Shown here piece by piece: positions 1 through 41,706 of a DNA stretch of 41,706 nt. A program made the translations under genes and the position numbers. The notes beneath the pieces were generated by a model that did not search any database, was not told the DNA's origin, and saw nothing but the letters and a program-made list of their open reading frames with translations. The DNA lies in the IMG/VR virus record IMGVR_UViG_3300043419_002673, positions 1-41,706 of that record. One strand, written 5' to 3'. Positions within the stretch are counted from its first letter, which is position 1, and each line of letters opens with the position of its first letter. This DNA is from a virus.

Positions 1-175
1 AAGAGAAGGTTAGAGTTACCGACTCAAATGGTGAGGTGTGATGGTTGTCAACCAAAAACTTGGTTACACGAATAACCTCTTCGTCCGATTTTGCAGCTGC
101 CTTTGACTCATCAAGTGTAGAAACCCACGCAGAGTTTGCTACGCTTCTTAGATCTCCAGTGATAATAAGATTCAT
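1..175 (-). CDS. thyX: FAD-dependent thymidylate synthase ThyX (N-terminal part, runs off the window)
   Basis: Only the first 58 residues are in the window. They read MNLIITGDLRSVANSAW and contain HHTSPFE at residues 45-51, followed by a V-T-L-T-F strand; ThyX proteins carry a similar H-(T/C)-SPFEH-V-x-x-TF block in the FAD/dUMP-binding fold. The enzyme makes dTMP from dUMP using methylene-tetrahydrofolate and FADH2. Its ATG overlaps the stop of the upstream M16 peptidase gene (TAATG), so the two are probably translationally coupled. Many large phages carry ThyX; here it fits with the two deaminase genes later in the window that could feed dUMP. The ThyX signature RHRxxSxNxxSxR would lie beyond the edge and could not be checked. 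Confidence 0.85.
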   Translation of the reverse strand, partial: MNLIITGDLRSVANSAWVSTLDESKAAAKSDEEVIRVTKFLVDNHHTSPFESVTLTFS

Positions 176-1374
176 TATTCAACCTTCTTTGCTACAGCCA
201 TAACATTCTTTCCTACAAAAATCTTCTTTGCTGCTGCCATTACATCTTCTGCTGTTACTTTTGAAAGCTTACGATTTGTTGCTGCAATACTTGGAATCTT
301 CTTCTTCATGAAGTAGTGGTCTACACACTTAAGAGCAATTCCTTCTGCTGACTGCCAGCTTCTATAGATTCCTGTACGCATCTTATTCTTCGAACGCTGG
401 ACTTCTTCCTCTGTTGGAAGGGTAGTCATAGCCTTCTCAATCTCTGCAAGGATAATGCTCTTTGCCTGCTCCATATTCTGTGGTCTAGTTGAGAAGTGGA
501 TTGAGAAAGATCCAGATGTACGATCTGTTGAATTACCGGCACCGATTCCATACACAAGGTTTGCCTTCTCTCTTACCTCTTGGAAGAGTCTGCTATCCAT
601 GCCATCACCAAGAATATTTCCTAGGACTGCTGCTGCATATACCTCCTTGGAGCCATACTTGAATGAAGGCCAAGCCCAAATAACGTGAGCTTGCTCTAGA
701 TCGTTTCTTGGAACCTCTACAGTAAGAGTTTTCTTTACCTTTGTCTTTTCTGGTGTAAGAAGTAAGTTTGCCTGTCCATCCTGCTCACCAAAGTATTTGG
801 TGATAACTGCCTCTGTCTCTGACTGCTTCATTGGGGAACAGACAGAGATAAGCATATTCTCCTTCTTATAGAAGGTGGAGAAGAAGTGCTTTAGGTGATC
901 TAGCTGGATTGCATTAATTGACTCTTCTGTTCCGATTACAGGACGAGAAAGATAGTTTGAGTAGAACTTACTTGCAAATTCCTTTCCAAGTGCTCGATTA
1001 ACAGAGTCGTTTCCAGATGCAAGCTCTTCTAGGATTACCTGCTTCTCCTTGTCAAACTCAGACTCTGGAAAGGCTGGATTTGTCACCATATCATGCAGAA
1101 TCTCTACTCCAGCCTCAAAGTGATCTACAGGCAGCGTGATGAAATATACAACCTCTTCATGTGAGGTATAGGCGTTTGAATCACCGCCATAGAAAGCAAT
1201 CTGGCGAGAAAGCTCAAAAGAATCGCGAGTAGGAGTGCCCTTGAAAAGAAAGTGCTCAAGGAAATGAGCAGTACCACTTTCAAATCCATTTGGAATCTCC
1301 AGCGCAGAACCTGCTTGAAAGGCCACGGCAATTGTTGCAAGTTTTGATGGATTCTTGTTGATAATAAACTTCAT
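175..1374 (-). CDS. M16-family zinc metallopeptidase
   Basis: Peptidase family M16 (processing-peptidase/insulinase type). The inverted zinc motif HFLEH is at residues 37-41, and the third ligand is most likely E117 in VILEEL, about 76 residues later as in the family. The C-terminal half has the family substrate-binding Arg/Tyr region (REKANLVYGIGAG). The length of 399 aa matches single-unit bacterial M16 proteins, so both the active and the inactive domain are present. There is no signal peptide, so it should act in the cytoplasm or virion. It overlaps thyX by one base. The substrate is unknown; peptide degradation or processing of a phage protein are both possible. The family call is strong, the role is not. 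Confidence 0.9.
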   Translation of the reverse strand: MKFIINKNPSKLATIAVAFQAGSALEIPNGFESGTAHFLEHFLFKGTPTRDSFELSRQIAFYGGDSNAYTSHEEVVYFITLPVDHFEAGVEILHDMVTNPAFPESEFDKEKQVILEELASGNDSVNRALGKEFASKFYSNYLSRPVIGTEESINAIQLDHLKHFFSTFYKKENMLISVCSPMKQSETEAVITKYFGEQDGQANLLLTPEKTKVKKTLTVEVPRNDLEQAHVIWAWPSFKYGSKEVYAAAVLGNILGDGMDSRLFQEVREKANLVYGIGAGNSTDRTSGSFSIHFSTRPQNMEQAKSIILAEIEKAMTTLPTEEEVQRSKNKMRTGIYRSWQSAEGIALKCVDHYFMKKKIPSIAATNRKLSKVTAEDVMAAAKKIFVGKNVMAVAKKVE

Positions 1375-1457
1375 TTTAGCTCCTTAGTGGATTGTACCGA
1401 TAAACGGGTTGTTGATTTGGAAAATTAAACTAGAACAAGATTTTGCTTAAATAACTA

Positions 1458-1477
1458 CTATTATTTTTGTATATTAT
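1458..1477 (+). promoter_or_regulatory. AT-rich promoter-like element upstream of the HNH gene
   Basis: CTATTA at 1458-1463, then 8 bp of mostly T, then TATTAT at 1472-1477, ending 10 bp before ATG 1488. The same arrangement (CTATTA, N8, TATAAT, about 11 bp, ATG) precedes the protease gene at 24667. Related copies occur upstream of 20022, 29794 and 33048. The function is inferred from recurrence. Confidence 0.45.
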
Positions 1478-1487
1478 GGACGGTGCT

Positions 1488-2135
1488 ATGAACGATTTAT
1501 CTAATGATAATCATAAAATTTGCTCTACTTGTGGCGAAATAAAATTAAAGTCAGAATTTCATGCTAGAAAAAATAGCAAATGTGGAACAAGATCTTCTTG
1601 TAAGGATTGCTTGAACAATCAGTTTCGTAACAAATATAGAGAAGCAAATCCAGAAATAAAAAGGGAGAACTTTAAAGCATTTGAAATCAATGGAGAGCTT
1701 TTTAAATTCTGCAATACTTGCAAGAAAGATGTTCTTGCCTCAAACTTTTATGCCATTAGCAAAAATGGAGAGTATGGCGGAAGGGTTATGTCAAGATGTA
1801 AGGAGTGTGATGATGCAGCTAGAATCAAGAAAAGATCTACAATCAATGGAAGATATACTGAATACAAGTCTGGTGCAAAATACAGAGGAATAGATTGGAT
1901 GCTTAGCATTGAGGACTTCTCTGCACTATGGAACGCACCATGTTCATACTGCGGATCTAATATAGAAACCTGTGGTATAGACAGAATTGATTCTACATTG
2001 GGATATACAAAAGAAAATATAACATCATCATGTAGGCAATGCAATCAATCAAAAATGGATCAATCATTAGATGATTTTGTTGCTTGGGTAAAGAGGGCGT
2101 ACAATCACCTTTCTAATAGAGGAATGATTGATTGA
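1488..2135 (+). CDS. Free-standing HNH endonuclease with two zinc-ribbon repeats
   Basis: About 215 aa. Two N-terminal treble-clef-like repeats (CSTCGEIKLKSEF ... CKDC and CNTCKKDVLASNF ... CKEC) precede an HNH-like core (CSYCGSN ... CGIDRID ... CRQCNQSK). Such proteins nick or cut DNA and usually spread as homing endonucleases. The reading frame is open from a TTG at 1467, but ATG 1488 is preferred because GGTG lies just upstream and a promoter-like CTATTA/TATTAT element ends at 1477. The gene is on the plus strand between two minus-strand genes and has its own terminator, which suggests a mobile insertion. The homologous HNH gene at 31331-31972 has the same two-repeat layout. Confidence 0.85.
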   Translation: MNDLSNDNHKICSTCGEIKLKSEFHARKNSKCGTRSSCKDCLNNQFRNKYREANPEIKRENFKAFEINGELFKFCNTCKKDVLASNFYAISKNGEYGGRVMSRCKECDDAARIKKRSTINGRYTEYKSGAKYRGIDWMLSIEDFSALWNAPCSYCGSNIETCGIDRIDSTLGYTKENITSSCRQCNQSKMDQSLDDFVAWVKRAYNHLSNRGMID

Positions 2136-2142
2136 GAAATAA

Positions 2143-2174
2143 AATAGGCGCGGCAATCATCTACCGCGCCTATT
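2143..2174. terminator. Bidirectional intrinsic terminator
   Basis: AATAGGCGCGG and CCGCGCCTATT form an 11-bp stem with a 10-nt loop between the convergent HNH gene (ends 2135) and VWA gene (ends 2186). A-rich and T-rich flanks allow it to work in both directions. Confidence 0.85.
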
Positions 2175-2185
2175 CTGTATTTAGA

Positions 2186-3328
2186 TCACTTCTTCTTCTG
2201 CTCGATCACAACCTTCTTGCCATATGGGACTTGATTTAGGTAGCCCTCATTCTGCTTACATGCTGCCCACAACATTCTGCACTTTGGCTTTGGTGGGAAT
2301 GGTGCAGCGCAATCTGTAAAGATGATTAGCCCATCGTACTTCATATCGTCAGCAAGCTTAATTGGTTCATGGAAGCTTGTTCCGCCCCTACCTGCTATAT
2401 TAAGCTTCTTTACCTTCTTCTCGAATGGCTTAGGCTCAGTCTTTAGCTCATGATCGAACTGAACGAGATCAACCTTGACATGAGCAATCATACCGTTAAT
2501 TTCCTGAAGAAAGTATTCTAGTTCCTGATCTGATACGGAACCTGACGTATCAATTGCAACAAGGATCTTGCTCGTGTAGTCTCGCTTAGAACCAGGATCT
2601 TTATAACCAAATCGACGGTTTGGCCTCATGCGAGTGCTCTTTCGTCCCATCATAATGATTTGGTTGATAAAGTATCTGACTTCGCGCTTCCAGTTAACTA
2701 CAGGCTTGTTGGCAGCAATAATCTGCTGTGCGAGATTGCCAGAGATATCTCCCCAACCCTTAGCCTCTTGCGACTTAATAGCCTGTTCTGCGATATTACG
2801 AACCTTCTCCTTGATAATATCGTCGTCGCACTCACCCCACATTTCGTGGTCGTCTACCAGCTCTCCCTTGCCTTCAAGGGCACCCTCTCCCTTCTCTTCC
2901 TCCTCCTTCTTAAGCTTCTCGTAGTACCACTCAGAGGACTCATTATCTGGAAGCTGGAAGTTCTTAGGATAAAGGGCACCCTCTGGCAGACCCTCGATAT
3001 GACAGTTGATTGCCATATCTGCGGCGTAATTGTAGCCCTTCATGTTGTAATTGAAGTATTGATTACGAGAGATATGGTGAAGAAGAACGTGAAGAGCCTC
3101 ATGCTTAAGAACAGCGCGAAGCTGAGTATAGGTCATCTTCTTTACGAAATCGGGATTATAGTAAAGAGCGAGGTCAACACGGCGAGTAGTGCCGACTGCC
3201 ATTGTTGGCAAGTCCTTTCGCTCGATCTTATTCAAATAGAGGAATACTGTACCGTAAAGAGGATAGAGAAGAACAAGGGTGGAGATTGCGGATTCAAGGG
3301 AATCTCGCGCAGCACGATCATACGACAT
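2186..3328 (-). CDS. Metallopeptidase-like/VWA domain protein (DUF2201 type), partner of MoxR ATPase
   Basis: 380 aa. The N-terminal domain carries HEALH at residues 76-80 within a helix (LKHEALHVLLHH), the layout of the 'putative metallopeptidase' domain of VWA-like predicted peptidases. An acidic, low-complexity linker (residues 136-175) follows. The C-terminal von Willebrand A domain has a MIDAS motif DTSGS at 260-264 and a later GGTSF. Proteins of this type are encoded next to MoxR AAA+ ATPases, as here, and the pair is thought to act as a chaperone or metal-insertion machine. A terminator-like hairpin lies between the two genes, so the VWA product may be made at a lower level than the ATPase. 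Confidence 0.85.
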   Translation of the reverse strand: MSYDRAARDSLESAISTLVLLYPLYGTVFLYLNKIERKDLPTMAVGTTRRVDLALYYNPDFVKKMTYTQLRAVLKHEALHVLLHHISRNQYFNYNMKGYNYAADMAINCHIEGLPEGALYPKNFQLPDNESSEWYYEKLKKEEEEKGEGALEGKGELVDDHEMWGECDDDIIKEKVRNIAEQAIKSQEAKGWGDISGNLAQQIIAANKPVVNWKREVRYFINQIIMMGRKSTRMRPNRRFGYKDPGSKRDYTSKILVAIDTSGSVSDQELEYFLQEINGMIAHVKVDLVQFDHELKTEPKPFEKKVKKLNIAGRGGTSFHEPIKLADDMKYDGLIIFTDCAAPFPPKPKCRMLWAACKQNEGYLNQVPYGKKVVIEQKKK

Positions 3329-3364
3329 AATTTCTCCTTTGATTTTTTGGTTGTCTATAAAAAG

Positions 3365-3399
3365 AATGAGAGGAGGAGGGGATACCTCCCCCTCTCATT
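3365..3399 (-). terminator. Terminator-like hairpin between moxR and the VWA gene
   Basis: On the minus strand AATGAGAG pairs with CTCTCATT, with additional GGGAGG/CCTCC pairing inside, followed by CTTTTTATAG. It sits after the moxR stop (3411) and before the VWA start (3328), where it could attenuate read-through. Confidence 0.75.
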
Positions 3400-3410
3400 G
3401 AGGCAGGACT

Positions 3411-4478
3411 TTAAGCAGTCTTATTGTCGATGCCGTACACCTTGCGGAGAACCTCGCAGAAATCTGCATCGGACTGCCAAGGCATTACGATCTTCTTCGT
3501 CTTGGGATTGGAGAGGAGAGAAGTCCAGAGATTAGAGGCTACATCCTTAGGAACCATGCCAAAGAACTTCTTAAGAGCCTCAGTCTGCTTCTCCTTCATC
3601 TTGGCGGCAGAGCGGTTAGCAACCTCATCGGTGATGGAGTTAGCAAGAGCCGCGATTACCTCAATATCAGAGCAAGCTGCTTCGATCTTGGGAACCATCT
3701 CCTCAAACTTATCGAGAACATCGGAAGCCTTAAGCTGAGAGAATTCATTAGTCATGAACTTCTGGAACATGACTGCAACCTCTCGACCTACCCAACCCTT
3801 AGCAATCTGAGTAACCATACCATCGGTATCATCAGTGAGATTCATAGCGAGGATGGTGTCAGAAAGGGACTGCCAAGAACGACGAGAAGGATAGACTCGA
3901 CCGGACTCCATATTGCCAACCGGAGGATCAAGAAGGTTCTGATTACGAGCAACAAACTCGACAACAGCAGGGTGAAGCTTGGCTGCGCGTGCCCAATCAA
4001 TCCATTCCTTTGGAGTAGGATCGAAATCGATCATAAACCAACGGTCAAGCAGAGCGGGATCCATCTCGACAACATCGTAGTCATCATCGGCGTTAACTGC
4101 CGCTACAACACGCCAACCATCGGGAAGCTTCTCACCATCGAGGCGACGATCAAGACAGATCTCAAAGACTGCCTGAAGAACGTCCTTGCTGGCGCGGTTA
4201 AGCTCGTCAAAGAAGAGAATACCCTGGCTCTGAGGATCGCGAGGCCACCAGTAAGGCTTAAGGAAGGTCGTGATTCCCTTTACTGCATCAAGGTGAGGCA
4301 GACCCTTAATATCACCGACCTCACACTGAGAAAGACGAACATCGAAGAATTCGATGTTCTGCTCCAGAGCAGCCTGCTTGATTACAGAGGACTTACCGAC
4401 ACCATGCTTTGCGCGAAGCATGATGGACTTATTGAGGGGCATTTCGCGGAGAACACGCTTAGTAGAAGTGACGTTCAT
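3411..4478 (-). CDS. MoxR-family AAA+ ATPase
   Basis: 355 aa. Walker A AKHGVGKS is at residues 23-30, Walker B ILFFDEL around 87-93 (D91, E92), a sensor-1 Asn in AAVNADDD, and an arginine-finger-like DPALLDRW. The overall order matches MoxR ATPases, which remodel partner proteins with VWA domains. The VWA partner lies directly downstream. A promoter (4596-4624) and a leader hairpin precede the gene, leaving a leader of about 110 nt. The ribosome site is CTGGAG about 11 nt before the ATG, a little far. The C-terminal part (residues 230-355) is a helical lid-like region without recognised motifs. The family call is firm; the phage role is unknown. Confidence 0.88.
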   Translation of the reverse strand: MNVTSTKRVLREMPLNKSIMLRAKHGVGKSSVIKQAALEQNIEFFDVRLSQCEVGDIKGLPHLDAVKGITTFLKPYWWPRDPQSQGILFFDELNRASKDVLQAVFEICLDRRLDGEKLPDGWRVVAAVNADDDYDVVEMDPALLDRWFMIDFDPTPKEWIDWARAAKLHPAVVEFVARNQNLLDPPVGNMESGRVYPSRRSWQSLSDTILAMNLTDDTDGMVTQIAKGWVGREVAVMFQKFMTNEFSQLKASDVLDKFEEMVPKIEAACSDIEVIAALANSITDEVANRSAAKMKEKQTEALKKFFGMVPKDVASNLWTSLLSNPKTKKIVMPWQSDADFCEVLRKVYGIDNKTA

Positions 4479-4567
4479 GACTTTTTTACTCCAGTAGTTA
4501 CAATTATTGAGTTAGAATGACTGACGTTTGACGATTGATTGTTATGGGGCTTTCCCCGTTGACGTAC

Positions 4568-4624
4568 CGTGGCAACCTCGCCACGCTACCCCTATACCAT
4601 AGGGAGGGCGGTTTTATAGAGTTT
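4568..4624 (-). promoter_or_regulatory. Promoter and 5'-leader hairpin for moxR operon
   Basis: The minus strand reads TCTATAAAACCGC then CCTATGGTATAGG; the -10-like TATGGT is at 4596-4601. An almost identical block precedes the gene at 13596. Starting about 4 nt after the predicted start site, CGTGGC (4580-4585) pairs perfectly with GCCACG (4568-4573). A second small GGGG/CCCC hairpin follows. Confidence 0.65.
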
Positions 4625-4626
4625 TT

Positions 4627-4944
4627 TTATCCGCCTCTCTCTTCCTCTCTTGAAGCCTCGTTAGTTGGTTGTTCTAGGGTTTGGGCTAGGCCCGAAAGTG
4701 AATTCTTAAGCTTTAGAAGATTTTCCTTTAGACCATTAAGATCGGGAGAATCAGAATTCCACTGACTCTTAAACTCATTAAACTCGGTTCTAAGATCGGA
4801 GGAGGCAGATCCTCGCTCATTAGCATCAGACCTAAGAGAAGAAACCTCTGCCCTTAGAGCCTGAACCTCTGCCTCAACACTAGCAACCTTTCGGTAAATA
4901 TCATCTAGTGCATTTCTGATGAAGATAAATTCTGTGCTTTCCAT
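4627..4944 (-). CDS. Small coiled-coil protein
   Basis: 105 aa, not recognised. Residues 15-45 form clear heptads (VASVEAEVQALRAEVSSLRSD), with a second helix around 66-90 (LKENLLKLKNSLSGL) and an acidic/Gly tail. It has no transmembrane segment. A GGAGG ribosome site precedes ATG 4944. It follows two tandem promoters (4987 and 5106) and is the only gene between them and the moxR promoter, so it is probably a well-expressed single-gene unit. A second coiled-coil gene lies just upstream at 5152-5445; the two do not look alike in sequence. Confidence 0.75.
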   Translation of the reverse strand: MESTEFIFIRNALDDIYRKVASVEAEVQALRAEVSSLRSDANERGSASSDLRTEFNEFKSQWNSDSPDLNGLKENLLKLKNSLSGLAQTLEQPTNEASREEERGG

Positions 4945-4960
4945 TTTTTCCTCCGTTTTT

Positions 4961-5014
4961 GCGGCCCCGTTGCCGCCCGCCCCTATATCTTAACCACCTA
5001 GCGGCTGGCGGCAA
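4961..5014 (-). promoter_or_regulatory. Promoter with leader hairpin upstream of coiled-coil gene
   Basis: TTGCCG (5009-5014), a 16-bp spacer ending AGGTGGT, TAAGAT (4987-4992), then ATAGGGGC. About 4 nt after the expected start site, GCGGC (4972-4976) pairs with GCCGC (4961-4965). It matches the promoter family described in the findings. Confidence 0.65.
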
Positions 5015-5085
5015 CCTTTTTTTTAGAGCCAATCTTTTATTTTTTAAACCGTTGGTCTTTTGCCTTCCGAATCCCGCTCTATGCG

Positions 5086-5133
5086 TGTCGGCTGGCGACA
5101 ATATGAAAATAGGCACCAACCGCTGCCGGTCAA
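5086..5133 (-). promoter_or_regulatory. Second upstream promoter with hairpin at predicted +1
   Basis: TTGACC (5128-5133), a 16-bp spacer ending GGTGCC, TATTTT (5106-5111). The predicted start (about 5099) falls on the first bases of a perfect hairpin, TGTCG-CCAGC-CGACA (5086-5100). The following ~90 nt before the next promoter contain no convincing ORF, so either this is a tandem promoter for the 4944 gene or a short RNA is made. Confidence 0.55.
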
Positions 5134-5151
5134 GTGCCCATCTAAGATTCT

Positions 5152-5445
5152 TTATTCCATTTTTTGAATTCCCAAACCAACCACTTGTATCTTGTAGGGA
5201 GTTGTTTCAACTACCTCCGGTACATCTTGATCTTCCCTTCTTACTACTAGAGACTGCTTTTTTGGCTTAGCTGGAAGAATTTCTGTTGGAGTAATTGCCT
5301 GACTTTCTGAATCTTTTGCTCCAATTACTGCCTTTAGCTCTTCCAACTGAGCTTGTATTTTTTCTAGCTCTTTTGTTAGGTGACTAACTCCATTTTTTAA
5401 GTTAGAAACCATTTTAATAGTGGTGTCGAGTTTTTCGTTCATCAT
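5152..5445 (-). CDS. Small coiled-coil protein downstream of the IMPDH-family gene
   Basis: 97 aa, not recognised. Residues 5-45 are a heptad-rich helix (LTKELEKIQAQLEELKAVI), followed by a Pro/Lys linker and a short beta-like C-terminal end. The start overlaps the stop of the IMPDH-family gene by 4 nt, indicating translational coupling. There is no signal or membrane segment. A scaffold or oligomerisation partner is conceivable but nothing in the sequence proves it. Confidence 0.7.
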   Translation of the reverse strand: MMNEKLDTTIKMVSNLKNGVSHLTKELEKIQAQLEELKAVIGAKDSESQAITPTEILPAKPKKQSLVVRREDQDVPEVVETTPYKIQVVGLGIQKME

Positions 5446-6512
5446 TCCTTCCTTGTTCCAAAAGCATGAGACTCAAGAAGTCCAGCGTGAGTAATTTTGA
5501 TAAACTTAGCATTTTGTCTCAAATCCTGAAGAGTTGTTGCATTAGCATAAGTCATACCAGATCTCAGACCTCCAGAAAACTCCTCTAGAATTGGAGTTAC
5601 CGAACCCTTTGCTGGTATCCTAGTGGAAACTCCTTCGGCACAAGTTAGGGGCTTTAAACCACCTCGATGGTCTTTTTGTACCTCGGCAGAAGCCATGCCT
5701 CGATAGGTCTTGTAAGTTATCCCGGCATTTTCGTCACGGATTAGATCGCCGGGTGTCTCATCGGTAGCAGCTAGGATTCTTCCGCACATTACGGCATCAG
5801 CTCCAGCGGCAATTGCCTTAACCATATCAGAAGGATAGCGAATTCCTCCATCAGCAATAATAGCAACGTCTCTCAGTTGAACTGCTGATTTTTTTACGCT
5901 ATAACATTCCATGATAGAATGAAGAAGTGGAACTCCAAATGCAGTTTGAATTCTCGTAGAACAAATGGCTCCTGATCCAATGCCAACTCTTACTGCGTCA
6001 ACCATTCCAGTGTTTCCAATGTAATAAAACCCTTCTCCAGTGGCTACATTTCCAGCAATAATTCTTATTCCTGGAGCAATATCCTTTATTTTACTAAGAC
6101 CATCCTTCATATAAGAGGAGTGGCCGTTAGCAACATCAACTAGTACAGCATCTAGCGGAACTGATGACCATAGCTCCTTAAATCTTGCTACCTCATCCCT
6201 TCCAAGACCAACCGCAGCAACCTTTGGAATCTCTCTTTCCTCTGACTCTTCTGCCCTCAGGATGGATCGAATATTGTCAATCTGCTCTGAGACTGACATA
6301 AAGCGATGAATTACTCCCATGCCGCCTGCAAGCCCTACTGCCATTGCCATTCTGGATTCTGTTACCGTATCCATTGGTGATGAAATGATTGGAAGAGTAA
6401 GTCGTACTCCTGCAATGTCAGTATCGAGCTTTGGAATGGATCTGGATCTAACCTCTGTATAGGTTGGAACCAAAAGAACATCATCAAAAGCTAGGGCTTC
6501 ATTTATAGTCAT
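5442..6512 (-). CDS. IMP dehydrogenase/GMP reductase family enzyme lacking CBS domains
   Basis: 356 aa TIM barrel. It has the N-terminal AFDDVLLVP motif, SSPMDTVTE at 44-52, DVANGH at 126-131, and the catalytic loop GSGAICSTR with nucleophile C184. GGIRYPSD and AGADAVMCG give the phosphate-binding site, and the C-terminal GGLRSGMTY and ITHAGLLESH match IMPDH better than GMP reductase. The CBS pair normally inserted near residue 95 is absent, and the flap after YRGMAS is short and lacks the usual Arg-Tyr of IMPDH. IMPDH oxidises IMP to XMP; GMP reductase runs GMP to IMP. The gene start overlaps the upstream zincin gene by 14 nt, with GGAG 8 nt before the ATG. The family is certain, the direction of the reaction is open. 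Confidence 0.85.
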   Translation of the reverse strand: MTINEALAFDDVLLVPTYTEVRSRSIPKLDTDIAGVRLTLPIISSPMDTVTESRMAMAVGLAGGMGVIHRFMSVSEQIDNIRSILRAEESEEREIPKVAAVGLGRDEVARFKELWSSVPLDAVLVDVANGHSSYMKDGLSKIKDIAPGIRIIAGNVATGEGFYYIGNTGMVDAVRVGIGSGAICSTRIQTAFGVPLLHSIMECYSVKKSAVQLRDVAIIADGGIRYPSDMVKAIAAGADAVMCGRILAATDETPGDLIRDENAGITYKTYRGMASAEVQKDHRGGLKPLTCAEGVSTRIPAKGSVTPILEEFSGGLRSGMTYANATTLQDLRQNAKFIKITHAGLLESHAFGTRKE

Positions 6513-7044
6513 TTAAATACTCCAGAGAAAATTGAATTTCAGTTGCAAATTGTTCTGATGTTTTTGAGATATAGTTTTCTAGGCAATATGAAGAATACCA
6601 ATGATGAGCGACTTCATGGCTCAATATTTGAAAATTATAAAAGTTAGAGTGTTGGGTTACGACAATTGAATTTACCCCATATTCATCTGACCTTGGATCA
6701 AAATATCCCCAAATCTCCTCTTGAAAATAAAACTCTTTTGGAAATCTTTTTTCCTTGTTCATTTGAAGTTCTGAGATTTCATATATCTCAAGAAATTCAT
6801 TTGGCTTACAGATTCTCGCCCCAGGAACAAGATTTTTTATTCCTTCAATGGAAGCAATAGAAGAGGTCATTATTGCTTTTTCTATTAGTTCTTCTGAATA
6901 TGCTGTTTTTTTCTTATGATAAAATTTATATTCAACCTTATCAAAGAGAGTTACCTGCACTATGCCGGTGGTTTTCTTTTCTAAAAATGATAAGCCATCC
7001 ATTGGAGAATAGGCAAGAGCACTTAGTGCAAATAATAAATACAT
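6499..7044 (-). CDS. Secreted zincin-like metallopeptidase (paralogue 1)
   Basis: 181 aa. It has a short hydrophobic start MYLLFALSALA with a plausible cleavage site before YSP. The motif SHEVAHHWY holds H143, E144 and H147, and SEQFA supplies a candidate third ligand at E164, an HExxH...E arrangement. The protein is clearly related to the next gene upstream (7046-7594): both have an ALAY signal end, WGY(F/Y)DPR, HE(V/M)AH(H/Y)WY, a C-L-E after the motif and S-E-(Q/E)-FA. This indicates a tandem duplication. Export to the periplasm is inferred from the signal. I do not recognise a named family. Confidence 0.75.
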   Translation of the reverse strand: MYLLFALSALAYSPMDGLSFLEKKTTGIVQVTLFDKVEYKFYHKKKTAYSEELIEKAIMTSSIASIEGIKNLVPGARICKPNEFLEIYEISELQMNKEKRFPKEFYFQEEIWGYFDPRSDEYGVNSIVVTQHSNFYNFQILSHEVAHHWYSSYCLENYISKTSEQFATEIQFSLEYLNDYK

Positions 7045-7045
7045 T

Positions 7046-7594
7046 TTATTCCCAGATTAATTTGTTTTGAATTGAAACTGCAAATTCTTCTGAATTTAAT
7101 TTTGTAAATCTTTCTAAGCAAAAAGTCTGATACCAGTAGTGGGCCATTTCATGTGCAATTATTCTATAATTTGCATTTCCGGAATGTGGAGAAATTACAA
7201 TTGCATCAAGTCCTGGCTCATTTGGTCTTGGGTCATAATATCCCCAAAGTGAGTTATATCCTCTTCCGGAATTTCCGATAAATTCCTCTGGAAACCTAGC
7301 AGGATTATTTAATTCTTTTTCAGAAATCTCAAAAATCTCTACTAGTTCTCCAGAGGAACATCTTTTGTGTGCCGCTCCCATGGACTGAATTTCGCGAATA
7401 GATACTAGTGTCGAAGAGTAAATTGCTTTATAAATCATCTCATCTGGATAGCTATCTAGATTCTGCCTATTGATTGAGAATTTTAATTTTATGTCATCAA
7501 TAAAGGTATATTCTTCAATCTCACTTTTTATTGGAAATTTTATTCCTTCTACTGGCTTATAGGCTAGCGCCATTCCGACCATAAGGAGAAGCAT
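7046..7594 (-). CDS. Secreted zincin-like metallopeptidase (paralogue 2)
   Basis: 182 aa. It begins with the short signal-like MLLLMVGMALA, then YKPVEG. The zinc motif AHEMAHYWY gives H148, E149, H152; E169/E170 in NSEEFA may be the third ligand. It pairs with the neighbouring paralogue at 6499-7044. An AGGAG site lies 6 nt before the ATG, which supports this start even though the signal is short and lacks a basic n-region. Two exported peptidases side by side in a phage are unusual; envelope protein digestion, superinfection control or a lysis role are possible. Confidence 0.75.
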   Translation of the reverse strand: MLLLMVGMALAYKPVEGIKFPIKSEIEEYTFIDDIKLKFSINRQNLDSYPDEMIYKAIYSSTLVSIREIQSMGAAHKRCSSGELVEIFEISEKELNNPARFPEEFIGNSGRGYNSLWGYYDPRPNEPGLDAIVISPHSGNANYRIIAHEMAHYWYQTFCLERFTKLNSEEFAVSIQNKLIWE

Positions 7595-7597
7595 ATT

Positions 7598-7777
7598 TTA
7601 CTCCTGATCTTCTCGGGTTCCTCTATGATCTCTCTGGGGAGATTCGTGGGATTCAGATCTAATCTCTACAACTAGATTGGAGTTGCACTGAATCCAACCA
7701 ATCTCTTCTTTAGTTAGACCGTCGTGATACCATACTGTCTTAGTTTCTTTGTTTGTTACTCGAATGTTGTATCTCAT
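7598..7777 (-). CDS. Small hypothetical protein (59 aa)
   Basis: Starts MRYNIRVTNKETKTVWYHDG and ends with a charged tail (HRGTREDQE). An ATGA overlap with the stop of the upstream helical-repeat gene and an AGGAG site 5-6 nt before the ATG support it. The N-terminal half looks like a beta hairpin, followed by LTKEEIGWIQ. It has no recognised family. It sits between the helical-repeat gene and the exported zincin pair in the same transcription unit. Confidence 0.75.
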   Translation of the reverse strand: MRYNIRVTNKETKTVWYHDGLTKEEIGWIQCNSNLVVEIRSESHESPQRDHRGTREDQE

Positions 7778-8502
7778 GGTTCTCCTAAATTACTCATTCT
7801 TTTTTTAAGAACAGACTGAATGAAGCCTTCTTTTAAATGCCGGCTTCCTAGCATTAACGGAATTTTTGATTTATCAATTTTTCTAATAACAGAATAAAAA
7901 ACCCATTTTGATCTATCATTCATCATTAGGCTTAAGGCCGAATGATTGTGAGGTAGGGCCTGACATATTGACGCTCTAACCTTTGCGGATTTGTCTTTCG
8001 CCATTTGCTCGGCACAGGCTAGAAGCCCCAATCTATTGTACGCCTCGATGCGAACTTTATCAGAGGGATCTTTTAAAAATCTATCTACCTCGTTTATTGG
8101 GCAGATCTTTAAATACTCTGCTTTTGCCGAAGAATCATGGTCTTTAAAGATATCCGGATCAATATTGTAATCGTATAATCCAGAGGAAATAATATTTGAC
8201 TTATATGGGTAAAGTGGATTTTTTTGATCTGCCGTCAAAATATGGATTGAGAGACTGGGATGAAGATTTATGGTAGAAAAGACAAGCGCTCTATATGCAA
8301 AGTAAGAGCCACCCTTTGAATTAATAAATTTGCTAAATGATTTATCTAGCATAAGAACCTCCCCCTCTTCTTTTGTAAGGGGGAGATCATTCCAAAATGA
8401 CCACCCTATTCCAACTGGATATCTAGAGCCAGTCTTTGTGCCATTTTTTATAAATCTAGATATCTTTTCTTTCAGATTCTTTGATTTCTCTTCGGTCTTC
8501 AT
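7774..8502 (-). CDS. Helical-repeat (HEAT-like) protein, family with 37731-38570
   Basis: 242 aa. The C-terminal half is made of helical pairs. DKVRIEAYNRLG and AKVRASICQALP are HEAT-like repeats, followed by KIPLMLGSRHLK. The protein at 37731-38570 has DKVKLASYKKLG, AVIRRYAISILS and HIPMMLGSNHLK in the same order, so the two are paralogues. The N-terminal 130 residues are divergent. There are no catalytic motifs; it probably binds protein or nucleic acid. It overlaps the DHH gene by 47 nt, and AGGGA precedes the ATG. Function unknown. Confidence 0.75.
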   Translation of the reverse strand: MKTEEKSKNLKEKISRFIKNGTKTGSRYPVGIGWSFWNDLPLTKEEGEVLMLDKSFSKFINSKGGSYFAYRALVFSTINLHPSLSIHILTADQKNPLYPYKSNIISSGLYDYNIDPDIFKDHDSSAKAEYLKICPINEVDRFLKDPSDKVRIEAYNRLGLLACAEQMAKDKSAKVRASICQALPHNHSALSLMMNDRSKWVFYSVIRKIDKSKIPLMLGSRHLKEGFIQSVLKKRMSNLGEP

Positions 8503-9325
8503 TTAGATCCCTTAAGTCTTTTACTTTAAATCCGGAGGCAGCTCTATGTCCCCCTCCTCCAAATTTTACCGCAATCGCAGAAACGTCAAAATTTTTTTCC
8601 CTTCCACATCTGATAGAGAAAACATAGCCGTCTCCATCAAAATAATATGCTAAACCATATTTTGTCCCGGCTTCTTCTGCCACTCTGGAAGCAAGTTCGG
8701 ATTGATAAATTGGTGAATTAATGGCAGGAATCTCTTCACCAAGAACGGTGAGTATATGTTTCTTATTGAAGATTTCTTTAATCTTTTTTTCTCTCTGTCT
8801 AAGAAGAGCGGAACCTTCCTCTAAAAATTCGGAAAACTTTTGGTCATCCATTAGCCTTGCATTAAGCTCTTCCCAGAGTCTAAAAGAATAATCATAACTG
8901 TCTATGACGGCTAGAACTTCTTTCGCAAATGGCATTTGCCACTTCCAAAGATCCTGATCCTCAATATATTTAAGGAGAGTTGGCGGCTCTTTATTTATTC
9001 CATTACAATAATACCAGGAAAGAATTGAGCCACAATGAGACATATCAAAGTGACAAAAATCAAGATCTTTTAGTGCATCTTCTGCCGTTTTATGGTGATC
9101 AATTACGGTAACTGACTTATTTTTCTCTTTGAGAGAAAGCAAGATCTCTCTTGGGTAGGAGAAGTCAGCTATCCAAATATCTTTATCTTCCAGCCCCTCT
9201 GGAGGTGGGTTACCATGAGAGACAGGAATGTAGGTCATTTCCTCTCCCCATTTTCTCTCAAAACACCAGCGAGAGCCATAACCATCCGGACAATTCTTGT
9301 GATATAGTAAAACTTTATCTTTCAT
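8456..9325 (-). CDS. DHH-family phosphoesterase
   Basis: 289 aa. DHH superfamily motifs are in order: CPDGYGS (D14), IADFS (D54), DHH at 76-78, then a DHHA1-type end with FGGGGHRAASGF at 255-266. The family includes NrnA-type oligoribonucleases, pAp phosphatases and RecJ-like nucleases, which hydrolyse phosphodiesters using Mn2+. Without RecJ's extra domains and at this length, a nanoRNase or small-nucleotide phosphodiesterase is more likely. It lies between purA and a helical-repeat gene. Possible roles are recycling short oligonucleotides or degrading a signalling nucleotide of a host defence; the latter is speculation. Confidence 0.85.
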   Translation of the reverse strand: MKDKVLLYHKNCPDGYGSRWCFERKWGEEMTYIPVSHGNPPPEGLEDKDIWIADFSYPREILLSLKEKNKSVTVIDHHKTAEDALKDLDFCHFDMSHCGSILSWYYCNGINKEPPTLLKYIEDQDLWKWQMPFAKEVLAVIDSYDYSFRLWEELNARLMDDQKFSEFLEEGSALLRQREKKIKEIFNKKHILTVLGEEIPAINSPIYQSELASRVAEEAGTKYGLAYYFDGDGYVFSIRCGREKNFDVSAIAVKFGGGGHRAASGFKVKDLRDLNEDRREIKESERKDI

Positions 9326-9337
9326 AATAAACCTGAC

Positions 9338-10411
9338 TTAAAAAGTAAAACCTTCTATGATTTCAGAAGAAGAAGAGAAGTATATCTTTTCTAGCTCCGG
9401 ACACTCTACTGCCAATCTAGCAGTAATAAACTCCTTCATTAAGGAGAGAGAGTCGAATGATAGAAGTTCATTTTTGTAAAATAACTTAAAAACTTTAACT
9501 TCCTCTAGGATATCGCATTTAGAAGTAATTAGATAATTTCCTCCTGCCGTATTAAGGGCAAATATTAGCTTATCAAGATTGAGATAATTTACCTTACGAC
9601 GACGACCTGTTGTTGTTCCATATTCTTGGCCTGCATCTGCAATACTCAAAAGCTCTGGATTATCAAGCAGTGTCTCTGGAAAGTCCGGATCTTCACCAGA
9701 TCTTGTATCATACATTTTAGCGATAGCATAAATATTTCTTATTTTCTTTGGCGAAAAACCAAGTGAGGAGGCGGCATATGGAAGAGTTTCGCTACTAGTA
9801 ACATAAGGATAATTCCCACAGTTAATATCAAGAAAGAAACCCTGAGCACCTTCGCAAAGAATGTGACCAAAGAGCCTTCCATCAAATAGGTGGCTCTTCC
9901 AAAAAGAATCTAGTGCTGCCACCTCTTTAAATCTTATTCCCGTTCTGGCATACTTATCGGCATAAGCTGGAGCTATTCCTTTAGAGGTAGTTCCAAGTTT
10001 CTTAGCTAAATCCTTCTTGTCGGCCTCAATATGCTCTCCGGTGACAATATGAGTAGCTGGTGAAATCTTAATTAGAGAAGGATCAAATCCTGATTCTCTC
10101 AGATAGTTGAACTCTTCTTTTAGAAGCTCAAGATTTACAACACAACCTGGCCCAATAAGAGAGGTGATTCCATGAAAAACTCCAGCTGGAACCATATGAG
10201 TCTTATATTTTTTGCCATTAACAAAAATAGTATGACCTGCATTTTGCCCGCCACCCCATCGAGCAACAAAGTTATAATGCTTGTCGTTTGTTCCAAAAAT
10301 CTTTGCAGCTCTAGATGGCTGAGAAGAGAGAAAATTAGAAACCTTTCCTTTTGATTCGTCACCGTAGCTTGCACCATATACAATATCAACAGAAATAACT
10401 TCGTGGCTCAT
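9338..10411 (-). CDS. purA: Adenylosuccinate synthetase (PurA/PurZ family, short form)
   Basis: 357 aa against about 430 in E. coli. The motif GASYGDESKGK holds the catalytic Asp at 18, and QNAGHT has His60. TSKGIAPAYADK, EGAQGFFLD and the GTP-binding-side TTGRRRKVNYLNL follow in family order. PurA joins IMP and aspartate with GTP. In PurZ of diaminopurine phages the Asp is replaced by Ser; here Asp is kept, which favours true PurA chemistry, though the short length resembles archaeal and phage forms. The usual GDEGKGK Gly is Ser20. A GGAGGGC ribosome site is 3-4 nt before the ATG. Together with the IMPDH-family gene it places two IMP-branch enzymes in the same region. Confidence 0.88.
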   Translation of the reverse strand: MSHEVISVDIVYGASYGDESKGKVSNFLSSQPSRAAKIFGTNDKHYNFVARWGGGQNAGHTIFVNGKKYKTHMVPAGVFHGITSLIGPGCVVNLELLKEEFNYLRESGFDPSLIKISPATHIVTGEHIEADKKDLAKKLGTTSKGIAPAYADKYARTGIRFKEVAALDSFWKSHLFDGRLFGHILCEGAQGFFLDINCGNYPYVTSSETLPYAASSLGFSPKKIRNIYAIAKMYDTRSGEDPDFPETLLDNPELLSIADAGQEYGTTTGRRRKVNYLNLDKLIFALNTAGGNYLITSKCDILEEVKVFKLFYKNELLSFDSLSLMKEFITARLAVECPELEKIYFSSSSEIIEGFTF

Positions 10412-10427
10412 GTGCCCTCCGCAGGAA

Positions 10428-10718
10428 TTATACCTTTTGCGGTGCCTTTCGATTGCGGCGTGCTTTCTTTTCGGATCTCATTTTTAAGAGGTACTCGAAA
10501 TACTTTACTGCCACAGGATCTTCTTCATAAACTACATCTTCTGGAACTTCTTTTGTTTTTTTGACTACCGGAAGAGCATTTTCATTCTTATCATCAGAAT
10601 ATTCTTTGCCATAAAATCTATTTGAAATAGCCATATCATCTGGTCCGGTTCCCATTCTATTGGCATAGGGAACTCCAGGAATACCTATATCATTTAAACC
10701 TAAGGCTGTTTTTTTCAT
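10428..10718 (-). CDS. Hypothetical protein (96 aa)
   Basis: Not recognised. The N-terminal half is Gly/Pro/Asn-rich (GIPGVPYANRMGTGPDD) and looks disordered. An acidic stretch (VPEDVVYEEDP) is followed by a helix YFEYLLKMRSEKK and a strongly basic end (ARRNRKAPQKV). The start overlaps the stop of the HELGH-protein gene by 4 nt. The short disordered N-terminus and basic tail would suit a nucleic-acid or virion binder, but this is only an impression. Confidence 0.65.
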   Translation of the reverse strand: MKKTALGLNDIGIPGVPYANRMGTGPDDMAISNRFYGKEYSDDKNENALPVVKKTKEVPEDVVYEEDPVAVKYFEYLLKMRSEKKARRNRKAPQKV

Positions 10719-11398
10719 TTTGAAAAGAGTTTTTCTAAATCTTTTTGAAGTAGATCAAGATCTCTTTTTGCAATCTTCTTTGGAAGCTCTGGAGTTATCT
10801 CTTCTTTTGGAAGCATTGAAGCAATAAGGTATACATCCTTTACAAAAGATGTTTCTCCTAAATCATCAAGCTTGCTGGCTAGCTTTTTAAGCTCTAATCC
10901 TGCATCTATTTTCTTTGAAACTTTAAAACTTTGCATAGCTCTTTCTGCCTCCGATTCTGCAAATGGTTCTGGCTTAAATTCACCAGAGTCTTTAAACCCA
11001 CTTAAGTGACCTAACTCATGAGAAAAAATATGTAGTGCTGATGATAATAAAATAATAATAGTATTTATTTTTGGATTATTTTCCAAATTGGAAAGATCAA
11101 GTGATGATAACTCTGAAGGGTCTAAGCCTTGCCTTCTCATCTCATCCTGAATAGCCTTTTCAATTGCTGGCAAGACAAGATGTATATCATCGGATTTATC
11201 TTTATTTTTAGGATCATTTACCACATAAGCGAGAGCATTTGGACTATCTGATGGGGCGGTATTTTCAATAATTATTTTATCTATTGGAGGAAGATTGGAG
11301 ACTGGATTAAACTTTACCTTTCCCTTACCTCCAGATCTAAGTAATTCTACGATCTTGTTTAGTTTTGTTTGATCTAAAAATCCTGCTTTTTTAATCAT
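10715..11398 (-). CDS. HExxH metallopeptidase-like protein, possibly virion-associated
   Basis: 227 aa. SHELGHLSG gives H127, E128, H131 within a helix, with candidate third ligands in FAESEAERA (E149/E151). This is a zincin-like arrangement. The protein begins MIKKAGFLDQTKLNKIVELL, a short amphipathic start with a Lys-Ala pair that resembles the starts of several putative virion proteins in this window, and has no signal peptide. It overlaps its neighbours on both sides by 4 nt (11395-12183 and 10428-10718), forming a tight three-gene unit. No specific family is recognised. Confidence 0.7.
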   Translation of the reverse strand: MIKKAGFLDQTKLNKIVELLRSGGKGKVKFNPVSNLPPIDKIIIENTAPSDSPNALAYVVNDPKNKDKSDDIHLVLPAIEKAIQDEMRRQGLDPSELSSLDLSNLENNPKINTIIILLSSALHIFSHELGHLSGFKDSGEFKPEPFAESEAERAMQSFKVSKKIDAGLELKKLASKLDDLGETSFVKDVYLIASMLPKEEITPELPKKIAKRDLDLLQKDLEKLFSK

Positions 11399-12183
11399 CT
11401 TAAATAATCCTTTTTATGTTTTCTCTCTCCCTTTCCAGATCGGGATGGAGTGTATTCTTTTTTAACCTTCTCTTCTCTATATTTCTTTGTGCCGGCAGAT
11501 AGCCACTGACTTTGAACAGAAACTATATCACAATAGCTTTTATCAAGAATTGTAACAAAGAATTGATTTGAGCCAAAAGTTCTAATTTCCATCAGATTCT
11601 CTGATCTAGAGGGAGTTTTCCAAATACGATTTATCTTATTACTATTTTTAGCATAAAGATCGGCAATATATTTGCTAAGCTCTAAAATTCCTGCATTTTG
11701 AAAGGTCTTGATCGGATCTGGTGGAAAGGCCATAGTTTTATAATCTTGTCTAAAGATATTTCTAGCTGTAGTATTGACCCTTATTTCTCTTCCATGCTTT
11801 GGATCCATAATTCCTGTAGCTACTCTGGAGCCATATTCCTGTGGTGGCTTACCTTCTTTGATTGATTCCTTAACTGAAATTACTCTAGTTATAGAGTCTG
11901 CAGAAACACAAAAATAAAAAATACCAAAAGATTGAGACTTTTTAATGGTGCCAAGCTCTCTCTTTTTTTCTGCTATACTTCCGGTGCTTGGAACAAAAGC
12001 CTTGACTGTAGTTGATCTCGAAACATCTTCTGCAATAATCTTGTTTAGCTCTTCGTTTCTGACATCTCCAAAGTCAGAATAAAATTTTTCTCTAAAGTAA
12101 ACTCTTGGTCCGGTAGAAATATGAATTTTTCTACCAGACTCATCAGAAATATCAGTTGGATCTATTGAAGATGTTTTGAGCAT
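11395..12183 (-). CDS. Hypothetical protein (262 aa)
   Basis: Not recognised. Mostly beta/alpha in appearance, with Arg-rich and Lys-rich C-terminal tail (YREEKVKKEYTPSRSGKG followed by more basic residues). It has no signal or membrane segment. It starts after a strong terminator (12191-12217), so it opens a new transcript with the two genes downstream (HELGH protein and 96-aa protein), coupled by ATGA overlaps. I saw no recognisable promoter in the 50 bp before it beyond a T-rich stretch (TTTTTTATTATCTATG). Confidence 0.65.
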   Translation of the reverse strand: MLKTSSIDPTDISDESGRKIHISTGPRVYFREKFYSDFGDVRNEELNKIIAEDVSRSTTVKAFVPSTGSIAEKKRELGTIKKSQSFGIFYFCVSADSITRVISVKESIKEGKPPQEYGSRVATGIMDPKHGREIRVNTTARNIFRQDYKTMAFPPDPIKTFQNAGILELSKYIADLYAKNSNKINRIWKTPSRSENLMEIRTFGSNQFFVTILDKSYCDIVSVQSQWLSAGTKKYREEKVKKEYTPSRSGKGERKHKKDYLR

Positions 12184-12190
12184 AGATAAT

Positions 12191-12217
12191 AAAAAAGCCC
12201 CTACTAAGAGGGGCTTT
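12191..12217 (-). terminator. Intrinsic terminator
   Basis: On the minus strand AAAGCCCCT and AGGGGCTTT form a 9-bp stem with a 6-nt loop, running into TTTTTTATTA. It ends the 13596-12233 transcription unit. Confidence 0.9.
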
Positions 12218-12232
12218 AATTACCAGATTATT

Positions 12233-12493
12233 TTATAACTCAACCATCATCGCTACCAGCTTTAGAAGATCATCCATATTTTCAACCTTCATCTTCTTTG
12301 GTGGCTTTGCATAGCCGAGTCGGACATTCTGAATCTCCTGGGTTGACAGGAGACTCTTTACGGCAGACTCTCTCACTCCCTGAATCCCACCCTCAAAAGA
12401 AAAGAGGAATAGATCGCGAGACTCATCTGGAATTTTAAATGGCACAAGGTAGTTGGTATGAATTGGAAACTTTAGGTAAACAAAATCAGACAT
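12233..12493 (-). CDS. Hypothetical protein (86 aa)
   Basis: Not recognised. Begins MSDFVYLKFPIHTNYLVPF, a beta-rich start, and has a C-terminal helix (VENMDDLLKLVAMMVEL). The ATG overlaps the stop of the gene before it by 8 nt. It is the last gene of a three-gene unit that begins at the promoter near 13649 and ends at the 12191 terminator. Confidence 0.7.
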   Translation of the reverse strand: MSDFVYLKFPIHTNYLVPFKIPDESRDLFLFSFEGGIQGVRESAVKSLLSTQEIQNVRLGYAKPPKKMKVENMDDLLKLVAMMVEL

Positions 12494-13370
12494 TGGATGC
12501 CTCCTGCATACGGGTTACGACTACTTCTCGAATAGACTGATCTTGACAAACTGCCATAAATGGTAGATATTCCTTTGGAATCGTCCTTGCAAGATACAGG
12601 GCGGAGTTATAGTGCTTCGTATCCATCACCTGACTAAGAACTTCTGTTGCGTTCTTGAACTTGGAAATATTATTGGCAATCGCCTTCACCCCCATATCTG
12701 ATGCTTCTTCTGAAGAATCTGAGCGAACCTTTCTTGCAGCCTTCTTTGTTAGGCAGCCTACAGAGGCAAGTGCGGCATAGATTTCTCCGCGAAAGGTGTG
12801 AGATACATTTGATCCAAATTGAGTATCTTCAACCTCCTGAATCATTCTTGCAGTAGATCGTCTTGCGATTGCTGGAAGCAGGGCAATATCAAAAACATTT
12901 TTATATGAAGTTTTATTTCTGCTAAAACGACGCCTATAAATAAGATCTGGATCTGCCTTTCCTGTTATAAATCCAGCCTCAATAAGACCCACATATTCTG
13001 GCGGTGGACGCTGCCAATAAGAATTAAAAGCACCCTCTGAAACAATCTTGTTTAGACGGTCACCATTATCGGTAATCCACTTATTAAAGTTTGGATCTGC
13101 ATTAAGATCGATGCCATTCTGAATGGCATAGGAAAAGACGAGAGATATTGTCTCTCCCCAAACGTCATTATTTGTTGGGCTAAAATCTGCAAATATTACC
13201 TCTCCTGCCGCACCAGAAGTAATAATGCTATTCATCATATCCTGATTTGCAAGATTGATTGAACTTCTAGACCTTTTTAGGCTAAAAACATCATAAATAG
13301 CATCAAGCAAAAGCTGTGTTGCCTTTGTCTTTCCCCAGTTATTAGATGTAATTTGATAAAGATTACTCAT
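12486..13370 (-). CDS. Hypothetical helical protein (about 294 aa)
   Basis: Mostly alpha-helical with no catalytic motif. The end KEYLPFMAVCQDQSIREVVVTRMQEA resembles the closing helices of the helical-repeat proteins at 7774 and 37731, but the match is weak. The frame opens at 13388; I prefer ATG 13370 (MSNLYQITSNNW) because it makes an ATGAGTAA overlap with the upstream gene and has AGGA 9 nt upstream, while the first ATG has no ribosome site. It is the middle gene of a three-gene operon. Confidence 0.7.
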   Translation of the reverse strand: MSNLYQITSNNWGKTKATQLLLDAIYDVFSLKRSRSSINLANQDMMNSIITSGAAGEVIFADFSPTNNDVWGETISLVFSYAIQNGIDLNADPNFNKWITDNGDRLNKIVSEGAFNSYWQRPPPEYVGLIEAGFITGKADPDLIYRRRFSRNKTSYKNVFDIALLPAIARRSTARMIQEVEDTQFGSNVSHTFRGEIYAALASVGCLTKKAARKVRSDSSEEASDMGVKAIANNISKFKNATEVLSQVMDTKHYNSALYLARTIPKEYLPFMAVCQDQSIREVVVTRMQEASNV

Positions 13371-13596
13371 TAGAATCTGTTCCTGCATAAGAATTAATCC
13401 AAGTGATTAGCTCATCTTGATGACAGCTAATAATCTGAAGCTTTGTCTGATCTGAAAAGCTAGTCCAAAAACCGGACAAATCCTTTAGAGGAAGGGAGCA
13501 AAATCCCTTTAAAACACCGTTATCGCGGTGAGGTGACTGAGCAAGACCATTAATTGCCACGGTGATTAGCTGATTAAAAATCTCTTCTTTTGTCAT
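13363..13596 (-). CDS. Hypothetical protein (77 aa)
   Basis: Not recognised. Starts MTKEEIFNQLITVAINGLAQ, is helical, and contains W and a run of polar residues in the middle; no signal or membrane segment. AGGAG precedes the ATG by about 7 nt. It is the first gene behind the promoter at 13644 and the leader hairpin at 13613-13636, and overlaps the next gene's start. Confidence 0.7.
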   Translation of the reverse strand: MTKEEIFNQLITVAINGLAQSPHRDNGVLKGFCSLPLKDLSGFWTSFSDQTKLQIISCHQDELITWINSYAGTDSNE

Positions 13597-13612
13597 CGTT
13601 ACTCCTGCTAAT

Positions 13613-13670
13613 AAGCGCAGGGAAATTCCTGCGCTTAAGCTATACCATAGGTGGTGCGATTTTATAGAAT
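13613..13670 (-). promoter_or_regulatory. Promoter with hairpin at the predicted transcription start
   Basis: The minus strand reads TCTATAAAATCGC then CCTATGGTATAGC, with -10-like TATGGT at 13644-13649, nearly the same as the block upstream of moxR. The predicted start (about 13637) is the first base before a perfect 9-bp hairpin, AAGCGCAGG with CCTGCGCTT (13613-13636). Confidence 0.65.
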
Positions 13671-13674
13671 TTTT

Positions 13675-15294
13675 TTATTCTGCCATTAGATCGGAAAGAT
13701 CTTGGTAAACACAAACTTCTGTTGTCAGGAGAGTTCCGGCAGCTGAGACTGCATTCTCTACGCCTTTTCTGACTACCTTGACAGGATCGATAATTCCACG
13801 ATCCATCATATCCTCTACAAACTCTCCACGGAGCGCATCAAAGCCAACAAACCCTCCTGTTGATAGAATTCTCTCCTGTGGTCCGTGATGATCAAATCCA
13901 CCATTCTTCATAATCTGAAGGAATGGTTCCCTTAGAGCATTCTTTAGAATATTGAGTCCAGCAAGCTCTTCTGGAAGAAGATCTGATCCTTTTTTGGATT
14001 GAATAAAATCTCCAAGAACTCTTGATGCCTGAAGAAGAGCGGAACCTCCACCTGGAACAATGCCCATTTCAATAGCAGCACGAACAGCATTGAGAGAATC
14101 TTCTACTCTGTCCTTACGCTCTCTCATTTCTCCTTCGGTAGAGCCTCCGACACGGAATACTGCCGCTCCACCAGCCAGCTTAGAAAGTCTGTCCTTAAGA
14201 GAAGATTTTTGATGATCAAATAGAGTCTCATCCACCATCTGAGACTTAATCATTCTAACTCTCATCTCAACAGATTCTTTTCCTCCAGCTCCATCAACAA
14301 CAAGGGTGGTATTTCTGGTGCAAAGGATTCTTCTTGCCATACCAAAATCTGAAAGCTCTGCGTCACGAAGTGCTCTTCCATTAGAATTGTCAAAGACCTT
14401 GCCACCAACTACGGCAGCAATATCTTCCAGCATATCTCTTCTGACATCACCAAAGCCTGGTGCCTTAATAGCACAACAGAGTAGGTTTGCTTTCTGTCTG
14501 TTGAGAACTAGAGTGGCAAGAGCCTCTCCTTCTACATCACGAGCAATAATGAAAAGTGGTCTTCCGGCCCCATGAGTCTTTTGAAGAATCTCTAGAAACT
14601 CTGTAGAAGAAGAAATCTTATCATCATAAAGCACAACATAAGCATTTTCAAATTCGCAAGAAAGTTTCTCTGCATTAGTTATAAATGCAGGAGAGAGCCA
14701 GCCCTTACCAATCTGCAAACCTTCAGTATAGGTTACCTGAGTTTGACCTCCAGTTGATTCCTCAAGGGAAACAACTCCATCCTCTCCAACATTAGAAACA
14801 ACTTCTCCAATCATAGAGCCAAGCTCAGAATCATTATTGGTAGAAATGGTAGCTACATGCTTCAGAGTTTCTTCTGAGTCAATCTTGCGAGCCAAAGAAG
14901 AGAGAAAGGTGGTAACTTGAGAAAGTCCAAGATCAAGACCTCTCTTAAGAAGTACTGGATTGTTTCCAGCTGCAATTAGCTTTAGACCCTCATTAAAGAT
15001 AGACTGTGAAAGAACTGTAGCGGTAGTTGTTCCATCACCAGCCATAGAGTTTGTAGCAGATGCAGCAGACTTAATTAGAGAAGCTCCCATATTTTGGAGA
15101 GGGTCTTTTAGCTCAATGGCTCTTGCGACGGAAACTCCATCTTTTGTAATAACTGGTGCTCCATAGCCTCTTTCAAGTGCGGCGTGACGACCACGGGGAC
15201 CAAGAGTAACCTTTACTGCATCGGCTACAATATTAACGCCTTTTTGAATTTCTGCTCTTGCTTCAGAACCAAACTTAACTTCTTTTGCTGACAT
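13675..15294 (-). CDS. groEL: Phage-encoded GroEL-type chaperonin
   Basis: 539 aa, full length for GroEL (about 548). ATP-site blocks are TLGPRGRHA, KDGVSVA and GDGTTTATVL in the equatorial domain. The apical domain runs LSPAFITNAEK through KAPGFGDVRRDMLEDIA, and MGIVPGGGSALL leads back to the equatorial domain. The family's Gly-Gly-Met tail is missing; it ends VYQDLSDLMAE. No groES is in the window. GroEL folds proteins inside a double-ring cage; several jumbo phages (for example EL and OBP of Pseudomonas) encode their own, some acting without GroES. No promoter is visible in the 12 bp before the gene, so it is probably read from the methyltransferase or upstream. Confidence 0.95.
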   Translation of the reverse strand: MSAKEVKFGSEARAEIQKGVNIVADAVKVTLGPRGRHAALERGYGAPVITKDGVSVARAIELKDPLQNMGASLIKSAASATNSMAGDGTTTATVLSQSIFNEGLKLIAAGNNPVLLKRGLDLGLSQVTTFLSSLARKIDSEETLKHVATISTNNDSELGSMIGEVVSNVGEDGVVSLEESTGGQTQVTYTEGLQIGKGWLSPAFITNAEKLSCEFENAYVVLYDDKISSSTEFLEILQKTHGAGRPLFIIARDVEGEALATLVLNRQKANLLCCAIKAPGFGDVRRDMLEDIAAVVGGKVFDNSNGRALRDAELSDFGMARRILCTRNTTLVVDGAGGKESVEMRVRMIKSQMVDETLFDHQKSSLKDRLSKLAGGAAVFRVGGSTEGEMRERKDRVEDSLNAVRAAIEMGIVPGGGSALLQASRVLGDFIQSKKGSDLLPEELAGLNILKNALREPFLQIMKNGGFDHHGPQERILSTGGFVGFDALRGEFVEDMMDRGIIDPVKVVRKGVENAVSAAGTLLTTEVCVYQDLSDLMAE

Positions 15295-15305
15295 TATTTA
15301 CCTCT

Positions 15306-15932
15306 TTAGGTATAAATATTACTGTAAGACGCGCCAATTTTTTGCATCAAATTTTGATTGTTATTTAGCGCAATTGAAAGAGGGTCGGAGCCAGCGAACG
15401 GGTCGCAAACTACCTCCATTTCTCTGAGCTGCTGCTCCATGATTATCTCCCAGATTTTAGGCGGCTTTGCAGATAATCCGGCGGGCTTCTTTTCGTGAAA
15501 AATATTGGGCATACCTGTAACATACTTTTTCGTTGCACCATTAGTGCAATAGACAATGTATTCCACCTGATTACGCCAGTGATATCCCATTGTCATATTG
15601 ACCTTATCCCAAACCAAAATATTTCGGAAGGTCCAACCTGCCTTCTCTAGAGAGTCCTTAGTATGAAAAAGACCATCGCGATTGGCAAAGACATAACATC
15701 CTGCTCCAGAGTTTGAATTCTGGAGCATTTCGTTGTAGCACCACTCAAGATCCTTGTAGGTTAGTCTAGCATACATATCATCTTTGCCATCTTCAAATTT
15801 CATTCTCCCTGTTCCATTTTGATTTTGGAATGGATAAGGAGGATCTGTAATCCAAAGATCTACCTTGGATGTTGCTTTTAGGTGGCTAAAGAAATCTTTA
15901 ACTTCTAACTTTGTTATGTTTATTTTTGACAT
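15306..15932 (-). CDS. DNA methyltransferase (N6-adenine/N4-cytosine type)
   Basis: 208 aa. Motif IV TDPPYPF is at 29-35 (DPPY, typical of amino methyltransferases). SAKPPKIWEIIM matches the usual (H/S)xxxKP-x-x-L block, and the SAM-binding motif I DPFAGS is at 177-182 near the C-terminus, giving the beta-class order. The usual DPFAGSGTT continues here as DPFAGSDPLS, so part of the SAM loop is altered. No restriction enzyme is next to it, so it is an orphan enzyme, likely to protect phage DNA or mark it. It lies 11 bp upstream of groEL and 7 bp downstream of the nucleotidyltransferase gene. Confidence 0.85.
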   Translation of the reverse strand: MSKINITKLEVKDFFSHLKATSKVDLWITDPPYPFQNQNGTGRMKFEDGKDDMYARLTYKDLEWCYNEMLQNSNSGAGCYVFANRDGLFHTKDSLEKAGWTFRNILVWDKVNMTMGYHWRNQVEYIVYCTNGATKKYVTGMPNIFHEKKPAGLSAKPPKIWEIIMEQQLREMEVVCDPFAGSDPLSIALNNNQNLMQKIGASYSNIYT

Positions 15933-15939
15933 TTAAATC

Positions 15940-16950
15940 CTAAAAAATAAGATCATCAAATGCTTTATCTAGCACTGACTCCTTGTTGGAATCGACTAAC
16001 CTTTTCTCTATAATACTCTTTACTGGAAATAAATCAGAATCTCCTATAAAGAGTGCGTGAGAAATATCCCAATGAGACATCTTCTGCATTTCTGCAAAAT
16101 GAGTTGCCAACCTTTTAATCATACTGTTGGTGCTCTCCTTTGTTACCACTTCTTGCTCATAGTTGTCGCTGGTGGTAATTTTAACCTTTACTCCAGCAGT
16201 AACGCCACCCCATTGAGAAATAGCGCCGAGCTTCTTGCACTCTGTCCAATAAGTATTGGAATCAGACATTACCTCTAGAGTCTTTTGATAAAGTTCTTTT
16301 GAGAACTCAAACTTTGTTTTCTCAAGATACTTAAAATGCCTGAGGGCTTGATACACTTTTGATGGAAGAGACTTCCTCATTAGGGAGGCATTATTGATGG
16401 TAAGTTGCTTTGAATTTAGTGACTCTAAGAATGAAGGGTGGATGATGAACTCACCCTTATGGATTGCAATAGAGCAAATTCCAAGATCAAAAGAAGAAAG
16501 GAGTGATTCTACGGAATCTTGTTTTTTGACGATACACTGAATCTGCTTTGGCTTTACCGACTTATTTAATTTCTTGCTTGACCAAGAATAAGTATTGGCC
16601 CAATCTGAAGATCTCTGAAGAGATAAGCTTTCTCCATCGCCAACAAAAATAGTATCTCCTCCTACCTTTCCCTTTTGAGGCTCAAACAGGGAAAGTAGTG
16701 CTGAATCCTGACAGTCTTTTGTCACCCAAAGATCCACATCAGAAAATGGAACCACTGCATTGGTAATTAGGTTTGATTTAATCAAAGATAATGATGGATT
16801 ATCTTTTAATCCAACAAGAGCCTCGCTTATCATATAGGCATTAAGTGCAAAACCACCTGCAATAATTAGCTCTTCATTTTCTGCTAATTCCTTTGGTAAA
16901 TATAGTTTTACCAAATCTACTATTAGTTTTGCATCTTTTTTGATAAACAT
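15940..16950 (-). CDS. Nucleotidyltransferase-fold protein
   Basis: 336 aa. The N-terminal part has IIAGGFALNAY (GG at 32-33), then SDVDLWV with D71 and D73, and a likely third acid D155 in FDLGICSIAI. This GG...DxD...D pattern marks the nucleotidyltransferase (Pol beta) superfamily, and the FDLG-x-C-S-IA strand is typical of a group seen in phages. The C-terminal half is helical with no recognised domain. Possible roles are nucleotidylation of RNA, protein or small molecule. It is divergent from the 16969 gene with 18 bp between the ATGs, too little for two full promoters. Confidence 0.75.
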   Translation of the reverse strand: MFIKKDAKLIVDLVKLYLPKELAENEELIIAGGFALNAYMISEALVGLKDNPSLSLIKSNLITNAVVPFSDVDLWVTKDCQDSALLSLFEPQKGKVGGDTIFVGDGESLSLQRSSDWANTYSWSSKKLNKSVKPKQIQCIVKKQDSVESLLSSFDLGICSIAIHKGEFIIHPSFLESLNSKQLTINNASLMRKSLPSKVYQALRHFKYLEKTKFEFSKELYQKTLEVMSDSNTYWTECKKLGAISQWGGVTAGVKVKITTSDNYEQEVVTKESTNSMIKRLATHFAEMQKMSHWDISHALFIGDSDLFPVKSIIEKRLVDSNKESVLDKAFDDLIF

Positions 16951-16968
16951 TTCAACTCCGAGGTTATA

Positions 16969-18270
16969 ATGAATAATTTAAATAGAATAAAAAGACTTAT
17001 TAAGAAAGCAAACGAAGAAAATGTGGCAGCTTGGCAAGAGGTATTTGATGCCGTCTCAAGCCCTGAGCTTCCACCCGGAATTATTGATGAAGATGTGATA
17101 AAAGAAACTGAGGAGGCTGTAGGCGAAATTATGTCTAAAATGGGCGAAGCACAGAAATCAGTTGATTCTATGAGCCCAGAAGAAAAGGCAAACTTAGCTG
17201 AGGGTGTCCAAGATCCTAACTTTTTAGAGCAGGCAAAAAATGCAGAAGGTAAGGTTGCCGCATCGCTTTTGATGGATACTCTTTTTGTCAAAATAGCATC
17301 AAAATACTTTGGAAAAAAAGATGCAACTAAAATAATAAGAGAGATAAATACATATAAAAATCTTTATACCTCAAATATAAAAATTGCATCTCAAAATAGT
17401 CCAGAAAGAATTTTGCTAGAAAAAGAAGCAGCAATGATGCTGATGTTTTCTGATGAAAATTATTTAAAGTCTAGTGATTTGGTTAAAATTTCAGCCAAAT
17501 ATTCTTCGGGGCTTATAAAAAATGCCGAAGGTGGGACTTCCATTTGGCAAAGCGTAAAAAATATAGGATCTGAAGTTGCCAGTATTGGCGGCAAAGCCCT
17601 TAGTGGTGTTGGAAGTGGGATTGCTTCAGTTGGAAGAGGTATAAAATCTACTTTTAAATTTCTTTGGAAGTATCTTCCATTTATTGGTGTCATTTGGGCG
17701 GCTTATGATGGCTATAAAGCATATCAAAATAGCCAAAAGTCACTTGAGGGAATAAGGCAACATTTTTCAGATCTTGGAAGTGAAGACTCAATAATAAGTC
17801 CTGATTACATCAAAAAATTAATTGAAAAGTTTAAAAACTCTCCAGAGAGATTATTGAGGGTTACAAATCTAAATAAAGTTGCTGGATTTTATGCAAAAAA
17901 TATTCTAAAACTTTGGTATTCAGTAGCTTGGTTTATATCGGATCTAATAACCTCAGTTGGCATAGTTCTTACTGCTGCAACCGGTGGGGCACTCGCTCCA
18001 GTCTTTGTAATAATAGCTACAGTATTAGGAGTAGGAAGTGCAGCCGGAATTATATCTTTATCATGGTTTGATACTGGAATAAAAGACTTTATTAGCAATA
18101 GCCATGAAATATCTTCTATTTGTGTTTCACATTTAGAAGGAAGAGAGTCAGAAAATCTTTCTGAAGAAAAATCAGATCTTATGGCATCCAATAGATCTGG
18201 TGGCAATATGACGGACGAGCAGGCTATGGCCGAATATAATAAGTTTATGAATTCATTGAATTACGCCTAA
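16969..18270 (+). CDS. Putative virion protein with membrane-spanning segments
   Basis: 433 aa, not recognised. It begins MNNLNRIKRLIKKANEEN, a short amphipathic Lys/Ala-rich start shared in style with other long plus-strand proteins here. A Gly/Ser-rich stretch (residues 190-225) leads to hydrophobic segments at about 230-250 (WKYLPFIGVIWAAYDGY) and 315-366 (three possible helices). Proteins with this build in large phages are often injected or membrane-penetrating virion components; that is inference. GAGG lies 6 nt before the ATG. It is the only gene of its transcript, closed by the 18281 terminator. AT-rich like its neighbours. Confidence 0.7.
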   Translation: MNNLNRIKRLIKKANEENVAAWQEVFDAVSSPELPPGIIDEDVIKETEEAVGEIMSKMGEAQKSVDSMSPEEKANLAEGVQDPNFLEQAKNAEGKVAASLLMDTLFVKIASKYFGKKDATKIIREINTYKNLYTSNIKIASQNSPERILLEKEAAMMLMFSDENYLKSSDLVKISAKYSSGLIKNAEGGTSIWQSVKNIGSEVASIGGKALSGVGSGIASVGRGIKSTFKFLWKYLPFIGVIWAAYDGYKAYQNSQKSLEGIRQHFSDLGSEDSIISPDYIKKLIEKFKNSPERLLRVTNLNKVAGFYAKNILKLWYSVAWFISDLITSVGIVLTAATGGALAPVFVIIATVLGVGSAAGIISLSWFDTGIKDFISNSHEISSICVSHLEGRESENLSEEKSDLMASNRSGGNMTDEQAMAEYNKFMNSLNYA

Positions 18271-18280
18271 ATATTCTGAC

Positions 18281-18311
18281 AAAAGCCCCGCTATTTTCTA
18301 GCGGGGCTTTT
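18281..18311. terminator. Bidirectional intrinsic terminator
   Basis: AAAAGCCCCGCTA and TAGCGGGGCTTTT form a perfect 13-bp stem with a 5-nt loop between the convergent genes ending at 18270 and 18329. Confidence 0.92.
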
Positions 18312-18328
18312 CTATTTGCCAATCTCCA

Positions 18329-18724
18329 TCAAGAGAGCTTTTCTTCAATAACTAGAAACTCTTTTGTATCCCAAGAAAAACTAGTCCCATCGAGAAGAAG
18401 TTTTGCCATACTTTTTGCAAAATCAACTTGTAACTTTAAATCTTTCATTTCTGAATTCAAGTCTTGGATCTTTGAGACAAAATCGGCGGGGCTAGTACCA
18501 GCTGCAACGGAAAAGAAGGAGATATAATCTTCCTTTGTTGCGACCGTTATTTCTCCCTTAGACTTTTTTACCGGCCTACAGATAACAAGCTCTTTTCCTG
18601 CTGGCAGCTCATTACGCTCTTCCCAGCCAACAAGAACTTTCCCGTCCTTCTCTGGTGGTAACTGACGATAGCCAAGAATTTTATCTACCTTGTATGTCTT
18701 TAAAATCTTAGGTAATGTTGCCAA
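18329..18724 (-). CDS. Hypothetical protein (about 131 aa)
   Basis: Not recognised. The frame opens at ATG 18736, but TTG 18724 is preferred because GGAGG lies 4-5 nt before it and the ATG has no site. It starts MATLPKILKTYKVDKILGYR; a central part (ITVATKEDYISFF) is followed by a coiled helix (IQDLNSEMKDLKLQVDFAKSM). There is no membrane or signal segment. It overlaps the upstream Cys-rich gene and is read in the same transcript. Confidence 0.65.
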   Translation of the reverse strand: MATLPKILKTYKVDKILGYRQLPPEKDGKVLVGWEERNELPAGKELVICRPVKKSKGEITVATKEDYISFFSVAAGTSPADFVSKIQDLNSEMKDLKLQVDFAKSMAKLLLDGTSFSWDTKEFLVIEEKLS

Positions 18725-19376
18725 CTTTTCCTCCAATCTTCTTTAGGGTTGCTGCATTACCATGCACTTCAAACATTACCGTCTTGTCAGATGTTTTAGC
18801 ATCAACACGACAAAGGGTACAATCGTTGCAGGTAATGTCTTTTTTACCCTCTACTCCGTGACGGGCTGGACACATAAAAGCCTTCTCGCCATTAGGCAGA
18901 GAAATTGACTTTGCAGTACCCTTAGGAACAATTAGTGTGGCAGACCAACCCTTAGAGCGAGCCTCCATCACCTCCTCAACATTGGCACAGGAAGCTCTAA
19001 AATAGCCCTTAAGGGGCTGAGCCTCTTCCGCCTTCCAATGGTGAGTATAGCCTACATTGATTAGCCCCTCGCCCTCAATAACGCGGCACTCCATTAGGGT
19101 TTCTTTTACATCGCCAACAATGTCTCCAGCAATACGGTGCCGAACGATTCTTGTGGTGTGAAGCCTCTCTCCAAGGGCATCAACAAGTGTCTTGATCTTT
19201 ATAGTTCCTTTATCAATCTTTGAAGAAAGAATGTTGAGGTAGAACAATGACCATGCGTAACAACCCCCTTCTTTTAGTGAGCAGGAATCTGGACATGACT
19301 CCTTAGTAGAATAGGAGGCCACAACCGGGCCAGTCTTACTGTCGCGACTTGAACTTACCCAATGTACTTTTCGCAT
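18708..19376 (-). CDS. Cys-rich phage protein (DUF7227-like)
   Basis: About 222 aa from ATG 19376 (MRKVHWVSSSRDSKTGPV). The start of the mature core reads CPDSCSLKEGGCYA, a motif common in a family of phage proteins of unknown role. More Cys follow: C in ASCANVEE, MCPARHGV, and C-N-D-CTLC-R near the C-terminus. These resemble metal or iron-sulphur ligands. The frame is open back to a TTG at 19406, but that TTG overlaps a promoter-like TTGACG (19401-19406) with TAATAT 17 bp further on (19378-19383), so ATG 19376 is more likely and the leader would be very short. Function unknown. Confidence 0.75.
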   Translation of the reverse strand: MRKVHWVSSSRDSKTGPVVASYSTKESCPDSCSLKEGGCYAWSLFYLNILSSKIDKGTIKIKTLVDALGERLHTTRIVRHRIAGDIVGDVKETLMECRVIEGEGLINVGYTHHWKAEEAQPLKGYFRASCANVEEVMEARSKGWSATLIVPKGTAKSISLPNGEKAFMCPARHGVEGKKDITCNDCTLCRVDAKTSDKTVMFEVHGNAATLKKIGGKVGNIT

Positions 19377-19434
19377 AATATTATTACCTAGTTTAATGAC
19401 CGTCAAAGCTAATATGCTGTAACGGTCGGGTTAT

Positions 19435-20022
19435 TTAACCATCGTTTTGCTCTAGATACAAAACAGCTTTTTGTAATACATCAAGGCTATCTTTTAATTG
19501 CCCAATTCCCATGTTGCATGGATGACAAAGAAGTCCTCTGATTTTTCCAGTATTATGATTGTGATCTACAACCAAAACTCTCTGATCTGGTCTCCTAAAC
19601 TCACCGCAGATTGCACAGCAGCCATTCTGCTCAGAGAGCATTTTATCATATCCTTCGACGGTTAGAATTATTCCACGCCTCTTCCATTCTGCCGGTCTAC
19701 CGCGACCTGTCTTATAGTCTTTCTCTCTGGCTGAGATTGCCTCTTTATTATTCTTGCGATATTCTGCGGCTTCCTCTTTCTTTTTCTGCTTGTTTACTGG
19801 ATCTGCCCTGCGTATTGCTCGTCTTGCATTTCTATTTTTACGTTCTTCCTCTAGTTGCTCTGGAGTAAGCCTAGATATTCTAGCCAATCTTACTTCTTTT
19901 ATGCGTTCCTTATCTGCTACCTTATATTTTTCTGCATCTCTCTTCTTAATTCTTTCTTTGTTTTTTCTATGATATTCTCTCTGATATTCTCTTTGTTTTT
20001 CTTTTCTTTCCTCATCGGTCAT
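19435..20022 (-). CDS. Endonuclease VII-type HNH protein with basic helical N-terminus
   Basis: 195 aa. Residues 1-110 are a highly charged Lys/Arg/Glu helix (REYQREYHRKNKERIKKRD). The C-terminal domain has CAICGE, then VVDHNHNTGKIRGLLCHPCN, the signature of recombination endonuclease VII/His-Me fingers (CxxC ... DHdH ... G-x-R-G-LLC-x-x-CN). Enzymes of this type resolve branched DNA or act as homing endonucleases. It stands alone between a double hairpin upstream and the Cys-rich gene downstream. An AT-rich promoter-like element (CTATTACTTTTTTAATATAG) lies about 55 bp upstream. Confidence 0.88.
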   Translation of the reverse strand: MTDEERKEKQREYQREYHRKNKERIKKRDAEKYKVADKERIKEVRLARISRLTPEQLEEERKNRNARRAIRRADPVNKQKKKEEAAEYRKNNKEAISAREKDYKTGRGRPAEWKRRGIILTVEGYDKMLSEQNGCCAICGEFRRPDQRVLVVDHNHNTGKIRGLLCHPCNMGIGQLKDSLDVLQKAVLYLEQNDG

Positions 20023-20069
20023 ATATAATCCGGTAATAAGGCAGATATTTATTATCTTTTATATTACGG

Positions 20070-20090
20070 ACTATATTAAAAAAGTAATAG
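20070..20090 (-). promoter_or_regulatory. AT-rich promoter-like element upstream of endonuclease gene
   Basis: CTATTA (20085-20090), C then a run of T, then AATATAG on the minus strand. It closely matches the element before the 24667 gene. It overlaps the tail of a terminator hairpin, so it may simply be a terminator U-tract; the recurrence is what makes it suspicious. Confidence 0.35.
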
Positions 20091-20130
20091 AAAAGACCCC
20101 ACTGATTTTAGTATTTGCTGGTCTTTTCTA
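20088..20130 (-). terminator. Terminator-like hairpin
   Basis: TAGAAAAGACC pairs with GGTCTTTTCTA (11 bp, 21-nt loop), followed on the minus strand by TTACTTTTTT. It is the second of two hairpins behind the 20182 gene. Confidence 0.6.
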
Positions 20131-20143
20131 CATCCACGGAAAA

Positions 20144-20170
20144 TGCCGGAGAGGGGATACCTCTCCGGCA
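20144..20170 (-). terminator. Intrinsic terminator
   Basis: TGCCGGAGAGG and CCTCTCCGGCA form an 11-bp GC-rich stem with a 5-nt loop, followed by TTTTCC on the minus strand, 12 bp after the stop at 20182. Confidence 0.85.
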
Positions 20171-20181
20171 GGTTTATTCAA

Positions 20182-20436
20182 TCACTCTGTTGGAAGGTAC
20201 TGATTCAAAAATGTTTGAAGGGCACGGGCCTCTCTTACTGTCATCTTAATTACCGACTCAGAACGTGAGTCTGGAACGGTAATGGTGAGTCGATTAGAAA
20301 GCTTCTTCTTTCCAATGGTATCACGAGAGAGTCGAACTCGGAATCCAGAAAAGTCTCGGCTAACAACCTTCTCTCGCTCTGCAAGAGCGGGAACCTTGCG
20401 GCGCGTCTCTGTCTGCTGTGTTGTCTCGGTATTCAT
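20182..20436 (-). CDS. Small basic hypothetical protein (84 aa)
   Basis: Not recognised. The N-terminus is polar and Thr/Gln/Glu-rich, then Arg/Lys-rich beta-like segments (FRVRLSRDTIGKKKLSNR) and a C-terminal helix (REARALQTFLNQYL). The alternating basic strand pattern would suit nucleic-acid binding but no family is evident. A GGAGG site precedes the ATG. It is the last gene of the transcript stopped at 20144-20170. Confidence 0.7.
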   Translation of the reverse strand: MNTETTQQTETRRKVPALAEREKVVSRDFSGFRVRLSRDTIGKKKLSNRLTITVPDSRSESVIKMTVREARALQTFLNQYLPTE

Positions 20437-20445
20437 ATTTCCTCC

Positions 20446-20616
20446 TTAAAAAAGCTTCTTGATTCGAACGTAAGATTTGCCTTCTTTCTTCATCTTTTCT
20501 ACAAGCTCGGTAATGCTTGGACCAACTTCTTCTACTGCCGGACTCTCTACTGAAGTCTCGGCGGTTACTACCTCTACCTTATCCTCTGACTGGGCTACCT
20601 TCTTTGACTTTGCCAT
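20446..20616 (-). CDS. Small hypothetical protein (56 aa)
   Basis: The frame opens at 20688, but AGGAG lies 6-7 nt before ATG 20616, giving MAKSKKVAQSEDK. The first 30 residues are Val/Glu/Ser-rich and probably disordered; the end (ELVEKMKKEGKSYVRIKKLF) is a basic helix. Not recognised. It lies 9 bp upstream of the 20182-20436 gene and 16 bp after the previous stop. Confidence 0.65.
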   Translation of the reverse strand: MAKSKKVAQSEDKVEVVTAETSVESPAVEEVGPSITELVEKMKKEGKSYVRIKKLF

Positions 20617-20632
20617 TCTAAACTCCTTTTTC

Positions 20633-20917
20633 TTAGTTATTTTCTGTTTGGGACTTTGGATTACCGATCCATCCACGATTCTGACCAACTACATAAACTG
20701 ACCTCTGATGGGACTTCTGCTTTCCTCCAATCAGATGATCTAGCAGTTTGCCGTGAATTTCATCGGGTGAAACATTATGTTGCTTTGCATATCTCTCCAT
20801 TGAGGTCATGAGGATTTCTTCTGCAATTAGAAATCCTTCTTCTGGAGAGACTTTTTTCTCATTAAGAAGAGAAAAAAGCTCCAACATAATTTCCTCTATT
20901 CTATCCTGCTTAGGCAT
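20633..20917 (-). CDS. Hypothetical helical protein (94 aa)
   Basis: The frame is open from 21031, but the first part overlaps the upstream gene out of frame; ATG 20917 (MPKQDRIEEIMLELFSLL) overlaps the upstream stop by 8 nt and is the likely start. It is predicted helical through residue 60, then ends with polar SQRSVYVVGQNRGW-like residues. Not recognised; no membrane segment. Confidence 0.6.
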   Translation of the reverse strand: MPKQDRIEEIMLELFSLLNEKKVSPEEGFLIAEEILMTSMERYAKQHNVSPDEIHGKLLDHLIGGKQKSHQRSVYVVGQNRGWIGNPKSQTENN

Positions 20918-21152
20918 TTCCAAGCCAGCCTCGCTCGGACTCAGATAGAAAGACCACATCATTAATGTGGCAGCTACCCTGTCCTGTGCGAGAGCGGTAA
21001 GAAATAACGCTTGACTTATGAAGAACTCCAATTACAAGACCGCGAACCTTTCCGTCATCGGTCTGGACTAGAATTGCATCGCCTACGCTAAAATCTGAAA
21101 TGTGAAAGCAGCCAAACTCATCATAACCTGGAATAAAAGTTGTATTTTCCAT
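20910..21152 (-). CDS. Hypothetical protein (80 aa), SH3-like
   Basis: Begins MENTTFIPGYDEFGCFHI. The segment FSVGDAILVQTDDGKVRGLVIGV is like a small five-stranded beta barrel of the KOW/SH3 kind, as in several phage proteins. A weak AGGA-type site lies upstream. No named family. The 104 bp upstream (21153-21256) are AT-rich with a poor promoter match (TTGTGA, 17 bp, TCTTAT) and nothing else I can support. Confidence 0.65.
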   Translation of the reverse strand: MENTTFIPGYDEFGCFHISDFSVGDAILVQTDDGKVRGLVIGVLHKSSVISYRSRTGQGSCHINDVVFLSESERGWLGNA

Positions 21153-21256
21153 TATCTTTTTCCTTTTGAAATTTAAAACTATTGAAAATTATCTTGAGCT
21201 AATTAAAACATAAGACAAAAATTAAAGCTAAGTCACAATTTCTCCGGGGCTTGAGG

Positions 21257-22072
21257 TTATTTCTGTATTGCTGGAACCCAATATGTTGTCCTTCCGTCTT
21301 TTGTTTCCAGTCTTTGAACTTTATTTCCTGCGGGGTCTTGATCATTACCGTAGATCAAAAATCGCGATTTAAAGCTTCCGGCGTTGCCGTAAACGTCGCG
21401 GTACGTCCTTATCGTCGATCCACCTGAATTATACGAGGTGGATAAGATTTTGTCTATAGAATCTTGCAGGTCGATGATTTCTTTTTCAGAGAGCGAACTG
21501 CAAGTCCTTAGTGGGGAGATTCCTGCCAAATAGAGGGCTTCTGCCTTGACGTAATTTCCTACGCCAGAGATCGCTTTTTGATTCATAAGAAACTCTGGAA
21601 GAGTTTTCTCTTTTTGCTTTTTTACAATCTTTAGAAAATCTTCCCTGCTTGGTGGAGCAGATAACATATCTGGACCTAAGCTTTTTAGCTTCTTCTTCAT
21701 TTCATCTTCAGAAAAAATGAAGTGCATAGTTCCAAAGTTTCTAATATCTGAAAAGAAAATTTCTTTTCCACCAGAAAGCTGGAATTTTATTCTGGAGTGT
21801 TCTAATTTCACTTTTGACCAAGAGCCTGACATACCCAGAGTATTCCAGATGAATAATTCTGGTAAATCAAACTCAAACCAGATAAATTTACCTTTGCAGG
21901 AGACTGCTTTAATCTTCTTTTCTTCTGCTAGATTTAAAAACTGACTCATTCCAACGGGAGAGCCATGAGTCTTGTATCTACCGGATAAAATCTCTATATT
22001 TTCTATTGTCTTATCATAGAGCAGTTCGTTTAGCTGAACAGCTATTCTTTTTACTTCTGGACCTTCTGGCAT
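21257..22072 (-). CDS. Fpg/Nei-family DNA glycosylase with zincless finger
   Basis: 271 aa. Starts MPEGPEVKRIA, with the catalytic Pro2 (Schiff base) and Glu3. Lys60 in SCKGKFIWF matches the conserved lysine, and ISGVGNYVKAEALY is the helix-two-turn-helix block (GxGNxYxxE). In place of the usual four-Cys zinc finger the C-terminus reads YGNDQDPAGNKVQRLETK then DGRTTYWVPAIQK: no Cys, but the conserved Arg and hairpin remain, as in the zincless finger of NEIL1 and some viral Nei. The enzyme removes oxidised bases and nicks the DNA. It is a partner in repair with UvdE two genes upstream. Confidence 0.9.
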   Translation of the reverse strand: MPEGPEVKRIAVQLNELLYDKTIENIEILSGRYKTHGSPVGMSQFLNLAEEKKIKAVSCKGKFIWFEFDLPELFIWNTLGMSGSWSKVKLEHSRIKFQLSGGKEIFFSDIRNFGTMHFIFSEDEMKKKLKSLGPDMLSAPPSREDFLKIVKKQKEKTLPEFLMNQKAISGVGNYVKAEALYLAGISPLRTCSSLSEKEIIDLQDSIDKILSTSYNSGGSTIRTYRDVYGNAGSFKSRFLIYGNDQDPAGNKVQRLETKDGRTTYWVPAIQK

Positions 22073-22081
22073 AGAAAATTC

Positions 22082-22384
22082 CTATTTGTTAGAGAAGCTT
22101 TCTGGACAACTTGGATGATGAGCGAGAAGTTTAACTATATTCCACCTTATCTCTCTAATATTTGTCGTATTAGAATACGAAAAATAATTATAGGTGGAAC
22201 GCTGTAAATTCTTTTCTAGCCGACTAGAAGAAACGGCTCTCCCAAAGCTTTTAGAAAATGAATCTTTGTCAGAGCAAAATGCAGCATCCCACACTACAAT
22301 GCCATGCACATCATCAACCTTAAAGGCAATAGAGACTGGCGAAGAACCTTCTCTATAATGAAAAAAATAAGTCCTGCTCAACAT
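22082..22384 (-). CDS. Hypothetical protein (100 aa)
   Basis: Not recognised. Begins MLSRTYFFHYREGSSPVSIAF; a beta-rich first half is followed by a helix-loop segment rich in Ser/Arg (FGRAVSSSRLEKNLQRS). There is no signal peptide. It lies 9 bp upstream of the Fpg gene in the UvdE-led transcript. The role is unknown; location with repair genes is the only hint. Confidence 0.6.
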   Translation of the reverse strand: MLSRTYFFHYREGSSPVSIAFKVDDVHGIVVWDAAFCSDKDSFSKSFGRAVSSSRLEKNLQRSTYNYFSYSNTTNIREIRWNIVKLLAHHPSCPESFSNK

Positions 22385-22434
22385 TTTTCCTCTAGAAAAT
22401 TCTACCGGATTGCCAGCTTAAAAAATAAAATTTA

Positions 22435-22647
22435 TTACTTTGAAAGGTGATCGCCAATTCTATTATAGAGTTCTTCTAATTGATCTTCTGTAAGATCGTC
22501 AACTAATGACTCAAAAACTTCATCTACTTGAAGATCTGATTCTGAAAATCCTTCTTCAAAATCTTCTTCGTCATATTCTCCGTAACCAAAAGAATCATCC
22601 CCTTCTTCATCAGAAAAGAAATCATCGTCATCATCATAGCTAGACAT
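22435..22647 (-). CDS. Very acidic small protein (70 aa)
   Basis: 29 of 70 residues are Asp or Glu and only two are Lys/Arg. The run DDDDDFFSDEEGDDSF opens the protein and a short helix (DQLEELYNRIGDHL) closes it. It is not recognised. Extreme negative charge and small size are seen in DNA-mimic proteins such as anti-restriction factors and in RNA polymerase delta-like tails, but composition alone does not prove either. It lies directly behind uvdE in the same transcript, with an AGGAG-type site before the ATG. Confidence 0.75.
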   Translation of the reverse strand: MSSYDDDDDFFSDEEGDDSFGYGEYDEEDFEEGFSESDLQVDEVFESLVDDLTEDQLEELYNRIGDHLSK

Positions 22648-22670
22648 ATTGTCTCCTTTCCTTAATTATC

Positions 22671-23600
22671 TCATGTAGTAGATTTTACTAAGGAAAGATA
22701 ATTTAATAAAGCAAGATCCTTCATTTTTGCTTCGATCATTACATCGATCTCTAATCCATAGGTCAAAATCTCCTTTTTAATATAGTCAGAGTGAGCCTGT
22801 GGCTTAATTTTAGGATCTCCGCGCTCTTCAGAAAGAGATTCGGAATAATGAATTACCGGTCTAATTCCTGTCGGCCAAGTAGAAGCCGCCAAATTCATAG
22901 CCTCTTCTTGGGTAAGCCCTCCATCACAAAATAGGTGATGGTGTTGATCATGAACGATTGGTATTCCGGTATGAGGGTAAAGATCTTCTACCAACTCTTT
23001 AGTGGAATAAAGTGAGGCTTTATCATCATTTTCTACTGTCAGTCTTGACTTAACAGAATCTGGAAGTCTAGAGAAATTCTTAATAAAGCGAGCAACTGCT
23101 ACTTCTTTCTCTCCGTAGGCTCCACCAAGATGGATATTGATCTTTGCATCATGAGTTCTTGGTAGACCTAAGAAATCAAAAACCTCTCCGTGAATTCTAA
23201 GATCGGTAATTGTATTCTGCACTACAGACTCTGAATCGGAACAAAGCTTATTGAATGGGCCGGGATGAGAGGTGATTCTCATGCCATGCTGTCTGGCAAA
23301 ATCTCCGGCAGTTTTAAGTGCTAGCGAAATCTCATCAAAATCCTTGAGGGCAGAGATTTGATATTCCGATGCCCAAGGAAAAAGATTGGATGATAGTCTA
23401 AAGAAGAAGATTCCATTTTCCAAATTTGTTTTTAGAATCGGTAGCAAGTCTCTGCAATTTTGCAGGGCCAACTCTGAGGCATAATCTACACCTTTTTGAT
23501 CGAAAGTCTTTCGAATCATTGTTCGATTAGTGGATGGTGCAGACTTTCCCATCTTCTGCTCTAGAAAACTGGAAATACAAGCGTAACCGTAGCGAACCAT
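22671..23600 (-). CDS. uvdE: UV-damage endonuclease UvdE (UVDE)
   Basis: 309 aa TIM-barrel protein. Begins MVRYGYACISSFL, has FFRLSSNLFPWAS, RITSHPGPFN, INIHLGGAYGEK, LTVENDDKA, PIVHDQHHH and VIHYSES, the metal-ligand His/Glu/Asp set of UVDE in family order. The enzyme nicks DNA 5' of pyrimidine dimers using metal ions. The own promoter (23620-23648) gives a 13-nt leader with AGGAG before the ATG. Together with the downstream glycosylase it gives the phage a repair module. The call is firm. Confidence 0.92.
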   Translation of the reverse strand: MVRYGYACISSFLEQKMGKSAPSTNRTMIRKTFDQKGVDYASELALQNCRDLLPILKTNLENGIFFFRLSSNLFPWASEYQISALKDFDEISLALKTAGDFARQHGMRITSHPGPFNKLCSDSESVVQNTITDLRIHGEVFDFLGLPRTHDAKINIHLGGAYGEKEVAVARFIKNFSRLPDSVKSRLTVENDDKASLYSTKELVEDLYPHTGIPIVHDQHHHLFCDGGLTQEEAMNLAASTWPTGIRPVIHYSESLSEERGDPKIKPQAHSDYIKKEILTYGLEIDVMIEAKMKDLALLNYLSLVKSTT

Positions 23601-23619
23601 GCTTTCTCCTTGCCCCTAT

Positions 23620-23648
23620 AAGCTAATCACGGGGAGGGCTATCGTCTA
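23620..23648 (-). promoter_or_regulatory. Promoter of the uvdE transcript
   Basis: TAGACG (23643-23648), a 17-bp spacer ending CCGTGAT, TAGCTT (23620-23625), then ATAGGGGC. The predicted start near 23613 leaves a leader of about 13 nt and no hairpin. Confidence 0.65.
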
Positions 23649-23696
23649 CAGGATTTTAAAAACCTACGAATTTTTTTTCATAAGCAGAGAAGAAAC

Positions 23697-24236
23697 TTGA
23701 AAGAACAACATCCATTTTTAAATGATGGTAACCATCGAGCAATAGTAATTCAATTAACTAAGGATTTTTTAAAATTAAAATTCAACGTTAATATGCCTCA
23801 AGTGCTAATTGGACATCTATTTTTTGGACAAAGAGCCTTTCCGCTTGGAGGAAGGGATATTGGATTTGTCTATGGAGAAACAACAAAATATTATCCAGAA
23901 ATAGAGGATCATTCTATCTTTCCAGGTGAAATAATTTTAATTGATGAGACTGGAAATTTTTTTGATATTGGACTGGCCGAAATAAAGAGGGATGAGCTTG
24001 GACTTTATTTTGAAAGTTTTGTTGCAAACATTAAAATTAAAAAAGAAAGTCCAACGGATCTTTCTTGTTTTTTATCTGATGATTATTTTTTGGAGTTATA
24101 TTTTATAAATAATTATGGAGCACTACATCAAGTAGCACTCCATAAATTTGATTTGATTCAGTCTATTTGCTCTGAATTTGTTTTTAAATTTATTATTTTT
24201 AACTTAGAAAAGTTTACCAGTCCTTGTAGAGTATGA
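23697..24236 (+). CDS. Hypothetical protein (179 aa)
   Basis: Not recognised. A TTG start is preferred: AGAGAAG lies about 5 nt upstream and no in-frame ATG occurs near. The protein is mixed alpha/beta with FPLGGRDIGFVYGE and many Phe, very AT-rich codons, and no signal peptide. It is isolated on the plus strand between minus-strand uvdE and 24204; its 3' end overlaps the end of the next gene by 33 nt (convergent). Confidence 0.55.
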   Translation: MKEQHPFLNDGNHRAIVIQLTKDFLKLKFNVNMPQVLIGHLFFGQRAFPLGGRDIGFVYGETTKYYPEIEDHSIFPGEIILIDETGNFFDIGLAEIKRDELGLYFESFVANIKIKKESPTDLSCFLSDDYFLELYFINNYGALHQVALHKFDLIQSICSEFVFKFIIFNLEKFTSPCRV

Positions 24237-24443
24237 CCCCAGACCAAGCTTTTCTCTATTAGGAGGACTTGGCTTCCAATCTGCCCAAGCTTTAAGATAT
24301 TCTTCTGGAATTTGGGAAATATCTATTACTAACCTTGCTCCAACATACTGAGCGTCAGAAAATTTCTGAAACCATCTTCCGGCATGAATGAAGAATTCAT
24401 CTTTAAATTCCATTGGCTTTCTTTTTTTAACTGCAAATGCCAT
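24204..24443 (-). CDS. Hypothetical protein (79 aa)
   Basis: Not recognised. Starts MAFAVKKRKPMEFKDEFF, contains AGRWFQKFSDAQYVGARL and ends with Gly/Ser/Thr. No signal or membrane segment. It follows the 57-aa gene at 24451-24624 by 7 bp, with GAGG before the ATG, and ends inside the converging plus-strand gene. Confidence 0.6.
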   Translation of the reverse strand: MAFAVKKRKPMEFKDEFFIHAGRWFQKFSDAQYVGARLVIDISQIPEEYLKAWADWKPSPPNREKLGLGSYSTRTGKLF

Positions 24444-24450
24444 ATCTACC

Positions 24451-24624
24451 TCACTCTTCTTTTGGTTTAATTAAATACTCCTCAGAAAAACTTATCACCT
24501 TGTTTTTTCCGGATTCGTCTTTTAGTCCTACAAGATCGGTTTGTCCTGAGTCGTCTATCCATTCTACCACAAAGAAGTCTCCAGAATAAAAAACAATATC
24601 TCCAACCTTTATATTATTTTTCAT
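24451..24624 (-). CDS. Small SH3-like hypothetical protein (57 aa)
   Basis: Starts MKNNIKVGDIVFYSGDFFVV. The pattern VGDIVFYSGDFFVVEWID is like a small KOW/SH3 beta barrel. GGGAG precedes the ATG by about 5 nt. The gene is followed 7 bp later by the 79-aa gene, so they form a pair. It is divergent from the protease gene at 24667. Confidence 0.7.
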   Translation of the reverse strand: MKNNIKVGDIVFYSGDFFVVEWIDDSGQTDLVGLKDESGKNKVISFSEEYLIKPKEE

Positions 24625-24635
24625 AATGCTCCCTG

Positions 24636-24655
24636 CTATTACTTTTTAATATAAT
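24636..24655 (+). promoter_or_regulatory. AT-rich promoter-like element for the protease gene
   Basis: CTATTA (24636-24641), 8 bp mostly T, TATAAT (24650-24655), then AGAGGG and ATG 24667. The TATAAT box is a perfect -10. No TTGACA-like -35 is present at the right distance; CTATTA recurs instead. Confidence 0.5.
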
Positions 24656-24666
24656 AGAGGGTTTTA

Positions 24667-25410
24667 ATGGAAGCTATAACTAAAAGATTGGGCTACCTAA
24701 ATATAATTATTAGTTTTTTAATTATAATTTTTTTTAATAAAGAACTATTTCTTCCTGAAAGTGGAATTGTAAGCAAACAATCTGAGGTTAAACAATCTGC
24801 AGAGGAAAGAACTCTTTTGCTGGAATGGGGATCATCCAGCTGGAGCGGAATAATCTTATCTAGCGGATTTCATAAAATGAAAGTTTTAACCATTATTCAT
24901 GAAGATTCTATGAAAAAAATGTTATCTTCAAATGGTAAGGTAATCCTTATTTCTAATGATAAAATCAGTAAAAAAGAAGCTAAAGTTAAAAAATGGAATA
25001 CTTGCAATGAGCTGGCAATTTTAGAGGTTGAAAATGAAAAAAACTTAACATTTTTTAGTGAGCCAATAATTGAAAGTAGTAGTGAAAAACTTTCTCAACC
25101 TCTATTTTCATTTGGTCATCCTTTAGGATTAAACCTTCATTATAGTGAAGGATATCTTTCATCATTTGGCAATAAAATTAAGCCATGTGGAATGATAACA
25201 AATGGCTTTTCTGGTGGAACAATTCCTGGTCAAACTGGATCTGGAGTTTGGAATAAGAGGGGGGAATTATCGGGAATGATAGTAGCAACTTCAGCTTTTC
25301 CAATAAAATCAATAAATGAAGATGGAAAAGTAATTGCAATGTCAACCATTCCGATTACTTTCTTGGGAAGATTTATTCCAGCCTCTGAAATAAAAAAGTT
25401 TATAAAATAA
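24667..25410 (+). CDS. Membrane-anchored or exported trypsin-like serine protease
   Basis: 247 aa. An N-terminal hydrophobic helix (residues 10-23, YLNIIISFLIIIFF) suggests export or anchoring. S1-type triad positions are VLTIIH with H78, then CNELAILEV where the usual Asp is E115, and GGTIPGQTGSGV with Ser192. GHPLGL and GMIVATSAF fit the HtrA/glutamyl-endopeptidase-like fold. The Asp-to-Glu change in the triad is unusual, so activity is uncertain. GAGGG lies 6 nt before ATG. A periplasmic protease in a phage could act on envelope proteins. AT-rich like neighbouring plus-strand genes. Confidence 0.75.
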   Translation: MEAITKRLGYLNIIISFLIIIFFNKELFLPESGIVSKQSEVKQSAEERTLLLEWGSSSWSGIILSSGFHKMKVLTIIHEDSMKKMLSSNGKVILISNDKISKKEAKVKKWNTCNELAILEVENEKNLTFFSEPIIESSSEKLSQPLFSFGHPLGLNLHYSEGYLSSFGNKIKPCGMITNGFSGGTIPGQTGSGVWNKRGELSGMIVATSAFPIKSINEDGKVIAMSTIPITFLGRFIPASEIKKFIK

Positions 25411-25412
25411 TT

Positions 25413-25628
25413 TTATTTTAATGGCTTTGAATTAAGATCATAAAGATAAACAATTACCTTCATCTTTAAATTATTTGCAAAATTTAAAATATAATCTATA
25501 TCTTCAGATTCAAATCCTTTAATTACTCTATTTTCTTCTGAAAGATTTAGTGTAGTAAAAATTTCCAAAACAGCATCACACTGTTTTGTGTTTTTATATT
25601 TTCTATGATCAACTACTTTCATTATCAT
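25413..25628 (-). CDS. Hypothetical protein (about 71 aa)
   Basis: The frame is open from a TTG at 25655, but the first residues lie inside the upstream membrane-protein gene; ATG 25628 or ATG 25622 (MKVVDHRKYKNTKQ) are better starts, with weak AAAG sites. The protein looks like a small alpha/beta fold (VIKGFESEDIDYILNFANN, then MKVIVYLYDL). Not recognised. It ends 2 bp from the converging protease gene. Confidence 0.55.
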   Translation of the reverse strand: MIMKVVDHRKYKNTKQCDAVLEIFTTLNLSEENRVIKGFESEDIDYILNFANNLKMKVIVYLYDLNSKPLK

Positions 25629-25776
25629 CTTTAAATCTAAAAAAAGCTCCAGCAAATACGAGATTTATTATTAGAAAAATCCACCACGCGGTCCAAAATC
25701 TTTCTCTATCTAAAATAATCCAAAATATAAAATTAAAAATGTAATTAGTTACATTAAAAATTACATCTTCAATCAT
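25609..25776 (-). CDS. Small membrane protein (55 aa)
   Basis: Starts MIEDVIFNVTNYIFNF. Two hydrophobic segments (VTNYIFNFIFWIIL and WTAWWIFLIINLVFAGAFF) flank a short charged turn (DRERF), so a hairpin membrane protein is likely. It overlaps the next gene by about 14-20 nt and lies 2 bp behind the 25779 gene. Small size and layout would fit a holin-like or superinfection-exclusion protein, but no family is recognised. Confidence 0.6.
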   Translation of the reverse strand: MIEDVIFNVTNYIFNFIFWIILDRERFWTAWWIFLIINLVFAGAFFRFKDDNESS

Positions 25777-25778
25777 AG

Positions 25779-25940
25779 TCAGTGTTTAAATAAAAACTCT
25801 AATTTTTCTTTTGGAACAAGTAGCTCTTTTCTCTCGATCCCGTTCCATTCTGTGGGAAGGATTTTACAAAAGTCTACTCCCATCTCCAGCACATCTACTA
25901 GAATCCAATAGTTCTCTGTACAAAAATATCTAGCTTTCAT
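25779..25940 (-). CDS. Hypothetical protein (53 aa)
   Basis: The frame opens at 25994, but ATG 25940 (MKARYFCTENYWILVDV) has GGAG 8 nt upstream and overlaps the previous gene's end by 11 nt. Beta-rich appearance (YWILVDVLEMGVDFCKIL), ends with a basic helix. Not recognised; no signal. Confidence 0.6.
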   Translation of the reverse strand: MKARYFCTENYWILVDVLEMGVDFCKILPTEWNGIERKELLVPKEKLEFLFKH

Positions 25941-26271
25941 TTTCTTCTCCGGTATGTTGAGATTGAACAACTTGATAAAGGCCTGATTCAACAAGAGCTT
26001 GGGCCAGCTTTTTCATTCCCTCTGCCCTTAAAGAATCTACTTCTTTTAGGTATTCTGATAATTTTAAACCCAATATTTCTTCTGCTTCTGATTCCATTAT
26101 TCCAAAAATAGAATTTGAAGTTGAAAATTTTACAAGAATTCCATTATTAAATCTTTTTTTGATCTCAAATTTTGCTCCCGCTGGAAACCTTGGATTTTTT
26201 CTGTCGGTTGGAATAAGGTATCCGCGAGAACCAAGTGGTAGTATTGAGCAGTTTTTAAGTAATTTATTCAT
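25930..26271 (-). CDS. Hypothetical protein (113 aa)
   Basis: The frame opens at 26316, but that N-terminus would cover the terminator stem at 26309-26336; ATG 26271 (MNKLLKNCSILPLG) is preferred, although its ribosome site is poor. Beta-rich first half (SRGYLIPTD, AKFEIKKRFNNGILVKF), then a helical half. Not recognised. It follows two terminator hairpins, so it is likely read by weak read-through or an unseen promoter. Confidence 0.55.
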   Translation of the reverse strand: MNKLLKNCSILPLGSRGYLIPTDRKNPRFPAGAKFEIKKRFNNGILVKFSTSNSIFGIMESEAEEILGLKLSEYLKEVDSLRAEGMKKLAQALVESGLYQVVQSQHTGEENES

Positions 26272-26308
26272 GGGACTGTTCCAAAAAAATGGTACCGCAA
26301 AAATAAAA

Positions 26309-26336
26309 ACCACCAAGAGGTTTATTTCTTGGTGGT
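26309..26336 (-). terminator. Intrinsic terminator (second of a pair)
   Basis: ACCACCAAGA and TCTTGGTGGT form a 10-bp stem with an 8-nt loop, followed on the minus strand by TTTTATTTTT. Confidence 0.85.
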
Positions 26337-26360
26337 AAGAATAAAATTATTTTTTATTTT

Positions 26361-26378
26361 TGCACCAATAACGGTGCA
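26361..26378 (-). terminator. Intrinsic terminator after the mini-lipoprotein
   Basis: TGCACC and GGTGCA form a 6-bp stem followed by AAAATAAAAAATAATTTT on the minus strand, 7 bp after the stop at 26385. Weaker than the next one. Confidence 0.55.
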
Positions 26379-26384
26379 TTAAAA

Positions 26385-26507
26385 TCACTCTGCTGCAGAG
26401 CCGCTATCAACGACGGAGCTGTCACTTGAACTGTCGCCCTTGTCTGCTGTGCAAGCTGCGAGTGTTGCTACTGCTGCTACGAGAATCATTGTTACTACTT
26501 TTTTCAT
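26385..26507 (-). CDS. Mini-lipoprotein (40 aa)
   Basis: Starts MKKVVTMILVAAVATLAACT: a basic n-region, hydrophobic core and lipobox LAAC with Cys19. The mature part is 22 residues, rich in Ser/Asp/Ala, and has no folding motif. AGGAG 7 nt before the ATG and an ATGA overlap with the upstream DUF2061-like gene support it. Such mini-lipoproteins occur in phages as outer spanins or superinfection-exclusion lipoproteins. It implies a Gram-negative (or lipoprotein-processing) host. Confidence 0.75.
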   Translation of the reverse strand: MKKVVTMILVAAVATLAACTADKGDSSSDSSVVDSGSAAE

Positions 26508-26758
26508 CTTGTCTCCTCTATATTTTTATTTCTTTTTATTTTCATTCTACCGGAGGCAAATCTCCACATTCTTGGCCAACCCATTTCAAAAAAATAATGA
26601 GCTACATAGCCAATTATGTTAGAAACTATTGTCATTCCTACCACTACTGATATTGAATGAAAATAAATATAATTTACCAACATTGTTAATGGCATTGAGA
26701 ATCCTAATCTCCATACCAATACCTTCCAAAATATTTCTTTTTCAGAGGAATGTTTCAC
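26504..26758 (-). CDS. DUF2061-like membrane protein (84 aa)
   Basis: Contains K-x-x-x-W-R-x-G-F-S-M-P-LTM then a hydrophobic strand-helix (YFHSISVVVGMTIVSNIIGYVAHYF) and a Trp/Arg end (MGWPRMWRF). This fits the DUF2061 pattern of a WR-x-x-x-x-x-T start and a helix ending in YYxHExxW. It is a small membrane protein of unknown function that phages occasionally carry. It is coupled to the mini-lipoprotein by ATGA overlap, which suggests joint use in the envelope. Confidence 0.65.
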   Translation of the reverse strand: MKHSSEKEIFWKVLVWRLGFSMPLTMLVNYIYFHSISVVVGMTIVSNIIGYVAHYFFEMGWPRMWRFASGRMKIKRNKNIEETR

Positions 26759-26774
26759 TCTATTTAAAAAAATA

Positions 26775-26796
26775 TTAGTCGGTGTCGTCCGACTAA
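26775..26796 (-). terminator. Intrinsic terminator
   Basis: TTAGTCGG and CCGACTAA form an 8-bp stem with a 6-nt loop, followed on the minus strand by TATTTTTTT. It ends the 26829 lipoprotein transcript. Confidence 0.85.
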
Positions 26797-26828
26797 CGCT
26801 GACATTTTATTTCTTCAGTGAAATTTGT

Positions 26829-27098
26829 TTAGTGAGCTGCTGTGGTTGAGCCGGAAGTGCTGCTGCTTGACTGAGTTACTGGTACTGTGGTTACAGTCTC
26901 TGTAGTTCCAGCGGTGCTCTCAGTGGTAGAGGTTACTGCTGAAGTGGTTGCTGCTGCATCGGCACTTACTGTTGCGTCAGTAGTTACTGCAGTAGTCTCT
27001 GTTGATGCTGGTGTGGTTGCAGCCTCAGTTGCGGCTGGAGCCTCTACCTTCTCAGTGGTTGAGCAAGCAAGTAGTGCGGTTAGTGCTAAGGTTAACAT
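26829..27098 (-). CDS. Ala/Thr/Ser-rich lipoprotein (89 aa)
   Basis: Starts MLTLALTALLACSTTEKV: signal peptide with lipobox LLAC at Cys12. The mature region is almost only Ala, Thr, Ser, Val and Glu, a flexible surface-spacer type. AGGAG precedes the ATG. A strong promoter with hairpin (27127-27186) drives it. Low complexity makes family calls impossible. It could be a surface-exposed lipoprotein affecting phage adsorption, or a spanin-like element. Confidence 0.75.
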   Translation of the reverse strand: MLTLALTALLACSTTEKVEAPAATEAATTPASTETTAVTTDATVSADAAATTSAVTSTTESTAGTTETVTTVPVTQSSSSTSGSTTAAH

Positions 27099-27126
27099 TT
27101 TAAACTCCTATTTTGTCAGTTAAATC

Positions 27127-27186
27127 GCTGCAACGATGAATTTCGTTGGGCAGCATAATAATACCCGTTGGGGGTAATTCCGTCTA
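27127..27186 (-). promoter_or_regulatory. Promoter with 5' hairpin for the lipoprotein gene
   Basis: TAGACG (27181-27186), 17 bp, TATTAT (27158-27163). Around the predicted start (27151) begins a long hairpin: GCTG with CAGC and CAACGA with TCGTTG (27127-27154), with two unpaired bases on one side. Confidence 0.65.
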
Positions 27187-27193
27187 ATATTTC

Positions 27194-27412
27194 TTATTTT
27201 CTCTTTTGATCTGGGTTATAAAAAACAACTGTCCTCCAACCATCGTAGTTTAGCGGAATAAGTTTTCTAATCTCTTCAGAGGATTCTTTCCCTTGAACAT
27301 AAATTTCCAAAACAGAACCGCCATCATCAGATGAAGTTTTTGTTACAATATCTCTATCACCAAATTCTCCCAAAATTAATTTTTGTATTTCTTCTGGTGA
27401 ATGTTTTTTCAT
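27194..27412 (-). CDS. Hypothetical protein (72 aa)
   Basis: Not recognised. Starts MKKHSPEEIQKLILGEFGD, an alpha-beta start, followed by two beta strands (SVLEIYVQG and GWRTVVFYNPD). It looks like a small compact fold. The ATG overlaps the stop of the previous gene by 4 nt. No signal. Confidence 0.65.
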   Translation of the reverse strand: MKKHSPEEIQKLILGEFGDRDIVTKTSSDDGGSVLEIYVQGKESSEEIRKLIPLNYDGWRTVVFYNPDQKRK

Positions 27413-27678
27413 GCCGTAAAAACCCTTGTTCGATGAGCGATAATTTTTTCACCTGGCTCTAATTTTATCTTTGCAAGTTCTGTTTCGTATGGTCTTTTGA
27501 TTACCAAAAAAGGAGATTGAGTTTTTTCATCAAAAAAAACCTCAACCAATTTTCCGGTTATATTTTGACCAAAAGAATCTTTTATAGAAACCTCTACTAA
27601 ATCCGCTTCTGCTAAAAAGCTGGAAAGTTTGGCTACAAAAGCCTCAGATTTAAAATTTGGAATTTTTTCTAACTTCAT
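27409..27678 (-). CDS. Hypothetical protein (89 aa)
   Basis: Not recognised. Starts MKLEKIPNFKSEAFVAKL, a helix, then beta-rich VEVSIKDSFGQNITGKLVEV and FLVIKRPYETELAKIKL. An Sm-like or small beta-barrel fold is possible. ATGC follows a T-rich upstream region. It is the first gene of a two-gene unit with the 72-aa protein; divergent from the 27747 gene with 68 bp between. Confidence 0.65.
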   Translation of the reverse strand: MKLEKIPNFKSEAFVAKLSSFLAEADLVEVSIKDSFGQNITGKLVEVFFDEKTQSPFLVIKRPYETELAKIKLEPGEKIIAHRTRVFTA

Positions 27679-27746
27679 GCTTAGTTTATTTTTAATAAAT
27701 AGAAAATTAAATCTAATAATAATTTTTTTCTATTTGGAGGTCAAAT

Positions 27747-27929
27747 ATGTCAGAGCAGGTAAAGATTAAAATTCCATTTGGAAAAGTTGCATCATTTGCA
27801 GCAAGCTTAGTAGTAAAGGCAAGAGGCGGAATAAGCAAGGAAGAGGGTCACGAAATATTAGCTGAACTTATGGAACTTCTTGCCGATGTTCTTGCTGAAA
27901 ATGCAAGCGCAGTTGCCGGAAAAAAGTAA
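27747..27929 (+). CDS. Small helical protein (60 aa) with its own terminator
   Basis: Starts MSEQVKIKIPFGKVASFAAS and ends in an Ala/Glu/Leu-rich helix (EILAELMELLADVLAENA). Strong GGAGG 6-7 nt before the ATG, an isolated position and a perfect terminator suggest a highly expressed monocistron. Composition suits a small amphipathic, perhaps virion-packed or regulatory protein. Not recognised. Confidence 0.7.
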   Translation: MSEQVKIKIPFGKVASFAASLVVKARGGISKEEGHEILAELMELLADVLAENASAVAGKK

Positions 27930-27947
27930 TTTAGTTAAAATAAAATT

Positions 27948-27971
27948 GGAGGGCTTCTGCCCTCCTTTTTT
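27948..27971 (+). terminator. Intrinsic terminator
   Basis: GGAGGGC and GCCCTCC form a 7-bp stem with a TTCT loop, then TTTTTT, after the plus-strand gene ending at 27929; the T-run overlaps the edge of the convergent DUF3310 gene. Confidence 0.88.
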
Positions 27972-27972
27972 A

Positions 27973-28242
27973 TTACTTTAATCTTTTTATTTCTCTCTGT
28001 ATGTACCAAATTGCTTTTTCTAAATCTTCAATTTCAGTTTCCTTTTCTTTTAAGCCAGCTCTTGCAATATATTTAATTGCATTTCCCCTACTAAAATTTA
28101 GATTCCAATCTTCAATAGCATCAATAACTTCAATTTTTCCTGAGTTATAATGCGAGGGATGATCTACTTTTGATGCTGGTGATTTTTGAGATTTTATTGA
28201 TTCTTTTTTATATTCTGAAAAAATATCATCGCCATTTTCCAT
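27973..28242 (-). CDS. DUF3310 protein
   Basis: 89 aa. The core VDHPSHYNSGKIEVIDAIEDW and NFSRGNAIKYIARAGLKE, closing with EDLEKAIWYIQREIKR, is the DUF3310 pattern found widely in phages. The family is often annotated as SaV-like or nucleotide-kinase associated but has no settled role. A 26-residue polar N-terminal extension precedes it. A small hairpin (CTACGGTA with TACCTGTAG) lies just upstream, between it and the lysozyme gene's end. Confidence 0.88.
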   Translation of the reverse strand: MENGDDIFSEYKKESIKSQKSPASKVDHPSHYNSGKIEVIDAIEDWNLNFSRGNAIKYIARAGLKEKETEIEDLEKAIWYIQREIKRLK

Positions 28243-28282
28243 TTCTTACCTCTACAGGTATTTTACCGTAGGGTCGAAAATA

Positions 28283-29794
28283 TTAAGAAATGTCTTTTAA
28301 AATTTTTACAAAATCTTCAAAACTTTGAATTGGAGTGTTTGATACTTTTTTTAATAAAAGTTCAACGGTTCTTTCTTCAATTTTTTTAGATTTTGAAAAA
28401 TACTTTATATAATCATGAATTATGTTTTTATTTGGTGTTGCCATATTTAAATCATATGACAGCATCATTTGCTTTGTATTTTCTGGGTTTTCCGGAAGAA
28501 GAATTCCCCTTGCCATTAGAATTTGTGAAATTCTTCTAATCTGAATTCCCTTCTTTTTTGCCGGATCTACTACCTTAGTCCAGGTACCAAGCTCTCTGGA
28601 GAAAAGATCTATATTAAAGTTCCCTGATTCATCTTTTGATTTGTTAAGAATTCTTTCCAATCTCTCTGGGCCTAAATTATAAGAAACATCTACAAAAGAG
28701 TCATACATTCCTTTTGTTAGCTCTTCATTTGGATCTATTCCAGATTTTAATATAGAAACCCTAACTAAATCTTTTTTCTTTATTTTTGCAGCTTCCTCTT
28801 CAGAAATTCCATCAGTCCATCTAACCCTTTCTGTTGGAGAAATTTCAATAATTCCTGTATCAAGCTCATCTGGCTGGAGCTGGTGACCGTATCCAATCAT
28901 CCAATGTCTTTTTGATTCTGCCTCGTTTTTATCTCTTGGCCACTTAAAGCTAGAGTTATCATTATAAATTTTGCTAGAAAATCCTTCTCCAGTCATAATG
29001 AATTCAACTCCGGCTGGAGAGATTGACATTTCTCCGGCTCTTCCAACTTCAGAAGGGTCATAACCAGAAGATAATTTTTTGATTAATTTTTCAATTATCT
29101 TTTTTAAATCTGGATAAGCAACTTCAGCACGATGAGTATGCTTAATAAGCTCAGTCTGTTTTAACTGAAGTGTTCCATCTTCAAAATTTAAATTTGGATT
29201 ATATTCTTTTATAAACTCTAATATTATATCTTTTTTATTTTCTATTGGAACATCAGGATACATCGCCTGCATCATATTATCTACGGGAGTATTTAATTCA
29301 AATACGATCTTTTTTTCCTCTAGATTTGGCGATTCTTCTAGAGCAAAATCAGCCATAATTTCTTTTAACTTTCCAGATTCTAAAGATTGATTTGCAGAAT
29401 AAACTGCCCCACCAAATAGACTTAAGCTCAAAAATGCATTTAGCAGAAGAGATTTAATATTATTCTTTATTCTAGAAGCTTCTTTTTTTAGACCCAAAAC
29501 ATCTAAAGCAGATTTTGTAATCTTGAGTTTAGATATTCTTTTCTTTAGAGCCTCATCTCTTTCGCCGTAATCCAGATTTCTTCTAAAAAATTCCGGAACC
29601 TTACCTTCTCCACCACGAGGAAATAGGTGGTTGTCCTCTGCTGAATTTTTATGCTTAAAGTATTCTATATCTCTAAGTCTTTTTTTGGCAGCAGCTCTAG
29701 AGGTATAGGTCCCCATGTTTTTTCCTTTTTCAGAGTAAACACGGAATTTTTTATCACCAATTTGCCTTATATAGGCTGTTTTTTGAATATTCAT
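28283..29794 (-). CDS. Virion-type lysozyme (GH24) with N-terminal phage domains
   Basis: 503 aa. Residues 8-50 hold a basic motif (KKFRVYSEKGKNMGTY ... RLRDIEYFKH) like the small 'KTR/RVYSEKG' domain common in phage proteins. A LGLKKEASRI stretch at 100-109 and a hydrophobic segment at 113-135 follow. The C-terminal third is a T4-lysozyme-like GH24 domain: E270 in TGEGF, D279 in IYND, and HWMIGYGH at 297-304. In GH24 the residue before IGYGH is usually the catalytic Thr (WTIGYGH); here it is Met299. Length and layout suggest a virion-associated peptidoglycan hydrolase rather than a free endolysin. It sits behind a terminator and an AT-rich promoter-like element. Confidence 0.82.
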   Translation of the reverse strand: MNIQKTAYIRQIGDKKFRVYSEKGKNMGTYTSRAAAKKRLRDIEYFKHKNSAEDNHLFPRGGEGKVPEFFRRNLDYGERDEALKKRISKLKITKSALDVLGLKKEASRIKNNIKSLLLNAFLSLSLFGGAVYSANQSLESGKLKEIMADFALEESPNLEEKKIVFELNTPVDNMMQAMYPDVPIENKKDIILEFIKEYNPNLNFEDGTLQLKQTELIKHTHRAEVAYPDLKKIIEKLIKKLSSGYDPSEVGRAGEMSISPAGVEFIMTGEGFSSKIYNDNSSFKWPRDKNEAESKRHWMIGYGHQLQPDELDTGIIEISPTERVRWTDGISEEEAAKIKKKDLVRVSILKSGIDPNEELTKGMYDSFVDVSYNLGPERLERILNKSKDESGNFNIDLFSRELGTWTKVVDPAKKKGIQIRRISQILMARGILLPENPENTKQMMLSYDLNMATPNKNIIHDYIKYFSKSKKIEERTVELLLKKVSNTPIQSFEDFVKILKDIS

Positions 29795-29798
29795 GCCA

Positions 29799-29817
29799 TA
29801 GTTTAAAAAAATAATAG
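29799..29817 (-). promoter_or_regulatory. AT-rich promoter-like element upstream of the lysozyme gene
   Basis: CTATTA (29812-29817) then a T-run and AAACTAT on the minus strand, ending 5 bp before the ATG at 29794. Same layout as at 24636 and 1458, but it overlaps the U-tract of the terminator. Confidence 0.35.
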
Positions 29818-29821
29818 AAAA

Positions 29822-29843
29822 GGCGGGAAGTTACCCTCCCGCC
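29822..29843 (-). terminator. Intrinsic terminator
   Basis: GGCGGGA and TCCCGCC form a 7-bp stem with an 8-nt loop, followed on the minus strand by TTTTCTATTATTTTTTT. It ends the deaminase/helical-protein transcript. Confidence 0.88.
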
Positions 29844-29856
29844 CCTCTAATACTTA

Positions 29857-30825
29857 CTAGTAGCGATAACGCTTTTGTTCGTAAGATTCTGGATTCATAT
29901 AGCGATCAACCAGATTTCCAAGTCCGAGCTTAGCGGCAGTAGGAGCAGCAAAGATCAGATCCTCTCTCTTAAGAAATGGAATGAGTCGTTGCTGAATGGA
30001 ATAATCATCGCAAGACACAAACTTAGCAAGTATGGATTGACAATACTCGACGTATTGTGTATTAGCCAGCCTTAACTCTTCAGTCAGTCCATTTGTTCTG
30101 CTGAGAGTATGTCTAGCATCTTCAATTTTATTGACCATAATACCAACAAGGGACAACCTGTTCTTGTTATGTCCGCCGGAGGTTAGGTCATCAATAATTG
30201 ACTCTGGAAAAATGCGACACTTTGAGGCAGCACGAATAACACTATCTCTAGCATCGGTATATCCCTTCTGACGCTCCACTCTTGACCATGCCATAGAGAA
30301 GAAGGCAGGATCTTTTGACCTCTCCATTCCCTCTCTAGTCCAAAAGGTAGAAAGATCCCTGTTTCCTGCAAGGTTTGATTCCATCAGCTTTTGGGCAAAA
30401 TTAATCTCCATAGAAGGATCTTTTAGAACGAGAGAGATTAGAATCCTAAGTTCTTGAACCGCTACAGAAGTTGAATCCTCTGGAAGTTCATTCCAGCTGG
30501 AGGCAAGAATACTGCGAATAGCAGAGATATTATCCTCTCCAATTCCAGCTCTATATCCATTATGCCAATCGGTATGGTTATACCAATTAGCCAACCGCTT
30601 GATAGTCTTATACCTGCTGACTTTAGAATTCTGCCAATGCCAAAGAATTACATTTGGATTAATAATCTTGTTAGTATAAGGACCACTATCATATCTATGA
30701 TATCGATCTTCGGATAGAACAGAATCAGCAACAGTAGAAAAGATCTCCATCATAAGTTCTGGTGTAGGCTGCCAATCAACCTCCACATTTACCTTAGAGA
30801 GAAAGGCATCAATTTCTTCAAACAT
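29857..30825 (-). CDS. Helical-repeat-like hypothetical protein (322 aa)
   Basis: Nearly all alpha-helical. N-terminal Tyr/Trp/His-rich part (RYHRYDSGPYTNKII, WHWQNSKVSRY, WYNHTDWHNGY) precedes helical pairs. It resembles the other helical proteins here in build (aromatic N-terminal region, alpha repeats, no catalytic motif) but sequence likeness to the 7774/37731 pair is weak. It is co-transcribed with the upstream deaminase and followed by a terminator. Function unknown. Confidence 0.7.
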   Translation of the reverse strand: MFEEIDAFLSKVNVEVDWQPTPELMMEIFSTVADSVLSEDRYHRYDSGPYTNKIINPNVILWHWQNSKVSRYKTIKRLANWYNHTDWHNGYRAGIGEDNISAIRSILASSWNELPEDSTSVAVQELRILISLVLKDPSMEINFAQKLMESNLAGNRDLSTFWTREGMERSKDPAFFSMAWSRVERQKGYTDARDSVIRAASKCRIFPESIIDDLTSGGHNKNRLSLVGIMVNKIEDARHTLSRTNGLTEELRLANTQYVEYCQSILAKFVSCDDYSIQQRLIPFLKREDLIFAAPTAAKLGLGNLVDRYMNPESYEQKRYRY

Positions 30826-30840
30826 TTAAACTCCAACGGT

Positions 30841-31219
30841 TTAGTATTCAATCTTTTCCTTTACCCAATTACCAGTGTAATCAACATACCAAATCTTTCG
30901 GATACCGGCTCGCTTGATATGCTGCATACAAAAGTGACACGGCTTAGAAACTGCAAAAGAACCATCCTTCTTAAAGCGAGCAACCCAGAGAACATCCTTC
31001 TCTGTAGCCTTAGCCTTATCAATTGCCCTCATTTCTGCATGGCAACAATAGGCCGGACGACCCTTATCACGAAAGTGGCGCTTATACTTAGGAGAGCACT
31101 TCTCTCCATTAACTCCGAAAATTACAGACTTACCACGATGAATCCAAGCTGCAAGATGGTAGTCACCACCATTAGACAGCGCGGCAGCGCGGATTAACTC
31201 CTAGAGACACCCTGGGCAT
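30841..31219 (-). CDS. Cytidine/dCMP deaminase-like gene with apparent +1 frameshift
   Basis: The long frame runs from a TAG at 31203-31201 down to 30841 and reads ELIRAAALSNGGDYHLAAW near the start, then CCHAEMRAIDKAK (zinc HAE) and KPCHFC (PCxxC), so the deaminase fold is complete from residue ~6 on. No start codon with a ribosome site exists in that frame before the catalytic part. One frame over, ATG 31219 has GGAGG 4-5 nt upstream and reads MPRVSL; skipping the single G at 31201 joins this to ELIRAAAL exactly, as a normal deaminase N-terminus. Substrate could be dCMP, cytidine or another base. A promoter with 5' hairpin lies just upstream. Confidence 0.75.
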
Positions 31220-31238
31220 GAACCCTCCATAGATTAGT

Positions 31239-31286
31239 TGAGCACCCTGCTCACCTATAATGTACGCACCGGGAGGAGAAGGTCAA
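31239..31286 (-). promoter_or_regulatory. Promoter with hairpin at predicted +1 for the deaminase operon
   Basis: TTGACC (31281-31286), 16 bp ending CGGTGCG, TACATT (31259-31264), then ATAGGT. TGAGCA-CCC-TGCTCA (31239-31253) is a perfect 6-bp hairpin that begins at the predicted start (about 31252). Confidence 0.7.
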
Positions 31287-31330
31287 TTGATGAAGTGAGA
31301 TTTTTTATATTTGATGTGTAGCAGGATATA

Positions 31331-31972
31331 CTAGGGTATGTTAATTAAAATAATTTTGTTTGATTTTTTCATATTTTCTATTTTTTCTAATGGCCTAAGA
31401 TTTTCAAGGCACCAGGCCTTTATAAAATTTTCATGCTCCATGCTATCATACTCTAGCAAAGAGTGTGGATAAATATGATCGACATGCCAATAAGAACCAT
31501 AATTATTCCAATTCATTTTTTCATCAAAATGAGATTCAAGATGCTGTTTAAGCTGAGGCAAAGTAAATGGCAAATATGACATACAAGAGCCTGACTTTTG
31601 ATTGCCTTTTAGCATTTTTCTTATGGCTCGAGAAATATTTGTTCTTAATTTATAAGCACTATTATTATTTCTTTTTTCTATTTCTTTTTTATTTTTACAA
31701 GATCTACATACGCTAGTTAAACCACCTGGCTGTATTTTATTTTTATAAAACTTATCTTTTTCTAATAAGAGATTGCAATTAGGGCACCACTTGTGGGTTT
31801 CTGTATTTAATCTTGTACCCTTAGATTTTAGCTCACTCAATGGCTTTGCCTTTCTAATTGATTCACATCTTTTACATTGGCTAGCATAACCAGAGGCTGT
31901 ATCATTTCTAGTGTAAAAATTATCAATTGGAAAAATTTGATTACACTTTGAACAATTCTTATTTTCTAACAT
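31331..31972 (-). CDS. Free-standing HNH endonuclease with two zinc-ribbon repeats
   Basis: 213 aa. N-terminal repeats CSKCNQIFPIDNFYTR ... CKRC and CPNCNLLLEKDKFYKN ... CRSCKNKK mirror the HNH protein at 1488-2135. The nuclease part has YWHVDHIYPHSL and ENLRPLEKIENMKKSNK, the HNH-type pattern. Probably a mobile nicking or homing enzyme. Its ATG lies at the edge of an 11-bp inverted repeat (31972-32031) that places the start in a stem of the leader RNA. Confidence 0.88.
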   Translation of the reverse strand: MLENKNCSKCNQIFPIDNFYTRNDTASGYASQCKRCESIRKAKPLSELKSKGTRLNTETHKWCPNCNLLLEKDKFYKNKIQPGGLTSVCRSCKNKKEIEKRNNNSAYKLRTNISRAIRKMLKGNQKSGSCMSYLPFTLPQLKQHLESHFDEKMNWNNYGSYWHVDHIYPHSLLEYDSMEHENFIKAWCLENLRPLEKIENMKKSNKIILINIP

Positions 31973-32031
31973 TTTGGCGGAACTCCAAACTATACAAAAA
32001 AATTAGTATATGACTTTGGTTTCCGCCAAAA
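31972..32031. repeat. Long inverted repeat overlapping the HNH start codon
   Basis: TTTTGGCGGAA (31972-31982) and TTCCGCCAAAA (32021-32031) are perfect 11-bp complements, extended inside by CCAAA/TTTGG and TATAC/GTATA. The 38-bp loop contains a T-run and a TATAGT-like box on the minus strand. It could act as a terminator for the upstream Zn-ribbon gene, or it could sequester the HNH start. Confidence 0.75.
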
Positions 32032-32035
32032 TTAA

Positions 32036-32398
32036 TCAATAAAGCTTCTTTCCGTTGTGGTTGCCATTCCCTCCATACTCACCAACCATTCTTCCTCCAA
32101 ATGAGTCGGTATGCATGATGTTTGTTGAGCCGAGGTGGCAACTCTTACCCTTATTAAATCCGGTAGAGTTCTTGTAAGCCTTCATATAAGCACTAGCATT
32201 AGCCTTATTGTCAAAGCGCATTACAGTAATCATAGTAGTTTTTCCATCCCCCGCACCAACCCCAATTGATACAGGTGCTCTTTCCGTCTTAAGAGACACA
32301 ACGCAGTCGGAACACTCGTTGATCTTTCCGCCTACCATAATCTTCTCAGCGGACTTTGTATCAAACTCTTCACCACAATAAACGCAGGACTTAATCAT
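32036..32398 (-). CDS. Small zinc-ribbon protein (120 aa)
   Basis: Starts MIKSCVYCGEEFDTKSAEK with CVYC, and CSDC at about residue 29-32, forming one zinc ribbon. The rest is Gly/Asn/Lys-rich and not recognised, ending GRMVGEYGGNGNHNGKK. The listed open frame begins with GTG 32404, but ATG 32398 has GAGG 5-6 nt upstream, so it is preferred. The leader from the promoter is only about 12 nt. It is followed by the HNH gene. Confidence 0.65.
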   Translation of the reverse strand: MIKSCVYCGEEFDTKSAEKIMVGGKINECSDCVVSLKTERAPVSIGVGAGDGKTTMITVMRFDNKANASAYMKAYKNSTGFNKGKSCHLGSTNIMHTDSFGGRMVGEYGGNGNHNGKKLY

Positions 32399-32416
32399 TC
32401 GCACCTCGTCCCTAAG

Positions 32417-32444
32417 AATATATTCACGGCGAGGGGAAGATCAA
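32417..32444 (-). promoter_or_regulatory. Promoter for the Zn-ribbon gene
   Basis: TTGATC (32439-32444), 16 bp ending CCGTGAA, TATATT (32417-32422), then CTTAGGG. The predicted start leaves a short leader of about 12 nt with no hairpin. Confidence 0.7.
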
Positions 32445-32460
32445 GTGAGGAACAAAAATT

Positions 32461-32901
32461 TTAAAGTTTTTTTGGCTCCGCAGATCTAACGGCATCAATT
32501 AACCAAGAGGAGGATTGAGTCTTGCCTCCTCCGACGTTCCAAACCATCTCAATTCCAAGCTCTGCACAGACATCACCTTCGGGAGTATTTCCTGGCTTAC
32601 GATCTCCACCATTGGCAAAGTAGTCGGGGCGAATACGACGGAGAGCCTCGCAAACTGTACCGTCAGAATCATCTACCGGAACAACGGCGGTAACACCTTT
32701 AAAGGCCATTAAAATTTCGGCTCTTTCTTCCCAAGACATAAACTTGTAGCCCTTCTTTCTAAGAAGCCAATCATCAGAATTAAGGATAACAATAACATCG
32801 CCATAATTTGCTGCTTCAAGAATCATTCTGACATGACCAGAGTGACATGGATCGCAACCACCCGAAACAGCTATAGTTTTTTTATTAACTTCTTTACTCA
32901 T
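32461..32901 (-). CDS. Cytidylyltransferase-like nucleotidyltransferase
   Basis: 146 aa. SGGCDPCHSGHVRMI holds the HxGH motif (H20, H23) of the nucleotidyltransferase alpha/beta phosphodiesterase superfamily, and the C-terminus reads SSSWLIDAVRS, close to the ISSTxxR/SSxxLI region of HldE/RfaE-C and glycerol-3-phosphate cytidylyltransferases. It activates a phosphorylated sugar or alcohol with CTP or ATP. It stands alone with 30 bp of AT-rich DNA upstream that holds no clear -35. It might serve sugar-nucleotide supply together with the GlmM-like enzyme at 41466. Specific substrate unknown. Confidence 0.85.
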   Translation of the reverse strand: MSKEVNKKTIAVSGGCDPCHSGHVRMILEAANYGDVIVILNSDDWLLRKKGYKFMSWEERAEILMAFKGVTAVVPVDDSDGTVCEALRRIRPDYFANGGDRKPGNTPEGDVCAELGIEMVWNVGGGKTQSSSWLIDAVRSAEPKKL

Positions 32902-33003
32902 ATAGTATCCTGTTGGAAGTATTATCTATTAACTTAGTATCTTAATATAGAGGGATAGATATATATACCGTAAAAAAATAAAAAATTAATAAAAATATTT
33001 TTT

Positions 33004-33025
33004 CTATTATTTTATTGCGGATAAT
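33004..33025 (+). promoter_or_regulatory. AT-rich promoter-like element upstream of the 33048 gene
   Basis: CTATTA (33004-33009), 10 bp, GATAAT (33020-33025), 22 bp before ATG 33048. Same family as at 24636 and 1458, with a spacer two bases longer. The 146 bp before the gene (32902-33047) hold nothing else I can support. Confidence 0.4.
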
Positions 33026-33047
33026 GTACAAAGATTTGGAGAATTTT

Positions 33048-35204
33048 ATGAGAAAAATTTCTAGTAGAGAACAGTTATCGTCAGAATTTATCAAGACAGC
33101 ATCCATTGTAGGCTTTCTTGAGGGACTTGCCAAAGCTTCAAGAGGAGCTGAGGAAGGCGCAATCAGTGCAGCAAAATTTAATGAAGTTTTTCCAAAATTA
33201 TTAAAAACAAATCCTGAGGGATTTACCCAAGCATTTAATAAGCTCAATAAGGCAGATCAAGGACCTGTTATAAATTATTTTAATAAGAATTATCCAGGCG
33301 GATTTAGTGCCGCAGGGAAAGCCGCTCGCGAGGCTGCAACCTTATATGGAGAATCATTAAAAATCGAAAAAGGAATAAGGCTTAACCCAGGCAAATTTAC
33401 AAATATAGAGCCTGAGATAAAGGCAATAATGGAGGCAGCTTGGCAGAAGCATCCCTCTTTATCTGGAACAAGTCTTGATGATTTTATAAAACAATCCTTG
33501 GAAGCAAAGGGACTTACTACTCCAGCAGCCAGATCGTCTGCCACAACCGTTGTTGATACAGCTACAGCTATCGGAAGAGAACCAAAGGTACTTGATGAGG
33601 TACTAACATTAGCAAGAGAAGGAAAGACAGAAGAGGCAGGTTCAGCCCTTAAGAAAGTTTTAGAGTCAGAGGGAAAAACCGCAGACGATATAATAAAAGA
33701 ATTAGATGAATTAACTGAAGCCGAAAGAAGCCTTGTAGAAGGAGTTACAAAAGAACTTGACTCTACTGTAGGTGCAAAAGAATATATTAAGAAAATAAAA
33801 GAGACGGCTTCAACCGGATCTGCTGAGCTTGCAAGGCCTACAGTGCCTAAATCTCCAGCTGAGATTGCAGAAACAGAAAGACTTACTGCAGTTGAAGTTA
33901 CACCAACAACTTCAAGCGAAGTTATTGCAGATAAGGTTGGAGCAGGAGCAGTAACTGTGGATGATGCTGCAAAAATAGGGGAGCTTCCTGCGGCAAAGAA
34001 AGTAGAGGTTTTAAGTGAAGTAGCCGATGAACCCGCTAAAGTAAAAGAAATTTTAGAAACAGCTCCTGATTCTCCAGCTGCTAAGGCAATAACTGCTGCT
34101 GCTGATGATGTAGCCAAAGAAGGTCCAACATTTCTTCAGAGAATGAAAGCAGCCGGAAAGAAAGTTAACCCAAAGCTTGTAGCTGGTATTGCTGCTGGCT
34201 TGACTGGAATAGGACTAATATATTGGCTTTGGGGCGGTGAAGAAGAATCAGAAGATAAAGACGGATCTGGCGGCGGACTTTTTGGTGGAGAATCTGGAAG
34301 TGAAGGCGGTTCTTCCGGTGGCGGCGGCGGTGGAGCAACCGGTGGTTCAAGCGCAGCTGACTTTGAATATGCCTCAGGTATTCTGAAAGAAAAAGGCTAT
34401 CTTTCAACTACACAGGATAGTTGGACTCCAGAATTTAATTCTGCTTTTAATGCCTTTATTGATGCTGGTTCGGCAAATAACAGAAATGTAAAAAAGACCA
34501 ATCTATCTGGCGGAGAAAAATGGTCGGCTGTGGCTCCCGGTCTTGGATTCTCCCCAGATGAAGAGGGTGGACTTCAGGCAATAAAAGCCTTTGCAAGATT
34601 TGTTCCTGCCAAGTCTGGTGGCTCTGGCGGCGGATCTGGCGGTGTTGATACCGGTGGTGGCAGTGGACAGACCATCACAGGAAAGCAGGCTGTTTTGGCT
34701 GAAATTATCAGCTTACTTTACCATGACAGATTGGCTGAGGGCGGTGGATTCCTTTCTAGAGAAAAGAAGCAAACTCAAAGCGTAGTAGATGCAGTAGGTG
34801 GAGCTTCACCCTCTGGATATGAAAATGCTGCCAAAATTCTATTAGGTAGAAATCCAAGTCTAAACTCATTCCTTCCAGAGAAGTTGGAAGGACCAATTAC
34901 AAAAAAGAATGTAAAATCTTTAGCGGTATTTCCAGCAATACAGCAGACTCAAAAGACAATACATGAGCTATTTGAATCTGCAAATCCTGGGGCAATCAAT
35001 CCTGGTCAGGAAAAGGCAACTCAGAATGTGTTAAAATATGTTCAAAGCCCAGCTGGTGGAAATTGGAAGGGTGCAAGCAATAATTCGGATCGTTTGGTAA
35101 AATTGGCTGAAAGACGCAAGGAAAGAATTATGGCAGAGGTTGCGGCGGAATTGACTCCAGCTGAAAGAGCTGCCTTGAGAATCTTTAAAATGAGAGGAGC
35201 TTAA
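33048..35204 (+). CDS. Large putative virion protein with transmembrane segment and Gly-rich linkers
   Basis: About 718 aa from ATG 33048, chosen because GGAG lies 6 nt upstream; the open frame reaches back to a TTG at 33015. N-terminus MRKISSREQLSSEFIKTAS. Residues 1-370 are Ala/Glu/Lys-rich helical; a single hydrophobic helix lies near 375-395 (VAGIAAGLTGIGLIYWLW); Gly/Ser-rich linkers occur at about 406-434 and 523-541. The C-terminal part contains LKEKGYLSTTQDSWTPEFN, which looks like a peptidoglycan-binding repeat, and ends KLAERRKERIMAEVAAEL. Its large size, membrane helix and neighbour suggest an injected or structural virion protein; this is inference. Confidence 0.75.
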   Translation: MRKISSREQLSSEFIKTASIVGFLEGLAKASRGAEEGAISAAKFNEVFPKLLKTNPEGFTQAFNKLNKADQGPVINYFNKNYPGGFSAAGKAAREAATLYGESLKIEKGIRLNPGKFTNIEPEIKAIMEAAWQKHPSLSGTSLDDFIKQSLEAKGLTTPAARSSATTVVDTATAIGREPKVLDEVLTLAREGKTEEAGSALKKVLESEGKTADDIIKELDELTEAERSLVEGVTKELDSTVGAKEYIKKIKETASTGSAELARPTVPKSPAEIAETERLTAVEVTPTTSSEVIADKVGAGAVTVDDAAKIGELPAAKKVEVLSEVADEPAKVKEILETAPDSPAAKAITAAADDVAKEGPTFLQRMKAAGKKVNPKLVAGIAAGLTGIGLIYWLWGGEEESEDKDGSGGGLFGGESGSEGGSSGGGGGGATGGSSAADFEYASGILKEKGYLSTTQDSWTPEFNSAFNAFIDAGSANNRNVKKTNLSGGEKWSAVAPGLGFSPDEEGGLQAIKAFARFVPAKSGGSGGGSGGVDTGGGSGQTITGKQAVLAEIISLLYHDRLAEGGGFLSREKKQTQSVVDAVGGASPSGYENAAKILLGRNPSLNSFLPEKLEGPITKKNVKSLAVFPAIQQTQKTIHELFESANPGAINPGQEKATQNVLKYVQSPAGGNWKGASNNSDRLVKLAERRKERIMAEVAAELTPAERAALRIFKMRGA

Positions 35205-35206
35205 TT

Positions 35207-36739
35207 ATGAGAAGTTTAAGAATGCAAAAGTTGGCCGAAATTAGAAAGGTGGCTGCAGTTTACTTTACAAACAATAGAAATTATAATAATTTTAATACAG
35301 GTTTTTATAATGCTACCGATGGAAGTGTTTTATATTTTGATAAAACTTTAGAAAAGTGGTATTTAGCATTGGACAATGATGGCAAAATTACAGGAAGAGT
35401 AGCAAAAGATTTTACTCCAATTAGAAGTGGAGAATCATATGATGTAACTACCGCCATGGAGTCAACTGAAGCGCAAGATAAATTTGTTCAGGCTAGAGGA
35501 GCAAAGACCTACGCAACAATTTATAATGATTCAAATTTTAAACTCAAAGTTTCTTTAAATAAAGAAGTTGATGGAAGAGCTGTTTCAGAATCTTCAGTAG
35601 ATGTTGCCCTTGGAGATATGTATACCCTTAAGCCAGACCAAGACATATCACTTAAGCTAATCAATAGTAATGTGGGTGATAAAAGATTTAAGCCAAATAC
35701 CTTTAAAGGTAACGAAACGTATTACGTTTCCAAGCTTCTTGATCTTGGCTCTTCTGTCGGTGCCAAAAAAGAAGACTCTGGAAGAAAAAGATCATCGGGC
35801 GTTAGTGGACAAACAACAGGCGGCGAAATACTTATTGCAGAATCACACAGAGGTCTCACTGGCTTAGTAGATACTGGAAATAGAGATTATGTTTATACAA
35901 CAGCTTCAAATGGTGCTTCTGCAACCTATACATACAGAGGTAGTCCCGGCAAAACTTTAGATAAAAATTACTCAAGGTGGGCAGAATTTGTAGGAAAAAT
36001 AAATAAGCTTTCTACTGATGGTGCCACTAAAGCTGCACCACCCGCTCCAACTGCACCAGCTACAGAGGCAGCAACAGCAGGTCAGACTACAGGTGGTGAA
36101 ACTGCTCCAGCCACTACTCCAGTGGACAACCTAACTATTAACGTTGCTAGATTACTTTCCAATGTTGATGCTGGTCATACTTACGCTGGAAAAACAATTT
36201 TTACCAACGAACGAGGAATGGTAAGGGGAATGTTGGCTGCAATAGGAAAAATCTATGATAATTATGAGTCCAAAGGAATTACTGTAGTTGGTGATGCCCC
36301 ACTTGCTTTAGCAAGAATGATAGTTGGAATGAAGCGCTCAACTCTAGAAAGATCAGCATTAGCTTCTTTTGATTCCGGTCAACTTTCTTCAATGGGTGAA
36401 AAAGAGATTGAAAAAACCTTCAGAGGAGATCTGGACATCATAATGAGAGCTGTAGTTGATATACATAACAGGCTCGGTGGAAAGCCTGGATATGGAAAAC
36501 TTGAAAATTACTTAGGTATCAAAGGTGGAACAAGAAGGCAGGTAGGTGGAGTATCTCCAACAAATGCTCCAGCCCCCGCTCCTCCCAAAGAAGAAGCAGA
36601 TGACGACACAAAAAAGAATAGCAGCCGCATTGATCCAAGAATAAAAAAGCTTGCTACACTTCGCAGATTGAGAGTTCGCTCTCAGATGGAAGCTGCCGTA
36701 GAATCCTCAGCCCAGCTTGGAAGATTTAGAATTTCTTAA
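35207..36739 (+). CDS. Large putative virion protein (510 aa)
   Basis: Starts MRSLRMQKLAEIRKVAAVYF and ends DPRIKKLATLRRLRVRSQ followed by an Ala/Ser-rich tail, similar in style at the C-terminus to the preceding protein (KLAERRKERIMAEV). The N-terminal 180 residues look beta-rich; a Pro/Ala/Thr-rich linker around 270-305 carries a second copy of GQTTGGE (the first is about residue 205). It starts 2 bp after the previous stop with AGGAG 7-8 nt upstream, so the pair is co-translated. Not recognised by family. Confidence 0.75.
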   Translation: MRSLRMQKLAEIRKVAAVYFTNNRNYNNFNTGFYNATDGSVLYFDKTLEKWYLALDNDGKITGRVAKDFTPIRSGESYDVTTAMESTEAQDKFVQARGAKTYATIYNDSNFKLKVSLNKEVDGRAVSESSVDVALGDMYTLKPDQDISLKLINSNVGDKRFKPNTFKGNETYYVSKLLDLGSSVGAKKEDSGRKRSSGVSGQTTGGEILIAESHRGLTGLVDTGNRDYVYTTASNGASATYTYRGSPGKTLDKNYSRWAEFVGKINKLSTDGATKAAPPAPTAPATEAATAGQTTGGETAPATTPVDNLTINVARLLSNVDAGHTYAGKTIFTNERGMVRGMLAAIGKIYDNYESKGITVVGDAPLALARMIVGMKRSTLERSALASFDSGQLSSMGEKEIEKTFRGDLDIIMRAVVDIHNRLGGKPGYGKLENYLGIKGGTRRQVGGVSPTNAPAPAPPKEEADDDTKKNSSRIDPRIKKLATLRRLRVRSQMEAAVESSAQLGRFRIS

Positions 36740-36998
36740 TTCTTAATAAAAGCTCTCCCGAGCCCTTGATTAAACGATGCCACTCTCCCTTTTGGATAGA
36801 GTGGCATTCTCCTTTTTTAAGTAAGATAGGTAAGGCATTATCTCTTTGAAAAGACCAGCCTTCCCCCTCTTCCAAGATAATCTCCCTATCCTCTGCATCC
36901 CTATGCCAAGTTAGCTCTTCGTCGGGCACAGAAGCAGAAAAGCGACGGATTACCCACCCGTCGCCTTCTACCCTTTCTTCAAAAGGAAGCACTACCAT
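36726..36998 (-). CDS. Small cupin-like protein (90 aa)
   Basis: The sequence WVIRRFSASVPDEELTWHRDAED ends in GEGWSFQRDNALPILL and KKGECHSIQKGEWHRL, a single-domain cupin pattern with possible metal ligands in WHRD and GEWHRL. Cupins bind metals or sugars; no activity can be assigned. It overlaps the upstream gene by 7 nt and the end of the plus-strand virion gene by 14 nt (convergent). Confidence 0.65.
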   Translation of the reverse strand: MVVLPFEERVEGDGWVIRRFSASVPDEELTWHRDAEDREIILEEGEGWSFQRDNALPILLKKGECHSIQKGEWHRLIKGSGELLLRIKKF

Positions 36999-37651
36999 CG
37001 GCCCTCAAACTTTAAGCCCAATTGCTTCTTATAGCGGTGAAGATTACAAGACCAATATCTTGCGCCAGTCTTTGGACCGGGATTATCGCAATTGTGTCTG
37101 GCAAGGAATGACTTTCTTCTTTCTGGATTATTTGCTTTAACGGAAAGATTTGCATCACCAAAAGTAATGGTCTTTACGTTTCCGGTAGAAGGATTCTTAA
37201 CATGAACAATAAACTTCTTTTTGCCATAACCAGGATCGCCCTTTCCAATTCTTCTTGGAGAATTTAATCTACCTGGACTCTTTTTCTTTTTGGCAGCAGC
37301 AGTCTTAACATAATAGGATTCATCGTCATCAATTTCCATTGGAACATCAAGCAATACCTCAACACCATCTAACATGGCAGTCTTGCCAATATCAGTGTTG
37401 AGTAGCCATTCATCCTCTTCGCAGACTGCAAGAGAGCCTCTTTTCCAAAGCTCTCTAGCCTCATTAAAGAGTGATAGATATTCTGAAGAGTGAATTCTAA
37501 AGGCGTTGGAGGCCAATTTGATTCTGTTGTCCAAGTGGTACTTTAAAGCGGCAGAAACTTCCAACTCTGGAATAAGAAGGACTGCTCCCTTGCTCTGCTC
37601 AATTTTCTCTGAAAGTGAGGCTATTTTCTGAAGCCTTTCTAATCTTTTCAT
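36992..37651 (-). CDS. Phage protein with C-terminal conserved ARHNCDNPGP domain (DUF5872-like)
   Basis: 219 aa. Begins MKRLERLQKIASLSEKIEQS, a short Lys/Ala-rich start like other putative virion proteins. The C-terminal half reads KKFIVHVKNPSTGNVKTITFG then RRKSFLARHNCDNPGPKTG and ARYWSCNLHRY, a domain I recognise from many phage structural or head-associated proteins. The middle (90-130) is acidic. It starts 39 bp after a terminator; I saw no promoter of the standard class. Family label is from motif memory. Confidence 0.7.
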   Translation of the reverse strand: MKRLERLQKIASLSEKIEQSKGAVLLIPELEVSAALKYHLDNRIKLASNAFRIHSSEYLSLFNEARELWKRGSLAVCEEDEWLLNTDIGKTAMLDGVEVLLDVPMEIDDDESYYVKTAAAKKKKSPGRLNSPRRIGKGDPGYGKKKFIVHVKNPSTGNVKTITFGDANLSVKANNPERRKSFLARHNCDNPGPKTGARYWSCNLHRYKKQLGLKFEGRW

Positions 37652-37689
37652 TTCTTCTCCATTTCAAATGGATGAGCAAATATTAGTAC

Positions 37690-37714
37690 AAAAAAAGCGG
37701 GGACTAGCCCCGCT
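37690..37714 (-). terminator. Intrinsic terminator
   Basis: AGCGGGG and CCCCGCT form a 7-bp stem with a 5-nt loop, flanked on the minus strand by TTTTTTTGTAC. It ends the deaminase-led operon (39231-37731). Confidence 0.88.
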
Positions 37715-37730
37715 GATTTTATTTTTAAGC

Positions 37731-38570
37731 CTAAGAAGCACCGCCTCCAAGGCGTTGATTTAGAATCCCCTTGGCACGCTTCTTCTTTAGGTGATTACTA
37801 CCTAGCATCATTGGAATATGCTCGGCAGAAATTTTGGTCAAAGCCTGACAGAAAATATCATGCGAACGGTCATTAATAAAAAGTGCCAATCGCTTATCAC
37901 CGGGAGAAAGAATCGAGATTGCATAGCGTCGAATAACGGCATGTGGATCGGAGATCATCTTCTCCATGTAATTCAGAGGTCCAAGCTTCTTATAGGAGGC
38001 TAGCTTTACCTTATCAAAATCAGACTCTATAAACTTAACAGCATCCTCTGGATTGCAAAGTTCCAGAAGCCTCATCTGAATAAACTCTGGAAGCTCTAAA
38101 GCCTTTCCGGTAGAGATAAAGGAGATCAGATCTTCCGTGGCAATGAAATGATTATTAATCACATTGTGCTTAAAAGTCTCTTCTGAGCCAGAATGAAAAA
38201 GAATCTTCTTGGAGAGGATTGGATTCATTCCAATCCAGCTGTTAATCCTGCTGCTAAGTGCCCAGCCAATCCAACGAGAATTTCCCGTAAGATATGTAGA
38301 AACTGATAGCAAATCATTCCGATTAAATGCCATAGACATATAATGCTGATTGGTCAAAATGGTCTGCTCATCCATAATCTCAGAATCATTAGGCTCATTG
38401 TAGTAATGAGATCGACCGGTAGCAGCATTGGCAGCCGTCTTTCTCTTGCGAATCTTCTCACGAAGGGCATCAAAGTAAATCCGAATTTTGTCAAATTCAT
38501 CGGAAGGAATCTTTAGCTGAGAAAGGTCAAAAGATTCATCTGCCACTTCTGCTGGAGTAAACTTGTGCAT
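37731..38570 (-). CDS. Helical-repeat (HEAT-like) protein, paralogue of 7774-8502
   Basis: 279 aa. Repeat-like helices DKVKLASYKKLG and AVIRRYAISILS, then HIPMMLGSNHLK and NQRLGGG, match the paralogue at 7774-8502 in order and spacing. The N-terminal half is longer and includes an Asn/Gln-rich stretch. No catalytic motif or signal. It is the last gene of the operon dCMP deaminase, membrane protein, helical protein. Role unknown. Confidence 0.78.
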   Translation of the reverse strand: MHKFTPAEVADESFDLSQLKIPSDEFDKIRIYFDALREKIRKRKTAANAATGRSHYYNEPNDSEIMDEQTILTNQHYMSMAFNRNDLLSVSTYLTGNSRWIGWALSSRINSWIGMNPILSKKILFHSGSEETFKHNVINNHFIATEDLISFISTGKALELPEFIQMRLLELCNPEDAVKFIESDFDKVKLASYKKLGPLNYMEKMISDPHAVIRRYAISILSPGDKRLALFINDRSHDIFCQALTKISAEHIPMMLGSNHLKKKRAKGILNQRLGGGAS

Positions 38571-38824
38571 TACTTCTTTTCTCCTATGATAAAGCTGATA
38601 AAGCGATTATAAAGATGAAGGTCAAACAAAACTTCTTTTATAATCCAAATAAAAACAAAAAAGTTAACCAATGGCAAAAATGTAAATGGAAAAAGTCCCA
38701 CAACATCTTCTTTTGTCATACTTCCTGTTTGGTAACTTCGCCTAAGGGCTAACCAAAGAAAGAGCATGGGAATTAGATAGAAGATTCCAAGAATAGCAAA
38801 AATAGAAAAAGAAAGGGCAATCAT
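38570..38824 (-). CDS. Small membrane protein (84 aa)
   Basis: Two hydrophobic segments: residues 2-27 (IALSFSIFAILGIFYLIPML and following) and 46-70 (LFPFTFLPLVNFFVFIWII), joined by a charged loop (RRSYQTGSMTKEDVV). Its stop and start overlap its neighbours by 1 and 4 nt, so it belongs to the deaminase operon. A membrane hairpin could anchor the deaminase or helical protein; this is a guess. Confidence 0.75.
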   Translation of the reverse strand: MIALSFSIFAILGIFYLIPMLFLWLALRRSYQTGSMTKEDVVGLFPFTFLPLVNFFVFIWIIKEVLFDLHLYNRFISFIIGEKK

Positions 38825-39231
38825 TCTTCTACCCTTTCAACTTTAATGCCAAACTCCCTAAGAAGGTCAACTCCAGAAGAATCTCGATAATCCTCTAGGT
38901 AAAAAACCTCGTCAATAGAGGCATTAAGAATTAACTTTGCACAAGCCAAGCAAGGAGAAAGCGTAACATACATCTTCTTTCGCTTTGGATTATTATAGTC
39001 CATCTTAATTAGAGCGTTATTCTCAGCGTGAATAAACCCAGATTTGCCCGGCTCTTCTGAGTCAACTACATTCTTTCCGCCGCGATGATTACCATTGTAA
39101 CCTACGGCAAGAACCTGGGTATTATCCTCAGTAACGATTACCGCCCCAACCTTAAAGCGAGGATCATAAGATCGCTGGGAGATAATCTTTGCAAAATCTG
39201 ACCAGATTGAATTCCAAGAGGGTCGTTCCAT
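38821..39231 (-). CDS. dCMP deaminase
   Basis: 136 aa from the second ATG (MERPSWNSIW). HAE is at residues 68-70 and PCLAC at 93-97; the pattern K-V-G-A-VI-V and GYNGNHRGG is that of dCMP deaminases, which convert dCMP to dUMP for thymidylate synthesis. The frame also has an ATG six bases earlier (39237), but the -10 box of the promoter ends at 39238, so transcription should begin near 39231, at or just before the second ATG. That predicts a leaderless message. A good partner for ThyX. Confidence 0.88.
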   Translation of the reverse strand: MERPSWNSIWSDFAKIISQRSYDPRFKVGAVIVTEDNTQVLAVGYNGNHRGGKNVVDSEEPGKSGFIHAENNALIKMDYNNPKRKKMYVTLSPCLACAKLILNASIDEVFYLEDYRDSSGVDLLREFGIKVERVEE

Positions 39232-39237
39232 GTCCAT

Positions 39238-39265
39238 AATCTATCCACGGCAGGAGGAAAGTCAA
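39238..39265 (-). promoter_or_regulatory. Promoter giving a leaderless deaminase mRNA
   Basis: TTGACT (39260-39265), 16 bp ending CCGTGGA, TAGATT (39238-39243), then ATGGACATGG. The normal 6-7 bp from -10 to start puts +1 at about 39231, the first base of the chosen ATG. Confidence 0.7.
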
Positions 39266-39300
39266 TCCCTTATTTTAAATTTTTTAAACCCAAAAAGATA

Positions 39301-39639
39301 TCACGTTAGATTTAGCTCTTCTAGCCTAAAAAGAATCCACGGCAAGCATTGTGGAGTTTTTTCAGAAACAAATCCAAACCAATCCTCTTTAGAGGATTCA
39401 TCCATTGAGGAGTCGGCATCAAGGGTATAAAATACCAACTCGTTTCCAGAGGCATGATAATGCTCAATGAGCCAAAGTAGCTCCTCTCCATCCCACCAAC
39501 CAGCAGAACCTATCCTACCGGCATCTGGAATTAGAATTGCAAAAAACTCTGGAACGCCAAACTTAAAGCTCTCCGGATCTTCATCTGAAAGATCCCAAAA
39601 ATTAAAGGACTTTAAGTTTGGCTCTAAAAAATTAGACAT
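39301..39639 (-). CDS. Hypothetical protein (112 aa)
   Basis: Not recognised. Aromatic and acidic (FNFWDLSDEDPESF, WWDGEELLWLIEHYH, LPWILFRLEELN), with no signal or membrane segment. The ATG overlaps the stop of the upstream helical-repeat gene by 8 nt, so it is coupled to it. No clear terminator was seen between its stop and the next promoter. Confidence 0.65.
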   Translation of the reverse strand: MSNFLEPNLKSFNFWDLSDEDPESFKFGVPEFFAILIPDAGRIGSAGWWDGEELLWLIEHYHASGNELVFYTLDADSSMDESSKEDWFGFVSEKTPQCLPWILFRLEELNLT

Positions 39640-40426
39640 CGCTCTTTCCAGAAAGCTTTATCAAAAATGCCTTCTTTAGGGATTCGTCACAGCCAGATAG
39701 CTTCTTAAAGATATCAAGATAAAATGCAGCAGAAGAAGAATCTATATTGTAGACCATGGAAGCAAAAATATCACGGTCATAATACCTGTTGCCTCCTCCG
39801 GCGTCCTTCTTCTGAATGTGATCTCGAACCAGATCTGGATTAAATCCAGCATTAGCAGCAGCTCTGCTTCGATTCCAACGATACTCAGAGTTAAGTTCAT
39901 GATCCAGCATGTTGAGATAGCCAATTCGCTTCTCAATTCTGCACATTACATCCTTATCCTTCTCGTTTGGAAGATGCTTTTCTACATCACGAACAGGAAG
40001 CAGGTTAACTGCCAGCTTCCTAACCCGAACATCACTTGACTTTAGGCCAATCTTTGCTGCCTTAATCTTATCTGCTCCAAGAGAATGCTTGATAATTCCC
40101 ATGCGGAAAATACCTTCTGCACTCTTGATTAGATCTGACTTGAGCTTTGGATTGGAGTAGGCAAGAATCTTTATTGCACAGAAAATCTGTGTGCCAAAAC
40201 GACGAGGATTAAGAAGAGCCTGCTCTCCATAGCTACAGATATAACTAGGATAAGAATTCCAATGCTTATCGGAAACCAACTTCTTAAAATCTGAGCTAGA
40301 AAGTGAGGAGAGATATTCTGCAACTAGAGAGGAAAACTGGGTATTGTCTCCCCATCGTCCACCACCCTTAAATGACTTTGACTTGTCCATCATATGATTC
40401 AAGAACTTTTCAATGTTGGGCTTCAT
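39632..40426 (-). CDS. Helical-repeat protein (264 aa)
   Basis: Alpha-helical with repeat-like stretches KAAKIGLKSSDVRVRKLAVN and NRSRAAANAGFNPDLVRDHI. VRVRKLAVNLLP is like the HEAT helices of the 7774 and 37731 proteins, making it a probable third family member. It has no catalytic motif or signal. It is the first gene after the promoter at 40475-40502, whose leader has a hairpin; GAGG lies 6-7 nt before the ATG. Confidence 0.7.
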   Translation of the reverse strand: MKPNIEKFLNHMMDKSKSFKGGGRWGDNTQFSSLVAEYLSSLSSSDFKKLVSDKHWNSYPSYICSYGEQALLNPRRFGTQIFCAIKILAYSNPKLKSDLIKSAEGIFRMGIIKHSLGADKIKAAKIGLKSSDVRVRKLAVNLLPVRDVEKHLPNEKDKDVMCRIEKRIGYLNMLDHELNSEYRWNRSRAAANAGFNPDLVRDHIQKKDAGGGNRYYDRDIFASMVYNIDSSSAAFYLDIFKKLSGCDESLKKAFLIKLSGKSDV

Positions 40427-40450
40427 TCCTACCTCGCGACTAGGGTTATA

Positions 40451-40502
40451 CCGGACACACGATCCAGCCCCTATAATCTAGGCACGGTTGGCGGAGGGTC
40501 AA
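40451..40502 (-). promoter_or_regulatory. Promoter with hairpin at predicted +1
   Basis: TTGACC (40497-40502), 16 bp ending CCGTGCC, TAGATT (40475-40480), then ATAGGGGC. At the predicted start (about 40468) a stem CTGGA with TCCGG (one G-U pair) spans 40451-40467. Confidence 0.68.
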
Positions 40503-40520
40503 GTGGTGAAGTATTTTTTC

Positions 40521-41429
40521 TTAGAAGATGGATAATAGCTCGCTGTTAATGGAAATAAAGCTATCAATGTTATTACCATCAATTACGACCTCTTTTGAGG
40601 CAACAGCACCACTATCAACATAAAAGCCAAATCTGCAAATTATTCTTCCATCACTTTCCATTGATAATTTTTGCAATATACAATTATCATATTTACCGCC
40701 ACTACTCCTTTCTATTGAAAAAAGTGCTAAGTTATGATTTAGCCAAGATAATGGATCGGTATCCGGAACTCTATTGTAATCTAGTAGCTCTTGCAAACTT
40801 ATTTCTTTTGTAAAATCCCACCCTCTTTCATCTCTTCCAAACCAAGTATTTGCCATCTTAGTAACATAGTTATAATTGGTTATTTTTCCAGCAGTAGTTC
40901 CACCGCCCGATCTTGGTATGCGATACGTGTTTGTCATAAGATCATTGATGGCTCTTACTATGCTATCATGATATCTTTTTATTTTGCTCAATTTTTCATA
41001 TAGAGATTGAAGAGATAAATCTCCTGTGGCATCTCTAAATCCATCAAATCCACTGGATTGATCTCCCATTGGGGCAGATTCTGTTTCTGAAATTACACTC
41101 AAAAGATTTAAAAGACCTGCTATCTGCTCATCGGTAAGATATCCTCTCCAAATAGCAGCGTGATCTTCTGCTCTTATCTTGGGATCACTATTATTTATAG
41201 TTTCTGCTAATTCTTTAATTGTTGCAGAAGAATTACCTATCATTTTGGAGACAATTTTCCTTCTCATAGGCATTTCGTTCTCAGATCCCTTATTTCTTGA
41301 CGGATAAGATCCAAGTACCATAGAAAGAAATTTATCTGCTGATGCTAATTTTAAAAGATTAAAATAAGTATTAACATCACCATTTAATTTAAAGTAATTT
41401 GCTAATTTAATTATCTTATTGTAACGCAT
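40521..41429 (-). CDS. Hypothetical protein (302 aa), putative virion-associated
   Basis: Starts MRYNKIIKLANYFKLNGDVN and TYFNLLKLASADKFLSM: two Lys-Leu-Ala amphipathic segments like those in other probable virion proteins here. The rest is mixed, with a Gly-rich stretch (RSGGGTTAGKI) and a beta-rich end. No catalytic motif. It is divergent from the GlmM-like gene with 36 bp between the start codons, and its stop lies just downstream of the 40475-40502 promoter. Confidence 0.7.
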   Translation of the reverse strand: MRYNKIIKLANYFKLNGDVNTYFNLLKLASADKFLSMVLGSYPSRNKGSENEMPMRRKIVSKMIGNSSATIKELAETINNSDPKIRAEDHAAIWRGYLTDEQIAGLLNLLSVISETESAPMGDQSSGFDGFRDATGDLSLQSLYEKLSKIKRYHDSIVRAINDLMTNTYRIPRSGGGTTAGKITNYNYVTKMANTWFGRDERGWDFTKEISLQELLDYNRVPDTDPLSWLNHNLALFSIERSSGGKYDNCILQKLSMESDGRIICRFGFYVDSGAVASKEVVIDGNNIDSFISINSELLSIF

Positions 41430-41465
41430 AACAAAATCATTAAGATTAGTAGTTTTGAGGATAAG

Positions 41466-41706
41466 ATGAAATTTGGAACAGATGGACTTCGAGGAAACTC
41501 AATTGACTTTATTACTCCCGATCTAGCCTTCAATTTTGGAAAGGCTTTTGCGGCCCATAGGAAAGCCTCCAGCCGCAAGGTAACCTTTGCCGTAGCGAGA
41601 GACACCCGAACCTCTGGAGAGCGATTGGAGGCTTACCTAGTGGCCGGAATGAGGTCTGCTGGAGCTGACGTAATTATCACTGGAGTGATGCCAACGGCAG
41701 CTCTCA
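41466..41706 (+). CDS. glmM: GlmM-like phosphohexomutase (N-terminal part, runs off the window)
   Basis: Begins MKFGTDGLRGNSIDFITPDL, the N-terminal block of phosphoglucosamine mutase (KYFGTDGxRG ... ITPE), and continues AFAAHRKASSRKVTFAVARD with TRTSGE. The active-site Ser is expected in the TRTSG segment (RDTRTSG). The enzyme converts glucosamine-6-phosphate to the 1-phosphate. GAGG 6-7 nt before ATG 41466 supports the start. Phage copies could supply sugar nucleotides for virion or host-envelope modification; with the cytidylyltransferase-like gene at 32461 this hints at a sugar pathway. Alternative: another member of the phosphohexomutase superfamily. The remainder is outside the window. 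Confidence 0.85.
   Translation, partial: MKFGTDGLRGNSIDFITPDLAFNFGKAFAAHRKASSRKVTFAVARDTRTSGERLEAYLVAGMRSAGADVIITGVMPTAAL

Follow-up and report, generated by a model that had tools for sequence, protein, structure and literature searches.

Two adjacent genes in a viral DNA of 41,706 nucleotides (IMG/VR record IMGVR_UViG_3300043419_002673; the whole of this stretch is called the window here) encode members of a zincin family that is very probably exported. The zincin gene keeps its position and belongs to the syntenic core of a whole clade of uncultured phages; it is not an oddity of the window phage. Its products may well be proteases that act on envelope proteins of the host.

The zincin genes, their active site and predicted fold

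The original prediction, made from the DNA of the window, had placed tandem duplicated genes for exported zincins of an unrecognised family at 6499-7594. That the genes are paralogues was confirmed: copies A and B (Table 1) are about 40% (39-40%) identical from end to end (E 4e-46), and the predicted coordinates and motifs, WGY(Y/F)DPR, HE(M/V)AHxWY and SE(E/Q)FA in both copies, were correct. The ATG of copy B is located one base past the stop codon of copy A and has no alternative, and the 3' end of copy B overlaps the start of the IMP dehydrogenase-like (IMPDH) gene. Copy A has an AGGAG Shine-Dalgarno sequence six bases 5' of its ATG, and two codons ahead of this ATG the frame is closed by a stop. 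The stop codon of the 59-aa ORF is positioned between this Shine-Dalgarno sequence and the start codon of copy A, and counterparts of the 59-aa protein were found in the same position in seven of the eight other phage loci that were read.

Table 1. Coordinates of the zincin genes and of other features of the window
Feature	Position	Strand	Remarks
M16-type peptidase	175..1374	-	Last gene of the conserved block
DUF2201 protein	2186..3328	-	N-terminal putative metallopeptidase (HEALH) and VWA domain; presumed partner of the AAA+ ATPase
MoxR-type AAA+ ATPase (AAA_5)	3411..4478	-	Syntenic with the zincin
IMP dehydrogenase/GMP reductase	5442..6512	-	Syntenic in most related phages
Zincin copy B (P0001), 181 aa	6499..7044	-	Signal MYLLFALSALA/Y; HEVAH; SEQFA
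Zincin copy A (P0002), 182 aa	7046..7594	-	Signal MLLLMVGMALA/Y; Cys79; HEMAH 148-152; Cys159; Glu169 within SEEFA
Small conserved protein, 59 aa	7598..7777	-	No signal; directly upstream of copy A
HEAT-repeat-like protein	7774..8502	-	Upstream part of the conserved block
Adenylosuccinate synthetase-like (AdSS) protein	9338..10411	-	Matches PHROG 1211 (2-aminooxy adenylosuccinate synthetase); near the IMPDH-like gene
Third short HExxH protein, 227 aa	10715..11398	-	HIFSHELGHLSGF, then EPFAESEAERA; no Pfam or PHROGs match
Phage-encoded GroEL	13675..15294	-	PHROG 5725, E 7e-146; upstream of the conserved block
UV-damage endonuclease UvdE	22671..23600	-	Pfam E 1.6e-58
Lipoprotein-like small ORF	26385..26507	-	MKKVVTMILVAAVATLAAC
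Lipoprotein-like small ORF	26829..27098	-	MLTLALTALLAC; short basic-free signal resembling those of the zincins
Lysozyme-like protein	28283..29794

With the third short HExxH protein, the M16-type peptidase, the DUF2201 protein and the two zincins, five predicted metallopeptidases are encoded within 11.4 kb.

A pattern search starting from a single sequence found no relatives, and alignments were used instead; when three members of the family were compared by tblastn with 50,697 phage records, no match was obtained. On the rarity of exported metallopeptidases in phages, which had been stated originally, the one result that bears is this lack of matches to the family. Alignment-based searches detected the tandem pair in four more IMG/VR contigs (L003-L006) and lone divergent genes in two others (L014, L015). 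In an alignment of 39 members (28 from phages and 11 from bacteria) HExxH with the catalytic Glu, as expected of a gluzincin, was found throughout. His148, Glu149, His152, Cys159 and Glu169 were invariant, and Cys79 was present in 38 of the 39. Glu169, the presumed third zinc ligand, lies 17 residues past the second His in copy A and starts a predicted helix (168-178). Exactly two cysteines follow the signal in 36/39 members, as would be expected of a disulfide in an exported protein.

AlphaFold predicted a zincin-type fold from an alignment of 13 sequences (pLDDT 85.5, pTM 0.84), which were required for a confident model, as an alignment of two sequences gave a pLDDT of 35. In the model a strand is followed by the active-site helix (139-157) and then by the glutamate helix, and we call the fold gluzincin-like. 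The invariance of HExxH and of the downstream Glu, together with this prediction, upholds the original assignment of the proteins to the zincins. They also proved to belong to no recognised family, given that no significant match was obtained in Pfam, NCBIfam, PHROGs, PADLOC or the PDB sequences (six members were scanned against NCBIfam and PHROGs, copy A against PADLOC). The best values among these six members, E 0.026 in NCBIfam and E 0.0069 in PHROGs, were not significant, nor was a weak likeness in the HExxH region to PHROG 87, a phage metallo-protease (best E 0.007).

The best Foldseek matches and the weak profile matches were with gluzincins of families M1 and M9 and centre on the core of these enzymes, HExxH with a Glu ligand on the helix that follows. 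The top matches of Foldseek in the PDB were clostridial collagenase H (M9) and aminopeptidases N (M1), with a TM of about 0.4 and a best E of 0.007, and a profile search of the PDB reached E 0.44 at best; membership of M1 or M9 was not supported by these values. Moreover, M1 and M9 enzymes are composed of multiple domains and several hundred residues long, whereas the window zincins have about 170 residues and no sequence match above threshold. Like the zincins, the SprT-like proteins or minigluzincins (Wss1/Spartan) are small single-domain HExxH enzymes, and they gave weak Pfam matches: SprT-like PF10263 was matched below threshold in 5/39 members (best E 0.0039; 12.9 bits against a gathering cut-off of 25.6) and IrrE/M78 PF06114 in three of the 39 (best E 0.066). 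However, SprT-like enzymes act inside the cell, whereas the window zincins begin with a signal and have a pair of cysteines as well as an invariant Glu past the HExxH. Among predicted viral proteins the best Foldseek match had an E of 2e-4, with SprT-like and IrrE-like phage proteins lower in the list.

Signals and predicted export

The signals of both window copies consist of about 11 (11-12) hydrophobic residues ending in ALA before Tyr12. They contain no Lys or Arg, as had been pointed out originally, whereas most phage homologues do have basic residues. Such unusually short, basic-free signals count against export. The AGGAG sequence and the upstream in-frame stop of copy A imply that its basic-free signal is real and not an annotation error. 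Signals of the same type are present in the sister phages of the window and in the nearest bacterial homologues (MFLLALVSLATAQ, MIMLALVASVYAY). Among the long ORFs of the bacterial family basic-free signals were found in 6/118 (some of the six being probably spurious) as against 0/84 in E. coli, a comparison that is only weakly positive for a higher frequency in that family.

More distant relatives carry ordinary signals (MKIMLSAALFLNAVSFA, MNTKTGKITASIAACLLLLSSVSFA) or lipoboxes, the latter convincing in five members (L045, L053, L055, L056 and L058). The most hydrophobic 10 residues form the N-terminus in 37/39 members, most of which have a basic n-region, and a sequence signal for Sec export, with a cleavage site or a lipobox, was recognised across the family. 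The ordinary signals and lipoboxes of the relatives and the nearly constant presence of exactly two cysteines make Sec export of the family well supported as a prediction. The export that was originally proposed for the two copies is strengthened in the same way, on the grounds of sequence.

Position in phages and bacteria and divergence of the two copies

The position of the gene was examined in 30 phage loci that had been fetched with the DUF2201 protein and not with the zincin. The family profile detected a zincin in 29 of them (E 3e-11 to 8e-76); the sole exception, L050, begins inside the AAA gene. Five of the 30 were contigs already known by their zincin and several were near-duplicates, and all of the 24 independent contigs contained the gene. 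This result, together with the recurrence of the tandem pair in four more contigs, excludes chance. Relatives are present in some 30 other uncultured phage sequences. The recurring order is AdSS, DHH phosphoesterase, HEAT-like protein, zincin, (IMPDH), AAA+ ATPase, DUF2201 and M16 peptidase, the IMPDH gene being moved or missing in a few loci. In L078 (4507-7870) two separate IMPDH-matching ORFs follow the zincin and may be parts of one gene that was split or interrupted. In other phages a protein of about 300 aa and one of about 60 aa, like that of the window, are usually encoded between HEAT and zincin. The former, which is uncharacterised (L053:5488-6432; counterparts in 7/8 loci read), is missing in the subclade of the window, including the window itself, and this subclade has a second zincin instead. 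As contigs of up to 332 kb belong to the clade, the window probably represents part of a larger genome.

A single scan covering 84,980 species of bacteria and archaea yielded five loci, all in metagenome-assembled genomes (MAGs) filed as 'uncultured proteobacterium'. Around one such MAG the gene was found in 3/22 genomes of the family, 6/71 of the class and 7/379 sampled in the phylum, and is therefore rare and patchy in bacteria. The bacterial relatives come from this one phylum of MAGs, other phyla having been reached solely by one scan that required near-exact short peptides, and the near homologues lie on MAG contigs with bacterial flanking genes. A host was not adopted from these relatives; the GC content is about 39% in the window versus 57-72% in the relatives.

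The tandem arrangement is confined to the subclade of the window, and both copies are intact in three genomes. NG86 estimates of dN/dS between L003 and L005 were 0.13 for A and 0.16 for B, rough values as dS is high (0.76 and 1.25). As judged from these sequences, both copies are under purifying selection. They evolve faster than most neighbouring genes, the identity between the window and L003 being 57% for A and 45% for B, compared with 62% for HEAT, 82% for IMPDH and 90% for DHH. In the tree the B copies form a clade (support 100/98) and the A copies cluster with the bacterial L016-L018 (support 89/92). Acquisition of the A copies from bacteria after the duplication was considered, but an AU test in which the six phage copies were held together did not reject a phage-only clade (p 0.15). 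The original prediction had offered selection for diversity or for dosage as the reason for the pair. With about 40% identity between the copies and purifying selection on each, divergent roles are the likelier explanation and dosage fits less well.

Possible functions of the zincins

The reading that we consider moderately probable is that both copies are exported gluzincin-type proteases that cut envelope proteins of the host. They would be small single-domain enzymes with HExxH on one helix and the putative third zinc ligand, Glu169, on the next. Both would be made in the infected cell from the gene block that also contains the nucleotide-metabolism and MoxR-VWA genes, and exported via Sec, signal peptidase I cutting after ALA. 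A disulfide between Cys79 and Cys159 would hold the mature enzyme of about 170 residues. In the envelope it would cleave proteins, most likely those of the host, and thereby remodel the infected cell, for instance by removal of a receptor or adhesin or by weakening ahead of lysis. After the duplication in the subclade of the window the copies would have diverged, probably in substrate. The location of the gene among nucleotide-metabolism genes, apart from the lysozyme-like gene, counts against this reading.

It is possible, though rather doubtful, that the exported protease instead matures exported or virion-attached proteins of the phage itself, as one module with the MoxR AAA+ ATPase and DUF2201. 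In every sufficiently long phage locus MoxR and DUF2201 were found less than 4 kb from the zincin, and a MoxR-VWA pair is located near the zincin in 5/7 bacterial genomes. Four of these (G001, G002, G003 and G034) have one zincin within a few kb of a MoxR-type AAA_5 gene and of a gene for a CobT-like VWA protein whose N-terminal part contains HExxH, even though clear VWA genes of this kind number only one or two per genome. In the fifth, G211, the nearby pair is of the phage type (AAA and DUF2201); its contig (L084), on which the AAA, DUF2201 and zincin genes are of the phage type, may itself derive from a phage. No pair was seen near the zincin in G053 or in G055, whose contig is merely 4.6 kb, nor, in the stretch read, around the second zincin copies (L025, L020 and L042) that some of these seven genomes carry. 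The bacterial linkage suggests that the zincin is functionally related to the pair. In addition, Iyer et al. (2021; PMC7824862) proposed that in group 2.2 jumbo phages a MoxR protein paired with a metallopeptidase-vWA protein acts in virion assembly and processing, and the pair 2-4 kb downstream of the window zincins is of the same kind; in the passages of that paper that were found an exported zincin is not mentioned.

Several findings argue against such a module. MoxR and DUF2201 lack a signal and are expected in the cytoplasm, in contrast to the zincin with its predicted export. Cultured phages that bear the pair lacked the zincin where examined, and none was seen close to the DUF2201 gene in Bacillus phage G, Vibrio phage phiKT1024, Moorella phage MTATph1 or LR756500. 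The bacterial CobT-like VWA proteins could be tied to DUF2201 by the VWA motif but not as a common family, and, as the whole phage block is conserved, proximity alone is weak evidence. VMAP-type ternary conflict systems likewise combine MoxR and vWA proteins, with VMAP (Kaur et al., 2020; PMC7159879); neither the phage proteins nor the pair of L016 had a match in PADLOC. A wider proposal, which we put forward tentatively, is that the exported gluzincin and the MoxR/VWA-metallopeptidase pair are one system with two VWA subfamilies, exchanged between large phages and a bacterial phylum with large genomes, that reshapes the host envelope.

A helper of lysis or release, which as a protease or lipoprotein of the envelope would weaken the outer membrane or the proteins that tie it to the wall, would agree with the predicted periplasmic or lipoprotein nature of the relatives. 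It is unlikely, as the gene is not linked to the lysozyme-like gene but adjoins nucleotide-metabolism genes, and close homologues occur on MAG contigs among bacterial genes. A zincin of the SprT-like or IrrE-like type that stays in the cytoplasm, its N-terminus being hydrophobic but no signal, to which the sub-threshold Pfam matches could point, is very improbable, since none of these matches attains the family cut-off and the relatives have ordinary signals, lipoboxes and nearly always exactly two cysteines.

Exported metallopeptidases of phages were not found in literature searches, and the phage metallopeptidases in the papers found work inside the cell or in the maturation of virions. A secreted zincin with a cysteine pair that is core across a clade of large uncultured phages would point to an as yet poorly understood step of infection that takes place outside the cytoplasm. 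The family supplies small single-domain candidates for biochemistry, and its conserved neighbourhood offers a connection in function, open to testing, with the MoxR-VWA chaperone pairs, the substrates of which are often unknown. As a copy is present at the same place in some 30 other uncultured phage sequences, the zincin is probably a standard tool of these phages for acting on the outer layers of the host cell.
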